Positions 1 through 64,000 of a DNA stretch of 64,000 bases are shown here, piece by piece (within the stretch, counting starts at the first letter, position 1; each line of letters starts with the position of its first letter). This DNA is from an uncultured Gammaproteobacteria bacterium (GTDB lineage: Bacteria; Pseudomonadota; Gammaproteobacteria; Eutrophobiales; Eutrophobiaceae): contig CALSRS010000001.1 of NCBI GenBank assembly GCA_943788815.1, forward strand, positions 434,001 to 498,000, read 5' to 3'. A program made the translations under genes and the position numbers. The notes beneath the pieces were generated by a model. The model made no database searches, was not told where the DNA came from, and saw only the letters and a list, made by a program, of their open reading frames with translations.

Positions 1-2031
1 CTTCCAGAGCACTTCACCCGTCTCGATATCAAAGGCACGGAACCACCGGTCGATATCTCCAGCAAACACAAGACTGCCCGCCGTGGTGAGCGTGGAAGTG
101 GTGAAGGCGGCGCGCTGTTCCACGCTCCACACCTCCTCCATGTTGGCCACATCGTACGCAGCAAGCTTGCCCAGGTTACCTTGTGAGTTCGGCGCCTCGA
201 AGTACGACCGCTGTCCGTTGCCGCCGTGTCGCCCACCCTCCTCATAAAGCTCATAAATGGGAACTTCCTTACCCGAGAACTCCATACAGCTTTGGCTCAG
301 GGGAATGACCAGCAGACCGGTGCCGGGGTGGTAGGCTGTCGAATGCCAGTTCTTGCCTCCCGCAGTGGACGGGCAAACCGAGACCCACTGTTCGACCTTC
401 AATTCCCGGATGTCCTGGCGGTAGCGAACTGCCCCGATCTCGCGGTCCACCTCGTCGAAGATGTTCTGATACACGGTTTCGACCAGATCGATGTACTCAC
501 CCGTTTGCCTGTCCAGTTTCCATAAGATTCCGTCCTTGCCGATGGTGAGAATCACGGGCCGGCCATTTACATCCGCGAGGACCCGCTCGTACGCGACATC
601 CATGTCGAGGCTTTCTCCGGCCACGTGCTGGTAGTACCACACGATACGCCCATCGTCGGGATCAATGGCAAGGGTTGAGTTGGAGTACAGTGCATGATCA
701 TCCACCGTCATCCACCGGCTCGCCGCAAGCCACGGCTTGGGCTGGGAGGTCCCGAAGAAGATGAGATCCTGCTCCGGATCGTATGTGCCGGCAATCCAGG
801 CATCCACGCCGCCTCTCATCTCCCAGGGAAGCTCTCCCCAGGTGTCGCCACCGGGTTCGCCCGGACGCGCGATCGTATAGGTGCGCCACAGCTCATCACC
901 CGTGCGCGCGTCGTGCGCGGTAATGAAGCAGGTCTCCTCGTTGTACACCCTGCAGTTATTGACGCCGTTGATGACCTTTCCTTTCACGATGATGGGTCCC
1001 GACGAGTTCTTGTAACCCAGCGAGACGTCTTCGACCTGAGTTTCCCATCTAACGGCACCCGTGCGGGCGTCCAGGGCCACCATGGCGGATGTGTTGGTCG
1101 CCACGTAAATCATGTCCTCCCAGAGGGCGATGCTGCGGTTAACCGTGCCTTCCACTGTGCCCTCCGGAGGTATATATCGGTATTCCCAGAGGAGCGTACC
1201 ATCCATAGCGTCCAGGGCCTGGACAATGTTCCCCGGGTTAGTGATATACATCACCCCGTTACGAACCAGGGGTACCGGCTGGCTTATGCCGTCATGCATC
1301 CCCCAGGACCATGCGAGCTGGAGGCGTCCGACGTTTGCCTTGTTGACCTGCTCGAGCGGGCTGTATCCCATTCCATCGGGGGTCCTGCGCCAGTGCAGCC
1401 AATCACCGTCGGGTGGAGACATCAGGACAGCGTCGGAGGCCGGGACAAATCGCTCGGCCATTCGAAAGGTTTGCGTTCGAGCACTAGGCGTTTCGAAGAT
1501 GGGGCCCGCCGTCAGCGGGGGCGTGACTATTGCGTCCGGCGAGGGGGCAGTGCCCGGGCGTCCGGGAACGGGGTAGGTGACGTTGGCCGTAGCAGCCTCC
1601 AGTGAGGCCACATCCCCGAGCACCTGACCCGGGGATGAAAAGGCAAGTTCAGTGTCTCCCGGCGCCACCCCATTTACGCGGAGGATGTACGAGACTACCG
1701 CCTCATAGCCGTCCTGGCTCAGGGACCCCGGAGCATCCAAAGGCATCGTCGCCTCGATTGTTTCCAGGAACGCGCCAACTGGTCTGCCGCCCCACTGCAG
1801 CCGGAAGGTCGCGCCGACCATCGGTGGCGCCTCGAAGCCGCCCTCTAGTTGCGAGCCGTGACAGCTGGCACAGTTTTGCTGATAGAGCTGCGCTCCTTCA
1901 TCCGCCTGGGCAGATACGAAACTGGCTTGGCCTCCTTGTGGCTGCTGTGCCGAGACAGGGACGACAGCGCCGGCCAATAGTGCGGCGAAGACTGCGAGGG
2001 CGTAGCATCGATTTGTGTTGGAGTTTTCCAT
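1..2031 (-). CDS. PQQ-dependent dehydrogenase with N-terminal haem c (3' end outside window)
   Basis: This is a periplasmic quinoprotein dehydrogenase, probably oxidising an alcohol or similar substrate and passing electrons through its own cytochrome domain; the substrate is unknown. The ATG at 2031 opens a frame of 677 codons that is still open at base 1. A signal peptide ends near residue 29 (PVSAQQ). A haem-binding C-A-S-C-H lies at about residues 54-58 and PQQ-propeller repeats ([16 protein letters not shown]) fill the rest. It is a close paralogue of the complete 742-residue gene downstream, so about 65 residues are missing. The haem domain is N-terminal, whereas type II quinohaemoprotein alcohol dehydrogenases carry it at the C terminus. 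The gene is visibly GC-richer than most of the window. Confidence 0.88.
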
Positions 2032-2070
2032 AGATTGTGTACTCGAGTTGGTAATGGAGTTTATATAGCA

Positions 2071-2100
2071 ATAATAATGGGGTCAGGTCTTGTATTGCAA
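2071..2100 (-). promoter_or_regulatory. Predicted sigma70 promoter of the first PQQ dehydrogenase
   Basis: On the minus strand TTGCAA (2100-2095) and TATTAT (2076-2071) are separated by 18 bp, about 40 bp before the start codon. The same arrangement and spacer length recur before the paralogue at 4967-4996. The spacer contains the motif GGGGTCAGGTCTTG read on the plus strand. Confidence 0.5.
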
Positions 2101-2223
2101 TATTTTCTATCTATTCAATGCCTGTCTCATCCTTATAATAATACCTTAGCTGTCGTTCCATCGGAGACATACCTTTTCGTCATACTGGTGCATACCAGTA
2201 TCCAATCAATTAAACCTTCATTC

Positions 2224-2329
2224 GTCATTCCCGCGAAGGCGGGAATCCAGTCATAAGTAGTCCGCGCTTTGCGCGGCCATTATTTCTGATTGGATTCCGG
2301 ATAATCCCTTCGGGCTTTCCGGAATGACG
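2224..2329. repeat. Three-hairpin repeat element
   Basis: The element starts with GTCATTCCCGC-GAAG-GCGGGAATCCAG, followed by a central CCGCGC-TTT-GCGCGG stem, and ends with an inverted outer hairpin GGATTCCGG...CCGGAATGACG. It is the first clear member of the hairpin family found throughout 2-47.5 kb. The rest of 2101-2223 shows no feature. Confidence 0.8.
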
Positions 2330-2345
2330 ATAGAGTAAAACCCCG

Positions 2346-2702
2346 TCATGCTCGCGAAATCTAATCTTGTCATTCTGGCGAAAGCCAGAATCTAATTTAT
2401 TAAACCATCGCCAAAGGCGATACCCATTCCCGTCATTGTCTCCCCTTCCCTCTCAGGAGGAAGGGAGGATGGGGGTTCCTTGAAAAAGTGTCGTCATACT
2501 GGCGAACGCCTACATGGATGTAGGCGGTACGATTCCATGGATAGAATCGGTAGAGTCGTGTCTGGAACGAAGACCGAGAGCGAAGCAGGAGCCCGAGCCG
2601 AAGCCAGTATCCAATCTTACAAGTCCGCGCTTAGCGCGGGCATTTAATCAAACTAGATTCCGGATATTTGCTTCGCAAATTCCGGAATGAAGATAGAGTG
2701 AT
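2346..2702. repeat. Hairpin repeats, including a long modular copy
   Basis: A short copy lies at about 2367-2397 (GTCATTCTGGC-GAAA-GCCAGAATCTAAT). A long one starts at 2491: its outer stem ATACTGGC...GCCAGTAT encloses nested modules such as CCTACATGGATGTAGG and GATTCCATGGATAGAATC. It is followed by a CCGCGC-TTA-GCGCGG centre and an inverted outer hairpin ending near 2693. No coding potential is seen in this spacer between the two PQQ genes. Confidence 0.75.
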
Positions 2703-2704
2703 AT

Positions 2705-4933
2705 TTAGGGAGGCGCCAGCCGAAATACATACAAGCCATTGTGTCGCTGTGTCTCGGGAGTCGTCATGGCGAACTCGGGTGAAAGGAAGAGCGCAACTCT
2801 CCATGGGGGCCCGCCACCTTGTCCGGTGGGCACCGCGACGTATTGAACCCCATCCACCTCATACGTTATGGGGGACCCCAGAGCCGATGTCTGCAGTCGG
2901 GTCTCCCAGAGCGCTTCACCTGTTTCGATATCAAAGGCACGGAACCACCGGTCGATATCACCAGCAAACACGAGACCGCCTGCCGTGGTGAGCGCAGCGG
3001 TGGTGAAGGCGGCGCGCTGCTCCACGCTCCACACCTCTTCCATATCGGCCACGTTATACGCCGCGAGCTTGCCCAGGCGACCTTCGGTGCCCGGCATCTC
3101 GAAGTACGACCGATCCGCCATGCCCCCGTGCCGCCCTTGCTCCTCATAAAGCGAATAAATGTCCACTTCCTGGCCCGAGAACTCCATGCAGCCTTGCATC
3201 AGGGGAATGACTAACATCTCTTTCTCAGGGTGGTAGGCCGTCGGGTACCAGTTGTGTCCCCCTGCCAGGGACGGGCAGACTGAGAGCCACTCCCCTGCCT
3301 TCGCCTCCTGGATATCCTGGCGATATCGCAGCGCTCCCGTCTCACGGTCCACCACTTCGAAGACGTCCTGATACACGGTTTCGACCAGATCGAGGTACTC
3401 ACCCGTTTGCCGGTCCAGTTTCCATAAGATCCCGTCCTTGCCGATGGTGAGGAGTACTTGCTGGCCGTTTACATCCGCGAGCACACGCTCGTAGGAAACA
3501 TCCAGGTCCAGGGTCTCTCCGGGAATGTGCTGGAAGTACCAAACAATTCGCCCATCGTCGGGGTCCAGGGCAAGGGTCGAGTTGGAGTACAGTGCGTGAT
3601 CGTCCACTTTCATCCCCCGGCTGTCCGCCAGCCATGGCTTGGCCTGCGAGGTCCCGAAAAAAATGAGGTCCAGCTCCGGATCGTAGGTTCCGGCAATCCA
3701 GGCATCCACGCCGCCTCTCAACTCCACGGGGAGCCCTCCCCAGGTATCGCCACCGGGTTCGCCCGGACGTGCCACCGTATGGGTGCGCCACAGCTCCTCA
3801 CCGGTACGGGCGTCATGCGCGGTGATGAAGCAGGTCTGCTCATTATATATCCTGCAGTTATTGACCCCGTTGATAACCTTTCCTTTGACGATGATGGGTC
3901 CCGAGGTATTCGAGTATCTCAGCGAGTAGTCTTCCACCTGGGTTTCCCAACGAACGACACCCGTACGGGCGTCCAGGGCCACCATGGCGGCCGTGTGGGT
4001 CGCGACATAAATCATGTCCTCCCAGACGGCCAGGCTGCGAAGCTTTACTCCCTCACCCCTGCCATCTGGAGAGAGGTACCGGTATTCCCAGAGCAACGAC
4101 CCGTCCACAGCGTCCAGTGCCTGGACAATGTTCCCCGGATTGGTGATATACATCACCCCGTTGCGAACTAGGGGCACCGGCTGGTTGATGCCAGCGTGCA
4201 TCCCCCAGGACCATACGAGCTGGAGGCGCCCGACGTTTGTCTTGTTGACCTGCTCGAGGGGGCTATATCCGCTTCCATCGTGGGTTCTGCGCCAGTGTAG
4301 CCAATCGCCGTCCGGCGGAGACATCAAGACATCATCGGAGGCCGGTATAAATCGCTCCGCCTCTCGAAAGGTCTGTGTTCTGGCACTGGGTGTTTCAAAC
4401 AGGGCGCGAGGCGCTACTATCTCTGCAGGTGTCGGTGCGGTTCCCGGGCGTCCGGGCGCGGGATAGGTGGCAGTGGTCGCATTGGCCTCGTATATGGCTA
4501 TGTCCCTGAGCACATGCCCCGGGGAAGAAAAAGAAAGTTCAGTTCCTCTGGGCGCCACCCCATTGATGCGAAGAAGATGCGCCACCACGGCCTCGTAGTC
4601 GTCCCGGCTCAGGGATCCGGGGGCGTCCATGGGCATTGACGCCTCGATGGTTTTCAGGAACTCCTCAACCGATCTGCCGCCATACATAACCTGGAATGTC
4701 TCACCAACCATTTCCGGCCCCGCGAGGCGGCCGGTCTGCTGCGACCTGTGAGAGCCGTGACACTTTGCACAGGCCTCCTCATAGAGCTGCGCTCCCTCCT
4801 CCGCCTGTGCGACCACGTAGCTGGCCTGGACTATTTCGGGGGACTGCTGGGCCGAGACGGGGACGGCAACCCCTGCCCACAGTGCGACGAAGACTACGAG
4901 GGCGTAGCCTCGATTTGCGTTGGCGTTTTCCAT
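2705..4933 (-). CDS. PQQ-dependent dehydrogenase with N-terminal haem c
   Basis: A complete 742-residue periplasmic quinoprotein. The signal peptide ends near VSAQQ (residue 30), the haem site C-A-K-C-H is at about 55-59, and an eight-bladed PQQ propeller follows with blades of the type [11 protein letters not shown] and [26 protein letters not shown] matches the Trp-docking region typical of PQQ alcohol dehydrogenases. Two cysteines in NNCRIYNEQTC lie near the expected cofactor pocket; the third quinoprotein of the window has a pair with nearly the same spacing. Its own promoter copy suggests separate transcription from the paralogue. No pqq biosynthesis genes are in the window. The family assignment is firm and the substrate is unknown. 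Confidence 0.93.
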   Translation of the reverse strand: MENANANRGYALVVFVALWAGVAVPVSAQQSPEIVQASYVVAQAEEGAQLYEEACAKCHGSHRSQQTGRLAGPEMVGETFQVMYGGRSVEEFLKTIEASMPMDAPGSLSRDDYEAVVAHLLRINGVAPRGTELSFSSPGHVLRDIAIYEANATTATYPAPGRPGTAPTPAEIVAPRALFETPSARTQTFREAERFIPASDDVLMSPPDGDWLHWRRTHDGSGYSPLEQVNKTNVGRLQLVWSWGMHAGINQPVPLVRNGVMYITNPGNIVQALDAVDGSLLWEYRYLSPDGRGEGVKLRSLAVWEDMIYVATHTAAMVALDARTGVVRWETQVEDYSLRYSNTSGPIIVKGKVINGVNNCRIYNEQTCFITAHDARTGEELWRTHTVARPGEPGGDTWGGLPVELRGGVDAWIAGTYDPELDLIFFGTSQAKPWLADSRGMKVDDHALYSNSTLALDPDDGRIVWYFQHIPGETLDLDVSYERVLADVNGQQVLLTIGKDGILWKLDRQTGEYLDLVETVYQDVFEVVDRETGALRYRQDIQEAKAGEWLSVCPSLAGGHNWYPTAYHPEKEMLVIPLMQGCMEFSGQEVDIYSLYEEQGRHGGMADRSYFEMPGTEGRLGKLAAYNVADMEEVWSVEQRAAFTTAALTTAGGLVFAGDIDRWFRAFDIETGEALWETRLQTSALGSPITYEVDGVQYVAVPTGQGGGPPWRVALFLSPEFAMTTPETQRHNGLYVFRLAPP

Positions 4934-4966
4934 AGATTCAGGTGCTCGAGTTGGTAATAGAGTTTA

Positions 4967-4996
4967 ATAATAATGGGGGCAGCTCTTGTATTGCAA
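4967..4996 (-). promoter_or_regulatory. Predicted sigma70 promoter of the second PQQ dehydrogenase
   Basis: TTGCAA (4996-4991) and TATTAT (4972-4967) are spaced by 18 bp, as in the paralogue. The leader from the start codon to about base 5013 is homologous to that of the first gene, so the duplication included the promoter. Confidence 0.5.
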
Positions 4997-5088
4997 TATT
5001 TTCTATCTATTCGTTATATAGCTCCTCGAATGACAAGATTATTTAACCTTCCCCGTGGCATTGCAAGACCTGCGCCTACTCCTTGCTT

Positions 5089-5526
5089 TTAGTGACGGCC
5101 GATCCTGATACTGGTAGTAGCAAGCAAAATTTCTTTTAAAAATAAGATGAGTGCAACGATAAGAACAACCATCGCAATAATAAAAAGAAAGCCAACAGGG
5201 ACAGCCACATCAAAATGAACAAATTCACCTAGAAACAATATTGCGACTACCGCAGAGACCAGCAGTGCACTGATGGTAGAACACGTAATAGACCAGTTGA
5301 TATATTTTCCTCTAAGAGACAGGGCCGCTAATTCTTTTTCAATCAAGTCAATCGCGGCTTCTTCAGTGGGCAACTGTTTCTTCAGCACCCTGTCGCGGTC
5401 AATGATTCGAGAGAGACGACTAGTCATCACGTTAAGTATCGCGCCTATCCCCGTTAATAAAAACACAGGCGCAACTGCCAGCTGAATAACATGGGCGATA
5501 GCGGTTATGGTGTAATTTTCTGGCAT
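5089..5526 (-). CDS. DUF2721 family membrane protein
   Basis: A 145-residue inner-membrane protein of unknown function. The N-terminal stretch (IQLAVAPVFLLTGIGAIL) followed by LSRIIDRDR is the signature of the DUF2721 family, and the length fits. Two further hydrophobic segments lie at about 75-95 and 105-135; the charged region between the first and second probably faces the cytoplasm. It stands alone, with a 290-bp spacer before the divergent slyX copy. The family call is from motif recognition; no function is claimed. Confidence 0.82.
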   Translation of the reverse strand: MPENYTITAIAHVIQLAVAPVFLLTGIGAILNVMTSRLSRIIDRDRVLKKQLPTEEAAIDLIEKELAALSLRGKYINWSITCSTISALLVSAVVAILFLGEFVHFDVAVPVGFLFIIAMVVLIVALILFLKEILLATTSIRIGRH

Positions 5527-5716
5527 CTTCAGGTAGTCCCTTGCTTAAAATAATATTGTTCAGTGTATGATATATACAAATAAATGAAATTAATTTTTAG
5601 TTACTAAACATAACGAGTGCAATGCATGGTATTACTGCAATCAGTATAGATATCAAACAACTTATAAAATGATATGAGAGACCGTAAGTTTCTATCATTG
5701 CATAGGAACAGCGGTA

Positions 5717-6006
5717 AGTAATATTTTATAATAAACAAGAAAATTTTATACATAGCTACTAAGCGGGAGTAATTCGATCGACAGATTTAGACATTGATAA
5801 AGATATACGCACCGATGAGTTGGAAATACGACTCGCACATCAGGACAATTCGATCGAGAAGATGAGCGATGAGATTTACAGGCAGCATAAACAAATTTCG
5901 CAGCTGGAAGAAAAAGTGAAATGGCTAGTCGAACGTCTGGAGCTGGTCACCTCACCGGAGTCATCGAACAGCCAATCCGATGAATTACCCCCTCATTATT
6001 AGCAAA
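5717..6006 (+). repeat. Direct duplication containing slyX (copy 1)
   Basis: About 290 bp here matches 9511-9803 in the same orientation, including non-coding sequence upstream of slyX (AATAAACAAGAA, then GGGAGTAATTCGAT). Homology stops just after the slyX stop codon (TTAGCAA). The two copies bracket about 3.5 kb of accessory genes. Confidence 0.8.
5820..6002 (+). CDS. slyX: SlyX-like protein, copy with a damaged start region
   Basis: A short coiled-coil protein of the SlyX family, function uncertain. The heptad-rich helix (YRQHKQISQLEEKVKWL) and the C-terminal PPHY are diagnostic. The second copy at 9573 starts at a TTG eight bases after GGGAG. Here that codon is TCG and the upstream GTG is GCG, so the native start is lost. 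The frame is open upstream of 5820, and the TTG at 5820 is the first usable codon, giving about 60 residues. This copy may be poorly translated or a decaying duplicate. Confidence 0.65.
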   Translation: MEIRLAHQDNSIEKMSDEIYRQHKQISQLEEKVKWLVERLELVTSPESSNSQSDELPPHY

Positions 6007-6009
6007 CTT

Positions 6010-6076
6010 GTGATATTTAAGGTCACAGTAAAAACTAACTGTAAATAGATTTTGAATTGCTACTCTGACCCCAAAT
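6010..6076. repeat. 65-bp dispersed repeat R, copy 1
   Basis: It runs from GTGATATTTAAGGTCACAGT to TACTCTGACCCCAAA. Further copies are at 7461-7527 and 8532-8604, with a partial one at 9866-9893. Each full copy ends 2-13 bases from the stop codon of a minus-strand gene. The TGGGGTCAGAG end resembles sequences often seen beside IS200/REP-associated tyrosine transposases, but no such transposase is present. Confidence 0.75.
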
Positions 6077-6088
6077 ATCAGTATCAAG

Positions 6089-7267
6089 TTAATCTGGATA
6101 AAGTCCAGGAAAAAACCTTTCCACGATGGACTGCGGGAACCCCAAACTGACTGGACCACGCTCAGTTTTCGATGTTAGTAATCTCTTATCTAATAATGCC
6201 TTTAATACCGTTCTGGCCTGCCGCTCCTTATACCCGGTTATCTCCTCTGCTTTCCCTCGCTCGAAACTTCCCATTAGCAAAGCTTCTTTTAACAACGCAA
6301 AGGAACCTTGTGGTAGTCTCTTCGCCCTTATCTCTTCTTCCAGAAAAATCTCCATGCGACCAAGCAACTCTGCAGGCTTAAGTAGACTTTCCATAAACGA
6401 TACTTGGTCGATACATGTACTCAGAAAAAAGTTACAGAATTTTTCCAGGCCTTTTTGGCTTAAGTTTCCTCGGCCGTCCAAATCACCTTGGCGTGGAATA
6501 TCAGCTTCACTGAGTGTGAGTTTATACTCCTCTACTTTTCGCGCTAACCCCCTGGATACCGACCACAGACTGCTACCGATACCGATCTGCTTGAGATAAG
6601 CATGCGAGAATAATCTGGCAACACGCCCGTTACCATCAATAAAAGGATGTATCCAGACAAGACGATGATGAGAGGCTGCTACTGCAACGACTCGTTCCAT
6701 CCGTCCAAGTCTTTCATGATTATATGCATTCTCGAATCTATCAAGAAAATTGGGAATTGAACTTTCCTCAATAGGTATGTGGCGACCAACAACGACATCT
6801 CTGTCTCTTAATTCGCCAGGAACAACTTTCACCTTTTCTTTCGTATCGGGATTTTCTACCCAGAGCAGTTCATTCGGAAGATTTTCGCAAAATTCCTTAT
6901 GCAACCATTTAAGATATTCCGGGGACACGACATTACTATTCTGATTTTCGCTAACATCAATTAACTCCTGTAACCGAATATGTGCTTTTGCCTCTAGTTG
7001 AAGGTTCCTTTTACGGGGTTCATTTACATAATCTCCCTGGATTGCCCGGTCAATATCACGCGGATGAGTATCATGCCCTTCAATCAAGTTACTGTAATAA
7101 CAATTCATGGAACGTACCAAACTGCCAACAGCCAGGCTTAAATTCATGTGTAACATTCCAGAAAGACGAGCAGCTTTGTCCGTCAATTCCAAAGACAGAT
7201 CCTGCAACTCTCCACTAACAGGGAGTGGCATCATTGGTTCCATCGCTGTAATATTTGTTTTTGCCAC
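6089..7267 (-). CDS. Fic family protein (predicted AMP transferase)
   Basis: A Fic-domain protein of 392 residues, expected to transfer AMP or a related group to a target hydroxyl. The catalytic motif is intact: HPFIDGNGRVAR near residue 215. An N-terminal S-N-L-I-E-G at about 60 fits the (S/T)xxxE(G/N) inhibitory helix, so it should be self-inhibited (class II). The C-terminal 100 residues look like a winged helix (ITGYKERQARTVLKALL), suggesting DNA binding and autoregulation. The listed start is a GTG at 7267 that lies inside an operator-like repeat; the ATG at 7243 is an alternative. No antitoxin gene is adjacent. Its target is unknown. Confidence 0.9.
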   Translation of the reverse strand: MAKTNITAMEPMMPLPVSGELQDLSLELTDKAARLSGMLHMNLSLAVGSLVRSMNCYYSNLIEGHDTHPRDIDRAIQGDYVNEPRKRNLQLEAKAHIRLQELIDVSENQNSNVVSPEYLKWLHKEFCENLPNELLWVENPDTKEKVKVVPGELRDRDVVVGRHIPIEESSIPNFLDRFENAYNHERLGRMERVVAVAASHHRLVWIHPFIDGNGRVARLFSHAYLKQIGIGSSLWSVSRGLARKVEEYKLTLSEADIPRQGDLDGRGNLSQKGLEKFCNFFLSTCIDQVSFMESLLKPAELLGRMEIFLEEEIRAKRLPQGSFALLKEALLMGSFERGKAEEITGYKERQARTVLKALLDKRLLTSKTERGPVSLGFPQSIVERFFPGLYPD

Positions 7268-7380
7268 AATATTTGCCGGTTATTTTGCCGATATGTTTTT
7301 ATTAATTATCAAAATAATATCAATTAGTTATATTTCTTTCAACAAAATTATTGCCGCAATTATTGCCGGTTTTTTTGCCG
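7260..7380. promoter_or_regulatory. Two triplets of 12-bp iterons in the fic promoter region
   Basis: TTGCC(G/A) occurs three times at exact 12-bp spacing with its G at 7263, 7275 and 7287, and three more times with its G at 7353, 7365 and 7377. The AT-rich stretch between the triplets could hold the fic promoter (TTGATA near 7320 on the minus strand). Two inverted GGCAAA motifs follow at about 7414 and 7434. Binding, perhaps by the Fic protein's own winged helix, is inference. Confidence 0.6.
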
Positions 7381-7460
7381 ATGAGCCCCAAGTACATTCT
7401 TGCTAAAATTATAGGCAAAATTCCATAAAATCAGGCAAATAATCTGATATCTGACCTGGT

Positions 7461-7527
7461 CGTGATATTTAAGGTCACAGTAAAAAACTAACTGTAAATA
7501 GATTTCGAATTGTTACTCTTACCCCAA
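7461..7527. repeat. 65-bp dispersed repeat R, copy 2
   Basis: Nearly identical to copy 1 (GTGATATTTAAGGTCACAGT to TTACTCTTACCCCAAA) and in the same orientation. It ends a few bases before the stop codon of the TolB-like gene, and the fic gene lies between copies 1 and 2. Confidence 0.75.
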
Positions 7528-7530
7528 AGA

Positions 7531-8508
7531 CTACCAGCGTGGCTCACGGCTGATGAGCGTCTTGCCGCCAAAGGTCAGTTGAACCTGTTCCAGTGTAGCC
7601 AGGTTCACCTTCCACAACTCCACCGAACCGGTGCGGGTCGATTCAAATACAATCCACTTGCCGTCGCGTGAGAACCAGGGGTGGCCCTCCTCTGCGGGTG
7701 AACGGGTGACATTGCGCGGTTTCAAATCATTTGTGTCATCGATGCGTGCAACATAGACCTCGTCATCTGTACCATTCCTATCGGACTGGAAGGCAATCCA
7801 TTTGCCGTCTGCTGAACCGGTGGGACGACGGTTGAAGGCCGAATCATCGGTAAGAAAAACAGCCTGCGCTCCCCGGCCGTTTCCATAGAGCCGGACCAGA
7901 CTCGCTTTGGGGGGTGTGACACCGCGGTTCCTGCGGTTCATGAAGATGAGACTGTCGCCCATATTCACCGGATTGACGGCATCCATGATGATAGTGTCGC
8001 TTTCCGGACCCCAGCCCACACGCTGGGAGCGACCGCCATCGCAATCATGCTGATAGATCATATTGTCGTCCCTGGCACCCAGAGAGACATGATGCAGTGC
8101 GCACCCTGGCTCGGTGGCAAACAGTTCGCGGCTACCATCGTAGATATTCAACTTGATTAAACGGGCACCGGCCTTGCGATCGTAGACGGGACCGTTGAAT
8201 TCGGAATACAGCACGTGGGTACGGTCAGAGTACAGGGCCGGATGGTCGGCATGGTTGTCATTAAAGGTGAGTTGGCGCTGGCCCGAACCATCCTCCTCCA
8301 TTACCCATACATTGCCGCCACGCAGGGGCTTGCCGGTCTGCGGGTCCATTTCGGTACGTACGAAAACGATGGGGTTGCGGTAGGGTTCGGTTCTAACCTC
8401 ACCCGTGAACCCAGGCAAGGCGTCGGATTGCTGTGCCACTACCAGTAACGGAATCATGAAAGCCTGAACTAACAAAAACTGGATAATCATACGGGAGATA
8501 TTATTCAT
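7531..8508 (-). CDS. TolB-like beta-propeller protein, exported
   Basis: A periplasmic or secreted protein of about 325 residues built of TolB/PD40 propeller repeats: VWVMEEDGSGQRQLTF near the N terminus, ADGKWIAFQSDRNGTDDEVYV and RDGKWIVFESTRTGSVELWKV near the C terminus. A longer frame starts at 8574, but the ATG at 8508 is preceded by GAGGG about 11 bases upstream and begins a clear signal peptide (MIPLLVVAQQ), while the extra region overlaps dispersed repeat R. It is not tolB itself: the N-terminal TolB domain is absent and no tol-pal genes are near. The role is unknown, possibly binding or sensing in the periplasm. Confidence 0.78.
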   Translation of the reverse strand: MNNISRMIIQFLLVQAFMIPLLVVAQQSDALPGFTGEVRTEPYRNPIVFVRTEMDPQTGKPLRGGNVWVMEEDGSGQRQLTFNDNHADHPALYSDRTHVLYSEFNGPVYDRKAGARLIKLNIYDGSRELFATEPGCALHHVSLGARDDNMIYQHDCDGGRSQRVGWGPESDTIIMDAVNPVNMGDSLIFMNRRNRGVTPPKASLVRLYGNGRGAQAVFLTDDSAFNRRPTGSADGKWIAFQSDRNGTDDEVYVARIDDTNDLKPRNVTRSPAEEGHPWFSRDGKWIVFESTRTGSVELWKVNLATLEQVQLTFGGKTLISREPRW

Positions 8509-8531
8509 CGGTAACGTATCCCTCACTTGCG

Positions 8532-8604
8532 GTCGGTAAGTTATATTTAGGCTCAGAGCAAAAACTAATTGCAAATGGATTTCGAATTTTCACTCTGACC
8601 CCCA
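8532..8604. repeat. 65-bp dispersed repeat R, copy 3 (diverged)
   Basis: GTTATATTTAGGCTCAGAGC through TTTCACTCTGACCCCC aligns along its whole length with copies 1 and 2 but with more substitutions. It ends two bases before the stop codon of the following minus-strand gene. Confidence 0.65.
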
Positions 8605-8605
8605 A

Positions 8606-9193
8606 TTATTTTACAAGTATGTCATCGCCCAATAACTTTCTAAACCCGACGACATATTTATCATAAACCTCATTCCCAAAATCCGTAATTTTTTCGTCAT
8701 TCGCTAATACCGCAGGCTCACTCTCATCAGCAAATTTTGCCTGCTCATAAAATACTTGTAGCACTGAGGATTTCAATGGCTCTGATATGGGTGTTAACGC
8801 TACATCCTGGTAACGCGTTTTCCACTTTGAAAAATAAGTAGCATCCACATAGACAGGCAAATTACTATTGCCACGATTCTTTTCCACAATTTGATCAAAC
8901 AAATCGACTGCTTTTCCAATAATTTTCTCAATTTTTTCCCGATCTAAAATAACGTTTTTGTACCTTGAATAAAATGATTCGATCACCCCATATTGTGCTA
9001 AAAAGAGAATCATGCTAATTGCAGACACCCTTGCCTTATCCAACGAATCTTCATTATTTAATTCAAGTTCAAGAAATTCAGACGAGCATTTATTCTGCAA
9101 ATGCTCATCGTTAAACGGATAATCAATAGAAATACTAAACGATTTCAACAAAAACTCTTCTGGCCTCATGGATATTTTTGAATCTTCACCCAT
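8606..9193 (-). CDS. Hypothetical protein, 195 residues
   Basis: I do not recognise a family. The protein is soluble, mostly helical by composition and acidic. It has no signal peptide, no cysteine cluster and no obvious catalytic motif. A good ribosome site (AAAGGA, 8 bases before the ATG) and codon use like its neighbours support a real gene. It is AT-rich like the fic region and is the third gene in a row whose stop codon abuts a copy of repeat R, so it probably belongs to the same acquired block. Confidence 0.6.
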   Translation of the reverse strand: MGEDSKISMRPEEFLLKSFSISIDYPFNDEHLQNKCSSEFLELELNNEDSLDKARVSAISMILFLAQYGVIESFYSRYKNVILDREKIEKIIGKAVDLFDQIVEKNRGNSNLPVYVDATYFSKWKTRYQDVALTPISEPLKSSVLQVFYEQAKFADESEPAVLANDEKITDFGNEVYDKYVVGFRKLLGDDILVK

Positions 9194-9227
9194 CTCAAAT
9201 CCTTTTTTTCATATTATAAATGACACT

Positions 9228-9425
9228 TTATTTTCTTATTAACAATCTGGGTATGATGACGTTGCCTACTGCCCATGTACTCCACACCGTCATGTGGGTT
9301 GCACCAACATATAGGACAAACTCCTGTGCATTTGAAGCGACTAAGGCACAAATAATAGTGCCTGACATAGAGACTAAGACAGCCACCTTATGCCAGAACG
9401 CTCTTTTACCGCTTTTTACCTTCAT
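9228..9425 (-). CDS. Possible small membrane protein, 65 residues
   Basis: The frame encodes a basic N terminus followed by two hydrophobic stretches (VAVLVSMSGTIICALVA and the segment around WSTWAVGNVIIPRLL), which would fit a small inner-membrane protein. An AAGGG lies 14 bases before the ATG, which is far. I do not recognise a family. Otherwise the 380-bp spacer 9194-9572 holds only the upstream part of the slyX duplication. Confidence 0.3.
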   Translation of the reverse strand: MKVKSGKRAFWHKVAVLVSMSGTIICALVASNAQEFVLYVGATHMTVWSTWAVGNVIIPRLLIRK

Positions 9426-9510
9426 TGTTGGTATTTATCACCCTTAATAGTACACGTTACTGTATCAGCCAATGTATGATCAACAAAGCCTAAAAGGCAT
9501 CAGGTTTTGC

Positions 9511-9803
9511 ATTGTAATATTTGATAATAAACAAGAACATTTATATGTGGCTACTAAGTGGGAGTAATTCGATTGACACAAATAGACATTGATAAAGAAA
9601 TACGCACCAATGAATTGGAAATGCGACTCGCACATCAGGACAATTCGATCGACAAGATGAGCGATGAGATTTACAGGCAGCATAAAAAAATTTCGCAGCT
9701 GGAAGAAAAAGTGAAATGGCTAATCGAACGCCTGGAGCTGGTCACGTCACCGCAGTCATCGCACGACCAGTCCGATGATGTACCCCCTCATTATTAGCAA
9801 TCC
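9511..9803 (+). repeat. Direct duplication containing slyX (copy 2)
   Basis: Partner of 5717-6006. Sequence identity covers the slyX reading frame and about 60 bp upstream, and ends after TTAGCAA. Confidence 0.8.
9573..9797 (+). CDS. slyX: SlyX-like protein (intact copy)
   Basis: A protein of about 74 residues with the SlyX coiled coil (LEMRLAHQDNSIDKMSDEIY, then QLEEKVKWLIERLEL) and the family's PPHY C terminus. A GTG at 9558 is possible, but the TTG at 9573 sits eight bases after GGGAG, the better ribosome site, and gives the normal SlyX length. It differs from copy 1 at a few positions, mostly conservative. SlyX is a conserved gammaproteobacterial protein of uncertain function, named from its location beside slyD in E. 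coli; slyD is not in this window. Confidence 0.82.
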   Translation: MTQIDIDKEIRTNELEMRLAHQDNSIDKMSDEIYRQHKKISQLEEKVKWLIERLELVTSPQSSHDQSDDVPPHY

Positions 9804-9865
9804 TGGACAATACAACTGTATTGAGTCAGACCAACGTAGAGAAAATATTGACTGACTATCTGTAT

Positions 9866-9893
9866 CGAGTTTTTACTCTGACCCCAAATACTG
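9866..9893. repeat. Partial copy of repeat R
   Basis: Only the end TTTTTACTCTGACCCCAAATA is recognisable. It is followed by a half hairpin element (CCGGAATGACGATAGAGTAA) also seen at 2318-2340. Confidence 0.5.
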
Positions 9894-9950
9894 AATACAG
9901 CCCCGGAATGACGATAGAGTAAAATTTATAGTTCCCGTAAAAACACCACC

Positions 9951-10020
9951 CCGTCATTCCCGCGAAAGCGGGAATCTAGTAATAAAAGCGTCGTCATACT
10001 GGCGAAAGCCAGTATCCAAT
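9951..10020. repeat. Two hairpin repeats
   Basis: GTCATTCCCGC-GAAA-GCGGGAATCTAG is followed at once by GTCATACTGGC-GAAA-GCCAGTATCCAATC. The stems differ but both keep perfect pairing, a clear case of covariation. Confidence 0.8.
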
Positions 10021-10048
10021 CATTTAATTCCAAAATAATGATAAATTT

Positions 10049-11318
10049 CTACACCAGTTTCTTCTCTGCCGCATGCTCTGCTGCTAACAGCGAGAAGGCG
10101 TGACCTTGTGCGGTATGTAGCCCTGCCTGATAACCCACACCGAGTACCCCTTGGTGTTCTTGAAGTTGAGTTGTGGCATACAAGCCGGGTATAGGCTCCT
10201 TGGTATTGTAGTGAACTACCTGCCCATTGGTGTCCGTTACGACACATGTATAGCCTTTTAAGGGATCGGTATCCGGTGCCTCTTTATGTGCCATCACTCC
10301 ATAGAAAGGTGCTTTCTCCAGGGGGCCCATGGTGTGTGCGGTGCGATGGTGGTCCGGATCGCCAGTTCCGGCACGGGCATGCTCGTTGAAATTCGCCACT
10401 GTGGCTTCCAGCTGGGCTGCGGGTATGTTCAGATTTTGAGCAAGTTCTGTAATGGTGCTTCCCTGTGCCAACCAATCCAAGCCCTCAGTAGCACCGGGGG
10501 GTCGGCCGGCAAAAGAGTACTTTTCGATCAAGTTTGTATCGAAGATGTAATAGCTCGGTAAATTTTTGAAGCGGTGCTCTCCAAGCGCATCAAAATCCAG
10601 GAGTGCCGTTGCCCCCTGATACGCTTCCTCACTGGCAAAGCGTTCCCCATTTCGGTTTACCATCATGCTGTGCCGTGCTCGCATCTCATAATTTCTTCCC
10701 CTGTTACTGGTAATTCCGGGGGCTTCGGTAACGTCAAAGCCGGTCAATGATGGAAGGCGGATCTTGCTGTAGACTTCCCCGCCAACACCCGTCGCCAGTC
10801 GCCATGAGTCGCCTAAACCTCCTCCCAGCATAATCCCCCGGTTCGCTCTAATTCTTTCCTCTTTGCCTTGGTGACTGACGACCACGCCAACGACACGACC
10901 ATCTTCCGCCACTAATCTCACCGCGCGCGTTTGCATACGCACTTCGATTCCCCGCTGGATCATTGCCTGTAGCATGTAAGCGATATACGCAGCACCTGCC
11001 ACAAACTCCTCTTCATCTTTCTTTATCAACGCATCCACCGCCTGCGCACCCAAGCGTTCTCGCCAAAGTCTTAAGGCAACTGTCTCCACACCACGAAGTG
11101 GACCCTGAAGGCCAACGCTGACACCCATGGTCCTTTTGCCACTGCTTACCATGCCCAGGGATGGATTGTGTTCCTGGCCTTCCATGACTTCTTCGAAATG
11201 GTCATAAAATTCGTTTTGCCTGATCTTATAGCGCCAATCGCCCAGGCTCGCCGCTGGAAACGGCTCCACCGTAATAGAACGCCCCTCTTTCTTGGACCCC
11301 ACAGAAATATCTTCCCGG
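10049..11318 (-). pseudogene. FAD-binding dehydrogenase (fumarate reductase / ketosteroid dehydrogenase family), 5' truncated
   Basis: About 420 residues of an FAD_binding_2 flavoprotein remain: the substrate and cap region (GIMLGGGLGDSW, RNGERFASEEAYQGA) and the C-terminal FAD-contacting end (PIPGLYATTQLQEHQG...GYQAGLHTAQG). The N-terminal Rossmann segment with GxGxxG, which binds the ADP part of FAD, is absent. The frame runs open into the IS3 element, whose end is at 11319, and the missing part is not found on the far side of the element. The GTG at 11302 is only the first start-like codon. Without the N terminus the protein should not bind FAD. Confidence 0.85.
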
Positions 11319-11391
11319 TGTAAGTCGTCAAAAGATTTGGGACAAAATAGCGTAAATGTTAAGAGAGACTTTTAACTATTATAGTCTTGTT

Positions 11392-12378
11392 TCACTGATT
11401 TATATATATTCTTAAATTTTCCTTTCTCCTCTGTTGTAATGTTTCGTATTTGATAATGGTTCTTCTATCCATAATTTCATGATAGCGGCCAAAATACATA
11501 TCTGCCGGCGTAATATTATCAAGTGACTCATGGTAACGTTCATGATTGTAGTATTGTACAAATTGCCGGATAGCATGTTCGAGTTCCCACGGATAATAAT
11601 AGTGCTCCAGCTTCACGACGTTCTTCATGGAGCGGTGATATCGCTCTATCTTGCCTTGTGTCATGGGATGGTACGGTGCGCCACGGGTGTGTTGCATCTG
11701 ATATTTACTCAGATAATCCTTCAATTCCGAGGAGATATAACAAGGCCCGTTATCACTCAGTAAGCGAGGTCGGTGTTTGACCGTTATCTCGTTGACTCCC
11801 GTGGTCTCAATCGCCGCATCCAGCGTCTGCTTCACGTCATCAGCTGCCATGCTGGTTGTTAACTTCCAGGCAATGATGTAGCGGGAGTAATTATCTAGAA
11901 CAGTGGACAGGTAATACCACCCCCAACCAACAATACGAAAGTAGGTGAAGTCAGTCTGCCAAAGCTCGTTGACTCGTCGTGTTGGATTCTGAAACGAATC
12001 ACCCGCTTGCATCAGGATATAAGCAGGACTGGTAATGAGATCGTACTGCTTTAACAGTCGATAAACGCTGGATTCCGAGATGAAGTAGTTGTGCTCATCG
12101 GTGATGGTCCAGGCAAGTTCCCGAGGCGATTTGTCAGGGTACTGTAACGCGAGCTCCAGACACTGCTCCTTCACCATCTCAGGTATCTTATTCCAGAACT
12201 GTCTCGGGGACCGATTATCTGGCTCCAGGCCCTCTGGACCATCATCCAGGTATTGCCGATACCAACGATAGAAACTGCTGCGGCTCACACCTAACTCGGC
12301 CAGAGTGCGTTTCACGGGTAATTCCGACGCCTCTACCAAGCGGATCACTTCCAGCTTTTCAGCTGCTGAAAGACTCAT
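11392..12378 (-). CDS. IS3-family transposase OrfB (DDE integrase)
   Basis: A transposase catalytic subunit of 328 residues. The N-terminal HTH (LAELGVSRSSFYRWYRQY) and HTH_21-like region are followed by an rve integrase core with the DDE residues: D in WQTDFTYF, D in LLSDNGPCY, and E in QGKIERYHRSMK with the usual 35-residue spacing. It lies in the -1 frame relative to orfA and overlaps it by four bases (ATGA). It appears intact, so the element may still be active. Confidence 0.93.
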   Translation of the reverse strand: MSLSAAEKLEVIRLVEASELPVKRTLAELGVSRSSFYRWYRQYLDDGPEGLEPDNRSPRQFWNKIPEMVKEQCLELALQYPDKSPRELAWTITDEHNYFISESSVYRLLKQYDLITSPAYILMQAGDSFQNPTRRVNELWQTDFTYFRIVGWGWYYLSTVLDNYSRYIIAWKLTTSMAADDVKQTLDAAIETTGVNEITVKHRPRLLSDNGPCYISSELKDYLSKYQMQHTRGAPYHPMTQGKIERYHRSMKNVVKLEHYYYPWELEHAIRQFVQYYNHERYHESLDNITPADMYFGRYHEIMDRRTIIKYETLQQRRKENLRIYINQ

Positions 12379-12734
12379 TCGTCTTCCCAGGTCGACTCCA
12401 AGCCAAGCACACTTTTTTTAAGTACCTCGTTCTTCAGCATGATGTCAGCCACCAGGCGTTTGAGCTGGTCATTTTCTTTCTTCAGGTCGGTCACTTCAGT
12501 GGAGTTTGCTTCCCGTTTTATATCGCCCGCCAGACGCTGTTTACCCGCTTCCAGGAACTCCTTACTCCAGCGGTAATACACGTTTTGATTCAATCCTTCA
12601 CGGCGACACAGCTCGGCAATGCTTTCTTCTCCACGCATCCCTTCCAGTACAATTCGGATCTTTTCTTCAGAGGAATACTTCTTACGGGTACGACGACGTA
12701 TATCTTTAACTAATTTCTCGCTATTATTGCTCAT
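12375..12734 (-). CDS. IS3-family transposase OrfA (HTH)
   Basis: A 119-residue DNA-binding subunit with an N-terminal helix-turn-helix of the HTH_Tnp_1 type (SSEEKIRIVLEGMRG, ELCRREGLNQNVYYRW) and a C-terminal leucine-zipper-like helix (LKKENDQLKRLVADIML). Near its 3' end a run of seven A followed by G forms an A-AAA-AAG slippery site. Slipping -1 there enters an open frame that joins orfB, giving an OrfAB fusion. The ATGA overlap could also allow independent OrfB synthesis. Confidence 0.9.
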   Translation of the reverse strand: MSNNSEKLVKDIRRRTRKKYSSEEKIRIVLEGMRGEESIAELCRREGLNQNVYYRWSKEFLEAGKQRLAGDIKREANSTEVTDLKKENDQLKRLVADIMLKNEVLKKSVLGLESTWEDE

Positions 12735-12800
12735 AATGAGACTCCTATTTATAAGTTTAACTTATCAGAAGTCTCTCTTAGAAATCAGCTCAATTCTGTC

Positions 12801-13454
12801 TCATATGCTTTGACGGGATACAAGTCTGACATAGCTCAAAGCACCCCTAACCCATGCCATATTTTCTGTATTAATTTTGTTGCTTTCCAATGTCTCAACA
12901 AGAAATTGAATATTTTTTAAATACCTGTTTAATAAACGAGTTTGTTTTTTACTTTTATTTAATCTTATGAAATCTTTGGCATGATTAAGAATCGTTAAAT
13001 CAACTTTATCTGAAATCGAAGCAAGCCCTAATAGTAATCCTTCTGCTTTAGTCTTTTCTTCTGTAGTTAATCCATGTATTTCATTTGCTTTTGTTAAATT
13101 TATAAATCCAGAAATTTCTTTAATTGCTAATCCAGTGATATAAGCCCTTTGTTTCGCTGATAATTTCCATTGTTTTTCATGACCTGATTGGTAATTTGTT
13201 GCGATGAACATTAATGCTGACTTAGCAATTTCACACGCTTCTTTATTATCTTCTGACCTCAATATATTTAATAGATCAAATGTATATTCTTGAAATATTA
13301 TTTCATCTGCATTTTTCGACTGTTGGTTTTGTAAAATATGAGATAGATTTAGCACAAGTTCTTCACTTGAAATTGTTGAATCCGCGTCATAGTTATTCAG
13401 TATTTCTCGGAAATATTCCCTATCTTGATAGGTGAGTAATCCAAATTCATTCAT
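12801..13454 (-). pseudogene. Hypothetical protein truncated at its C terminus by the IS3 element
   Basis: The frame encodes 217 residues, but the last few (from the Leu-Val after ALSYVR to the stop) are read from the IS end at 12822. The native sequence breaks off after W-V-R-G-A-L-S-Y-V-R. In YkvA/DUF1232-type proteins a similar segment comes just before a D-V-I-P-D motif and a membrane helix, so this may be the N-terminal part of such a protein. That match is from memory and is uncertain. The remaining part is helical and soluble, with no signal peptide. Strong AT bias matches other genes of the 5-13 kb zone. Confidence 0.6.
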
Positions 13455-13537
13455 TCTGATTCGCCGTTAATTATTTTCGACTAAAAGTAGGCCACTTAAA
13501 TTGGTCAGCACTTATAAAACTTGAAATTAATTGATAG

Positions 13538-15364
13538 CTAGAAGACAGACTCATGATTATTTACTCCCCCAAGCCTAAACACCATAAGTACATTACTCCC
13601 ATTCGCCGATTTCAGTTCAGGGTATAACCCGGCCATAGTGCGTGTGCCTATGCCTCCACCACCTACGGTGACGGCGATATATTGTTTTTCGTCCGCTGCA
13701 TAGCTAATAGGATAACCCGTTACCGGGGCGCTAAGGGGGACCTTCCAAATTAGATTGCCGTTATCGGCATCCAGGGCAATGAAGTTTCGGTGCAGATCTG
13801 CAATGAATACCAGTTTGCCGGCGGTGGTGAGCACGGAACCCAGTGCGGCGCGTTGATTGTATGTCCATAATTCTCTGCCGGTGGTGGCGGAGTTAGCAAC
13901 CAGTCGTCCTACCATTCCGTTGGAGCCTTGCATATGCCGGAGGTCGCTGTTGTCGACCCCGCTACGATTCTCATCCAATGAGACCACTTTGAAATTGGTA
14001 CAGGTACTGCTGACCGGGCTGTATATGGCCGCGGTGATGGGATTGTAGGCATTGGTCTGGAACATCTTGCCGCCCCGGTGGCCCGGGCACACGAGCTGGG
14101 TTTCGCCGATGGCGGTGGGGATAATATCTTCATTGGGGGTGATCTCACCGGTCTCCGGGTCAATGCGGTCATAGATGTTCTGGTAGATGACCAGTTGGGT
14201 GTTCCAGAGATGTTCACCGGTCTCCCGGTCGAATGCCCAGAGGATGCCGGGTTTGCCCAGGAGATAAATCACCTTGCGTGAAATCCCGTTTATCTCCACA
14301 TCGGCGAGGATGGGGTTGTCCTGTTGGTCGAGATCAAAGTTATCGCGGGGCTGCATCTGGAAAAACCAGCGGATGTCACCGGTGTTGGCATCCAGCGCGA
14401 GGATGGCGTTGGTGTATAGGAGGTCACCCCCTTGGGTGTCCCCCATGAGGATCTCGGGATACGGATAAGGGCTGGCGGTGGACCAGTACACCAGATCCAG
14501 ATCAGGATCGTAGCTGCCGGTTAACCAGAATGAGGCCTTGCGTCTTTGCTCATAGGGGACGTTGCCCCAGGTGGCTTGATGGGCTTCAGGGTCATTGGAG
14601 CCGGCGACGGATTCCCGGCGCCAGAGTATTTCGCCGGTCTCGGCATCGAAGGCACCGATGGAACAGGCAGAGGTGGTGCCGGTACCGCAGGTTTGCCCGG
14701 CGAACACCTTGCCCTCGCCGGCGATGGGCCCGGCGGAATATCTCACCCGGTCACCGGGATCACCGGTTTTTATCTCCCAGACCAGTTCGCCGGTGCGTGC
14801 ATCCAGTGCCACCAGGTAGGCATCGGGGGTGGTGAGATAGATCTTGTCATTATATATAGCGATGTTACGGGTGGTGGCCCCATCGGTGTTGCCTGCAAAC
14901 GCTCGCCGGTATTCCCACAATAAATCACCCGAACGTGCATCCAGGGCCTGGACCACCCCGTTGGTGTGGGGAAGGTACATGATACCGCAGTAGACGATGG
15001 GTTCCTGCTGCATGCCCCCGGGCTCCATGGTCCATGCCCAGGCCAGTTGGAGATTGTTTACGTTGTCTGGTGTTATTTGATCGAGGGGGCTGTAGCCGGT
15101 GGCACCGTGGTCACGACGCCAGCGTAGCCAGTCGCCTGGGGATGGGTTTGCCAGGATGGTGTCGGTTACGGGAGTGAAATTTTCGAGGGGGTTTGTTTGT
15201 GGTTCGGGTTGTGCCTGGGGTTGGGGGGCCAGTATTGGGATCGGGGTCTGGACGATAGCCGCAGATTCGGGAGTTGGCGGTGGGGTTCCGCTGTCACAGG
15301 CGGTGAGGGCCAGGGCGATAAAGGCATATATGACGTGTTGTGTAATGCCATACTGATAGTTCAT
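13538..15364 (-). CDS. PQQ-type beta-propeller dehydrogenase, lipoprotein
   Basis: A 608-residue quinoprotein without a haem domain. The signal sequence ends in a lipobox (L-T-A-C at about residues 20-23), so it is probably anchored to a membrane facing the periplasm. A proline-rich linker (residues 25-60) is followed by an eight-bladed propeller with the same layout as the two quinoproteins at 1-5 kb: GDWLRWRRDHGATGYSPLDQI, YDPDLDLVYWSTASPYPYP and a late GKLVFIADLHRNF blade. The cysteine pair in GQTCGTGTTSACS corresponds in place to the pair in those proteins. It would need an external electron acceptor. The substrate is unknown. Confidence 0.9.
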   Translation of the reverse strand: MNYQYGITQHVIYAFIALALTACDSGTPPPTPESAAIVQTPIPILAPQPQAQPEPQTNPLENFTPVTDTILANPSPGDWLRWRRDHGATGYSPLDQITPDNVNNLQLAWAWTMEPGGMQQEPIVYCGIMYLPHTNGVVQALDARSGDLLWEYRRAFAGNTDGATTRNIAIYNDKIYLTTPDAYLVALDARTGELVWEIKTGDPGDRVRYSAGPIAGEGKVFAGQTCGTGTTSACSIGAFDAETGEILWRRESVAGSNDPEAHQATWGNVPYEQRRKASFWLTGSYDPDLDLVYWSTASPYPYPEILMGDTQGGDLLYTNAILALDANTGDIRWFFQMQPRDNFDLDQQDNPILADVEINGISRKVIYLLGKPGILWAFDRETGEHLWNTQLVIYQNIYDRIDPETGEITPNEDIIPTAIGETQLVCPGHRGGKMFQTNAYNPITAAIYSPVSSTCTNFKVVSLDENRSGVDNSDLRHMQGSNGMVGRLVANSATTGRELWTYNQRAALGSVLTTAGKLVFIADLHRNFIALDADNGNLIWKVPLSAPVTGYPISYAADEKQYIAVTVGGGGIGTRTMAGLYPELKSANGSNVLMVFRLGGVNNHESVF

Positions 15365-15400
15365 TGCTCCCCCCTTTAATTAATGACCACCCTACGGGTG

Positions 15401-15446
15401 GATTTATTCTATTAGATTCTGGCTTTCGCCAGAATGACGAGTATTA
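15401..15446. repeat. Hairpin repeat half-element
   Basis: ATTAGATTCTGGC-TTTC-GCCAGAATGACG, the right-hand arm of the three-hairpin element. No gene is seen between 15365 and 15820. Confidence 0.75.
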
Positions 15447-15454
15447 AGTTTATT

Positions 15455-15732
15455 GCCAATCCACATGATTACTCGTACTTTCATGCATCGCTGGGTCCCC
15501 GCCTCGGCTCTGGCTCCTCGAACGCTGTTCCAGACGCGTTTCTACCTCCTCCATCCTTGGAGTCGTGCTTCGCTCTACCGCCTACATCCATGTAGCCAAT
15601 CCACATGATTACTCGTACTTTCATGCATCGCTGGGTCCCCGCCTCGGCTCTGGCTCCTCGAACGCTGTTCCAGACGCGTTTCTACCTCCTCCATCCTTGG
15701 AGTCGTGCTTCGCTCTACCGCCTACATCCATG
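15455..15732. repeat. Tandem duplication, two units of 140 bp
   Basis: The unit starting GCCAATCCACATGATTACTC occurs at 15455-15594 and again at 15595-15732, essentially identical. Each unit contains the modular part of the hairpin family: an AACGC...GCGTT stem around TGTTCCAGAC, CTCCATCCTTGGAG and CTACATCCATG. The near identity points to a recent duplication. Confidence 0.88.
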
Positions 15733-15820
15733 CAGGTGTCCGCGGGTACGACGTTTCTTTTAGTTTCGTGCCACTCCTCTGCTTTTGCGGGAATGACGAC
15801 GTATATTCATTATGTTCATG

Positions 15821-17542
15821 TCAAAAGCTCGCGTCAGGTCTTGAGTAGACATTCTGTCCACCCACATAGGTCGCCAATGGCACAATATCTTTTATCTGCT
15901 CTTCGGGTACGGTGAGGATATCATCCGATAACACCACAAAATCCGCCAGCTTTCCCGGTTCAATGGAACCTTTAATGTCTTCTTCATAGGTGAGATAGGC
16001 ATTATTGAGGGTCATGACCTTGAGGGCTTCCATGCGGCTGATCTTTTGATCGAGCGCGACGGTCTCCATATCCACTGTATGACGGGTGACATAAAAATAC
16101 ATATTCAAAAAAGGATTGTTTGGCGCACTAGGCCAGTCACTCCCCCCGGATACGATGATGCCTGCATCCAGGAGATCTCGCATTCTAAGCACCTTTCCAG
16201 CACGCTCTGGGCCCCAGTCACGCAAAATGGTTTTCAAATCATTATACGGTTGGAACTGGGCTGACATCATCACCCCGAGGCGTTTGATCCGTGCTATCTG
16301 TTCAGGGTGAATGAGGATGGCGTGTTCTATGATCCAGCGTCTGTCCTGAATGGAACGCTCCTGGTTTGCGGCTTCAAATGCATCCAGCACGATGTCCAGC
16401 GTCCTGTCTCCCTTGACATGGATACTCGGCCGCCAACCGTAGCGGTTCATCATCAAGATGGCCTGTTTGTAGCTCTCTACCGAAGTTCGTGGCGTGCCAG
16501 TACTGCCTGTACTAGTGGCCGGTTCGCGCAGCAGGTCCCCCAGGTTAAACTCGGCGATGCCGTCTATGCGCAACCATTCGTCACCAAAACCGGAGCCCAC
16601 GCCCCAGGGGGCAATCATCGCTTCAAGACCGCCCTCCTCACCGGCATTGAGTTCAAGACCCATGCTCACACGCATGGTCAGTCCGTCTTCGCGCCATAGT
16701 TCATAATAGGCGCGCATGATATCGGGAAACAATTGCAGTTCGCGGATACCCGTCAATCCCATGGCATGCTGCCTGAAATGCATCTCCTTGATCAGGGCCT
16801 TTTGCTCGTCAAGATTCGGTGGCGGGACGACTTTTTCCAACAACATGTGCAGCGCGGCCGCGCCGCGTCCATTGATCTCGCCATTCAACTCACCATCATT
16901 GTCCTTACCCAGCCTGATCCTGCGATGGGTTTTGGTATCGCGGGTAAAGCCGAGCCTGTCCAGGGCGGCGGAATTCACATACTGGCGGGCACGACTCTCA
17001 AACACCACGATGGGATGGTCCCGGGACACAGCGTCGAGGTCCTGCCGGGACGGTGGCCGCTGTTCTGGAGAATCAGTAAAATCCCAACTCCCAGCCCGGG
17101 TGAAGAGGGTTTCGCCGGGCGCCGCCTCTGCAGCTGCCTGTTGCAACCGTTCCAGCATTTCTGCTAACGAGCCAACACCCTGTAAATCGATGCCTCGTAA
17201 TGTTAATAGGATGACATGAAATTGATGGTTATGGTTGTCCATCAATCCTGGGACAACCGTATTCCCGTGCAAGTCGATCATCTGAGTCTGGGGTCCGGCC
17301 AATCCCCTGACTTCGCTATTCGTACCTACCGCCAGGAAACGGCCATCCCTGACAGCGACCGCCTCGGAAATATTTGAAGCCTCGTCAACCGTAATTATCT
17401 TAGCGTTGTAATAAATGGCATCCGGGAGTGTGGGCAACATTCGCTGGGCGTAAAGTGGCGTCGCGATATTGCAGGCGATGAGTGCCAGAAGCACTAAGAG
17501 TACTGGAACGGATTGCTGTTTTTCACCTTTTTGACAGCTCAT
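15821..17542 (-). CDS. Amidohydrolase family 3 protein (YtcJ-like), exported
   Basis: A metal-dependent hydrolase of 573 residues. The N-terminal signal may be a lipobox (L-I-A-C near residue 24) or be cleaved after PLYAQ. The amidohydrolase elements are in order: a small beta-sandwich with DAIYYNAKIITVDEA, the metal-binding GLMDNHNHQFH, IHVKGDRTLDIVLDAF, IEHAILIHPEQIARIKRLG, and VSGGSDWPSAPNNPF with the last metal-binding Asp. This subfamily hydrolyses amides or formamides, but the natural substrate is rarely known. The gene stands alone between two repeat-rich spacers, and its export sets it apart from cytoplasmic YtcJ relatives. Confidence 0.9.
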   Translation of the reverse strand: MSCQKGEKQQSVPVLLVLLALIACNIATPLYAQRMLPTLPDAIYYNAKIITVDEASNISEAVAVRDGRFLAVGTNSEVRGLAGPQTQMIDLHGNTVVPGLMDNHNHQFHVILLTLRGIDLQGVGSLAEMLERLQQAAAEAAPGETLFTRAGSWDFTDSPEQRPPSRQDLDAVSRDHPIVVFESRARQYVNSAALDRLGFTRDTKTHRRIRLGKDNDGELNGEINGRGAAALHMLLEKVVPPPNLDEQKALIKEMHFRQHAMGLTGIRELQLFPDIMRAYYELWREDGLTMRVSMGLELNAGEEGGLEAMIAPWGVGSGFGDEWLRIDGIAEFNLGDLLREPATSTGSTGTPRTSVESYKQAILMMNRYGWRPSIHVKGDRTLDIVLDAFEAANQERSIQDRRWIIEHAILIHPEQIARIKRLGVMMSAQFQPYNDLKTILRDWGPERAGKVLRMRDLLDAGIIVSGGSDWPSAPNNPFLNMYFYVTRHTVDMETVALDQKISRMEALKVMTLNNAYLTYEEDIKGSIEPGKLADFVVLSDDILTVPEEQIKDIVPLATYVGGQNVYSRPDASF

Positions 17543-17759
17543 TAACTTCCCCCGAACAAAATGCTGTAACTAGATGCTGAGAAATCTCCCCTACCAAGTG
17601 TGGTGAACACTTCTATTCATGAATTTGCAAGGTTTGTGTGAGGTTTTCATGGTTTTTGCTACATTTTTGTTGCGCATAAGCACTTATTTTGATCACGATG
17701 AACCTGAACTTCCTCAAGATATTACTGGGTTTCGAAATCTCAGCAAGATTGGTTATTTG

Positions 17760-17848
17760 TACTAGACTTAATAGTAAGGGGTAACCCTTAAGAAAATGCT
17801 GACATCCTCGGCATAAGAACCTCATTAGGCGCCTGATGAGGTTTTTTC
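17760..17848 (+). ncRNA. Candidate small RNA ending in an orphan terminator
   Basis: A hairpin AAGGG-GTAA-CCCTT (17777-17790) is followed by a long stem at 17820-17841 (CCTCATTAGG / CCTGATGAGG) and six T. No plus-strand gene ends nearby, so the terminator must serve an unannotated transcript. The 5' end and a promoter could not be fixed. This is inference from structure only. Confidence 0.35.
17820..17847 (+). terminator. Rho-independent terminator without an upstream gene
   Basis: An 11-bp nearly perfect stem followed by TTTTTT. It lies in the upstream region of a minus-strand gene, on the plus strand. Confidence 0.6.
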
Positions 17849-17886
17849 ATTTTAGGGAAGAATTTAAAATCAATAACCTACCGTTA

Positions 17887-18330
17887 TGACAACTTCTATT
17901 TATCCAACTATTACTCCGTCATGCTGGTGGAAACCAGCATCCAATAGTTGTTTGAGCGCCTGCGGCGCACTTTTATTATTGGATACTGGCTTTCGCCAGT
18001 ATGACGACCTAGGCATTCGCCAGTATGACGGCTTCTATTTATCCAACTATTACTCCGTCATGCTGGTGGAAACCAGCATCCAATCAGTTGTTTGAGCGCC
18101 TGCGGCGCACTTTATTATATTAGATTCTGGCTTTCGCCAGAATGACGACCTAGGCATTCGCCAGTATGACGGCTTCAATTTATCCAACTACTACTCCGTC
18201 ATGCTGGTGGAAACCAGCATCCAATCAATTGTTTGGGCGCCTGCGGCGCACTTTATTATATTAGATTCTGGCTTTCGCCAGTATGACGACCTAGGCATTC
18301 GCCAGTATGACGGCTCATCCTCTACATCAT
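17887..18330. repeat. Tandem array of about 140-bp hairpin units, three copies
   Basis: Units begin at about 17887, 18026 and 18167, with spacings of 139 and 141 bp at the shared TATCCAACTA. Each holds ATGCTGGTGGAAACCAGCAT, a central GCGCC-TGC-GGCGC, and ATTCTGGC-TTTC-GCCAGAAT or its ATACTGGC variant. Units differ at stem positions but keep pairing. No coding potential is seen in 17849-18417. Confidence 0.88.
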
Positions 18331-18417
18331 TCCGGTCGCGCCAATATGACGACCTTTTTACAATTGGGGTCGTTGTCGCTTGAGTATCATTCTATGGCGC
18401 TTCCTTTCCCTTTCTAA

Positions 18418-19389
18418 TTAATCAGGGAGGCGAAAGACCAATACTGTATTCGCAGGTTGACTGCTACCGCATCCAATGTTGCCGCCAATTAAGTAGGCTT
18501 CATCATTCATGACAACGGCTGCAGCGGCGTGTCGTCCATCGGGCATGGGCGTTAATGTCGTCCAACTATTGGTAGCAGGGTCGTACGCTTCCACTTCGTT
18601 AAACGTCTGGCGAAGGTTGCGGTCCTTACATTCTCCACCGGCGTACACAATGCGGCCATTGAGATTAAAACCAACTCCTGCACTGCGTGGTGTTGACAGG
18701 GATGCGGCGCTGGTCCAGCTATCTGTATTTGGGTCGTAGATGAAATGTGTACCCAGACGGTTGGCTGTTGCCCCGCTACGACCACCGAAGACATGGATCT
18801 TCCCATCCAACACGGCGATGCCGGTATGATCACGGGCCTCAGGGATAGGCTCTGCCAGGGTCCAGGTGTCTGTCTTTGGATCGTAAACTTCATGTGTGGT
18901 CTGCATTTCCATCTCGGGGTTGCGGCCGGCAATGGCATGGATCTTTCCATTCAGGGCGACAACACCAGGGGCACCACGTGGGGTAGACAAGGGTGCAACG
19001 GCACGCCAGCTATCTTGAGCTGGGTCATATTCGAAGACACGATTAACGGCGCCTATATGAACATTGGCGACAAAGCCGCCAACCAGGTAAATTTTACCGT
19101 TCACGGTAGCAGCCCCGGCATGGGAGGCCACAGAAGGCATGTGTGAGAGATCCTGCCATGTGCCGGTTTTGGGATCGTAAACTTGAGTGAATCCGTTTGC
19201 CTGCACACCGGGTGATTGGCCGGTTAATACATAAATCTTGCCGTCCATTTCAGCCACCGCGATTTCTGCGCGCTCATAAGCCATAGGATGCTTCACATCC
19301 CAGGTTCCGCTTTCCTGCGCTGCCACGGAAATAGCGTAAACAGTGAATACACATCCTAGCAGTGCACGTCGGTAATTAATTTTATTCAT
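18418..19389 (-). CDS. Kelch-repeat protein, exported
   Basis: A periplasmic or secreted six-bladed Kelch propeller of about 323 residues. The repeats follow the Kelch pattern (GKIYVLTGQ, GKIYLVGGF, GKIHAIAGR, GKIHVFGGR, GRIVYAGGE, DEAYLIGGN), each with YDPKTDTW-type strands. The start at 19389 is chosen because GGAG lies five bases before that ATG; a longer frame starts at 19410. The signal peptide ends near SVAAQ. Kelch propellers bind carbohydrates or proteins, and the target here is unknown. Its leader contains a duplicated 195-bp structured repeat. Confidence 0.88.
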   Translation of the reverse strand: MNKINYRRALLGCVFTVYAISVAAQESGTWDVKHPMAYERAEIAVAEMDGKIYVLTGQSPGVQANGFTQVYDPKTGTWQDLSHMPSVASHAGAATVNGKIYLVGGFVANVHIGAVNRVFEYDPAQDSWRAVAPLSTPRGAPGVVALNGKIHAIAGRNPEMEMQTTHEVYDPKTDTWTLAEPIPEARDHTGIAVLDGKIHVFGGRSGATANRLGTHFIYDPNTDSWTSAASLSTPRSAGVGFNLNGRIVYAGGECKDRNLRQTFNEVEAYDPATNSWTTLTPMPDGRHAAAAVVMNDEAYLIGGNIGCGSSQPANTVLVFRLPD

Positions 19390-19440
19390 AACGTCTCCAT
19401 TCATGTCCATTTTGATATTAATCTTAAACTATCGCGGGCA

Positions 19441-19833
19441 AAGGAAAAAGGCAAAAACACCCGATTCACTATTCCCGAGCGAGCGCCATGGATGGCGTGA
19501 GTACTGGTAATGCAAGAGCATTCTCCAGTGAAGGCGGGAGTTTAGTTAATTAAACGGTGACGAAGTCACTGTACATAACGCTAACGATAGTAAGAGTCAA
19601 ACTGTCTTCTTTAGGATGCCTGAATTCGTTGAAACAAGGAAAAAGGCAAAAACACCCGATTCACTCTTCCCGAGCGAGCGCCATGGATGGCGTGAGTACT
19701 GGTAATGCAAGAGCATTCTCCAGTGTAGGCGGGAGTTTAGTTAAATATACGCTGAGGAAGTTACTGTGCGTAGCGCTAACTTTATTAAGGGACAAACTGT
19801 TTGCTTAGGGATACCTGAATACGTGTGAAACGA
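19441..19833. repeat. Two 195-bp structured direct repeats
   Basis: Units start at 19441 and 19636 (AAGGAAAAAGGCAAAAACAC). The first 110 bp are almost identical and include two hairpins: CGCCATGGATGGCG and ACTGG-T-AATGC-AAGA-GCATT-CT-CCAGT. The remaining 85 bp have diverged much more. The unit is unrelated to the common hairpin family of this window. It fills the gap between the ankyrin gene and the Kelch gene, and no other feature is seen there. Confidence 0.8.
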
Positions 19834-19838
19834 AGGTA

Positions 19839-21620
19839 TTAGTTATCCACTTCTTCCACGACGTCCTGGATTCGTCCCAACACACACTCGCCCACAGGGC
19901 CTGTGGGTTCGGATGAGCCTGCACCAAGTTCTTTGAGTAACTTTACGGTATCGGGTTTGGGTTTGGATGCGGCGAGGAGTCCTACTGTGTTTTCCCCTGA
20001 TGCCAGGCTAAGGGGGGTACGTCCACAGCCGTTCATAACATTTATGTTGGCGCCCTCATCCACCAGGAATCGCACCAGGGTATTGGTACCGTTTAACGCG
20101 GCGACGTGTAGCGGGGTCCAACCGGTGATGTTGGCTTCGTTGACATCGGCGCCCAGGGCGACCAGGCGTCTTGCAATGGCCAGCGCTGCCCTTTCCTGTT
20201 CCACGGTCACGCCTTTTTGTCTGCCCATGCCCACGGCGGCCATGAAGACAGTGGCATCGCCCTGGATCTGATTACCGTCATCGTGTTTACTGGTTTGATC
20301 ACTGAAGACTTCGTGATTGACCTCAGTGGTGACCTGGGTATTGGCGCCGTGTTCCAGCATGATCTCCACGGCAAATTGATCCTGAGACGCGGCGGCCAGA
20401 AATGCTGGGGTGGCATTGGCAAGGTTGACCCAGGTGAGGTGTTCAATGCGCATGTGCGGCGGCGGGTATTTCATGGCGGCATTGACATCAGCACCGCGTG
20501 CCAGTAATGCCTCTGCCAGATCATGCATGTTATCGCCGGGTAACATGGCCTTTCTGTTATAGCCCTGGTAATCGATCTGTTTTGTTTCACCTTCGACAAC
20601 ATCAAGATTCGATGTAGGATCATTGAGCAAGGCCAATTCCGTTTCGGTGAGAATTGCCATGTCTTTACAGGGCACACCGTCGGTAAAACCACAGACCCGC
20701 TTTTCCTTTTCCAGGCTTAGTCCCAGCAATACCTTAAGACCATCACGCATGGTGAAATGCAGGGCCGTCATACCGTTGGCATCGGTGATGTTCGGATCAG
20801 CGCCCCACTCCAGCAGATCCATCGCAAGATCAGCATGTCCCCAGGCCGTGGCAATCACCAGTGCTGGCCCGTCTTCAACGGACACTTCATTAACATCAAC
20901 ACCTTTATCTAATAGTAATCGGGCACTTGCCCTGTCGCCTTGTCTGGCGGCAAACATCAATGCGGAGTAACCGCCTTTGGCAATGGCAGTCACATTGCTA
21001 CCAAAGCCTTCCATGAGCATGGGGGAAAATTCTTCGGGTTCAGCAAGTTTTTTGCTGCGCAGGTTAACGTTGGCCCCGCGGTCGATTAATACTTTGGCAA
21101 CATCGGGATGGCCATAAGAGATGGCCCACATCAGGGCGGTTTGTCCACGCCTGGGGTCCTGGGTATTGATTGTCGCACCATGATCCAGTAAATGCGTGAT
21201 GCTCTGGGTTCCCCCGGTCTTGGCGGCGGTCATGAGTACCGTCTCTCCGCTCCACGTGGCCTGATTGGGATCGGCGCCGGCTTCAAGCAGTGCTGCGATA
21301 ATGCGAGGGTTTTGATTTCTGGCTGCGAGTATTAAGGGTGTGACACCCAGATAGTTTCCGGCGTTGACATCGGCGCCGGCATCGATCAATTGTTTTGCGG
21401 TATCCAGATTGTCCCAGTATACCGACCATGCCAGGGCGGTCGTGCCGTCTCCCTGGGCCTCATTGATATTATTTTCGTTCGTAAGGAGTGATTGGACTGT
21501 TTGCCAGTCCTGTTTTTTCGCAGCATTGACGAGATCCATGGGGGCGGCATGACAAATGCCCCATGCAAAAAACAGGGCAAACAATAGGTGTTGTCCTTTG
21601 AATAAGCTGGCGATGTTCAT
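19839..21620 (-). CDS. Ankyrin-repeat protein, exported
   Basis: A 593-residue protein with a signal peptide (LFFAWGICHAAP) and at least ten ankyrin repeats, mostly in two blocks at about residues 30-290 and 350-560. Typical copies read GTTALAWSVYWDNLDTAK, GVTPLILAARNQNPRIIAAL and GWTPLHVAALNGTNTL. An interrupting segment near 295-350 holds two cysteines (CGFTDGVPC). Ankyrin arrays bind other proteins. It lies 15 bp after the DUF1552 gene on the same strand, so it is probably co-transcribed with the DUF1592/DUF1552 pair and may act with them in the periplasm. Confidence 0.92.
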   Translation of the reverse strand: MNIASLFKGQHLLFALFFAWGICHAAPMDLVNAAKKQDWQTVQSLLTNENNINEAQGDGTTALAWSVYWDNLDTAKQLIDAGADVNAGNYLGVTPLILAARNQNPRIIAALLEAGADPNQATWSGETVLMTAAKTGGTQSITHLLDHGATINTQDPRRGQTALMWAISYGHPDVAKVLIDRGANVNLRSKKLAEPEEFSPMLMEGFGSNVTAIAKGGYSALMFAARQGDRASARLLLDKGVDVNEVSVEDGPALVIATAWGHADLAMDLLEWGADPNITDANGMTALHFTMRDGLKVLLGLSLEKEKRVCGFTDGVPCKDMAILTETELALLNDPTSNLDVVEGETKQIDYQGYNRKAMLPGDNMHDLAEALLARGADVNAAMKYPPPHMRIEHLTWVNLANATPAFLAAASQDQFAVEIMLEHGANTQVTTEVNHEVFSDQTSKHDDGNQIQGDATVFMAAVGMGRQKGVTVEQERAALAIARRLVALGADVNEANITGWTPLHVAALNGTNTLVRFLVDEGANINVMNGCGRTPLSLASGENTVGLLAASKPKPDTVKLLKELGAGSSEPTGPVGECVLGRIQDVVEEVDN

Positions 21621-21635
21621 AGAGTGCGCCAGGTC

Positions 21636-22964
21636 TTATGCGGTGGAACTGAGGTTCAGCTCTCCCGTTGACTTACCAAAGGATTCAGTCTCGATACCGC
21701 CTTTGTTCAACATGCTGATATGCAGGTGATCCATTAAGGTGCCACGTTCATATTGGATATGGCGGCCACCCTTGAGTTTACCTTGAGCACCCCCCACCAA
21801 CAGGGCGGGGACTTGATGCTGGTCATGGTCATTACCATCCCCCATACCGGCACCGTAAAGGAGCATGGAATTGTCCAATAGTGACGAGCCATCAATTTCT
21901 TTGGTCGCTGCCATCTTGTCAAGAAACTCGCTATACATCTTGGCATGATAGACATCGATCTCACCGGCACGTTGTCTCTTGCCGGGATCACCACGATGAT
22001 GGGTCATAGGATGGTAGGGATCGGTATGACCCAACTGGGTAAACACCAGTTCGCTGTATTCGCGTGCCACCATGAAAGTAAATACCCGGGTCATGTCGGT
22101 CTGGAAGGCCAGGACCAATAATTCATACATCAATCTCAAGTGCTCTTCATGGGCCGGAATACCAAAGGGTTTGTCCACTTCGGGTAAGGCCATGTTGGTT
22201 TTCTCTTCGGCCTTCACCAGATTGAGTTCGACTTCGCGAATGGCACTAAGATACTCATCCAGTTTCACGGTGTCTTCGGCTCCGATAGCCTTTTTGGTTC
22301 GCGCAACATCGTCGCGGACAAAATCCAGCACACTTTGATCGATGCGAATACGGCTCTTGCGCGCTTCGGGATCGGTGCCACTGTCACCGAACAGGCGTTC
22401 AAAGATCTCGCGTGGGCGGTGTTCCATGGGCAGCGGTGTCGTGGGGCTGCTCCAGGAGATTGTGTTGGTATAGGCAGAGCTGTAACCGCCGGAGGATTGA
22501 CCGGCCAGTTCCGCGGCATTCTCAAGACAGACTTGCAAGGATGAGATGGGTGTCTCTTTGCCAAAATTATTGGCGAACACCTGGTCCACGGAGATGCCGC
22601 AATAGATATCACTTAAGGACCGGGTGGGCCGTGCGCCGGTGAGATACATGGCGCTGCCGCCGATGTGGCCGCTGACGTTTTTTTCATTACCATTGTCCAG
22701 GTTACTGAGTACCAGTAACTGGTCACGATAGGCAGTCCAATGCTTGAGCATATCCGTCAATTCATAGTCGCTACCGGTAGTCTTTGGGCACCAGCGCTCC
22801 TTTACCATACCGTTTGGGGAATACGTGTAGCCTACTCGCATGGGGATCTTCGCAGCTGAACTGGCCATTGCGGGTAGCATGGCATCTAGCATAGGTAGTG
22901 CGAGCGATGCCCCCACACCCCGAAGAAAGGTACGCCTTGGGATGGCCTTTTTGAATATCATCAT
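21636..22964 (-). CDS. DUF1552 family protein with Tat signal
   Basis: A 442-residue exported protein of unknown function. The N terminus carries a twin-arginine signal (P-R-R-T-F-L-R-G) followed by a hydrophobic stretch with AMASSA, so it is likely exported folded. GYTYSPNGMVKERWCPK, the HIGGSAMYLTGARP segment and MLLYGAGMGDGNDHDQHQVP are typical of DUF1552. The family is related to the alkaline-phosphatase-like / DUF1501 group, but catalysis has not been shown. The ATG overlaps the stop of the DUF1592 gene by four bases, indicating translational coupling, and the two families commonly occur as a pair. Confidence 0.9.
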   Translation of the reverse strand: MMIFKKAIPRRTFLRGVGASLALPMLDAMLPAMASSAAKIPMRVGYTYSPNGMVKERWCPKTTGSDYELTDMLKHWTAYRDQLLVLSNLDNGNEKNVSGHIGGSAMYLTGARPTRSLSDIYCGISVDQVFANNFGKETPISSLQVCLENAAELAGQSSGGYSSAYTNTISWSSPTTPLPMEHRPREIFERLFGDSGTDPEARKSRIRIDQSVLDFVRDDVARTKKAIGAEDTVKLDEYLSAIREVELNLVKAEEKTNMALPEVDKPFGIPAHEEHLRLMYELLVLAFQTDMTRVFTFMVAREYSELVFTQLGHTDPYHPMTHHRGDPGKRQRAGEIDVYHAKMYSEFLDKMAATKEIDGSSLLDNSMLLYGAGMGDGNDHDQHQVPALLVGGAQGKLKGGRHIQYERGTLMDHLHISMLNKGGIETESFGKSTGELNLSSTA

Positions 22965-25423
22965 GGTCTCGTGCTCCTCATCCTAAAAGGTAAACTGTTA
23001 ACTATTCCCGATACAATGTCTGAAAAACGGTATTCATCGGCTTCGGCATCACGCACTATTTGCCGCACCGTTGGCATATCATAATACTCTATATCCCGGC
23101 CCATGGCATAGGTCAGCAATTTCTGGGTAAATGCCCTGGCAATCACTGGCGAATTCCCGAGTAATGCCTGCTGTAACTCTGCTGGACCCTGAAATTCCAG
23201 GCCGTCCGGCAGCATGCCGCTGGAATCGATGAGCTGACCCGCATCCTCCGTTCGCCATTGGCCTATGGGACTGAAGTTTTCCAAACCAAAGCCGATGGGA
23301 TCCATGCGGTTGTGACACACAGCACAGACCGGATTGGCACGGTGTTTTTCCATGGCCTCGCGCATGGTCAGTACCTTGCCTGTACCATCCACCTGCTTCA
23401 GGTCCGGAATATTAGTTGGCGGCGGCGGCGGCGGTGCTGCGAGGATATTTTCTAATACCCACTTGCCCCTGAGCACTGGTGAGGTGCGGTTGGGATAGGC
23501 GGTAATCGAAAGGATTGCCCCTTGTGCCAGAAGACCCTTTAACTCGGGCTCCTGAACTGCTACCCGACGAAATCGATTGCCGATGACCCCCGGGATCCCG
23601 TAATGCCGGGCGAGGCGATCATTAATATATTTGTAGTCCGCACGGAACAAATCAAGGATGGAGCGATTCTCCTGAAAAATACTCCCAAGAAATAATTTGG
23701 TCTCTGTCTGCAAGTCGCTACGCAGGGACTCATCAAACTCGGGAAATAATTTGTAGTCTTTGGAGGTATGGGGAAGATTGCGCAGCAATAACCATTGCTC
23801 GGCGAAATTATTTACCAGGGTTTTGGCTCGCTCATCCGCCAGCATGCGTTTTACCTGTTGTGACATAACAGCCGGATCACCCAGCCTGCCCTGTTCGGCC
23901 ACGGTCAGCAGTTCATCATCGGGTATGCTGCTCCAGAGAAAAAACGACAATCGCGAGGCGAGTTCCAGATCACTCAGGGGATACAAACCGTCTTCAGATA
24001 TGGTTTCGGGTTTACGGTAAACCCGGAATAAAAACTCCGAGCTGACTAATAGACCTTGTAGCGCCACCTGTATTCCTGATTCAAAACGACCGCCCTCTTG
24101 TCGACCTCTTTGGAAAAGACGCATGAAGGGATTGACTTCGGCATCAGCAACGGGTCGCCGCCAGGCGCTGCGTGCCAGCCTGGTGAGGATCTGTTTGGCA
24201 CAGGCCTCTTCATCGAGATTTTTATCTGGCATGCAGCTAAAGATCCGCTCGCGGCTGACGGTATTGCCTGCGCCTTCGGCATTGAAGGGACCGCTAATGG
24301 TAATGTTGCTAACCGCCGGATTGACATAGGCCCTTTCATAATCATAGTTTCTCGGTATACGTGCGGTCTGGTGGTTGCTGTTATCTCGCCGCGGGACTTG
24401 CTCTTCCCAGGCATAGTTTTCTTCTAAAAAGGCCACCTGCACCATACGTTCACCCGCCTTGATGGGAAAACGTACCTTGAGATTGGCATCGGCCGTGGTT
24501 TCGTATTTGGTTTGACTGAAATTTGGCGGGATGGTGTCTCCTGTTTTGGCCCCCAGTGCCAATGCAACATTGTCGCCACCGACACTCAGCAGTTCAATGC
24601 GTTTACCATCCACCAAAACATCAAGACGATGAGGACGGTTCATCCCAATGACCATGCCGGAATCATCGGTGCGTTGGAGTCGCACGCTGATCTCATATTC
24701 ACCGTCCAGTGCAAAACGATGATTTACGGCCAATCCACCCCGGGTACCAAAGGGCAGGTCTTCACTCATGCGTTCATGCTGTAACAGCACTGGCGAGACA
24801 GTATAAACCTTGCTGTTGGCATCAATACTGGTATCGCCCACGGCAAGGCGGCTGACCTCGCGGGCCACCTTCATGTATTTTTCCATTAATATTGGTGATA
24901 CCGAGAGCAGATCACCGAGGTTATCAAACTCACCGGAATTATCCGGTGGAAGTAAGGCCGCCCCATCGATATTGACGGCGAGGAGGTCTCGAACTACGTT
25001 GGTGTACTCCGCGCGGTTAAGCCGGTGGGAATTGACGGTCCTGCCGGGATTGGGGTTGGCCGCCGCCCTGGTATCCAGAGTATCCACCAGGTGAGCGGCA
25101 AAAGATTGGTAAACGTCGTCATCGGGTCGCGGCATCCCCACCGGTGGCATAGATCGGGTCTGTAATTTCAGTAAGACTTTTTCCCAGAGTTCCGGATCAC
25201 CTGCAATATCTTCAATGTCTGCCCTGTCCAGCATCAGGTTGGCGGTTTTTAAGGTTTCGTTATGACAACTAATACAGTAACGATCGAGAGTTGCCTGGAA
25301 TGCCTGAGAATTACTCTCTGTTTGCCTATCCTGTGCCCATAGGACGCCGTGCCCAATGAGAAAAAGGCAAAGTGTAATGAAACAAATGGATAATCTATTT
25401 ATGGCAGTAATCTCATATGACAT
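22961..25423 (-). CDS. DUF1592-type protein with planctomycete-type cytochrome domains
   Basis: An 820-residue exported protein. After a signal peptide (HGVLWAQ) comes a haem-binding C-I-S-C-H near residue 50 in a PSCyt1-like domain. Then follow the modules usually named DUF1587 (LNRAEYTNVVRDLLAVN), DUF1595, DUF1592 (LASRLSFFLWSSIPDDELL), DUF1588 (GLLAQGAILSITAYPNRTSPVLRGKW as positions 645-670) and DUF1585. A second C-A-V-C-H-N-R-M-D-P haem motif lies near 720. Such proteins are abundant in planctomycetes and occur in some gammaproteobacteria; a redox role is likely, but no reaction is established. It is the first gene of the DUF1592-DUF1552-ankyrin unit. Confidence 0.9.
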   Translation of the reverse strand: MSYEITAINRLSICFITLCLFLIGHGVLWAQDRQTESNSQAFQATLDRYCISCHNETLKTANLMLDRADIEDIAGDPELWEKVLLKLQTRSMPPVGMPRPDDDVYQSFAAHLVDTLDTRAAANPNPGRTVNSHRLNRAEYTNVVRDLLAVNIDGAALLPPDNSGEFDNLGDLLSVSPILMEKYMKVAREVSRLAVGDTSIDANSKVYTVSPVLLQHERMSEDLPFGTRGGLAVNHRFALDGEYEISVRLQRTDDSGMVIGMNRPHRLDVLVDGKRIELLSVGGDNVALALGAKTGDTIPPNFSQTKYETTADANLKVRFPIKAGERMVQVAFLEENYAWEEQVPRRDNSNHQTARIPRNYDYERAYVNPAVSNITISGPFNAEGAGNTVSRERIFSCMPDKNLDEEACAKQILTRLARSAWRRPVADAEVNPFMRLFQRGRQEGGRFESGIQVALQGLLVSSEFLFRVYRKPETISEDGLYPLSDLELASRLSFFLWSSIPDDELLTVAEQGRLGDPAVMSQQVKRMLADERAKTLVNNFAEQWLLLRNLPHTSKDYKLFPEFDESLRSDLQTETKLFLGSIFQENRSILDLFRADYKYINDRLARHYGIPGVIGNRFRRVAVQEPELKGLLAQGAILSITAYPNRTSPVLRGKWVLENILAAPPPPPPTNIPDLKQVDGTGKVLTMREAMEKHRANPVCAVCHNRMDPIGFGLENFSPIGQWRTEDAGQLIDSSGMLPDGLEFQGPAELQQALLGNSPVIARAFTQKLLTYAMGRDIEYYDMPTVRQIVRDAEADEYRFSDIVSGIVNSLPFRMRSTRP

Positions 25424-25558
25424 TCATCAAAAATAGCTGGTTAAATAGTAGCTAATTGACTGTGCTAAATCAAACAGTTACAGAGAAAATAGCGGTTTTT
25501 GTGTTCGTAGTTCACAGAGATTCAAATTCCACCCCTGGTTTGATTCGCGGCACTCAGA

Positions 25559-26263
25559 TTAATTCACCAACAAATCCACTCGATGCGGCTGTAAGAACAC
25601 TGCCCCATCCGGCGTCATATTGTTTTCAAACTTCTCTTCGACTATTGCCCAGGTTTCATCGTCTAACTTATGTTCCACGAAGGTCCTGTTTAGGATTTCT
25701 TCCTTGAATATCGCAAAGCTTTCTTTCTTGCTTTGGGTTTTGAAAAAGATTTCTTCTTTGAGGTTTAGAAGGTTTGAGTCAACGGCCCTTTTGACTGCGG
25801 CAAAGGCCTGTTCGCGGACTTCCTGCTCATCGTGGAAGATGCGCATGATTTCGTTGTACTCGCCATCGAAGATGGGCTCGGAAATATAGGCCATGCCACC
25901 GGGTTTGAGGACGCGTTTGATTTCTTCCATGGCTTTGTCCATGAGATCCATAGGGACATGGTGCAGAGACTTAAACATAAAGACAATGTCGTAGCTGTTG
26001 TCGTCTGCAGGGATTGCCTGGGCGCCAGCTTCTTTGAAAGTAATGTTGGATGGCGCGTCGCTATTCAAGTTTTTTTCGTGCTGTATTTGGTCAACTTCAC
26101 AAGCATCGATGTGACAGCTGGGATGGGCCTCTGCAATCTTCCTGGCATGCGGCGCACTTCCACAACCCAGTTCCAGAATTTGTTTATCGTTAAAGTCGAA
26201 AAGACTGTTGTAGACATCGGCGTCTTTGCAGATGCGGTCTATGTTGGGGCTATTAATTTGCAT
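25559..26263 (-). CDS. Class I SAM-dependent methyltransferase
   Basis: A cytoplasmic methyltransferase of 234 residues. Motif I, LELGCGSAPHARKIAE, binds S-adenosylmethionine. Acidic motif II is in DACEVDQ, and motif IV DIVFMFKSLHHVP is followed by IKRVLKPGGMAYISEPIF, the typical motif V-VI region of the Methyltransf_11 group. The C-terminal 90 residues are helical and acidic and probably set the substrate. The substrate is not predictable: no partner gene is adjacent, and the gene ends next to a 135-bp spacer before the DUF1592 unit. Confidence 0.88.
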   Translation of the reverse strand: MQINSPNIDRICKDADVYNSLFDFNDKQILELGCGSAPHARKIAEAHPSCHIDACEVDQIQHEKNLNSDAPSNITFKEAGAQAIPADDNSYDIVFMFKSLHHVPMDLMDKAMEEIKRVLKPGGMAYISEPIFDGEYNEIMRIFHDEQEVREQAFAAVKRAVDSNLLNLKEEIFFKTQSKKESFAIFKEEILNRTFVEHKLDDETWAIVEEKFENNMTPDGAVFLQPHRVDLLVN

Positions 26264-26383
26264 TTACTGCTCTTCCTTATTTTTTATAAGGATTGATCTT
26301 TTTTATTCATTCCGCAAGTTGCTTGTGAGAGTTTCTTGTTTTTCTCACTAATGCGGGAGCACTGCGTGCGGTTAATTTGATTA

Positions 26384-26760
26384 AATACTGGCTTCGGCTC
26401 TGGCTCCTCGAACGCTGTTCCGGACGCGTTTCCACCTCCTCCATCCCTGGAGTCGTGCTTCGCTCTCGGTCTTCGTTCCAGACACGACTCTACCGGTTCC
26501 ATCCATGGAATCGTACCGCCTAAATCCATCTTGGCGTTCGCGGGAATGATGGTTCCTACTCAACGTCATTCTAGGTGCGCGTAGCGCAACCCGGAATCCA
26601 GTCATATTTATGAGCGCCTACAGCGCACTTTATTTCACTAGATTCCCGCTTCGGCTCTGGCTCCTGCTTCGCTCTCGGTCTTCGTTCCAGACACGACTCT
26701 ACCGATTCCATCCATGGAATCGTACCGCCTAAATCCATGTAGACGTTCGCAGGAATGACG
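26384..26760. repeat. Two long modular hairpin elements
   Basis: Copies at about 26384-26552 and 26564-26760 carry the expanded module string: TGTTCC(A/G)GAC loops, CTCCATCCCTGGAG, GATTCCATCCATGGAATC and CCTAAATCCATGTAG. The second has a central GAGCGCC-TACA-GCGC hairpin. No gene is seen in 26264-26789. Confidence 0.8.
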
Positions 26761-26789
26761 TATTGGGAGAAGTTCTCCAATATAACGTT

Positions 26790-27515
26790 CTAGAGAATCA
26801 TCCAGCCTTTGTAAATAAGACGAATGGCGATGAAAGTAATCAACCATCTGAAGACCACTCTGAAACGTTTTTCTGAAATGAGGTGTTCGCTGTGTTTGCC
26901 TACCCAGGTGCCAAGAATACCGGCGATGCTGGCGAGGATGATCACGGGGATGTGTTCACCGTAATCAAAACCGACACTGGCATAGCCCATCACACGCATG
27001 GCTTCCATGGCGAGAAAGCACGATGCCAGGGTGCCGGTAACCTGACGTTTTAAAAGTGTGGTGCGCATGATGATCATTTGTAAGATCGCAGAGCCACCAA
27101 TGGCCGTGGTTAAAAACCCGTGTATGACGCCGACCGGAATATAGGGGTATTTCATTTTGGGTCGATACCCTGTTGGTGGTAGCCAGGTAATGATGAGCAT
27201 CATGGTGCCAACACTTAAGGCAAGGATAGCCTCTGAAAGGTAAATAAATGTTCTTGCGCCAAGGAAGACGCCAACGATGGCGCCTACGCAGAAGGTCCAG
27301 ACGATGGGCCAGTTAGTATCTTTCCAGAACCACCCTACTCTTGCGATTAACGAGGTATAAATTAATGCTGGGGTTAATGGTAAGGCCGTGGTCATGGGAA
27401 GTATAAATGTAATGATCGCGAGAATGACAAAGAAACCACCTGTCGCAAATGATGCATTGATGTAGGCAGCCAAAAAACTGGCAAAGGTGATAATGATGGT
27501 TGTGGAGTCAAACAT
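26790..27515 (-). CDS. TauE/SafE family transporter
   Basis: A 241-residue inner-membrane protein with about eight hydrophobic segments. The N-terminal ASFLAAYINASFATGGFF and the internal half-repeat GVIHGFLTTAIGGSAILQMI are the paired signature of the sulfite exporter TauE/SafE family, which exports sulfite, sulfoacetate or related anions. With a SoxC system in the same window an oxidised-sulfur role is attractive, but the genes are 35 kb apart and the specificity cannot be read from the sequence. It is a single gene between repeat-filled spacers. Confidence 0.88.
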   Translation of the reverse strand: MFDSTTIIITFASFLAAYINASFATGGFFVILAIITFILPMTTALPLTPALIYTSLIARVGWFWKDTNWPIVWTFCVGAIVGVFLGARTFIYLSEAILALSVGTMMLIITWLPPTGYRPKMKYPYIPVGVIHGFLTTAIGGSAILQMIIMRTTLLKRQVTGTLASCFLAMEAMRVMGYASVGFDYGEHIPVIILASIAGILGTWVGKHSEHLISEKRFRVVFRWLITFIAIRLIYKGWMIL

Positions 27516-27613
27516 GAGACGGATATATTATTTTTTAGGGTAATGATACAGGGTCGTAGTGTGAGGAGTAAGGGGTGAAGAAAATACAGGTATAGCCGAA
27601 GGCGACAATAGTT

Positions 27614-27850
27614 TGATTGGATACTGGCTTCGGCTCCTGCTTCGCACTCGGTCTTCGTTCCAGACGCGACTCTACCGATTCCATCCATGGAATCGTACCG
27701 CCTACATTCATGTAGGTGTTCGCCAGTATGACTGTGACCAGATACTTCTCTAGTATTTCGTCATGCTGGTGGAAACCAGCATCCAATCAGTACTATGACC
27801 GCGCGATGCGCGGACTTTTACTACTGGGTTCCCGCTTTCGCGGGAACGAC
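27614..27850. repeat. Modular hairpin element followed by a compact three-hairpin element
   Basis: 27614-27732 is the expanded form. 27760-27850 is the best compact example: ATGCTGGTGGAAACCAGCAT, then CCGCGC-GAT-GCGCGG, then GTTCCCGC-TTTC-GCGGGAAC. It fills the TauE-htpX gap. Confidence 0.85.
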
Positions 27851-27859
27851 GGTGAGTTA

Positions 27860-28744
27860 TTAATTTATATTTCGTAGTGCAGCGATGCGTTCGTCCAGTG
27901 GGGGATGGCTCATGAATAATTTTGCAAACCCGGACTTCATTCCGCCGGAGATACCAAAGGCTTCCAGTTGATCGGGAAGATGGGGGTCATCTGCGCCGCG
28001 TTTGAGTCTTTCTAGCGCAGAGATCATTTTGTTTTTGCCTACAATATTTGCACTACCGGCATCTGCTTTAAATTCCCGGTAACGGGAAAACCACATGACG
28101 ATGGCACTGGCGAGGATGCCTAATATGATTTGCGCAATGATGGCGGTGATCCAGTAAGCAGGACCATGGCCGCGTTGGACTTTAAATACCACGCGATCGA
28201 CGACGTGACCAATAACTCGAGACAGGAAGAATACAAAGGTATTCACCACGCCTTGAATTAATGTGAGGGTGATCATATCACCATTGGCCACATGGGAGAC
28301 TTCATGGGCGAGAACGGCTTCTACCTGGTCGCGATCCATCTGGTCCATGAGACCGGTACTCACCGCGACCAATGCTTTATTTCTCTTCATACCGGTGGCA
28401 AAGGCATTCATATCGTTGGATTTGTAGATGGCCACATCAGGCATGCCAATACCGGCCTGCTCTGCTTGTCGCTTGACGATATTTACTAACCAGGTTTCAA
28501 CTTCATTGGACGGTTGGCTTATGACCTTTGCCCCGGTGCTTTTTAATGCCATGGTTTTGGACAGCGCCAAAGAGAAAAATGAACCGGTCATACCGACAAC
28601 GGCGGAGATGATGAGCAAGGCATTGAGGTCCAGATCGACCCCCTGGGCATCGAGCACGCCACTCAAGCCAAACATTTGCATGACAACAGCTAGCACCACC
28701 ATTATGGCAATGTTGGTGGCAAGAAATAGTCCGATTCGCATCAT
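27860..28744 (-). CDS. htpX: Membrane metalloprotease HtpX
   Basis: A zinc protease of the M48 family in the inner membrane that degrades misfolded membrane proteins. The 294-residue length is normal. Two N-terminal membrane segments precede the active site H-E-V-S-H in LAHEVSHVANGD (about residue 145). Two more follow (GVVNTFVFFLSRVIG, ITAIIAQIILGILASAI), and the third zinc ligand is the Glu of REFKADAGSA. In E. coli htpX is under envelope-stress control; no such element was identified here. It lies downstream of parC on the same strand, separated by 430 bp of repeats. Confidence 0.95.
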   Translation of the reverse strand: MMRIGLFLATNIAIMVVLAVVMQMFGLSGVLDAQGVDLDLNALLIISAVVGMTGSFFSLALSKTMALKSTGAKVISQPSNEVETWLVNIVKRQAEQAGIGMPDVAIYKSNDMNAFATGMKRNKALVAVSTGLMDQMDRDQVEAVLAHEVSHVANGDMITLTLIQGVVNTFVFFLSRVIGHVVDRVVFKVQRGHGPAYWITAIIAQIILGILASAIVMWFSRYREFKADAGSANIVGKNKMISALERLKRGADDPHLPDQLEAFGISGGMKSGFAKLFMSHPPLDERIAALRNIN

Positions 28745-28811
28745 GTTAGTTTTTTCCTTTCTCTATTAAATCTTTAAATTATAAAGCCACCCTAGGGGCA
28801 GACTTCTTACT

Positions 28812-29065
28812 ATTGGATACTGGCTTTCGCCAGTATGATGGCGACTCGTTACTTCTCTATAACTTCGTCATGCTGGTGTAAACCAGCATCAAATCAATAC
28901 TATGTCCGCGCGATGCGCGGTCATTAACTACTGGGTTCCCGCTTTCGCGGGAACGACAGGTTCTTGTATATCGTCATTCCCGCGAAAGCGGGAATCCAGC
29001 CCATTAAATAACTGCCTTACAGGCAGACATATTACAATTAGATTCTGGCCTTCGCCAGAATGACG
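28812..29065. repeat. Cluster of compact hairpin elements
   Basis: A single hairpin at 28812-28840 and full three-hairpin elements at 28866-28959 and 28973-29065. The last has a different centre (CTGCC-TTA-CAGGCAG), so the central stem also varies while staying paired. Confidence 0.85.
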
Positions 29066-29089
29066 GATGAGGAGACCGCCTCACTCTTA

Positions 29090-29133
29090 ACTCTTCACTC
29101 CTCACTCTTAACTCTTCACTCCTCACTTATACC
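29090..29133. repeat. Heptameric tandem repeat array downstream of parC
   Basis: On the parC coding strand the units are GTGAGGA, GTGAAGA and GTTAAGA, arranged in a 21-bp higher order. The array starts about 40 bp after the parC stop codon. Confidence 0.8.
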
Positions 29134-29171
29134 ATTAGATATATGGACAAACGTTTAGTTCTCAAGGGTGA

Positions 29172-31442
29172 TCACTCTTCTGCCTTATCACGTAGCACGG
29201 CGATGCTCTGGACCTTACGGTAATTTCTCGGGAGCATATTGCCGCGTCTGCCGCGTTCGCCATAGAAGTTATCGATGATATCTGGCTTTAAGGTGAGTTG
29301 TTGTTTCTCGGTCCTTAATAATAAGGAGTCACCTTCACTGAAGCAGGCGACAGCCGCTACATATTCCTCACGGGTCTTAAGCTTGGCCGGCGGGATCTGA
29401 ATGATCTTGATGCCTTTACCTTTGCCGAGTAAGGGAAATTCTTTTAGATCCGTGACTAGCATGCGGCCGATGTTACTTACGGCAACGATGAAATCTTCTT
29501 CAGGATCGTAGACCAGGGCTGGAGACAACACCCCTGCCCCTTTTGGCACACTCAAAGTCGATTTACCTTTTTTGTTCTTGGTGTACATGTCTTCCAACTT
29601 GGCCTTGAAACCGTAACCAGCATCACTGGCGAGCAAATAAATTTCATCGGCTTCTCCCAGCATCACGCCAGCGAACGTCGCACCATCAGGTGGCTGGACC
29701 CGGCTGGAGACCGGTTCGCCGTTACCTCGGGCAGAGGGAAACGAATGGGCCGGCAAGGTATAGGTTCGGCCGGTGGAGTCTAAAAAGACGGCTTGCTGAT
29801 TACTTCTGCCACGTGCGGCTTGCCTATAGCCATCTTGGGCTCGGTAATTAATCGTTGTTGCATCGATTTCATGGCCCTTGGCGGAACGCACCCAGCCTTT
29901 TTCGGACATGATTACCGTCACGGGTTCTGTTGGCAGCAGTTGTGTCTCATCTATGGCCTTGGCCTCTTCACGTTCTACCAACCTGGAACGACGATCATCA
30001 CCGTAGGCCTCGGCGTCTTCCTTAATTTCATTTTTGATCAGGGTTTTTAATCTGGTTTTGGAACCCAACAGTTGCTGCAGTGATTTTCTTTCTTTTTTGA
30101 GTTCATTGAGTTCACCCTTGATCTTAAACTCTTCCAGTTTGGCCAAGCGTCGTAACCTGAGGTTAAGAATGGCTTCGGCCTGGATGTCGGAGAGTTTAAA
30201 TTTTTTCATCAGGACTTTTTTGGGATCATCCTCGGTGCGAATAATATGGATCACTTCATCAATATTAAGATAGGCGATCATCAAACCATCGAGGATATGT
30301 ATCTCCGCTTCCACCTTATCCAGACGATACTGCAGACGACGTGTAACCGTGTTCGTACGGTACTGCAGCCATTCTTTTAATATGTCACGTAAGTTTTTGA
30401 CCCGGGGCCGCCCGTCCAGACCAATCATGTTGAGGTTAACGCGATAGCTCTTCTCAAGGTCTGTGGTAACAAATAGATGTGACATTAAATCATCCAGGTT
30501 CACCCGGTTGGAGCGAGGAATAATGACCAGTCGCGTGGGGTTTTCATGGTCGGACTCATCCCTTAAGTCTTCCACCATGGGAAGTTTCTTGGCGTTCATT
30601 TGCGCGGCGATTTGTTCTAGAACTCGGCTACCAGAACACTGATATGGCAAAGCCGTGATTATGATATTACCGTCTTCGGCTTCCCACACAGCCCGCATCT
30701 TGACGGAGCCGTGCCCAGTCTCGTACATCTGCAGGATATCGGCCTTGGGGGTAATGATCTCCGCACCCACGGGATAGTCCGGTCCCTTCACATGTTCAAA
30801 CAGTTGTTTAACTGTTGATTTTGGTTCATCGAGCAGGCGGATACAGGCGGTGGCAACTTCTTTTAAATTATGCGGAGGAATATCAGTGGCCATTCCAACG
30901 GCAATGCCTGTTGTACCGTTTAATAATACGTTGGGTAAGCGAGCGGGCAGCAGTTTGGGTTCTTCTAGTGTGCCATCAAAGTTGGGCGTCCAGTCGACAG
31001 TACCTTGTGCCACTTCACCCAATAAAACATCCGCATAGGGTCGAAGCTTGGCCTCTGTGTATCGCATCGCGGCAAAGGATTTGGGATCGTCCATGGAACC
31101 CCAGTTGCCTTGTCCATCTACCAATGGATAACGATAGGAAAAATCCTGTGCCATGAGCACCATGGCCTCATAACAGGCGGAGTCTCCGTGGGGATGAAAC
31201 TTGCCGATGACATCACCGATGGTACGAGCTGACTTTTTATACTTGGCCCCGGCTTTCAGCCCCAGTTCCGACATGGCATAGATAATGCGGCGCTGTACTG
31301 GTTTTAGACCATCTCCAATGTGAGGCAAGGCACGGTCAAGGATAACGTACATGGAATAGTCCAAATACGCTTGCTCGGTAAAATCTTGAATGGGACGGGA
31401 TTCGTTTTGCTCGAAATCCAGACTCAGGTTTTGCTGGGACAT
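29172..31442 (-). CDS. parC: DNA topoisomerase IV subunit A
   Basis: ParC cuts and rejoins DNA in the ParC2ParE2 enzyme that separates daughter chromosomes. At 756 residues it is full length. It starts [35 protein letters not shown]; the winged-helix region is followed by the active-site Tyr in AMRYTEAKL (about residue 127). The quinolone region [13 protein letters not shown] has Ser at the position usual in sensitive enzymes and Glu four residues on. The C-terminal part holds the beta-pinwheel blades ([24 protein letters not shown]). AAGGA lies about 11 bases before the ATG. parE is near but not in an operon with it. Confidence 0.97.
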
Positions 31443-31518
31443 GGGGTCGTGATCCTTTTTATAGCGACATGTGTAAAAGAATGTATTTTGTCAGATATAG
31501 GGGGTATGTGGGAAGGGG

Positions 31519-31550
31519 AAGTGTGAGGGGTGAGGTGTAAGGAGTCCACA
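31519..31550. repeat. Heptameric repeat array upstream of parC
   Basis: Degenerate units GTGTGAG, GGGTGAG and GTGTAAG on the plus strand. It is not attached to a stop codon. Confidence 0.55.
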
Positions 31551-31576
31551 TATTGATAAATAATTTCAAATACTCC

Positions 31577-31863
31577 GTCATGCTCGTGCAAACCAGCATC
31601 CAGTCAATCTGATGACCGCACAATGCGTGGACTTTAATAGATTAGATTCTGGCGTTCGCCAGAATGACGGAAGTAGTAATTCACTATTTTAATAATCTAA
31701 GTATTCCGTCATGCTAATGTATACCAGCATCTAATCAGTACTATGACCGCGTAATGCGCGGACTTTAACTACTGGGTTCCCGCTTTCGCCGGAACGACGG
31801 TTATTTTTGTATCTCGTCATTCCCGTGAACGCCTACATCCATGTAGGCGTTCGCCAGTATGAC
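31577..31863. repeat. Three hairpin elements between parC and the N-acetyltransferase
   Basis: Three-hairpin elements at about 31577-31670 and 31707-31800, then a modular one at 31818-31863 (CCTACATCCATGTAGG inside the outer stem). Several stems here are imperfect (TGCTCGTGCAAACCAGCA), suggesting decay. No gene is seen in 31443-32023 apart from these arrays. Confidence 0.75.
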
Positions 31864-31896
31864 GGTTAACTTGCTAATATTTTCAACGTTGAAATG

Positions 31897-31925
31897 CTTA
31901 AAACCTCACGCCTAACACCTAACTC
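31897..31925. repeat. Heptameric repeat array
   Basis: Reads GCGTGAG, GTGTTAG, GAGTTAG on the minus strand. Short and degenerate. Confidence 0.5.
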
Positions 31926-32023
31926 TATCTAATTCACTCCTAAACCAAATCTCCACATGAACAATGCACTGTACGCCTTGTACCCTTCCATCTGGTATAC
32001 TTATACGCATTGGGGGACATAAC

Positions 32024-32788
32024 TTGAACGTTGACGAAATTCTGAATCGGATCGAATACACCGGTTCGCGAGAACCTTCCCTGGATGTCCTCATTGCCTT
32101 GCAACATGCCTACCTATACACCGTGCCGTTTGAAAATCTGGATATACATGCCAGGGTAAAGATCAAACTAGATATCCCAAAATTTTACGAGAAGATCATT
32201 TTGAATCATCGGGGCGGGTTTTGTTATGAAAGTAATGCCCTGTTTTCCTTTCTATTGGATGCACTGGGATTTGATGTTTCTATCATTGCCGCAAAGATGA
32301 CTAACAGCGTGATAAGTAGCCCTGGCTATTCCCATATGGCATTAAAGGTTAGTTTAGACCAGGATTATCTGGTTGATGTGGGCAATGGTAAGTCAGTACG
32401 TGACCCCATGCCCATACCAGGCGATGTGATTTCCCAATCAGAAGGGATACGTTACAAAGTTGGTCAATATTCTAGTCATGAATATGCTCTTTTTTATCGC
32501 ACTGAGGAGACTGACTGGCTGCCGAGGTTTGTCTTTTCCAAGGATCACCGCCACCTGGAAGAATTTTCTGTGATGTGTCATTACCATCAGACATCACCTG
32601 CATCTATTTTCACCCAGCAACGCCTGGTAACCCTGGCAACACCAAACGGGCGGATTACCCTGACCGGTGATACGTTGACAATTTCTCAGGACGGTAAGGA
32701 AGAAGCGCAAGCCATTGAAACTAAAGAACGGATGGAAGAAATATTAAATAAATATTTTAAGATTAGCGTTCAACTACCTGATTATTAA
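32024..32788 (+). CDS. nat: Arylamine N-acetyltransferase
   Basis: This enzyme transfers acetyl from acetyl-CoA to arylamines or hydrazines through a Cys-His-Asp triad. The Cys is in HRGGFCYESNALF, the His in GYSHMALKV and the Asp in LVDVGNG, all in the right order and spacing. The start is taken at the TTG at 32024, six bases after GGGGGA, giving NVDEILNRI as the usual N terminus and about 254 residues. A longer frame from 31964 adds unlikely sequence. It is on the opposite strand to parC and parE and sits alone between repeat blocks, so it may be an insertion between them. Confidence 0.9.
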   Translation: MNVDEILNRIEYTGSREPSLDVLIALQHAYLYTVPFENLDIHARVKIKLDIPKFYEKIILNHRGGFCYESNALFSFLLDALGFDVSIIAAKMTNSVISSPGYSHMALKVSLDQDYLVDVGNGKSVRDPMPIPGDVISQSEGIRYKVGQYSSHEYALFYRTEETDWLPRFVFSKDHRHLEEFSVMCHYHQTSPASIFTQQRLVTLATPNGRITLTGDTLTISQDGKEEAQAIETKERMEEILNKYFKISVQLPDY

Positions 32789-32885
32789 TAATTTATTAAT
32801 ACGATTGTAACAATTCACATTAATACTCTCTGCCGACGCCACAATGATGCTGGGTACATTTACACTCAAGACAATCAGTATATTT

Positions 32886-33222
32886 CGTCATGCTGGACTT
32901 GATCCAGCATCCAATCATTGTGATGACCACGCAAAGCGCAGACTTTATATTTTAGATTCTGGCTTCGGCTCAGGCTCAGGCTCCTCGAACGCTATTCCGG
33001 ACGCGTTTCTACCTCGGCAACTGTTCCCGACGTTGCTCTACCTCCTACGTCCTTGTAGTCGTCCTCCATCCCTGGAGTCGTGCTTCGCTCTCGGTCTTTG
33101 TTCCAGACGCGACTCTACCGATTCCATCCATGTAATCGTATCGCCTACATGGCCCAGGCCAGCTTCTCGACCGCTTCGCGGTCTCACCTCCTCCATGTAG
33201 GCGTTCGCCAGAATGACGAAAG
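32886..33222. repeat. Hairpin half-element and a very long modular element
   Basis: A left arm at 32886-32915 (ATGCTGGACTTGATCCAGCAT) is followed by a long module string to 33218, with stems GCAAC/GTTGC, CTAC/GTAG, CTCC/GGAG and GATTCC/GTAATC. Its last 77 bp are matched in inverted orientation at 35233-35309. No gene is seen in 32789-33269. Confidence 0.82.
33142..33218 (+). repeat. Inverted repeat flanking parE, left copy
   Basis: 77 bp from CGCCTACATGGCCCAGGCC to AGAATGACG; 75 of 77 bases match the reverse complement of 35233-35309. Confidence 0.85.
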
Positions 33223-33269
33223 TGAATGTTCGCTAAAATCATGCAGGGGCATATGCGAGATTTATGAAG

Positions 33270-35177
<1,908 letters not shown>

Positions 35178-35232
35178 TTAACTCGAGCGTATTTTAACAT
35201 GTATTATTAAACTGTGAGGAGATGAATTCAAC

Positions 35233-35309
35233 CGTCATACCGGCGAACGCCTACATGGAGGAGGTGAGACCGCGAAGCGGTCGAGAAGCTGGCCTGGGCC
35301 ATGTAGGCG
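35233..35309 (-). repeat. Inverted repeat flanking parE, right copy
   Basis: Reverse complement of 33142-33218 with two mismatches. It is also the left arm of the hairpin element that carries the GIY-YIG gene. Confidence 0.85.
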
Positions 35310-35337
35310 GTAGAGCGAAGCAGGAGCCAGTATCCAA

Positions 35338-35628
35338 TTAAAATATTTCCTTGTATAAATCTTTCCATTCTGGATTGAAATTATTTATTACTTCTAACTT
35401 CCATTGCCTTTTCCAGTATTTAATTGCTTTCTCTCTGGCTAACGCTGATAACATATCTTCATGATTCTCATACCATACTAATCGATCAAGATTGTATCTT
35501 TTAGAAAATCCTTCAATAAATTTATTTTTGTGTTGCCAGATTCTTTTTGGCAAATTTGAAGTGACACCAACATATAATGTGCCGTTCTTTTTATTTGTCA
35601 AAATATATACACAAGGTTGCCTCTCCAT
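35338..35628 (-). CDS. Small GIY-YIG nuclease
   Basis: A single-domain GIY-YIG endonuclease of about 96 residues. The motif appears as V-Y-I and Y-V-G in CVYILTNKKNGTLYVGVT, the catalytic Arg is in LPKRIWQHK, and the Glu is in ALAREKAIK, so the active site looks complete. The start at 35628 is preferred because GGAGG lies six bases upstream; a TTG at 35640 is further out. Such short proteins are commonly annotated near UvrC-like or YhbQ-like families, and their substrate is unknown. It lies exactly between two arms of the window's hairpin repeat, which suggests the repeat may be its substrate. Confidence 0.9.
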   Translation of the reverse strand: MERQPCVYILTNKKNGTLYVGVTSNLPKRIWQHKNKFIEGFSKRYNLDRLVWYENHEDMLSALAREKAIKYWKRQWKLEVINNFNPEWKDLYKEIF

Positions 35629-35730
35629 GGCTTCCTCCAAATATAATGAAGTTTTTTTTATATTGGATTCTGGCTTTCGCCAGAATGACGCGTAATCATA
35701 CTACTTAGTACATAGTTAGCTCTATAATAT

Positions 35731-35942
35731 ATTCTACTTTCGCGGGAATGACGGGGTTCCGGTAATTGTTATACAGTTGTTTGGCTTTCGCCAGAATGAC
35801 GCATTCTTGTACGCTAATTGTTAAAACGTCATGCTGGTGTAAACCAGCATCCAAATTTCAAAATGGCGCCCTAAGGGCGCACGTCATCCTCTCATTCAAT
35901 CTCCCCTAAATAAAGGGGATACTGGTTTTCGCGGGAATGACG
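35731..35942. repeat. Hairpin half-elements and one full copy
   Basis: Half-hairpins at 35731-35752, 35782-35801 and 35923-35942, and a copy at 35828-35888 with ATGCTGGTGTAAACCAGCAT and a GGCGCCC-TAA-GGGCGC centre. No gene is seen in 35641-36052. Confidence 0.75.
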
Positions 35943-35968
35943 GTAGCGAATAGAACTGACGATTATTA

Positions 35969-36058
35969 AATAGTCACCGCGCTGACACCTAACCTTTCAC
36001 TTCTCACTTCTCACTTCTCACTCCTCACTCCTCACTCCTCACTCTTTACTTTTTACTC
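35969..36058. repeat. Heptameric repeat array starting in the amidohydrolase stop codon
   Basis: On the minus strand the units read GTAAAAA, GTAAAGA, GTGAGGA (three times), GTGAGAA (three times), GTGAAAG, GTTAGGT. The TAA stop of the amidohydrolase (36053-36055) is part of the first unit. Confidence 0.85.
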
Positions 36059-37813
36059 ATAATCCACAATAAACTCCATGGGCACAGCGCTACCGCCACC
36101 AGGGGCGGGGGTAGTTGCACCGATCAAGTGACTACCAGGCATTCTAGTGTTCTCATTTGTAAGGATGGCCTGAATTTCATTGTGGCTAATGAAATGGGTT
36201 TGGAGTTTTTGCCCGTTAAACAAGGCGATGGTTTCCGGTTGAAATTTATCGCCGGTGATAACGATGGTGATGCCTGTTTTTTCGGTCACTATAGGCGGTT
36301 CAACATTTTTAATGACTGGTTTTTGATGGTACTGGTGTTTACTTACCGTGCCATGCTGTGGAAAGGGATTGTTGTAGTCGGCATGGAAATTACGGTCTAT
36401 GACCTTACCCGCCATGATCAGTGTGTAGATCTTCCGAGCATTGGCGATGTCAGTTAAGGGATTGGCATCAAGTATGAGTATGTCTGCTGCTTTACCGGCC
36501 TCGATAGTGCCATAGCGATCATCGATACGTAATAATTCCGCGGGCCAGATGGTGGAGGATTTGAGTACATCCATTTCAGAAATTCCAGCATCCACTAGTA
36601 ACTGCATCTCGTGGTGTAATGAGATGCCGGGGGTACTGGCTGCGGCGGTATCGGTACCGGAATAGATCTTTCCGCCTGCATCAATAAATTGATTTAAAAA
36701 GTCCTGGATTTTTTTATACCCCATTTCAAGACTTTGTTTTACTCCATCAGCAGGAATAAAATATGAATTATTCACAAATATCTGTTCACCTTTTGGATCT
36801 TCCAGGTAGGCCTGATCCGCCCAGTGGTACTGGTTCAGGCTGACGAGTTTTTCATCCATGGGGATGTATTGCAGATTTGGATTGGTGAAAAGATTTAGAT
36901 CGTCCTGTTCTAACTCATCAGTCCTGTCTATCACGCCCTTCCATTCATGAATAAAGGTAGGATTAAGATAGGTATTATTCTCAATCAATATATCTATAAC
37001 TTCATCGTAATATTTTTCCTCCATCCATTGGTATAGCAAAGGATGCTTGTGACCTTCTTCCAGTGGTATGGCATCAACTGCCGCCTGACCTGCTTCACTG
37101 CGTATTGTCGACAAGGCGATACCTTCTAAATGTTCAATACCATTAACGCCCAACTGCGCTGAATGTATCGCGTCATAGGAATGGGATATGACCCCAAGGC
37201 CGGCACGGTTAGCCTCAAGGTTGAGGGTTTTGTAAAGTTCATCCTCCGTATCCATTCCCATTCTTACGCAATCTGCATTGGCTTTGATAGCGCTGACAGC
37301 TCGCCTTGCTTCCCTTGGCGTACTGGCGGTGGCAAATAGCCGACGTTGTGCCACGGCAACATAGTTTGCTGGGGCATCTCCACCGATTCGACCACAGAAA
37401 AAATATCGCGGCCCCCGCAACTGCCCACTGTTGAGGCCCTTTTGTAATGCCTTTTGCCAATAAATTCGACTGCCAAGATCCACCACAGCGGTGATTCCAT
37501 GATGTAGAAACAGTTCTCCCATGTACCAGTTGTAATGGACATGGGAATCCATAAGCCCAGGGATAATGAATTTCCCTTTGGCATCAATAACAACTACATC
37601 ATCAGGTAGTTGGGGGCGAAGATTGCCTGTCCACACATCCTGAATGGTATCGTTCTCAATTAATATACTGGCGTTATTCCTCGGTCGACTTCCTGTCATA
37701 TCGATTAAGGTTGCGTTTTCAATCAATAATGAGTCAGCCATAACACTAGACATCATTAGGCCTGAAAGAATGAGTACTGATAATTGAATAAGCTTGCGTT
37801 GAATTTTATACAT
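36053..37813 (-). CDS. Exported amidohydrolase fused to an IPT/TIG-like domain
   Basis: A metal-dependent hydrolase of about 586 residues related to imidazolonepropionase and prolidase-type amidohydrolases. The start is taken at the ATG at 37813 with AGGTGA close upstream. The signal peptide ends near SSVMA. The metal ligands appear as GLMDSHVHYNW (about 90), a His in ISHSYDAIHSA, GVNGIEHLEG, and the late Asp in IYSGTDTAAAS. After EAGKAADILILDANPL come about 80 residues that look like an IPT/TIG immunoglobulin fold (GITIVITGDKFQPETIALFNGQ), unusual for the family and perhaps a binding module. The stop codon lies in a heptameric repeat. The substrate is unknown. Confidence 0.88.
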   Translation of the reverse strand: MYKIQRKLIQLSVLILSGLMMSSVMADSLLIENATLIDMTGSRPRNNASILIENDTIQDVWTGNLRPQLPDDVVVIDAKGKFIIPGLMDSHVHYNWYMGELFLHHGITAVVDLGSRIYWQKALQKGLNSGQLRGPRYFFCGRIGGDAPANYVAVAQRRLFATASTPREARRAVSAIKANADCVRMGMDTEDELYKTLNLEANRAGLGVISHSYDAIHSAQLGVNGIEHLEGIALSTIRSEAGQAAVDAIPLEEGHKHPLLYQWMEEKYYDEVIDILIENNTYLNPTFIHEWKGVIDRTDELEQDDLNLFTNPNLQYIPMDEKLVSLNQYHWADQAYLEDPKGEQIFVNNSYFIPADGVKQSLEMGYKKIQDFLNQFIDAGGKIYSGTDTAAASTPGISLHHEMQLLVDAGISEMDVLKSSTIWPAELLRIDDRYGTIEAGKAADILILDANPLTDIANARKIYTLIMAGKVIDRNFHADYNNPFPQHGTVSKHQYHQKPVIKNVEPPIVTEKTGITIVITGDKFQPETIALFNGQKLQTHFISHNEIQAILTNENTRMPGSHLIGATTPAPGGGSAVPMEFIVDYE

Positions 37814-37925
37814 TTGTATCACCTGACTGTGAGATGAAGAAGTTATTATCTTGGATTAACATAATTGAATTAGTGTAGATGTCAAAATTATATTTAATAA
37901 TGAGTGCCTGCAGCACACTTTAATG

Positions 37926-38024
37926 ATTGGATATTGGCTTCGGCTCAGGCTCCTGCTTCGCTCTCGGTCTTCGTTCCAGACGCGACCCTACCGATTCCAT
38001 CCATGTAGGCATTCGCCAGTATGG
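37926..38024. repeat. Modular hairpin element
   Basis: Right-hand arm of the expanded type: ATTGGATATTGGCTTCGGC, a module with loop GTTCCAGAC, GATTCCATCC, and TTCGCCAGTATGGCG. The rest of 37823-38237 shows no gene. Confidence 0.75.
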
Positions 38025-38237
38025 CGTGGTCTCTTGCACCAATTTTTTAAATTGTTATTCTCATTCAAACTACCATCAAGAATTAATTTGCCCCTCCTTA
38101 GAGCACAATTTTTCATTGGATACTGACTTTACAAAAAAGACGAATTTGTTTGCTAAATTATATTTATTTATGATGAAGCAGGCATTACTCTTTAGCGAGG
38201 ATGACGGAATTTTATATTTGTGTAATAAACTTAAAAT

Positions 38238-38278
38238 GGGCCGGGGCAATATGGGGGTAAAAGGGGGACGCCCCGGCC
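38238..38278 (+). other. Potential G-quadruplex overlapping a GC-rich hairpin
   Basis: Four G-runs at 38238-38240, 38243-38246, 38253-38257 and 38263-38267 have loops of 2, 6 and 5 bases. The same stretch can form a nine-base stem GGCCGGGGC / GCCCCGGCC (38239-38247 with 38270-38278). It lies 30 bp after the DUF3501 stop codon, on the strand opposite to that operon's mRNA. A transcription-ending role is possible but there is no T-run. Confidence 0.5.
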
Positions 38279-38309
38279 AGATCCCTAAGGGGGGGGAGGG
38301 AAAAATCAG

Positions 38310-38903
38310 TTAATGCGAATATTCCAGGTCCTCAATTAAGGCATCGCGGATATTATCCGCAACTGGATCTACGGTATGTGGGTACTTGGGATGGTCTATC
38401 CCAGCAGCCAGTGTGCTACCGCTCTTTAACGCATTGATCATTTCGTCTGTTAATTCAAACCGCATAAAATGTACTGCTGAGGTTTTAGATTCTGTGGATC
38501 TCTCCATGTCTTCGTTATATATCGGCACAATCTTGTCAAAACCATTAACCTGCATCCAGACATTTGCTTCCACACCAACAAGTTCGGAAAGTCTCACCCT
38601 ACGCTCCTCCACATCTTCAAATTCCAACATGAAAGTAGCCTTCCAATTTTTGCCATCGGGGATAAGGGGATTATAGGATTCGAGTTCCTCATTAATTCCA
38701 TCTGCTTCAAATATTTTTTCTATTCTGAGCATTTCTTGTATTTGGTATTGAACTGTTATCTTGTCTTCAAAATACAAATTCGCATTGGCACCAATGGAAA
38801 GCCTTCGGTTTTTCTTATGTTCCATTACTCTGGCACGAAATTCTGGCCTGACTTCAGCATATTTCTCCAGGCTGTATAGGTCTTCACGTTTCAATTTATC
38901 CAT
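38310..38903 (-). CDS. DUF3501 family protein
   Basis: A 197-residue soluble protein. The N-terminal LKREDLYSLEKYAEVRPEFRARVMEHKKNRR and the central AEVMQ-like EANVWMQVNGFDKI region are typical of DUF3501. It has a good ribosome site (AAGGAGAG) and lies 12 bp after the Fe-S oxidoreductase gene. In many proteobacteria this family occurs directly after rubrerythrin and a GlpC-like Fe-S protein, as here, so it probably serves the same redox pathway. Its biochemical function is not established. Confidence 0.88.
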   Translation of the reverse strand: MDKLKREDLYSLEKYAEVRPEFRARVMEHKKNRRLSIGANANLYFEDKITVQYQIQEMLRIEKIFEADGINEELESYNPLIPDGKNWKATFMLEFEDVEERRVRLSELVGVEANVWMQVNGFDKIVPIYNEDMERSTESKTSAVHFMRFELTDEMINALKSGSTLAAGIDHPKYPHTVDPVADNIRDALIEDLEYSH

Positions 38904-38915
38904 AGTGCTCTCTCC

Positions 38916-40250
38916 TTATAGACCGTATGCGTGTCGCAATAACTTAAAAGGTGATTCGGCAACCTGGCCATTGTCCAGCCCCTGCTGGATCTGGTCACCC
39001 GCCATAGGACAGTCACTCACATAATGGTCCGGCTCAAATTTTTTCACCTTGGTAACTACGGGCTTACAAATTTTTGCTGCAAAATCATGAAACTCTTTTT
39101 TTACAGCGTAGGTGCCATCATGACCAGAACAACGCTCAATAACGTCAATCTCGGTATCTGGCACCAGCATCAACACATCTTTTGTCTTAAGACCAATTTT
39201 CTGAACACGCTGGTGACACGGAACGTGGTATGAGATTTTGCCCAGCTTGTTCTTGAATTGTGTTTTAAGTTTATTTTCCTTGTTTCTTAACATCAGGTAT
39301 TCGAATGGATCATAAAAGGCCTCGGCGACCTTTTTTACATCTTCATTCTCTGGGAACAGTAATGGCAATTCCTGTTTGAACATAAGGACGCACGAAGGTA
39401 CGGGTGCCATGATATCAAACCCGGCATCGACCATTTTTAGCAGTTGCGGGATATTAAACTTCATTGCCTCCTCTGCCTTATCGAGGTCGCCCAGTTCCAA
39501 CTTGGGCATTCCACAACAGACTTCCTTGTTTACCAGGGTGACTGGAATATCATTATGCTCAAGCACAGCGATGAGATCTTCACCCATATCTGGCTCATTA
39601 CGGTTGCAGTAACAGGTGGTGAAAAGTGCAACCTTGCCCTTGGTAAGTTCACCAGAATCTACGGGTATCTCTGGTTTGCTTCTTTTAGCCTCGCGTTTAC
39701 GCAAGGTGTTACTGTGATACTCGGGTACGATGGCATTTTGGTGAACACCCAGTACCGACTCCATGGCTTTTCTGGCGGTCTTGTTTTTATTCACCGCGTT
39801 GACGGCCTGAGACACAACGGGTATTCCTGCCAGATTTCCAACGGTGTCTGTTGATGTAAGCAACTTGTCACGAAAGGTGGTCTCACCGTTCTTATGTTTA
39901 ATCGCTTTGCCCCTTAACATAAGATGTGGAAAATCCACATTCCATTCATGTGGTGGCACATAAGGACATTTAGTGAGGTAACAAAGGTCACACAGATAAC
40001 ACTGATCAACGACCTTGATATAGTCCTTCCGATCTACACCGTCCATTTCCATGGTCTTGGACTCATCGACCAGATCAAATAAGGTTGGAAAGGCGTTACA
40101 CAGACTTACGCATCGACGACAGCCATGACAGATATCAAACACTCGCTCCATTTCATCAAGCGCAGCTTTTTCATCATAAAACTCAGGTGCTTTCCAGTTG
40201 ACTGGATGCCGTGTCGGTGCTTCTAGACTGCCTTCGCGATTATCTGCCAT
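38916..40250 (-). CDS. GlpC / heterodisulfide-reductase-like Fe-S oxidoreductase
   Basis: A 444-residue protein with two [4Fe-4S] clusters: C-H-G-C-R-R-C-V-S-L-C (about residue 40) and CYLCDLCYLTKCP (about 85). Two CCG-like domains follow: ALFTTCYCNRNEPDMG with VCCGMPKLELGD, and ISYHVPCHQRVQKIG with ERCSGHDGTY. This is the pattern of GlpC and HdrD, which pass electrons to quinones or disulfides. It follows rubrerythrin by 89 bp and overlaps the DUF3501 operon. It may feed electrons to rubrerythrin for peroxide reduction; that is inference. Confidence 0.92.
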   Translation of the reverse strand: MADNREGSLEAPTRHPVNWKAPEFYDEKAALDEMERVFDICHGCRRCVSLCNAFPTLFDLVDESKTMEMDGVDRKDYIKVVDQCYLCDLCYLTKCPYVPPHEWNVDFPHLMLRGKAIKHKNGETTFRDKLLTSTDTVGNLAGIPVVSQAVNAVNKNKTARKAMESVLGVHQNAIVPEYHSNTLRKREAKRSKPEIPVDSGELTKGKVALFTTCYCNRNEPDMGEDLIAVLEHNDIPVTLVNKEVCCGMPKLELGDLDKAEEAMKFNIPQLLKMVDAGFDIMAPVPSCVLMFKQELPLLFPENEDVKKVAEAFYDPFEYLMLRNKENKLKTQFKNKLGKISYHVPCHQRVQKIGLKTKDVLMLVPDTEIDVIERCSGHDGTYAVKKEFHDFAAKICKPVVTKVKKFEPDHYVSDCPMAGDQIQQGLDNGQVAESPFKLLRHAYGL

Positions 40251-40339
40251 GTTCGTTATTCCTTTTCCTGGCTTATACCTGGCTTATAAATGAGGAGACC
40301 GGGACTAGCCCGGCCTCGTCACTAGACCGGATATATAAA

Positions 40340-40759
40340 TTAACCGTTTAGACCATCCAGAGCTTTCTGGAAACGATTGGCATGTGAACGTTCTGCCTTG
40401 GCCAGAGTCTCAAACCAGTCAGCAATTTCATCAAAACCTTCGTCTCTGGCTGTCTTTGCCATTCCAGGGTACATGTCGGTGTACTCATGAGTTTCACCAG
40501 CAATAGCCGCCTTGAGGTTCAAATCGGTGGTACCGATAGGTTCACCTGTAGCCGGATCACCAACTTCTTCCAGGTATTCCAGATGGCCGTGTGCATGACC
40601 TGTTTCACCTTCTGCGGTGGAACGAAATACGGCAGATACATCATTAAATCCTTCAACATCTGCCTTTTGTGCGAAATACAGGTAGCGACGATTTGCCTGT
40701 GATTCACCAGCAAACGCGTCCTTGAGATTCTGTTCCGTTTTAGTGTCTTTCAGACTCAT
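40340..40759 (-). CDS. Rubrerythrin (di-iron domain only)
   Basis: A non-haem di-iron peroxidase of 139 residues. Helices carry the ligands in [40 protein letters not shown] and [12 protein letters not shown], two ExxH pairs plus two single Glu, as in the ferritin-like fold. The C-terminal rubredoxin domain of classical rubrerythrin is missing, so an outside electron donor is needed; the next gene, an Fe-S oxidoreductase, is a good candidate. AGGAGA is well placed before the ATG. It is the first gene of the three-gene block and is divergent from xseB. Confidence 0.93.
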
Positions 40760-41020
40760 TTCTTATTCTCCTAACTAATTGTTTTTATTAAATAATTTAT
40801 TGCTTTTGAGATGTGATTCTAATGTTAGAAATCGTACTCTGTGAAGGGTGGAGAGTCAATGCATTGATCATTGAATCTTGCAATATGATTAATAGTAATA
40901 AACTATTAACCATTAGCTAATTAATAAATTAATATATCAACATTAAAATTACAATTCCATCTACAAGTTAAGGTCAGTTACGGTAATATTCACCATTGAT
41001 TTAAGCGAAGAGAAACCAAG

Positions 41021-41269
41021 GTGCCAAAAAAACCCAAAGAGTTTGATTTTGAAACGTCATTAAAAGAACTGGAAAATCTGGTTGAATCAATGGAAGAAGG
41101 TGACCTTGCCCTGGAAGATTCACTCAAAAATTTTGAACGAGGCATTGCGTTAACCCGTGCCTGCCACAAGGCCCTGTCAGATGCTGAACAAAAAGTTAAA
41201 CTTCTCATGAAAGACCAGAACAACAAGGATGAACTGGTGGATTTTGAACCCGAAGACGACCAGGATTAA
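41021..41269 (+). CDS. xseB: Exodeoxyribonuclease VII small subunit
   Basis: An 82-residue XseB. FETSLKELENLVESMEEGDLALEDSLKNFERGIALTRACHKAL matches the whole family domain, a helical hairpin that coats the large subunit XseA. The start is a GTG. An acidic tail of about 15 residues follows. ispA starts six bases downstream, the usual xseB-ispA operon. The large-subunit gene is elsewhere in the genome. Confidence 0.94.
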   Translation: MPKKPKEFDFETSLKELENLVESMEEGDLALEDSLKNFERGIALTRACHKALSDAEQKVKLLMKDQNNKDELVDFEPEDDQD

Positions 41270-41274
41270 TTACC

Positions 41275-42165
41275 ATGTCGTTGCAATCTAAATTATCGGT
41301 GTACCAATCCCAGGTTGAATCTGCACTTGATCACTGGTTGCCCGGGGCACATGTCGAACCACAGAACCTGCATGAAGCAATGCGGTATGCTGTTACGGGT
41401 GGTGGTAAACGTATTCGTCCAGTCCTCGTATATGCGACGGGAGAAACATTTGGCGTTGATCTGTCTTCGCTGGATGGTCCCGCAGTTGCTGTCGAATTAA
41501 TCCATGCCTACTCATTAATTCATGATGATTTGCCCGCAATGGATGACGATGACCTGCGCCGGGGTAAGCCTACCTGTCACAAGGCCTTTGATGAAGCCAC
41601 TGCCATTTTAGCCGGTGATGCTATACAGGCATTGTCTTTTTATGTACTGGCGGCTGATACAAACAGTTCTGTTACACCGGATGTTAGAATTAAGATGATA
41701 ATGAACCTGGCAAAAAACAGTGGGTCGCCAGGAATGGCCGGTGGACAGGCAATCGACCTTGCCGCGGTTGGTAAGAAGCTGACAATTGAAGAATTGGAAA
41801 TTATGCACAACCGTAAAACCGGTGCATTGATACGATCCAGCGTGGAACTGGGTGCCCTTTCTTCACCGGATATCACAGAAGATGAATTTGATTTAATTTC
41901 AAACTACGCGAAAAATATTGGACTCGCCTTCCAGGTTCGCGATGATATTCTTGATATTGAATCTGACACCTCCACCCTGGGAAAACCGCAAGGCTCAGAT
42001 ATGGAACGAAACAAACCCACTTACCCGGAACTGCTTGGCCTTACTGGTGCAAAACAGGTCGCTGATGAATTACATCAAAAAGCCATTAATGCCCTGGACA
42101 ATCTCAACAGAGATACAAACACTTTAAAAGAAATTGCTGATTATATCGTCGGTAGAAAAAACTGA
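41275..42165 (+). CDS. ispA: Farnesyl diphosphate synthase
   Basis: This enzyme condenses isopentenyl diphosphate with DMAPP and GPP to make farnesyl diphosphate for quinone and cell-wall lipid carriers. The first Asp-rich motif is in HDDLPAMDDDDLRRG (about residues 83-97) and the second in FQVRDDILDIESD (about 222-234). GGKRIRP at 43-49 binds substrate. The length of 296 residues is normal. The gene follows xseB closely. In many gammaproteobacteria dxs comes next, but here folE2 does. Confidence 0.94.
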   Translation: MSLQSKLSVYQSQVESALDHWLPGAHVEPQNLHEAMRYAVTGGGKRIRPVLVYATGETFGVDLSSLDGPAVAVELIHAYSLIHDDLPAMDDDDLRRGKPTCHKAFDEATAILAGDAIQALSFYVLAADTNSSVTPDVRIKMIMNLAKNSGSPGMAGGQAIDLAAVGKKLTIEELEIMHNRKTGALIRSSVELGALSSPDITEDEFDLISNYAKNIGLAFQVRDDILDIESDTSTLGKPQGSDMERNKPTYPELLGLTGAKQVADELHQKAINALDNLNRDTNTLKEIADYIVGRKN

Positions 42166-42236
42166 AATTAGTAACATTTTTTCAATAAAACTGGAATAAT
42201 CATAAAAACCAAGTAAAATACTAAGGAATTATTTTG

Positions 42237-43058
42237 ATGGACGATATTTCACCAATGAATGATGCTGGCCACGACAATAGTGATGCTATTCCTGACGTTC
42301 AAAACAGCAAGGACGCAAGGCAAATCCCTATAGATAAAGTTGGAATTAAAGACATCCGCCATCCGGTTGTGGTGAAGGATCGTGCGGGTGGTGAGCAGCA
42401 TACCGTGGCTAATTTCAATATGTATGTCAGCCTTCCGCATAACTTCAAGGGCACACACATGTCACGCTTTGTGGAAATTCTCAATCAACATGAATATGAG
42501 ATTTCTATCAAAACGTTTAAGATCATGCTCAAGGAAATGATTCAGACCCTTGATGCCAAATCCGGTTACATAGAGATGACATTCCCCTATTTCATCAACA
42601 AGGCAGCTCCTGTATCCGGTGTAAAGAGCCTCATGGATTATGAGGTCTCTTTTATCGGGACGATAGAAAATGACGAACCTTGCATCACCTTAAAGATTCT
42701 TATACCGGTAACATCGCTATGCCCCTGCTCTAGAGATATCTCCGATAGAGGCGCACATAACCAACGCTCCCATGTGACCCTGACGGTGAAGACAGCAGAC
42801 TTCATCTGGATTGAAGAGTTGATCGAAATGGTTGAAGGGGTAGCATCATGTGAGTTGTACGGATTACTTAAACGTCCAGATGAAAAATACGTTACCGAAC
42901 GCGCCTACGATAATCCCAAGTTTGTAGAAGACATGGTTCGAGACGTTGCAATTGAATTAAATAAAGATGACCGGGTTGGTGCCTATACGGTTGAATCGGA
43001 AAATTTTGAATCGATTCATAACCACTCGGCGTATGCGATGTTGTCTCACAGCAAGTGA
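42237..43058 (+). CDS. folE2: GTP cyclohydrolase FolE2
   Basis: This is the type IB enzyme that converts GTP to 7,8-dihydroneopterin triphosphate, the first step of folate synthesis, using varied metals instead of strict zinc. The family motif C-P-C-S is in [23 protein letters not shown] (about residue 163), and [10 protein letters not shown] precedes it. The N-terminal 30 residues are acidic and probably flexible. AAGGA lies about ten bases before the ATG at 42237; a TTG three bases upstream is also possible. The stop codon lies in a heptameric repeat. Confidence 0.93.
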
Positions 43059-43085
43059 GGAGATAGGAGTGAGAGGTTAGGAGAA
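43055..43085. repeat. Heptameric repeat array starting in the folE2 stop codon
   Basis: Units GTGAGGA, GATAGGA, GTGAGAG and GTTAGGA on the plus strand; the TGA of folE2 (43056-43058) is in the first unit. Confidence 0.8.
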
Positions 43086-43110
43086 AAGACGCTTAGTTAA
43101 CAAATTTCAG

Positions 43111-43146
43111 AATACCGTCATTCTGGCGAAAGCCAGAATGACGGTG
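43111..43146. repeat. Simple hairpin repeat
   Basis: A complete palindrome CCGTCATTCTGGC-GAAA-GCCAGAATGACGG. It lies between the convergent folE2 and mazG genes and could act as a two-way transcription barrier, though there is no T-run. Confidence 0.75.
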
Positions 43147-43159
43147 AGAACATTTTCCC

Positions 43160-43206
43160 TACCTCCTCACACCTACCTCCACACTCTTCTCTCTTAACGC
43201 CTCACT
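43160..43206. repeat. Heptameric repeat array starting in the mazG stop codon
   Basis: On the minus strand the units read GTGAGGC, GTTAAGA, GAGAAGA, GTGTGGA, GGTAGGT, GTGAGGA. The mazG TGA (43202-43204) lies in the first unit. Confidence 0.8.
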
Positions 43207-43984
43207 TTCCTTTCGCCTCCTCCCACAAGGCCTCCATTTCATCTAATGAAGCATCTTCCAGTGACTTGCCTTTGGCTTCCAGACTGGTTTGAATATAACT
43301 GAACCGTTGTTTGAATTTCCGATTGGCTGACATCAATGCCGTTTCTGCATCCACATCCAGGTGTCTAGCCAGGTTAACGCAGGCGAATAACAGATCTCCC
43401 ACTTCTTCAGCAATCTTCTCTTGATTGTCCATCTTGATAATTTCTTCATTAATTTCTGCCAGCTCTTCTTTCACCTTGTCTATTACTGGTTCAATCTCAC
43501 TCCAGTCAAAACCGACGGTCGCTGCTTTTTTTTGTAATTTATTGGCGTGGATTAACGCGGGTAAAGCTGCACTTATACTATCTAGCAAGCCATCATCTTT
43601 TTTTCCTGCTGAGAGTCTTTCCTCACGCTTTATTTGCTCCCATGAACGGGACAAATCACTGGCCGTTTTAATTTCTGCGTCGGCAAATACATGAGGATGC
43701 CTGCGAGTTAATTTGTCGTTCAGGTTGATAACAACATCATTAAAGTTAAAGTCATCATTCTCGGTTGCGATTTGGCAATAGAAAATGATCTGAAACAGCA
43801 AATCACCCAATTCATCTTTGAAATGCCCTGTGTTTCCTGATTGTATGGCTTCTGCAATCTCATACACTTCTTCTATGGTATGTGGCAGTATGGTTGAATG
43901 TGTTTGTTCACGATCCCAGGGACAACCTTTGTGTGGGTCACGCAAGGTTTCCATTATTTTCAATAAGGACGTGATTGAATTCAT
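43202..43984 (-). CDS. mazG: Nucleoside triphosphate pyrophosphohydrolase MazG
   Basis: A house-cleaning enzyme of 260 residues that hydrolyses NTPs to NMP and pyrophosphate. It has two tandem MazG domains. The first, CPWDREQTHSTILPHTIEEVYEIAEAI with FKDELGDLLFQIIFYCQIA, carries the Mg-binding E-x-x-E and E-x-x-D pattern; the second has KEELAEINEEI and EEVGDLLFACVNLARH. RHPHVFAD is also typical. It is convergent with folE2 and has no gene within its operon. Confidence 0.94.
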   Translation of the reverse strand: MNSITSLLKIMETLRDPHKGCPWDREQTHSTILPHTIEEVYEIAEAIQSGNTGHFKDELGDLLFQIIFYCQIATENDDFNFNDVVINLNDKLTRRHPHVFADAEIKTASDLSRSWEQIKREERLSAGKKDDGLLDSISAALPALIHANKLQKKAATVGFDWSEIEPVIDKVKEELAEINEEIIKMDNQEKIAEEVGDLLFACVNLARHLDVDAETALMSANRKFKQRFSYIQTSLEAKGKSLEDASLDEMEALWEEAKGK

Positions 43985-44124
43985 ATTTATTAGACCTAAT
44001 TTGTAATGTATAGACTTGATTTTTTTATGATTTTCTAATAAAACTGTTTGGGTTTGACATATTTAGATGAATATATTGATCATACGGTTAGAAATAAACC
44101 GATTTTATTTAAAGGCATTATGAA

Positions 44125-44697
44125 ATGACACCTTTAATATTGCGACTTGATATTTCCGGGATGCCAGTCACGTGGATGTCGTGGAAGGATGCTGTCAATC
44201 TATACTGCAGAGATATGGTTGCGTGGACTGCTGGTCATCATGAATTCACCTTTCATGGTGGAATGTCACGCCTTTCTGGCAAGCGCTCGTGTGTAGATGT
44301 AAATTCCATCATCGCCGTCAAGCGTTCCACAGGACATAAGCATGTTCAGCGTAGTATTCCACCATTGACCAACCGAGAGTTATTTCTTCGAGATGCCCAC
44401 CTTTGTATGTATTGTGGTGGTGAACACCAGGAAATTGAATTGACGCGAGACCACGTGATTCCCTTGTCAAAAGGCGGTATAGACCGCTGGTCTAATGTCG
44501 TCACTGCTTGTCGACAGTGCAATACACGAAAAGGCAATCGCAGCCCGGAACGAGCTAATATGCCCTTATTAGCCGTGCCTTATGTGCCAAACTGGGCAGA
44601 ATTTCTTGCATTATCAAACCGGCGTATCCTTCTGGATCAAATGGAATTTCTGAAAACCCAGTTTTCAGGCAGACCCATGCCGTTTCACAAACAATAA
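44125..44697 (+). CDS. HNH endonuclease family protein
   Basis: A 190-residue protein with a complete HNH / zinc-ribbon nuclease domain in the middle: C-M-Y-C-G-G-E-H, then LTRDHVIPLSKGGIDRWSNVVTACRQCNTRKGNR with the catalytic Asp-His, the Asn and the second zinc pair. The N-terminal 90 residues (SWKDAVNLYCRDMVAW) resemble the conserved chromosomal HNH proteins of proteobacteria rather than phage or restriction enzymes. No methyltransferase or phage gene is close. The substrate is unknown. It is a monocistronic gene. Confidence 0.9.
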   Translation: MTPLILRLDISGMPVTWMSWKDAVNLYCRDMVAWTAGHHEFTFHGGMSRLSGKRSCVDVNSIIAVKRSTGHKHVQRSIPPLTNRELFLRDAHLCMYCGGEHQEIELTRDHVIPLSKGGIDRWSNVVTACRQCNTRKGNRSPERANMPLLAVPYVPNWAEFLALSNRRILLDQMEFLKTQFSGRPMPFHKQ

Positions 44698-44783
44698 AAT
44701 TTCTTATTCCAATATTACGGATATCCACAAGAACTATCCGACGAAGTTGTGATGGGGTTAACCGGATTAATTTCGTAAATCCA

Positions 44784-44812
44784 TTGATATGTTAGGATAA
44801 ATACGTCATTAT
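44784..44812 (+). promoter_or_regulatory. Possible promoter of the alanine-zipper lipoprotein gene
   Basis: TTGATA (44784-44789) and CATTAT (44807-44812) with 17 bp between them, about 60 bp before the start codon. The -10 match is weak. Confidence 0.35.
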
Positions 44813-44872
44813 TACGCTACAGAAAACTGGGGAATGCCAGAACGTAAGTTTCAATGTACAGGAGAATTTTAG

Positions 44873-45154
44873 ATGAAAATAACACAAATTAAGGTCGCAA
44901 TTCTTGCCATGGTGCTAGTTTTAGCTGGAGGTTGTGCCACACAACAGCAACTTGATGAAGTTCGGTCAATTGCAAACAGTGCACAGTCTACTGCTAACAA
45001 TGCTGCTTCACAGGCAAGTAGTGCTTTATCAACTGCAAATCAGGCTCTTGATGCTGCACGCCGCGCCCAGAATGCAGCTAACGCTGCGCAGGCATGTTGT
45101 GATGCAAATACCAGCAAGATTGATCGTGCATTTGAGCAGGCAATGCAAAAATAA
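44873..45154 (+). CDS. Alanine-zipper (Lpp/OprI-like) lipoprotein
   Basis: A 93-residue outer-membrane lipoprotein. The signal ends in a lipobox L-A-G-G-C at about residue 21. Then a helix with alanine every three or four residues (NSAQSTANNAASQASSAL, NAANAA) gives an alanine coiled coil as in Lpp and OprI. The protein ends in Lys (QAMQK), as Lpp does where it is joined to peptidoglycan. An L,D-transpeptidase, the enzyme class that makes that link, is encoded just downstream on the other strand. AGGAGA is well placed, and a strong terminator follows. Confidence 0.88.
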   Translation: MKITQIKVAILAMVLVLAGGCATQQQLDEVRSIANSAQSTANNAASQASSALSTANQALDAARRAQNAANAAQACCDANTSKIDRAFEQAMQK

Positions 45155-45171
45155 TCGACTTATTAAGCTGA

Positions 45172-45208
45172 AAAAAAACCCGTGACTCGTCACGGTTTTT
45201 TTTTTTGC
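45172..45208 (+). terminator. Rho-independent terminator of the lipoprotein gene
   Basis: A stem CCGTGAC-TC-GTCACGG (about 45180-45195) preceded by an A-run and followed by eleven T. The A-run makes it possibly bidirectional, also serving the convergent L,D-transpeptidase gene. Confidence 0.9.
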
Positions 45209-45226
45209 GTAAAAACTTTGGTGTGA

Positions 45227-46276
45227 TTACTGAGGAATAATGTCGGTATCAAGTTTTAACTGAAGTGATGACGTGAGTGATTCATCTTGCGTGTCTGTCG
45301 ACCCCAGAGTATCAACGGAAGTCATTAAAGGGGGCTGACTTTTTAAAGTTCCAATTTCTACTGGTATGCCAGTTCGCTTATCAATTACAGATTTTGCCAG
45401 GTCCCAATCGATATCATAAGCATTTTCCTTTGACAAACTGACCAGCATTTTTACGACGCTGGTTAAATTACCATCAAAAAGTTCAGCATCTTCATCGAGA
45501 AACGGATTGGCTTCGAGATAAATCTTTTGGTTCAAAATTCCTACCTTATAGGGCTGATTAACAATACTTACCCTGGTCCCGAGTGTGATCTGACTGAACA
45601 ATGACTCAATATCTTCAGGATACAATCGAATACAACCTGAGCTGACACGCATACCAACACCATATGGACGATTAGTGCCATGAATAAGGTATGCAGGCAA
45701 GCCCAGACGCATTGCAAAATTTCCCAATGGATTTTCAGGTCCTGGCTTAACCACCTTGGGCAGTATCTTGCCTTCTTGTGCATAATGTTCTCGCACTGAA
45801 TCAGGTGGATACCAGTGGGGGTCCTTCTTCTTTTGAATAATTTTTGTATTCACGTAAGGCGTGGACCAACCTTCACGGCCAATACCGATAGGATGAGTTA
45901 TTACCTGTCTTGATTCTCCATTGGCAACAGGAGGAAAGTAATATAAACGCATCTCTGGAATATTAACCACGATACCTTCGTGCTTTGCGACAGGTAAGAT
46001 AAAATTCTTAGGCAGTATAATTTTTTGACGGTCACCTGGTAACCAGGTATCCACCTCCGGGTTGGCCAACTTGATCTCGTGGTATCCAAGATCATGGATT
46101 CTGGCGATATCCGGTAATGTTTGTTCCTGTTCTGAAAAGGTTTCTATAATACTTCCAATAACAGAGTTCATTGCGTGGTATTCAAAAGTTTCGCCCCTCG
46201 CGACATTGGCCAGCGGCAGTGTTATTACCAGAAAATAGATAATGCCAGTTAAGTTATATTTCACGTGATATCTCAT
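45227..46276 (-). CDS. L,D-transpeptidase (YkuD family)
   Basis: A periplasmic 349-residue enzyme forming 3-3 cross-links or attaching lipoproteins to peptidoglycan. The signal peptide ends near NVARG. A LysM-like segment (HDLGYHEIKLANPEVDTWLPGDRQKIILP) precedes the YkuD domain, whose active site reads HGTNRPYGVGMRVSSGCIRLYPEDIE, with His and the catalytic Cys of S-S-G-C-I-R. The C-terminal 110 residues are less conserved. It is convergent with the alanine-zipper lipoprotein, a plausible substrate, and 12 bp downstream of moaB on the same strand. Confidence 0.93.
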   Translation of the reverse strand: MRYHVKYNLTGIIYFLVITLPLANVARGETFEYHAMNSVIGSIIETFSEQEQTLPDIARIHDLGYHEIKLANPEVDTWLPGDRQKIILPKNFILPVAKHEGIVVNIPEMRLYYFPPVANGESRQVITHPIGIGREGWSTPYVNTKIIQKKKDPHWYPPDSVREHYAQEGKILPKVVKPGPENPLGNFAMRLGLPAYLIHGTNRPYGVGMRVSSGCIRLYPEDIESLFSQITLGTRVSIVNQPYKVGILNQKIYLEANPFLDEDAELFDGNLTSVVKMLVSLSKENAYDIDWDLAKSVIDKRTGIPVEIGTLKSQPPLMTSVDTLGSTDTQDESLTSSLQLKLDTDIIPQ

Positions 46277-46288
46277 ATTTCTAATTGA

Positions 46289-46810
46289 TTAGTGTTCTTT
46301 TAATCTGGGAATTAATTCGACCAGATTACAGGGTTTTGTTTGGCTATCAAGTTGAGCACCAATCAATTTGTCCCAGGCAGTTGAACAGGCACTGGCAGAC
46401 CCAGGTAAAACAAAGACATAGGTGCCGTTTGCAACTCCGGATAATGCCCGTGACTGCAAACTGGATGTTCCAATTTCTTCATATGATATCATTCTAAATA
46501 TTTCGCCAAAGCCGTCTATTTTCTTTTCCAACAGGCAGGCTATCGCCTCCGGCGTGCCGTCGCGACCAGTCACCCCGGTCCCTCCTGTGGAGATGACGAC
46601 ATCGATGTCATCTTGTGCTATCCATGTGGCAACAGCGGCTCGTATCTTATAAATATCATCTTCGACTATCTTTTTTTCCGCCAGCTTGTGTCCTGCGGAA
46701 CTTATCTTGTCTTCTAGCAGGCGACCAGACTTATCTGTTTTTTCAGTTCTGGTATCAGACACCACCAATACGGCAATGTTCAATGATACGGTTTGTTTAC
46801 TCGCTGACAT
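46289..46810 (-). CDS. moaB: Molybdenum cofactor protein MoaB
   Basis: A MogA/MoaB-type molybdopterin adenylyltransferase of 173 residues. DIDVVISTGGTGVTGRDGTPEAI is the MPT-binding motif, and VLVVSDTRTEKTDKSGRLLEDKI at the N terminus is typical of MoaB. It adenylates molybdopterin before Mo insertion by MoeA. It is separated by 10 kb from the other cofactor genes and sits just upstream of the L,D-transpeptidase gene. It is divergent from hslR. Confidence 0.93.
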   Translation of the reverse strand: MSASKQTVSLNIAVLVVSDTRTEKTDKSGRLLEDKISSAGHKLAEKKIVEDDIYKIRAAVATWIAQDDIDVVISTGGTGVTGRDGTPEAIACLLEKKIDGFGEIFRMISYEEIGTSSLQSRALSGVANGTYVFVLPGSASACSTAWDKLIGAQLDSQTKPCNLVELIPRLKEH

Positions 46811-46863
46811 TTATCAATCCTATTTACTCGCTAATGATACATATTAGATCATAATTCATTGAT

Positions 46864-47292
46864 ATGATAAATACAGTCATTATGAAAGATAAGCAAAATC
46901 ATCAAATATCCATGCGCCTGGATAAGTGGTTATGGTGTGCACGTTTTTATAAAACTCGTCGACTGGCCACAGACGCTATAAAAGCAGGGAAAATTAAGGC
47001 TCAGGGCAGTAAAGTAAAGCCATCTCACAATATTAAGATAGGCGAGGTTTTTGTAATACGTCGAGGTCCATATACCTTTGAGATTACCGTTTTGGGGCTT
47101 GCGAACCATCGCGGAGCTGCCAGTGAAGCAATGTTGTTATACCAGGAGAATGAGGAAAGCCTGAAAAAACGTGAACAACTGGCACAGCAGTTGAAAGCAA
47201 ATAACGCATTGATGCCCCATAACTCTGGCCGACCGACTAAATTGGAGCGTAGGCGAATTATTCGGTTTACGCGAAAGACGAGTGAAGAGTAA
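46864..47292 (+). CDS. hslR: Ribosome-associated heat shock protein Hsp15
   Basis: A small S4-domain RNA-binding protein that rescues 50S subunits carrying blocked nascent chains. MRLDKWLWCARFYKTRRLATDAIKAGKIKAQGSKVKPS (from about residue 16) is the S4 domain, and a basic C terminus with RPTKLERRRI follows. The start is uncertain: ATG at 46864 or 46882. The last residues S-E-E and the stop are encoded by heptameric repeat units, so the array overlaps the coding end. Confidence 0.92.
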   Translation: MINTVIMKDKQNHQISMRLDKWLWCARFYKTRRLATDAIKAGKIKAQGSKVKPSHNIKIGEVFVIRRGPYTFEITVLGLANHRGAASEAMLLYQENEESLKKREQLAQQLKANNALMPHNSGRPTKLERRRIIRFTRKTSEE

Positions 47293-47316
47293 GGGGTAAG
47301 GGGTAAGGAGTGAGGT
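47282..47316. repeat. Heptameric repeat array containing the hslR stop codon
   Basis: Units GTGAAGA, GTAAGGG, GTAAGGG, GTAAGGA, GTGAGGT; the TAA at 47290-47292 falls in the second unit. The first encodes part of the protein. Confidence 0.88.
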
Positions 47317-47338
47317 CTGATGGGCGAAATTTCGATTC

Positions 47339-47428
47339 GTCATGCTGGTGTAAACCAGCATCCAATTAATTTAACGGGCGATCACTAGGCGCTCATATTT
47401 TCACTGAGTGGCGGTCACGCGGAAATGA
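47339..47428. repeat. Hairpin element, rightmost copy in the window
   Basis: ATGCTGGTGTAAACCAGCATCC is followed by a decayed centre (GGGCG...AGGCGCTC) and a degenerate right arm (GCGGAAATGAT). No member of this family was seen between here and 64 kb. Confidence 0.7.
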
Positions 47429-47449
47429 TATCTATATTTCTGACATGTC

Positions 47450-47512
47450 GACCCCTAACCCCTCACTCCTTACCCCTCACTCCTCACTCTTCACTCCTCA
47501 CCCGCCTCTTAA
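47450..47512. repeat. Heptameric repeat array starting in the nitroreductase stop codon
   Basis: On the minus strand: GTTAAGA (contains the TAA at 47509-47511), a 5-bp break, then GTGAGGA, GTGAAGA, GTGAGGA, GTGAGGG, GTAAGGA, GTGAGGG, GTTAGGG. Confidence 0.88.
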
Positions 47513-48111
47513 CCTATGCCCTTCCCCCATACACCATCAAAAAAACATTCTCCCAATGGCTTACGTTGTCGATCTGCCAATTCTCGTTCTTTCATGTCAT
47601 CAGGAATATTCTCTTTTGCCATCTGGTATCCGACAGTCATCATGGCCATAGGAGAATAACGATCTGGAATATTGAATAATTGTTTAACCTTATCTGCATT
47701 AAACCCACCCATCTGATGGGTCATCAAGTTCATCTCTGTTGCCTGTACACATAAACTCATGGCTGCCGCGCCGGTATCATAGCTCCCCCATCGATTGGGT
47801 TTTTCATTTTGGCTGAACAGGGAATCAGATAATATAATTACGATCACTGGGGTATCTTTTGCCCAGGACTGGTTTCCTTCAACCAAACAGTTAAAGGCAT
47901 TTAGCCACGCCGCCTCGTTAGTGGCTTTGTCACAAAAAATCAGTCGCCAGGGTTCATCGCCAAAACAAGATGGACTCCAGCGTGCCGCCTCTGCCAGTGT
48001 GATCAGGTCCTGTGAGGAAAGATTTTTTTCAGGGTCATAGGCCCTACCGCTCCAGCGACTAGCCAATTGTGTATTGATTGGATATTGTGTACTTGCATTT
48101 TTAGATAACAT
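47509..48111 (-). CDS. Nitroreductase family protein
   Basis: An FMN-dependent oxidoreductase of 200 residues. SRWSGRAYDPEKNLSSQDLITLAEAARWSPSCFGDEPWRLIFCDKA holds the FMN-phosphate and ribityl contacts (Arg, Ser, and the SPSxxxxEPWR loop). GAAAMSLCVQATEMNLMTHQMGGFN and MMTVGYQM are the later conserved strands. Members reduce nitro compounds, quinones or flavins with NAD(P)H; the substrate is not predictable. AGGAGAC precedes the ATG. It is divergent from the MoxR operon. Confidence 0.92.
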   Translation of the reverse strand: MLSKNASTQYPINTQLASRWSGRAYDPEKNLSSQDLITLAEAARWSPSCFGDEPWRLIFCDKATNEAAWLNAFNCLVEGNQSWAKDTPVIVIILSDSLFSQNEKPNRWGSYDTGAAAMSLCVQATEMNLMTHQMGGFNADKVKQLFNIPDRYSPMAMMTVGYQMAKENIPDDMKERELADRQRKPLGECFFDGVWGKGIG

Positions 48112-48203
48112 GATGTCTCCTGTTAGAAATCACAATTTGATAATTTTTTAATTGTTGTGACTAAATACCTGTATATCATATTCATCAATGTTAATGTATT
48201 CAT

Positions 48204-49154
48204 ATGGATAAACCCGTAAATATGACAGCCAAGGACACCATACAGAAAATATCTGACAATATTTGTACTGTAATCAAGGGCCAGGAAAGTGCCATCAGAT
48301 TATTGCTATCTGCTTTTATCAGTGGAGGACACGTGTTGCTGGAAGATGTCCCAGGCACTGGCAAAACAACGCTGGCTAAGGCACTGGCAAAATCTATCGA
48401 TGCAGAATATCACCGTGTACAGTTCACTCCTGATCTGCTGCCCACAGATATACTGGGGGTTTCTATTTTTGACCAACGTGACCATGATTTTCGTTTTCAC
48501 CGAGGCCCTGTTTTCACCAATATTTTATTAGCAGATGAAATCAATCGCGCGTCCCCAAGGACACAATCGGCACTACTGGAGGCCATGGGTGAATCACAGG
48601 TAAGTGTGGACGGTGCTAAATATGATTTGGATGAATTGTTTTTTGTCATCGCAACCCAGAATCCCATTGAATTCCATGGGACTTATCCATTACCCGAAGC
48701 TCAAATGGACCGGTTTGCAATGCGTTTTGAACTGGGCTATGTCAATGAAGAACAAGAAGTTGAAATTCTAACTGAACAAAATACAACACACCCTTTAAAT
48801 ATTATTCAGGCATGTTCCCGACGGGATGACATTATAGACTTAAGGAAAGAGTTATCGAATATTCGCGTAAGTGAAGAAATCAAACAATATATTGTTGAAA
48901 TTATTCGCGAGACACGATCAACACAAGGCGTTCTTAATGGGGCCAGTCCTCGGGCATCACTTGCCCTGATGAAATCGGCACAAGCGCTGGCATTGACTGA
49001 TGGCATGGAATTTGTGACACCTGATCATATTCAGGAACTCGCCATTCCAGTGATTGCTCACCGCCTGATGCTGGATTCTCAGGCAAGATTTTCTGGACTG
49101 ACTGCAAAAGGTATCGTTTCTGACATCCTCAAGGCTGTTGTCGTTCCTGTATAG
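48204..49154 (+). CDS. MoxR family AAA+ ATPase
   Basis: An AAA+ chaperone-like ATPase of 316 residues. Walker A is EDVPGTGKTTLAKAL (about 48-60), Walker B is LLADEINRASPRTQSALLEAM, and sensor 1 is IATQNPIE. GTYPLPEAQMDRF is specific to MoxR. These proteins help mature or insert metal cofactors or act on VWA proteins. It starts a tight operon with a DUF58 and a transglutaminase gene, the standard arrangement, 3 bp before the DUF58 gene. No VWA protein is in the window. Confidence 0.94.
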   Translation: MDKPVNMTAKDTIQKISDNICTVIKGQESAIRLLLSAFISGGHVLLEDVPGTGKTTLAKALAKSIDAEYHRVQFTPDLLPTDILGVSIFDQRDHDFRFHRGPVFTNILLADEINRASPRTQSALLEAMGESQVSVDGAKYDLDELFFVIATQNPIEFHGTYPLPEAQMDRFAMRFELGYVNEEQEVEILTEQNTTHPLNIIQACSRRDDIIDLRKELSNIRVSEEIKQYIVEIIRETRSTQGVLNGASPRASLALMKSAQALALTDGMEFVTPDHIQELAIPVIAHRLMLDSQARFSGLTAKGIVSDILKAVVVPV

Positions 49155-49157
49155 GTA

Positions 49158-50525
49158 ATGGTCACCACAGGACGATTACTTTATCTGAATTTCCGTATCC
49201 TGCACCGGATCAGCCGATGGGTACGCGAACGATTTTCTGCCGCCGGGATGCTGATCCTCGGCTGTATTGTGGCATCTGGCATATTTGGAATAGATACGCG
49301 CGCTTCACTCGCCTACCAGATATTTGCTATCACATTTTCACTGTTATTAATTTCTTTACTTGGCTCTTTGGTATTTCGAGCAAAATTAAAATCCACACGG
49401 AAATTACCTGAATACGGGACCGTGTACTTGCCAGTTAAGTATACGGTAGTCATTGAAAATCTGGATAACAAAAATCATTCCGATTTACTTTATACCGACA
49501 TTCTGAAATCAACATTTCCGAGCTTTGAAGAATTCAAATCCACGCATGATCCAGCTGATAAGAAACGCAACTGGTTTGATCGAAAAATCGGCTACCCAAA
49601 ACTGATGAGCCTACTAAGAAGAAATCGCGGCGCATCAACATCATGGATTTCTATTGATAATGTCCCAGCACATGATGAAAAAGAATTTAACATTGAAATT
49701 ATCCCCACACGACGTGGCTATCTGCAATTCTCACACAGCAGGCTTGCCCGCCCTGATCCATTTGGATTATTTTTGTCATTTATTAACCAGAAAAAACAGG
49801 AAAAATTACTTATCCTCCCCCAAACCTATCGGGTACCACACATTAACCTGATGGGACAAAGAAAATATCAACATGGGGGAATTAATCAGGCGAGTCTTGT
49901 GGGCGACTCCCAGGAATTCATGTCATTACGCGATTACCAGCCCGGGGATCCTCTGCGGTCGATACATTGGCGTAGTTATGCAAAACGTGGTGAACCCATA
50001 GTAAAGGAATTCAAAGATGAATTTTTCGTCCGTCATGGACTGGTGCTGGATACATTTATAGAAACCAATACTTATAATCAATTTGAAGAAGCCGTCTCCT
50101 TAGTCGCCTCTTTTTCTCTGTCAGTTAAAGATCAAGATTCATTACTGGATTTACTTTTTATTGGAAATACGTCACATCATTTCACCGCCGGCAGAAGTTT
50201 TGGACAAACATCAAATCTCCTGGAGATACTCGCCTGTGTCACACCTCGTCTCAACAATGATTTTGGCCACCTGGAAAAACTTATAGAAAAAAACTTGCCT
50301 GAATTAAGTGGGTTAATACTTGTATTACTAGACTGGGATGAGAAACGACAAGATATGGCAAGCAGGTTTATTGCCATGAACGTCCCGATCATCGTTTTTG
50401 TGGTGATGGATAAAGTAATGGATCTTGATCCAGGACCATTAAACCAACATCCAGACCGTTTTATTCCTATTGCAGCCGATGACGTCCAGGAAACACTGGA
50501 TAATGTAAACTGGTCAAACCTATAA
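49158..50525 (+). CDS. DUF58 domain protein
   Basis: A 455-residue membrane-anchored protein. Two hydrophobic segments lie at about 30-70, followed by a beta-rich extracytoplasmic or linker region. The DUF58 hallmark RDYQPGDPLRSIHWRSYAKRGEPIVKEF is at about 255-285. The C-terminal part resembles a VWA-like fold (LVLDTFIETNTYNQF) without a full MIDAS. It lies between moxR and the transglutaminase gene, whose ATG follows its stop with no gap. It probably works with the MoxR ATPase at the membrane. Confidence 0.92.
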   Translation: MVTTGRLLYLNFRILHRISRWVRERFSAAGMLILGCIVASGIFGIDTRASLAYQIFAITFSLLLISLLGSLVFRAKLKSTRKLPEYGTVYLPVKYTVVIENLDNKNHSDLLYTDILKSTFPSFEEFKSTHDPADKKRNWFDRKIGYPKLMSLLRRNRGASTSWISIDNVPAHDEKEFNIEIIPTRRGYLQFSHSRLARPDPFGLFLSFINQKKQEKLLILPQTYRVPHINLMGQRKYQHGGINQASLVGDSQEFMSLRDYQPGDPLRSIHWRSYAKRGEPIVKEFKDEFFVRHGLVLDTFIETNTYNQFEEAVSLVASFSLSVKDQDSLLDLLFIGNTSHHFTAGRSFGQTSNLLEILACVTPRLNNDFGHLEKLIEKNLPELSGLILVLLDWDEKRQDMASRFIAMNVPIIVFVVMDKVMDLDPGPLNQHPDRFIPIAADDVQETLDNVNWSNL

Positions 50526-52541
50526 ATGGATACAAGCTTACAAAAACTCCCGCCAGCCCCGCCCTTTACCATCGGTGCCGCTTTAATACTCTGGGCCTGG
50601 CAAACAGAATTCTTAATATTTGCTATTCCCATGATCATTCTGATCGAATTGTCACACTGGACATCCTGGCGGTGGACAGTTAATAACAAGGAATTCAATC
50701 TGATTTCTGATTTTAGTGGTGTGGGATTTTTTATTGTCGTGGTTTATATATTTTCCACAGTGGGATCTAGAGGAATATTCGTAATTTTATCTGTTATGCC
50801 CTTTATCCTTTTTCTGTTATTGATTATTCAATTATATAGTGAACAGGGAAAAATCAATTTAAGTTCGCTGTTTGTCAGTTTAAGAAAACTGGACCCGAAG
50901 ACATCACCTCAAGCCGACAGCAGGATTGATATTTCGCTTGCGTATCTAGCCTTGTGCATTGTTTCTGCAAGTTCAGGTAATAACAGGACAGATTGGTTTT
51001 TTATATTAAGCTTTTGTTTATTCGCGGTTATCCTCTGGCATTTCAGGCCCAGACGTTTCAAATTTGGTGCATGGCTTTGCTTGATTATACTTTCATTTGG
51101 AACGGCTTATGCCACGCAAGAAGGTTTAAGAGATATTCAACGGGCCATGGAATCATCCATTATTGGATTATTTGATCAATTTATGTGGCGATACCGTGAT
51201 CCTGACAGGGCGACCACTGCAATAGGATCCATAGGAAGGCTAAAACGGTCCGATAGAATCGTGATTCGGGTTAAAGCGGATGATGAACTTAATACACCAC
51301 TGTACCTCCGAGAGGCAAGTTATCACCAGTATAACTATGGCGTCTGGAATAATCAGTCACCTGCTTATTCATTAATTGACCCGGGTGTCGATGGAAGCTG
51401 GATACTGGATTCAGGGGACTCTAAAGGAACAATCAATATATCCACTTACATGCCTCGTGAAATTGGTGTAATTCCCGTCCCTCATAGCGCAAATCGTATA
51501 AAAGATATCGCTGCACTGGAAATTAACGTCAATCAGTATGGCGCCGTGAGAATGGAAATCCGTGAAGGCTGGATTAATTATAACTCAGACTATGAAGGTA
51601 ATATGTTGGGTAGCGCTCCTGGAGAGGATGACCTGCAAGTCAAACCCTCATACCAGGCAGATTTTGACCGACTGGCAAGGGAGCTGGATCTTTATGATAA
51701 AACACCCAATGAAGCGATTGCAGAAATCACTCGGCACTTTACTGAAAACTTCACGTATTCATTGGATCAACGCCGCAGTTACCCAAGAGGAAAATTTTTA
51801 CAGAATTTTTTATTTAATACAAAAACAGGACATTGTGAATACTTTGCCACTTCAACGGTACTTCTGCTTAGAACTCTGGGGATTCCGGCCCGTTATGCAG
51901 TTGGTTATGTGGTTGACGAATACAGCACTATGGAAGGTAGTTATGTTGCCCGCTCACGTGATGCCCACTCCTGGGCCCTTGCATATGTGAATGGCGACTG
52001 GCAAATCGTAGATACCACGCCATCTGTTTGGGCACCGTATGAGGATGCAAATGCCTCTGTATTTGAACCCTTTATGGATCTTTATTCCTGGTTGAGTTAC
52101 CGCTATGCGCTATTTCAAGCCAGTGACGAACTTGAACAAGAAGAGAGCAACTACGATTTACTGTATTTCCTCATTCCACTTTTTGTCATTCTAATATGGA
52201 GACTGTTTTTCAAAGACAGGATTAACCGGAAGAAAGTTGCGGGTATACTCAAAATGATACGCAATAAACAGGGAGAAGATTCCAGTTTTTATGCGTTAAT
52301 CGATGAATTCAATCGTGCAGGATATGCGCGTCGTAACGGGGAGACCCTGGCAAGCTGGATGAAGCGCATCAATGAAACAGGCGAATTTCCCGAATTAAGT
52401 GATGCCTTGAAATTACATTACCGTTACCGTTTTGACCCAGGGTTAAGGGGCAAAAAGGTGAAAAAAGAACTGGCACTACTGGTAAAAACTATCATTACAC
52501 GAGGCATAACTCCTATCACGGCGCAAACTGACAAGTATTAA
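50526..52541 (+). CDS. Transglutaminase-like membrane protein (TgpA-type, DUF3488/DUF4129)
   Basis: A 671-residue protein. The N-terminal 200 residues form six or seven membrane helices (DUF3488). A periplasmic transglutaminase core follows with the triad Cys in TKTGHCEYFATSTVLLLRTLGIPAR (about 440), His in SRDAHSWALAYV and Asp in WQIVDTTP. One more membrane helix (YDLLYFLIPLFVILIWRLFF) leads to a cytoplasmic C-terminal domain (DUF4129-like). In Pseudomonas the related TgpA is essential and linked to the cell envelope. It is the last gene of the MoxR operon. Confidence 0.92.
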   Translation: MDTSLQKLPPAPPFTIGAALILWAWQTEFLIFAIPMIILIELSHWTSWRWTVNNKEFNLISDFSGVGFFIVVVYIFSTVGSRGIFVILSVMPFILFLLLIIQLYSEQGKINLSSLFVSLRKLDPKTSPQADSRIDISLAYLALCIVSASSGNNRTDWFFILSFCLFAVILWHFRPRRFKFGAWLCLIILSFGTAYATQEGLRDIQRAMESSIIGLFDQFMWRYRDPDRATTAIGSIGRLKRSDRIVIRVKADDELNTPLYLREASYHQYNYGVWNNQSPAYSLIDPGVDGSWILDSGDSKGTINISTYMPREIGVIPVPHSANRIKDIAALEINVNQYGAVRMEIREGWINYNSDYEGNMLGSAPGEDDLQVKPSYQADFDRLARELDLYDKTPNEAIAEITRHFTENFTYSLDQRRSYPRGKFLQNFLFNTKTGHCEYFATSTVLLLRTLGIPARYAVGYVVDEYSTMEGSYVARSRDAHSWALAYVNGDWQIVDTTPSVWAPYEDANASVFEPFMDLYSWLSYRYALFQASDELEQEESNYDLLYFLIPLFVILIWRLFFKDRINRKKVAGILKMIRNKQGEDSSFYALIDEFNRAGYARRNGETLASWMKRINETGEFPELSDALKLHYRYRFDPGLRGKKVKKELALLVKTIITRGITPITAQTDKY

Positions 52542-52630
52542 TCACCAAAATCTCCCCACATATGGCCATAATCAGGTGCCAGTAACACGTTAATTTCAGT
52601 TATATTTTTCATATAGAGGCAGGTTTTGTT

Positions 52631-52658
52631 TTGTATTCATTTAGAGGGCTGGTACGAT
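52631..52658 (+). promoter_or_regulatory. Possible promoter of the PP2C-FGE gene
   Basis: TTGTAT (52631-52636), a 16-bp spacer ending in TGG, and TACGAT (52653-52658). The extended -10 compensates for the short spacer. The start codon is 116 bp downstream. Confidence 0.4.
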
Positions 52659-52773
52659 GTATACAGTGTATCTATGTGTGCGAAAATGTCTTTGCTATCA
52701 TTGCATGCTTAGGACAAGATAATATTAGTAAACAATAACTTAACAACTATTAAATTAAATCGCGTCGAATATT

Positions 52774-54675
52774 ATGGGACTTGAATTCACACTCGCAGGG
52801 TCACAAATTGATGGTGACCGAGATTATCAGGAAGATGCATTTTTGGTTACACACCTAACCGATGCACAGGGTAACCCCGCTGCCTTGATTATTATCGCTG
52901 ATGGCATGGGGGGACACGCTGCAGGCAATGTCGCCAGTAATATGGCCGTTCAAGCATTCAATAAACATGTCTCTGCAAATTATCCAACGGAAAATCCCGA
53001 TAAAATCCTTCATGAATGTGTCATAAAGTCTAATGCATCAATCGCTGAGACCGTTAAGGAGACACCTGCCCTGGCAGGCATGGGTTGTACCATGGTTGCG
53101 GCGATACTCGAGGCAGGAAAAATCTGGTGGGCAAGTGTCGGTGACAGCCATCTATATGTTATTCGTAATAAAGAACGACAAAAAATCAATGCTGATCACA
53201 GCTATGGTGGGTTCCTGGACAGGATGGAAGCCGCTGGAACGCCGGTAGAACCCGAAGAGGGCCTGGCACGTAATATGTTAATGAGTGCCGTAATGGGCGA
53301 AGATCTCAACGAGATTGATGTCTCCAATGAACCGTTTGATTTACAAGATGGTGACCGAGTTTTTATTTGCAGTGACGGAATGGACACATTAAGTGCGGGA
53401 AAATTTGTACAGTTTTCTGACTGGTCTGATAATCCAAAAGAATGCACAGAAGCACTACTTACTGCGATTGAAGACGAAGCCAAACCTAGACAGGACAATA
53501 CCACCATCGTCGTTGTCGATGTTGCAGAAAAAGCAGCCACGGTAACACCGGCTGCAGAACCAGCTCCTGTGGCAGCGGCTGCAGAACCAGCTCCTGTGGC
53601 AGCAGAACCTGCGCCTGCAGCAGCGGCAGCAGAAAAAACAGCGCAATTCCAGATTGGTGAAACAGAGAAGAAAGGTAATACCGGGATGATTATGGGTATT
53701 GCAGCCGTCGTTGTTATTGGTATTGCAGTAGGCGGCTTTGTGATGTTTGGTGGCGGCAGCACATCTTCACCTGCACCCTCCTCTGCACCAACAACGGCAT
53801 CTGAAAACGATATCTCTGGTCAGGAACAACTAGAGGTAGCTATTGAGGAAGAGGAATCAATAGCATCACAGGCCGAAGACGCTGCAGTTGAAACTGAAAC
53901 TTCCACGCCAGTACCAGAAGTTACAGTTACAGAATCAGATGCAGGCAGTGAGTTTTCGGATAGCTTGAGTGATGGCTCGACAGGACCAATGATGGTCAGG
54001 TTGCCTGCAGGTAGTTTTGATATGGGTAGTTCCGGGTCTTCCAGCAGTGCTGAAGAACGTCCAAGACATAACGTCAGAGTAGATGCATTTGCCATAAGTA
54101 AATATGAGATTAGCTTTGCGCAATATGAAAAATTTGCCGCGGCAACTGGACGAGCGATACCCGATAATTTCTATATGGAAAAAGAAACCCATCCGGTCAT
54201 CTATATCAGTTGGGATGATGCATTCTATTACACCAGATGGTTATCAGAGCAAACAGGCGAAGAATATCACCTGGCATCTGAAGCCCAATGGGAATATGCC
54301 GCAGGAGCAGCAGCCAGAACCACCTACTGGTGGGGATACAATGAAGAGCCCAATCGTGCCCATTGTTTTGGATGTGGTTCCGGTCTTGACCCCAGAAAAC
54401 CTACCAAGATTGGTAGCTTTGGCCCAAATAAATTTGGCGTACATGATACCGCAGGCAACGTAGCTGAATGGGTCCGCGATTGCTGGCATGATAATTATGA
54501 TGGGGCTCCAAGCCGGGCAGAAGTCTGGGAAGGCGGAGATTGCTCTTATCGGGTCGTTAGAGGTGGATCTTATAGCAGTCCACCCACTTCCATCAGGCAT
54601 GCCAAACGAGACAAATTCAAGTCTGATTCTACCTATGACCATATCGGAATCCGTATCGTAAGACGAGTTGATTGA
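52774..54675 (+). CDS. PP2C phosphatase - transmembrane - FGE-like fusion protein
   Basis: A 633-residue three-part protein. Residues 1-250 are a PP2C serine/threonine phosphatase with intact metal-binding motifs: RDYQEDAF, IADGMGGHAAGN, WASVGDSHLY, ICSDGMDTL and RQDNTTIVV. An Ala-Pro-rich linker with repeated EPAPVAA leads to a membrane helix (about 310-330) and an acidic stretch. Residues 408-633 are a formylglycine-generating-enzyme-like domain (MVRLPAGSFDMGS, AQWEYAAGA, GNVAEWVRDCW, RVVRGGSY). The two active-site cysteines after RGGSY are absent (SSPPTSIRHAKRD), so this half is probably a binding domain. Topology suggests a cytoplasmic phosphatase coupled to an outside sensor. Confidence 0.92.
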   Translation: MGLEFTLAGSQIDGDRDYQEDAFLVTHLTDAQGNPAALIIIADGMGGHAAGNVASNMAVQAFNKHVSANYPTENPDKILHECVIKSNASIAETVKETPALAGMGCTMVAAILEAGKIWWASVGDSHLYVIRNKERQKINADHSYGGFLDRMEAAGTPVEPEEGLARNMLMSAVMGEDLNEIDVSNEPFDLQDGDRVFICSDGMDTLSAGKFVQFSDWSDNPKECTEALLTAIEDEAKPRQDNTTIVVVDVAEKAATVTPAAEPAPVAAAAEPAPVAAEPAPAAAAAEKTAQFQIGETEKKGNTGMIMGIAAVVVIGIAVGGFVMFGGGSTSSPAPSSAPTTASENDISGQEQLEVAIEEEESIASQAEDAAVETETSTPVPEVTVTESDAGSEFSDSLSDGSTGPMMVRLPAGSFDMGSSGSSSSAEERPRHNVRVDAFAISKYEISFAQYEKFAAATGRAIPDNFYMEKETHPVIYISWDDAFYYTRWLSEQTGEEYHLASEAQWEYAAGAAARTTYWWGYNEEPNRAHCFGCGSGLDPRKPTKIGSFGPNKFGVHDTAGNVAEWVRDCWHDNYDGAPSRAEVWEGGDCSYRVVRGGSYSSPPTSIRHAKRDKFKSDSTYDHIGIRIVRRVD

Positions 54676-54748
54676 TTTACGGGAATAATTGGAACCTGGT
54701 TATGATATTTCAGTCCAATAGAAAGACTGAAAGAATGAGGGGTTAATT

Positions 54749-55324
54749 ATGAGCATATCTGACAAGGCCGGGCGAACAGTTGTGGTGTCCATCATACTGC
54801 TCAGTTCAAATTCATTAAGTGCTGATGAAAACTCTCCAGGTAAACCCAATGTCCTCAATCAGATTCCATATTCATCTAATCAATTTCCAGAGCATGCAAT
54901 TGTTGTCGAATCAGAGCGATATGGTAGAGGGACATTCACAAGCTATCCCTCAAAATATAATAATCATCGCCCGATTAAATCTTCCAGAAATCGGAATGTC
55001 TATCATCCTCGTAATCTCCCCAGGAGTTATTCCTCTCCTCAATCAGGGGTCAGCTATTATTACTCAACGCCAATAACGAATAGTGGGTATATACAGATTG
55101 AATCAAATCATGGCAACTATAATAACCGTAGACAATCACCACAGTTCAGATCTGGTTCACCGCATATAAATTACGCATATGGTGCTCAACCCGTCACCCG
55201 CCATAAGTTATACCAGCAATATCAGTCCTATCCTTATTATCAACAGGCCTATCCTGCTGGTCATGCTCACGTGACAACACCGCAACCCAGACCCCAATGT
55301 CTCGGTCCAAATTGTGGAAAATAG
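54749..55324 (+). CDS. Secreted Tyr/Asn/Ser-rich hypothetical protein
   Basis: A 191-residue exported protein with no recognised family. The signal peptide (TVVVSIILLSSNSLSADE) is followed by a low-complexity chain rich in Tyr, Asn, Ser, Pro and Gln, with several Tyr clusters (SYYYSTP, QSYPYYQQAYP). It ends with two Cys in CLGPNCGK. GAGGGG lies seven bases before the ATG. It follows the PP2C-FGE gene by 70 bp on the same strand and may be co-transcribed. The composition suggests a disordered or self-assembling surface protein; that is inference. Confidence 0.72.
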   Translation: MSISDKAGRTVVVSIILLSSNSLSADENSPGKPNVLNQIPYSSNQFPEHAIVVESERYGRGTFTSYPSKYNNHRPIKSSRNRNVYHPRNLPRSYSSPQSGVSYYYSTPITNSGYIQIESNHGNYNNRRQSPQFRSGSPHINYAYGAQPVTRHKLYQQYQSYPYYQQAYPAGHAHVTTPQPRPQCLGPNCGK

Positions 55325-55332
55325 CCCGGATT

Positions 55333-56586
55333 CTATGCGCTAGATTTGTGATAGGAATCCACAGTATCACGCAGATACACCAGTAATATCAGACTGGGAA
55401 TTGCCACAAGAAAGGTAATGAAGAAAAACCAGGTCCATCCAACTGTTTCAATGAGAAATCCCGCTGGTGGACCAATAAATACCCTGGCAATCGCTGATAG
55501 TGCTGATAATAAGGCGAACTGAAATGCAGTAAAGCGATGGTCACATAAGGCTATCATTAAGCCCATAAATACTGCTGTCCCCATACCACCAACCAATTGG
55601 TCCATGGCAACAATGGTAATCATTCCCGCATAAGATTTACCTATGATTGACAAGCCCATGTATCCAAGGTTAGTCACCGCCTGTAAAATCCCAAACCATA
55701 ACAAAGGTTTATATAAACCATGTGTCACCACAAACCCACCGCCAATAAAGGCACCTATCACCGTCGCTGTAATCCCAAGCCATTTATATAACACACCCGT
55801 TTCGGTCAGCGTAAAACCCTGTTCTCGGATAAAGAATAAGGAATTCAAGGCAATCGCAGAGGCATCGGCAAATTTATAAATGATAATAAAAACCAAAAGC
55901 CATAAGCCATGTTTACGAAACAAAAACTCTTTTAGCGGTTTAACTACGGCATCTTGTAATGAAACCGGTGGTTTCTCATTTACTACAGGTTCAGGACCCC
56001 AGAATGTTGACACCATACATATGCCCAACAATGCTGCCATCAGACAATAAGTAAACTGCCAACCCAAATTATCTGCGAGGATCCAGGCAAGTCCCCCAGA
56101 CACTAGCATAGCGATACGGTATGACGAAGTGGTGACTGCTGCCCCGAAACCTCTTTCCTCAGGTTTCAAAAGATCTGCTCGATAGGCGTCAATCGCAATG
56201 TCCTGTGATGCGGACATAAATGCCAGTGCTAGTGCAAGCATGCCAAGAAAATATATATGTTGCTCTGGATCTGTAAATGCCATTTGGAGAATTATGAGCA
56301 CTAGACCTACTTGTGTAATTAGTATCCAGCCCCGCCGTCTACCCATAAACGGTGGTATAAATCTATCCATTATGGGCGCCCAGATGAACTTAAATGTATA
56401 CGGCAGTCCTATCAATGAAAAAAATGCAACGGTTTGTATGTCGACATCGGTGGTAGCAAGCCATGCCTGTAAAGTACTACCAGACAGCGCTAAGGGCAGG
56501 CCTGATGCAAAACTAACAAAAAGAATCATCGCCATATTACGGTTGGCGAGTGAATCTATAATCTTCCGATAACGATTAGAAAACAT
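55333..56586 (-). CDS. AmpG-like MFS permease
   Basis: A 417-residue major-facilitator protein with 12 hydrophobic segments. SFASGLPLALSGSTLQAWLATTDVDIQTVAFFSLIGLPYTFKFIWAPIMDRF (residues 24-75) is the typical AmpG start, and GRRRGWILITQVGL and SQDIAIDAYRADLL are further AmpG hallmarks. AmpG imports anhydro-muropeptides for cell-wall recycling. The assignment to true AmpG rather than a related acetyl-CoA or siderophore permease is likely but not certain. It is convergent with the preceding gene, with only eight bases between their stops, and divergent from the CYTH gene. Confidence 0.88.
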   Translation of the reverse strand: MFSNRYRKIIDSLANRNMAMILFVSFASGLPLALSGSTLQAWLATTDVDIQTVAFFSLIGLPYTFKFIWAPIMDRFIPPFMGRRRGWILITQVGLVLIILQMAFTDPEQHIYFLGMLALALAFMSASQDIAIDAYRADLLKPEERGFGAAVTTSSYRIAMLVSGGLAWILADNLGWQFTYCLMAALLGICMVSTFWGPEPVVNEKPPVSLQDAVVKPLKEFLFRKHGLWLLVFIIIYKFADASAIALNSLFFIREQGFTLTETGVLYKWLGITATVIGAFIGGGFVVTHGLYKPLLWFGILQAVTNLGYMGLSIIGKSYAGMITIVAMDQLVGGMGTAVFMGLMIALCDHRFTAFQFALLSALSAIARVFIGPPAGFLIETVGWTWFFFITFLVAIPSLILLVYLRDTVDSYHKSSA

Positions 56587-56636
56587 AATTTAGACTATTC
56601 TTGTTTATGAGTTTCAGTAAAGATAATATCACAGTC

Positions 56637-57104
56637 ATGGGCGTTGAAATCGAAAGAAAATATACTGTTATTAGTGAGGCATGGAAACAAAATATCACAG
56701 GCTCAGATAATATCATTCAGGGCTATCTTGCCAATACAGATAAATGTTCAATTCGGATTAGGTCATCATCTGATAAAGCCAGCATTAACATCAAATCCAT
56801 GAGGATCGGAATTCAACGATCAGAGTTTGAATATCCCATTCCAATTGATGAAGCAAAGCACATGCTGAACAAGCTGAGTATACAACCGCTCATAATTAAA
56901 ACCCGTTATTATGTTAATCATGCCGATGATTGCTGGGAAGTTGATGTATTTGAAGGTGAGAATGCCGGGCTTGTGGTTGCCGAAATAGAGTTGGATGAGC
57001 CAGATCAGGCATTTGATATCCCTACGTGGTTAGGGGATGAAGTCTCAAACGACATTCGATATTACAATGTATCCCTGGTAGAGAATCCCTATCAGAACTG
57101 GTAA
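56637..57104 (+). CDS. CYTH domain protein (triphosphate tunnel metalloenzyme)
   Basis: A protein of about 155 residues of the CYTH family, which hydrolyses inorganic triphosphate or related compounds. The signature E-I-E-R-K (ExExK) opens the protein at the ATG chosen here; a longer frame starts at 56601 but has no better ribosome site. Further tunnel residues are SIRIRSSSDKASINIKSM, RSEFEYPIP, KTRYYV and WEVDVFEGENAGLVVAEIELD. It is a short stand-alone CYTH protein like YgiF's N-terminal half or bacterial NeuTTM, without a CHAD domain. Confidence 0.9.
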   Translation: MGVEIERKYTVISEAWKQNITGSDNIIQGYLANTDKCSIRIRSSSDKASINIKSMRIGIQRSEFEYPIPIDEAKHMLNKLSIQPLIIKTRYYVNHADDCWEVDVFEGENAGLVVAEIELDEPDQAFDIPTWLGDEVSNDIRYYNVSLVENPYQNW

Positions 57105-57134
57105 TCCAGCATATTTCATATATTTTTACAGATT

Positions 57135-57163
57135 TTGACCTGTCCAGTTATCATACGTAGACT
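57135..57163 (+). promoter_or_regulatory. Predicted sigma70 promoter of moaA
   Basis: TTGACC (57135-57140) and TAGACT (57158-57163) with 17 bp between, 45 bp before the ATG. No Moco riboswitch fold is visible in the short leader. Confidence 0.55.
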
Positions 57164-57207
57164 AGAATAATATATATTTAGATTAACCAAGGGTAGGCAT
57201 TACACGC

Positions 57208-58218
57208 ATGCTAGATGTCGTAAATAATGAAAATAAACTGGTCGACAATTTTGGTCGCACAGTTAACTACGTTCGCATTTCTGTCACTGATAGGTGTGAT
57301 TTTCGTTGCGTCTATTGTATGGAAGAGGAAATGGAATTTTTACCTCGAAAACAATTGCTCACCCTCGAAGAGTTGGCATGGATAGGTAGAGCATTTACAG
57401 AACTGGGTGCATCAAAAATTCGGGTCACCGGTGGTGAACCGCTAGTACGTAATAATGTCATTAAGCTATTTGAAGATCTTGGTAATTTACCAGGGATAAG
57501 TGAATTAGTAACAACAACCAATGGTTCACAACTGGTCAAATATGCAAAACCATTAAAGGCAGCCGGCGTGAAAAGGATCAATATCAGTCTGGATTCTTTA
57601 CAGGCGGATAAATTCAAACAAATGTCCAGAGTGGGTGACCTTGCCAAGGTGCTGGCTGGAATTGATGCTGCTTTGGATGCGGGGTTTGAAAAAATAAAAA
57701 TCAATACTGTTATTTTAAAAAACAGAAATCATGATGAAATTACAGACCTTGTAATGTTTGCGGGTGAACGTGGAATAGATATTAGTTTTATCGAGGAAAT
57801 GCCTCTTGGTGTGACAGATAGTCATGACAGAAAGGAAGCGTATTATTCCAGTGACCAGATTAAAGCCGATCTTGAAAATACTTTAACTCTTTTGCCCACT
57901 ACGGAAAAAACCGGCGGCCCATCAAAATATTTTAAAATATCCGAAACCGGCACACTGGTTGGGTTTATATCACCACATAGTCATAATTTTTGTGACCAAT
58001 GTAATCGTGTCCGGGTCACCTGTGAAGGCAGATTACTATTATGCCTGGGCCAGGAACATTCGGTGGACCTAAAACCTACAGTACGTTCCCATCCAGGTGA
58101 TATCGACAAGCTTAAACAGGTAATCCGCGATTCTATGGACATAAAACCTAAAGGACATGATTTTAATCTTGATGTGAAACCCGTCATATTTAGACACATG
58201 AACGTGACAGGTGGTTAA
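57208..58218 (+). CDS. moaA: GTP 3',8-cyclase MoaA
   Basis: A radical SAM enzyme that starts molybdenum cofactor synthesis from GTP, together with MoaC. The SAM cluster motif C-D-F-R-C-V-Y-C is at residues 30-37. The second cluster is in FCDQCNRVRVTCEGRLLLCLG near 270. The protein ends in the conserved Gly-Gly (NVTGG) that is essential in this family. The length of 336 residues is normal. mobA starts 38 bp downstream and moeA follows, so moaA-mobA-moeA is probably one unit. Confidence 0.96.
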   Translation: MLDVVNNENKLVDNFGRTVNYVRISVTDRCDFRCVYCMEEEMEFLPRKQLLTLEELAWIGRAFTELGASKIRVTGGEPLVRNNVIKLFEDLGNLPGISELVTTTNGSQLVKYAKPLKAAGVKRINISLDSLQADKFKQMSRVGDLAKVLAGIDAALDAGFEKIKINTVILKNRNHDEITDLVMFAGERGIDISFIEEMPLGVTDSHDRKEAYYSSDQIKADLENTLTLLPTTEKTGGPSKYFKISETGTLVGFISPHSHNFCDQCNRVRVTCEGRLLLCLGQEHSVDLKPTVRSHPGDIDKLKQVIRDSMDIKPKGHDFNLDVKPVIFRHMNVTGG

Positions 58219-58256
58219 TTAGCAAAATTCCTGACGATATAAGCTCGGCCTTTTCT

Positions 58257-58859
58257 ATGGCAGAAGAATTCCAGAAAAATGTTACTGGCGCAATCCTCGC
58301 CGGCGGGCTATCCAGGCGTATGAAAGGAATCGACAAGGGCTTATTGCAACTAAACAATAAACCATTGCTTGAATATGCCATTGAGAAAATTCGACCACAA
58401 ACATCAAATATTTTCATCAATACTAATACTCATATTACAGAATATGAGCAATTTGGCTTTCAAATTGTAGAAGATGATATACAGGGCTATCCTGGTCCAT
58501 TAGCAGGAATTTCAGCCTGCCTCAAACTAGCTAATACAGAATTCATATTGTGTGTGCCGTGTGACTCGCCTCTACTACCAGATAATTTGGGGGCTAACTT
58601 ATACCAGGTAATGAAACAACATAGTGCAGATATCGCCTATAGCCATGATGGCACTCGTGCTCAACCCTTGTTTGCATTGATAAAATGTAAGCTGGCTGCA
58701 TCTGCATCTGAATACTTAATGTCTGGTCATAACAAAGTAGAAACATGGTATAAACAACATAAAGCGATTGAGTGTGATTTTTCTGATCAGGCAGTCAAAT
58801 TTTTGAATATTAATTCTGAGCAAGACCTTCAAAAGGCTAGTAATATCCATATAGAATAA
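58257..58859 (+). CDS. mobA: Molybdenum cofactor guanylyltransferase MobA
   Basis: This enzyme joins GMP to molybdopterin to form the MGD cofactor of the DMSO-reductase family. The nucleotide-binding start AILAGGLSRRMKGIDKGLLQLNNKPLLEYAI is complete, and CVPCDSPLLPDNLG is the metal-binding strand. The length of 200 residues is normal. Its presence shows that the cell also makes MGD enzymes, since SoxC itself uses the simpler MPT cofactor. It lies between moaA and moeA. Confidence 0.95.
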   Translation: MAEEFQKNVTGAILAGGLSRRMKGIDKGLLQLNNKPLLEYAIEKIRPQTSNIFINTNTHITEYEQFGFQIVEDDIQGYPGPLAGISACLKLANTEFILCVPCDSPLLPDNLGANLYQVMKQHSADIAYSHDGTRAQPLFALIKCKLAASASEYLMSGHNKVETWYKQHKAIECDFSDQAVKFLNINSEQDLQKASNIHIE

Positions 58860-58932
58860 ATAGAATTTAACAATACCAGAATACTCTTGTCGACCCAGTC
58901 TAATATATAACTATCAATACAACGAAAATATT

Positions 58933-60201
58933 ATGTCCGACTTTACATTTAACAATGAACAAAGCTGTGAGGACGACAGTGATCCTTCCTCGCTACTCAT
59001 GGACAGTGCGTTGAGTAAAATTCTATCTGAAATCTCTCAAGTCACAGAAACACAAGTTATCGATATCACTGAAATATTAGGAAGAGTACTGGCACAGGAC
59101 ATTATTGCTGAAATCAATGTTCCTGCGGCTGCAAACTCTGCCATGGATGGCTATGCCATACTCTCTGGTGATATCCCTGGTGACGAACGCAATGAATTAA
59201 AGATTATCGGAACCTCCTGGGCAGGTAAACCTTACACAGCAGAAGTCCATTGTGGTCAATGCGTAAGAATCATGACTGGCGGTGTCTTACCCCATGAGAC
59301 TGACACCGTAGTTATGCAGGAAAATGTCCAGCTTAAAGGTGACAGTATCATTATTGATGCCCGTGCGGTAAAAGGTGATAACGTTAGACCCATCGGTGAA
59401 GATTTTTGTAAAGGCGATACTATTATCCAGGCAAACACTCGTCTATCAGCGGCACATATTGGGGTGATTGCTTCATTGGGAATCAGAACAGTAGAGGTTT
59501 TTAGAAAGCTCAAAGTTGCATATTTTTTAACCGGAGATGAATTACGTTCAATTGGCGAAGTGCTGAAACCTGGGCAGATATATGACAGTAACAGCTATAC
59601 TCTTGCCGGAATGCTGACAAATCCAGCAATTGATGTCCATAAGCTTGGAATCATTCCGGACGACAAACAGACGACTAGAGACGCCTTGGAGAACGCGGCA
59701 GCAACAGCAGACATCGTCATTACCACGGGGGGTGTTTCGGTAGGAGAAGCAGATTATGTCAGGGACGCACTTGAAGCACTGGGGAAAGTTAGTTTGTGGA
59801 AAGTTGCAATGAAACCTGGTCGCCCTCTGGCATTTGGTAAGGTTGTAAATGCGGCTTTTTTTGGACTCCCGGGTAACCCTGTATCCGCCATGGTGACGTT
59901 TTACCAGTTTGTTTTACCCGCGATAAATAAGGCTATGGGAATTAAAGATACCACGACACTGAGTTTTAAGGTCGTTAGTCTGTCATTTCTGAAAAAACGC
60001 CCAGGACGTGTTGAATATCAACGGGGCATTCTATCTCGTGACAATAGTGGTGAACTTGTTGTCAGCAATACCGGGGGGCAAGGGTCAGGGATTTTAAGTT
60101 CAATGGCAAATGCCAACTGTTTTATTATCTTGCCACTGGAGAGTGATGGCGTGAGCCCCGGTGAAACAGTAGAGGTACAACCGTTTTATGGGTTGATGTG
60201 A
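58933..60201 (+). CDS. moeA: Molybdopterin molybdenumtransferase MoeA
   Basis: MoeA inserts molybdate into adenylated molybdopterin. The 422-residue protein contains the N-terminal NSAMDGYAI, the MoCF domain TGDELRSIGEVLKPGQIYDSNSY and ITTGGVSVGEADYVRDAL, and the late PGRPLAFGKVVNAAFFGLPGNPVSAMVTF. A 25-residue acidic N-terminal extension (EDDSDPSS) precedes the usual start region. It is the last gene of the moaA-mobA-moeA unit. Confidence 0.95.
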   Translation: MSDFTFNNEQSCEDDSDPSSLLMDSALSKILSEISQVTETQVIDITEILGRVLAQDIIAEINVPAAANSAMDGYAILSGDIPGDERNELKIIGTSWAGKPYTAEVHCGQCVRIMTGGVLPHETDTVVMQENVQLKGDSIIIDARAVKGDNVRPIGEDFCKGDTIIQANTRLSAAHIGVIASLGIRTVEVFRKLKVAYFLTGDELRSIGEVLKPGQIYDSNSYTLAGMLTNPAIDVHKLGIIPDDKQTTRDALENAAATADIVITTGGVSVGEADYVRDALEALGKVSLWKVAMKPGRPLAFGKVVNAAFFGLPGNPVSAMVTFYQFVLPAINKAMGIKDTTTLSFKVVSLSFLKKRPGRVEYQRGILSRDNSGELVVSNTGGQGSGILSSMANANCFIILPLESDGVSPGETVEVQPFYGLM

Positions 60202-60316
60202 AATATTTTTGAGTGGTAAAGCGTTAGGCGTGGGGTGTCGAAATCGGATACATTGTAATTAACCCATTCATATGAGTAACTGCCATTCACTTTTTTCGTA
60301 TTCTAATCGTGCCGAC

Positions 60317-60337
60317 TCATCACTCCTCACTCTTCAC
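60317..60337. repeat. Short heptameric repeat at the moaE 3' end
   Basis: On the minus strand GTGAAGA, GTGAGGA, GTGATGA; these encode the last residues (VKSEE) and the TGA stop at 60320-60322. A more degenerate copy lies at about 60219-60245 after moeA. Nothing else is seen in 60202-60319. Confidence 0.65.
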
Positions 60338-60772
60338 ATATCCCGAGGTATTATTCTTCACCCATCGCTGCCCTTCTTTCGTTTGTTCTTTTTTCCAAAA
60401 AGGGGCTTGTGATTTCAGATCTTCAAGGATGTGTTTGCAGGCGTCCAATGCATCACCGCGATGTGCGGCCCATACGCCTATAGCGACGATGGCATCACCA
60501 ATGCTAATCTCCCCCACTCGATGTATAACCATAACATCCAGTAAGGACCATTTCTCAATCGCGTTCTGACATATTTTTTCTATGTGTTTTTCTGTCATAC
60601 CAGGATAATATTCCAGCATCATCCCGGTCACCTTTTGATTGTCATTAAAATCTCGCATGGAACCAACAAAGGAGGCCGTTGCACCAAAGCGACCATCTTT
60701 ATCCAGTGATGATTGATATTGCGCAATCACCTCATAGGGATTAAATACCGATTCAGTAATTTCAACTTTCAT
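60320..60772 (-). CDS. moaE: Molybdopterin synthase catalytic subunit MoaE
   Basis: The large subunit of molybdopterin synthase, 150 residues. GATASFVGSMRDFNDNQKVTGMMLEYYPGMTEKHI, VMVIHRVGEISIGDAIVAIGVWAAHRGDALDACKHILEDLKSQAPFWKKEQ contains the conserved active-site lysines near the end of the domain. moaD lies three bases upstream on the same strand. The C terminus runs into heptameric repeat units. Confidence 0.96.
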   Translation of the reverse strand: MKVEITESVFNPYEVIAQYQSSLDKDGRFGATASFVGSMRDFNDNQKVTGMMLEYYPGMTEKHIEKICQNAIEKWSLLDVMVIHRVGEISIGDAIVAIGVWAAHRGDALDACKHILEDLKSQAPFWKKEQTKEGQRWVKNNTSGYVKSEE

Positions 60773-60775
60773 AGG

Positions 60776-61006
60776 TCAACCACCCGTTACTGCGGGGAAA
60801 AATGCCAGCTCATCGCCATCTTTTAAGCTTGCGTCATGCCGCGTATATTCCATATTAACTGCGACCTTAATGTCTGTCGGCATGTCTTTATCCATAATCG
60901 TCCGCCAGACATCCGAGACTGTCATACCTTGTTGGAATTGAATTATATCCTGGCTTTTTCCCGTCTCTTCTCGCAAAACTGCAAAATATTTAACTGTAAT
61001 GGACAT
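60776..61006 (-). CDS. moaD: Molybdopterin synthase sulfur carrier subunit MoaD
   Basis: A ubiquitin-fold protein of about 76 residues whose C-terminal Gly-Gly (FFPAVTGG) is thiocarboxylated to deliver sulfur for the dithiolene. VKYFAVLREETGKSQDII and LKDGDELAFFPAV are typical. The start at 61006 fits the family; an upstream start at 61021 adds five residues. It is co-transcribed with moaE and divergent from moaC. Confidence 0.95.
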   Translation of the reverse strand: MSITVKYFAVLREETGKSQDIIQFQQGMTVSDVWRTIMDKDMPTDIKVAVNMEYTRHDASLKDGDELAFFPAVTGG

Positions 61007-61073
61007 TAATCGTATACTCACTGACTCAAATACAAGTTACCAGTATATATGATATGGGAAATTACAGGCAGAT

Positions 61074-61553
61074 ATGAACAAACTCTCACATTTCAATAAA
61101 CAAGGGGAAGCGCATATGGTGGATGTGGGTGATAAACCTGTTACCCACAGAATAGCTATCGCCGGTGGTAGTATTACCATGCAAGCTGAAACACTGGAAC
61201 TCATCGAGATGGGAACGCACAAAAAGGGGGATGTATTGGGTATTGCACGTGTCGCTGGCATTATGGCAGCGAAAAAAACGTCTGATCTAGTGCCGCTATG
61301 TCACCCATTGTCGCTATCTCATATTGAGATTGATCTCACATGTGTTCAATCTACAAATAAGGTCAGTTGTAAGGTACGTGTGGAAACCACAGGACAAACG
61401 GGTGTGGAAATGGAAGCCTTGACCGCTGTTCAGATTACGCTGTTGACCATTTATGATATGTGTAAGGCTGTCGATCGCGGCATGACCATTTCAGACATCC
61501 AGTTACTGGAAAAATATGGTGGCAAATCTGGAGACTGGAACCGAACTGACTGA
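61074..61553 (+). CDS. moaC: Cyclic pyranopterin monophosphate synthase MoaC
   Basis: MoaC converts the MoaA product to cyclic pyranopterin monophosphate. The 159-residue protein has [47 protein letters not shown], the catalytic region [17 protein letters not shown] and CKAVDRGM. It is divergent from moaDE and convergent with the cytochrome gene, one base between the stops. Confidence 0.96.
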
Positions 61554-61554
61554 A

Positions 61555-62091
61555 TCAGTATTCAGGACCAATAATTTTAAATAATCTCTGCATACCTGGT
61601 TCCCATTGATCAATGGGAGGTGGGACATATCCATTTTTGTTTGGCATTTCAACGTCGAGCAGGTTCGCTTGAGTTAATTCGGCAGATTCAGGAATAATCC
61701 CGTTTTTATGCAAAAGAAAAGCAGTTAGCGCATAGACCTCATCTGAGCTTAATGACCCTTCCAGATATAAGGGCATGGCCCGGTTGATATAGCTCCATAC
61801 TGAACTTGCAAATGGCCAGTTGCTGCCCATCGTATTTCGACCAACCAATCTAGGTGCGCTTGCCCCTACACCATCAACTCCATGACAGGCCAGACACTTG
61901 GTAGCATAAAGTTTCTCACCGTCTACAACTGAACCTCTCCCCTGTGGTAACTCCTTGCCATCACCCGGATTTATTGCAATGTCCCATTGCTGGATCTCAG
62001 AATCCAATGCAGTTCGTCCAAGATTATAAGTGACACCCTGCGCTTGCACGAGACTGGATATCAATATCAGACTAAACAGATAATATTTCAT
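61555..62091 (-). CDS. SoxD-like monohaem cytochrome c
   Basis: A periplasmic cytochrome of 178 residues. The signal peptide ends near LVQAQG, and the haem motif is C-L-A-C-H at about residue 70. The segment before it (YNLGRTALDSEIQQWDIAINPGDGKELPQGRGSV) is typical of the N-terminal domain of SoxD, partner of the Mo enzyme SoxC. Standard SoxD is a longer dihaem protein; this one has only one haem. It lies five bases after soxC on the same strand. It probably takes electrons from SoxC. Confidence 0.9.
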   Translation of the reverse strand: MKYYLFSLILISSLVQAQGVTYNLGRTALDSEIQQWDIAINPGDGKELPQGRGSVVDGEKLYATKCLACHGVDGVGASAPRLVGRNTMGSNWPFASSVWSYINRAMPLYLEGSLSSDEVYALTAFLLHKNGIIPESAELTQANLLDVEMPNKNGYVPPPIDQWEPGMQRLFKIIGPEY

Positions 62092-62096
62092 GTCTC

Positions 62097-63353
62097 TTAG
62101 ATTATTGCGTAGGAATTATAGACTGAACCGTTTTCGCGAATTCCCCAGGGTTGTATAGAATTGTGATGCCCGGAACCACGTTGTTCTCGGGTCGGCAACT
62201 TATCCGGGTCTACTCCCCAATATCGGGCAAATTGATGACGCGATGGTTGCACTTGATTCTGTTCATCTATACACCTGGCCATAATATGGGTAGGTTCACC
62301 GTTCCACTTCCATATTGAGTTGAACCTTGTATGTGCCATTTTGTGCTGAGGTCCTTCAATGTCTGCTTGACGCCAGATTTTCCCGGCATCCGTAGAGACC
62401 TCTACTTTTTTCACTGCACCCCCACCAGACCAGGCAAGACCAGTAATACGATAATAACCAGGACCAGACATAAGTTGCTGCTCTCCTGATGGTGAAGTGA
62501 TCACAGACTTGGGGCCATTTTCATAATTATAAAATGGTGTGCGTTCATCTGATTGACGACCGGGGCGCACAGTATACTGGCGTATTTCCTGGTAGCCCAT
62601 GTATGGACGGTCCACAACCTTAATGCGGCGTAGCCACTTGATGCTATATAGCGCTTCAAATCCAGGCACCAGAACACGCAGTGGATACCCATTTTGCGGA
62701 CGTATAGGCTCACCGTTTTGTCCATAGGCAATCATAACGTCATCTAGTGCTTTCTTCATAGGCAGACTTTTTACCATCTTTCCCGGTTCTGCCCCTTCGT
62801 AAATGACCCACTTTGCATTAGCGTCATAACCTGCTTCTTGTAATAAGGTAGACATTAATACACCCGTCCATTCTGCGCATGAGGTCTTACCATGTGACCC
62901 TTGTACAGTTGGCTCCATCACCTCTGGACGGTTTGCCTGGCATTCCAGGTAATGTATGCGCGACACCGAGGGTAATCTGAGTAAATCATCCATGGTAAAC
63001 ACCAAAGAGCGATCTACCATGCCATGTATGATTAATTTGTGATCATCTGGATTGATATCCGGGGGATAGTAACCTTGCATGGTGGCAAAGTGTAAAGAAT
63101 TGGGCGTAATAATCCCCATGGAATCCTGTAAGGGTGTCAACATTCCTTCGTGACGGCCAAAGGCACGATGTGTCTCGTCTATGTCTGCAATACGCTGACT
63201 GGTGACAAAACGGGAACGCCCACCGTATGCGAGCACATCATTACTGGATTCATTTGAAGTCTGTGCACCTGCCGCTTTAATACTACCCAGAGTGATCCCC
63301 ATCATGGCAGTTCCGTGGGTAAGAAAACGTCTTCGATCAAGCAGATTCTTCAT
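62097..63353 (-). CDS. soxC: Sulfane dehydrogenase SoxC (molybdenum enzyme)
   Basis: A periplasmic Mo enzyme of the sulfite oxidase family, 418 residues. In the Sox pathway SoxCD oxidises the sulfane sulfur carried by SoxYZ. A Tat signal starts it (RRRFLTHG). HYLECQANRPEVMEPTVQGSHGKTSCAEWTGVLM contains the Mo-ligating Cys (TSCAEW) and lies in the cofactor domain. PQNGYPLRVLVPGFEALYSIKWLRRIKVVD and the dimerisation domain (VEVSTDAGKIWRQADI) follow. GGGGGG lies close before the ATG. It is flanked by two SoxD-like cytochromes, and Moco genes are next door. No soxXYZAB is in the window. Confidence 0.94.
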   Translation of the reverse strand: MKNLLDRRRFLTHGTAMMGITLGSIKAAGAQTSNESSNDVLAYGGRSRFVTSQRIADIDETHRAFGRHEGMLTPLQDSMGIITPNSLHFATMQGYYPPDINPDDHKLIIHGMVDRSLVFTMDDLLRLPSVSRIHYLECQANRPEVMEPTVQGSHGKTSCAEWTGVLMSTLLQEAGYDANAKWVIYEGAEPGKMVKSLPMKKALDDVMIAYGQNGEPIRPQNGYPLRVLVPGFEALYSIKWLRRIKVVDRPYMGYQEIRQYTVRPGRQSDERTPFYNYENGPKSVITSPSGEQQLMSGPGYYRITGLAWSGGGAVKKVEVSTDAGKIWRQADIEGPQHKMAHTRFNSIWKWNGEPTHIMARCIDEQNQVQPSRHQFARYWGVDPDKLPTREQRGSGHHNSIQPWGIRENGSVYNSYAII

Positions 63354-63506
63354 GTGCCCCCCTGGTGATTTACGTGATACTCGGGAATTCCATATTCATT
63401 GATTTTTATTGATGCCATTGAGTATGTCAAGAAACTAAGCCACCTGGGTTAATTAAGCTGATGATTGCGCCAAATATTGTATTTGGCATCTTGTTATTGC
63501 TGATAT

Positions 63507-64000
63507 TCAACGTATAAAGTCAGGATCGGGAATCCTCACGGCAGGAAGATTTTGTTTATGCAGAATATCATTCTCCGCTGCCATGCCATTGAGATAAAGA
63601 ATATAAGCAGTCAATGAATAGGTCTCATCTGGACTTAATTTGATATCGCGTTCTCCAGCCCCTGACGTCCCTAAGGGCATAGTCCGGTAGATCTTGTCCC
63701 AGGTATGGATAGGATATATTCGTAGGTAGCCGGTCAATTCAGGTGCACTGCCATTTATTCCATTTTCACCATGACAGGACTCGCAAGATTCTTGATACAT
63801 AATCTTTCCTTGCACAGCCGTTCCTTTTCCTTCGGGAATTTCTTTCCCGGCAGGGTCCAGAGTCTTGTCCCAGTCGCTGATTTCTTCTTGTGTTGCGCTC
63901 CTACCTATTTCATATTGTAGGCCTTGACCACTGGCAGATAAGTGCCATCCGAATAATACGAGTAGTGTGAATGCCGCTAGTCTGACTCGCAATGAAGTCA
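63507..64000 (-). CDS. SoxD-like monohaem cytochrome c (start at the window edge)
   Basis: A second small SoxD-type cytochrome, at least 161 residues. A signal peptide ends near SASGQG, followed by YEIGRSATQEEISDWDKTLDPAGKEIPEGKGTAV and the haem motif C-E-S-C-H. It is a paralogue of the cytochrome on the other side of soxC. A TTG at 63992 is in frame, but the codon at 63999-64001 reads NTG and may be the real start, one base outside the window. A 153-bp spacer separates it from soxC. Confidence 0.88.
   Translation of the reverse strand, partial: TSLRVRLAAFTLLVLFGWHLSASGQGLQYEIGRSATQEEISDWDKTLDPAGKEIPEGKGTAVQGKIMYQESCESCHGENGINGSAPELTGYLRIYPIHTWDKIYRTMPLGTSGAGERDIKLSPDETYSLTAYILYLNGMAAENDILHKQNLPAVRIPDPDFIR

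Follow-up and report, generated by a model that had tools for sequence, protein, structure and literature searches.

In the 64,000-nucleotide stretch of DNA analysed here (the window), the gene for a 96-residue GIY-YIG nuclease fills the space between two inverted hairpins that belong to the window's main repeat. We put the probability at roughly 0.7 that this locus is an autonomous mobile element, consisting of inverted CGTC-tagged arms around one GIY-YIG nuclease gene whose product recognises its own arms, and that gene-less REPs are its non-autonomous derivatives. An autonomous element with gene-less derivatives had been proposed in the first-pass annotation of this DNA, and conserved ends, deletion-like gene-less copies and gene-free sites in congeners now support the proposal. 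The comparisons decisive for it come from a rhizobial genus and not from the window's genome.

The features of the locus are as follows.

35233..35338, plus strand: left arm, a CGTC-tagged REP hairpin, GTCATACCGGCGAA ... GGAGCCAGTATCCAAT, with an enlarged loop (sequence; nearest-hairpin test, locus L004)
35338..35628, minus strand: GIY-YIG nuclease gene, 96 aa, with an ATG start and residues Y8, Y19, R29, E66 and N85 present
35634..35638, minus strand: GGAGG, resembling a ribosome-binding site, before the nuclease ATG (sequence)
35662..35690, minus strand: right arm, a CGTC-tagged REP hairpin, GTCATTCTGGCGAAAGCCAGAATCCAAT, inverted with respect to the left arm (sequence)

Read directly, the gene runs from an ATG at 35628 to a stop codon at 35338–35340 (TTA on the plus strand), which shares one base with the left arm; both the enclosure of the gene by inverted arms and the overlap of stop codon and arm edge had been seen correctly at first pass. 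The left arm starts with CGTCAT at 35233 and ends in ATCCAAT as annotated, with its last base at 35338 and not at 35339. It is not one of the compact arms it had been taken for but a REP whose very large loop brings it to about 105 nt. The right hairpin, ATTGGATTCTGGCTTTCGCCAGAATGACG, occupies 35662–35690 and so begins where it was expected, at about 35662. The protein matches the Pfam GIY-YIG family with 60.1 bits (cut-off 22.6), the sole Pfam family found in it at E ≤ 0.001, and the motifs described as intact are so: it has all five of the residues Y8, Y19, R29, E66 and N85, which we take to be the GIY-YIG active-site positions.

CGTC REPs, which include dRS3, RPE-4 and RPE-6 and are known from five phyla, are described by Di Nocera 2013 (PMC3733652) as a CGTC tag, a stem of 8–9 bp usually starting with AT, a short loop and a CCA tail, occurring mainly as inverted dimers. 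The window arms, for example GTCATTCTGGCGAAAGCCAGAATCCA, match this description in the tag, the AT start of the stem, the short loop, the CCA tail and the inverted dimers (PMC3733652), the left arm having its loop enlarged. High copy number and frequent inverted dimers were likewise found: the window's genome (G000) has 56 matches to the REP pattern and 0 to the reversed pattern, and five tail-in REP dimers lie within the window, which has no Rfam match at the gathering thresholds. Gene-less copies of the repeat include the following, none with an assigned strand.

17918..18311: compact dimers of this REP family without a gene and with central hairpin spacers, arranged as three units of about 140 bp in tandem
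28973..29064: gene-less tail-in REP dimer with a 40-nt spacer
31577..31668: gene-less tail-in REP dimer with a 40-nt spacer

The compact copies in the window have spacers of 36–40 nt with no visible derivation from the window's copy of the nuclease gene. When 66 sequences of at least 8 kb, the window among them, were searched strictly for gene-less derivatives, none emerged; the filters excluded matches that touch an element and demanded long matches. In the congener G001, a stretch of some 35 nt inside one arm and another of some 23 nt inside the opposite arm are common to gene-bearing units and their gene-less neighbours. The 96-aa nuclease is single-copy in the window's genome, where the GIY-YIG matches number three: this protein, a 609-aa frame of UvrC size and a YhbQ-like protein (L001) in whose flanks no such hairpins were seen by eye. 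In three congeners (G001, G003 and G004), no hairpin was seen by eye in the gap that separates parE from the next gene; in G002, this gap contains one degenerate hairpin and no nuclease gene, but parE has a nuclease gene on its opposite flank. On these grounds the REP/nuclease cluster of the window looks like an insertion relative to its congeners.

The placement of the gene was examined across the family. Homologues were taken from 116 related genomes, from the best 80 of 583 loci of the species collection and from 398 phylum genomes, 102 of which have the subfamily at E ≤ 1e-15 and from which 30 loci were used; the window locus and one duplicate pair (L005/L034) are among them. For the flank tests, a place needed 100 bp or more on each side, and eight with shorter flanks were dropped. 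In a strict test, correctly oriented hairpins stand on both sides of 70/134 homologues and of 1/651 control ORFs from the same loci. The window locus fails this test because of its long loop, its pair being found by a nearest-hairpin test. By the latter, the tail-in inverted arrangement, whose frequency the first-pass annotation had wished to know, occurs at 55/133 homologues and at 0/651 control genes, the median distance of the arms from the matched coding stretch being 18 nt before it and 11 nt after it. REPs of any orientation flank both sides at 88/133 places (controls, 4/651) and at least one side at 118/133 (controls, 64/651). Head-in pairs (17/133; controls, 1/651), same-direction pairs (16/133; controls, 3/651) and one-sided layouts (30/133) count against the mobile-element reading, as do the 15/133 places where no hairpin was recognised. 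The annotation had staked its case on homologues having arms, and with these figures it is not refuted.

Inverted similarity between the flanks exceeds the 99th percentile of controls at 89/133 homologues. Of 37 loci found on viral contigs, 31 entered the flank test and 30 were usable; 26 of these have an inverted flank match by the threshold of the earlier controls, no separate control being available for them. Direct repeats flank the nuclease gene in 67/129 testable loci. Among YhbQ-like paralogues, the strict test found hairpins on both sides in 0/30 and a one-sided hairpin in one; small GIY-YIG genes as such therefore carry no arms.

Individual loci vary. Head-in arms replace tail-in arms at L058, L050, L041 and 13 other loci (17 gene places). 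In Rhizobium tumorigenes (L224), no arms were seen by eye within 170 bp, a further point against a mobile element. On the Azospirillum lipoferum plasmid AZO_p3 (L228), a suf cluster has the nuclease gene between its sufB and sufC, flanked on either side by REP pairs. In Neisseria gonorrhoeae NZ_CP119140.1 (L259), a subfamily member lies among CGTC-type hairpins resembling dRS3; this 2.17-Mb record is filed as a plasmid and is probably a chromosome, and the plasmid gene table has no feature at the locus. The best 80 of the 583 species loci include bins titled Elusimicrobia, Nitrospinae, Parcubacteria and Anaerolineae besides Proteobacteria, with errors in metagenome bins possible.

The ends of the unit are defined best in a rhizobial genus (g193), which is probably Mesorhizobium, since the only plasmid record with a rhizobial arm is from Mesorhizobium; elsewhere, the plasmid search for the unit returned only parts of the gene. 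Copies in G167 and G282 share the order arm–gene–arm. When a 601-base query running from the flank into the element was compared with 99 genomes of the genus, 63 of the matches listed did not start in the flank, and 52 of these 63, as counted by eye, start at query positions 390–394, the outer end of the unit being at 392. Twenty-one of 25 copies, the reference L198 included, align from position 1 to 513; three are without one or two end bases, and L197 is truncated on its 3′ side. The first 24 copies are 487–517 in length, and at both ends their information content is 0.61 bits per base or less outside the unit and 1.85–1.98 inside it. As 20 of the 24 were picked from matches that reach the end, the conserved interior is partly a product of choice; the drop outside is not. 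Copies at different sites thus have common, defined ends in the rhizobial genus, as expected of a transposable element, and rhizobial copies elsewhere show little similarity in their flanks, with shared flanking repeats in some (L195/L196, and the left side of L273/L283). L195/L196 and L273/L283 are also close intragenomic copies in the gene tree, whose bootstrap is not settled.

No target-site duplication of at least 4 bp was found in the 24 copies (mean 0.67, against 0.68 for mispaired flanks). To our knowledge, IS200/IS605 elements make none either, so this is not decisive. L273–L292, L195 and L196 show a weak palindromic preference outside the ends, CTATC before and GATAGG after, which may mark the target. 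In a scan of 18 genomes, arm counts reach 95 in G167, 94 in G528 and 68 in G282 and are zero in G518, G586 and G520, with 0 matches to the reversed pattern in all 18; G518 has a full element with diverged arms despite its zero count. Among the matches listed from Rhizobium and Sinorhizobium plasmids, there was no clean empty site.

One rhizobial site, that of L198, exists in four states. In 28 scored genomes, it holds the full element in seven (G167 included), an internally deleted one in one (L238), a solo hairpin in eight and no hairpin in 12. The loci are the best 30 of 95 matching genomes, two of them without a flank; six solo and six empty sites were read, and the remainder were scored by match. 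The comparison of strains for empty sites, suggested at first pass, has thus turned up gene-free versions of this site in congeners. The solo form consists of the left arm up to CCCTAGAAT joined to the outer end of the right arm; it would result from a deletion between short direct repeats such as L195, for example, carries in its two arms. In a tree of 16 flanks from the site, full elements pair with solo sites twice (support 100/100 and 97/96) and with an empty site once (100/100). In a tree of 31 gene copies, those from the site cluster, with 2–3 changes (0/500 shuffles as low), which favours inheritance and recurrent loss at this site over recurrent insertion. Inheritance plus loss at an orthologous site counts against the mobile-element reading.

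Nine aligned gene-less dimers from the rhizobial genus, selected for spacings near 124 bp (G560 supplied seven, G538 and G590 one each; L357 and L359, with longer spacing, stand outside the alignment), retain both arms and recognisable portions of the two UTRs, whereas the gene is absent from between CAGAA and TTCTGC. Among the arms listed for G560, seven pairs are 123–125 bp apart and four are 449–450 bp apart, the latter being the spacing of gene-bearing arms. These dimers and L238 have the form expected of internal deletions, and in this genus we infer that the direction was from gene-bearing to gene-less.

Arms and nuclease change together. At 113 loci with a clear inverted pair (five duplicates removed), arm similarity rises with nuclease identity between genomes (Spearman rho 0.435); 0/500 permutations were as high, their maximum being 0.211. 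Paralogues in the same genome (36 pairs; median nuclease identity 0.51) have a median arm similarity of 0.24, and pairs from different genomes with nuclease identity of 0.45–0.55 (n = 2489) have one of 0.25. Similar arms (at least 0.7) occur in 4/36 same-genome pairs against 2.5% of comparable different-genome pairs, a point against the mobile-element reading, as is the divergence of most gene copies within one genome, where near-identical copies had been expected. Genome G507 has six nuclease paralogues. All have an inverted pair, which varies from paralogue to paralogue; the pair of L176 has the lowest score and no GTCAT, that of L179 lies further from its gene, and the arm types of L174 and L177 match each other. 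In 400 kb of the 434-kb contig C3 of this genome, the six arm types match 17 places with at most three substitutions, and 10 of the 17 adjoin the contig's five nuclease genes. With so few matches away from the genes, the arms there do not belong to an abundant repeat of the host that the genes dropped into.

This last result bears on the alternative that survives best, itself unlikely: that a homing gene landed in ready-made REPs. The nuclease would cut solo REPs of other origin, and repair from a gene-bearing copy would insert the gene, so that the REPs would be targets and not offspring. GIY-YIG homing endonucleases are indeed known, I-TevI and free-standing kinds among them, and, as the present gene would be, they are selfish nuclease genes able to spread; one site can hold a solo hairpin or a full element, the 16-flank tree places solo sites as sisters to two of its three full elements (L198/L236 and L231/L237), and the missing target-site duplication would also fit. 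Homing copies a gene into a cleavable allele by repair between homologous flanks; on this point the solo hairpins at the shared site and the low flank similarity of copies elsewhere pull in opposite directions. Against homing, REPs already in place are not seen in quantity on the G507 contig, and the arms follow the nuclease more closely than they follow the genome. Deletion across short direct repeats would turn the full form into the solo one, and the gene tree fits an old full element with losses. Unlike homing endonucleases, the protein here has a single domain of about 95 aa, and its gene has its own terminal hairpins, many sites and miniature derivatives.

The enzyme itself is well conserved. 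In 136 homologues, Y8 is present in 135, Y19 in 136, R29 in 135, E66 in 134 and N85 in 135; an in-frame stop in 10/136 tells against the mobile-element reading. Of the 31 copies, 21, mostly with full-length frames, entered the dN/dS analysis and two were dropped for gaps; the median over 170/171 pairs of the remaining 19 is 0.068, from which we conclude that the gene is under purifying selection. The predicted fold (mean pLDDT 94.7) matches UPF0213 best (1zg2, E 7e-4), with weaker matches to Slx1, 1ywl and UvrC; 1zg2 and 1ywl, the nearest solved structures, are also found by sequence search. UPF0213/YhbQ-like proteins share the fold and the size, and differ in that the 30 loci examined are without arms on both sides.

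The nuclease might instead be a domesticated protein of the host that trims or resolves the hairpins of REPs without moving them, using the REPs as substrate or regulatory site. Such a role would suit its structural neighbours (UPF0213, Slx1 and UvrC), the strong purifying selection and the presence of mostly one or a few diverged copies per genome. We consider this improbable and rank it behind homing: units of about 513 bp have sharp ends at many sites, L195/L196 and L273/L283 are close copies within genomes, presence varies between relatives, and most same-genome paralogue pairs have different arm types.

The REP pattern and the gene are strongly, though not strictly, associated. Among the 116 related genomes, the pattern is present in 21/28 gene-positive genomes (E ≤ 1e-20) and 21/88 others (p 2e-6, not corrected for relatedness); being restricted, it misses other arm types, so that seven gene-positive genomes score zero, most of which show other hairpins by eye. 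REP-rich genomes without the nuclease, G038, G041 and G044 (56, 39 and 73 pattern matches; genus g15 of the same family), count against the mobile-element reading: they have no subfamily member, only a UvrC-sized GIY-YIG protein, and either past loss or another enzyme would account for them.

Such genomes leave some room for the nuclease being cargo, a passenger or regulator on arms moved by a transposase encoded elsewhere (RAYT or IS), and Di Nocera 2013 suggested that other transposases might move CGTC REPs, which apparently have no dedicated one (PMC3733652). We hold this to be very unlikely, since co-divergence of arms and nuclease is not expected of a passenger and the species named in PMC3733652 include none with a tyrosine transposase gene flanked by CGTC REPs. 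Chance adjacency, in which small intergenic genes tend to adjoin intergenic repeats (REPs do sit mainly between genes; PMC3733652), is rejected by the controls (0/30 YhbQ-like loci with hairpins on both sides; 0/651 against 55/133) and by the matched arm pairs at each locus.

We return to the autonomous mobile element. Comparison of the loci demonstrates conserved outer ends at the GTCAT tag, co-change of arms and nuclease, many sites, and gene-less relatives that keep the ends and parts of the UTRs. A mechanism consistent with this would have the nuclease cut each end of the unit beside the outer GTC tag, at the foot of the hairpin (extruded or single-stranded) or close to it. As far as we know, GIY-YIG chemistry involves no covalent enzyme–DNA link, so rejoining of the freed or copied unit would be left to host repair or replication. 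Such rejoining would fit the absence of target-site duplications and the direct repeats and tandem units around many copies. Solo hairpins would be left by deletion between short direct repeats of the two arms, and gene-less REP dimers would be moved in trans.

Judged from sequence, the element works like the REP/RAYT system and like an autonomous element with its MITEs, using an unrelated enzyme, and it is not a RAYT. As in REP/RAYT systems (TnpA-REP), REPtrons and REPINs, inverted tagged palindromes flank one small nuclease gene, gene-less copies exist, and enzyme and palindrome form specific pairs (PMC8266576). RAYTs are HUH/Y1 tyrosine transposases with a GTAG tag; here, the fold matches UPF0213, Slx1 and UvrC and not a Y1 transposase with an HUH motif, and the tag of the flanking REPs is CGTC. 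The parallel with RAYTs, drawn at first pass with a different class of enzyme, is thus supported. The relation also resembles that of MITEs to the autonomous elements behind them, in that the two ends of the gene-bearing unit and portions of its UTRs on either side persist in the gene-less copies; unlike MITE systems, this one has a GIY-YIG nuclease in place of a known transposase, hairpin ends and no target-site duplication that we could find.

The enzyme family and the repeat family are each already known, and what appears to be new is the mobile system that joins them. GIY-YIG has 0 occurrences in the main text of PMC3733652, and no paper joining GIY-YIG to REPs was among the matches listed in our literature search, preprints and most subscription journals lying outside it. 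We lean, with less assurance than for the locus itself, towards a prokaryotic transposable element of a new class. It would encode a single-domain GIY-YIG nuclease and no other enzyme, have hairpin ends of its own and be the missing mobiliser of CGTC REPs; dRS3 of Neisseria and the GTCATTCCCGCGAAAGCGGGAATCC type would then be its miniature offspring. If a GIY-YIG nuclease does move these REPs, the question left in 2013 can be put to a direct test, using a 96-aa protein and a hairpin some 30 nt long, and the six differently armed paralogues of G507 are a ready specificity series. Bacterial transposition would gain one more enzyme class, a repeat family that shapes intergenic DNA in many genera would be explained, and the lifestyle of REP/RAYT would have been invented a second time, independently, and be open to comparison.

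Two further observations concern the window. A second repeat, CCTACATGGA ... GAAGCAGGAGCC, fills the loops of some of its REPs and so makes hairpins of more than 100 nt, at these positions:

2493-2613: second repeat in a REP loop
26639-26759: second repeat in a REP loop
27618-27732: second repeat in a REP loop
33139-33218: second repeat in a REP loop
35233-35312: second repeat in a REP loop

The last of these is the first 80 nt of the left arm of the nuclease locus, of which 33139–33218 is a 96% copy. Downstream of the REP cluster, at about 35995–36055, lies a short array of units resembling CACTTCT or CACTCCT.
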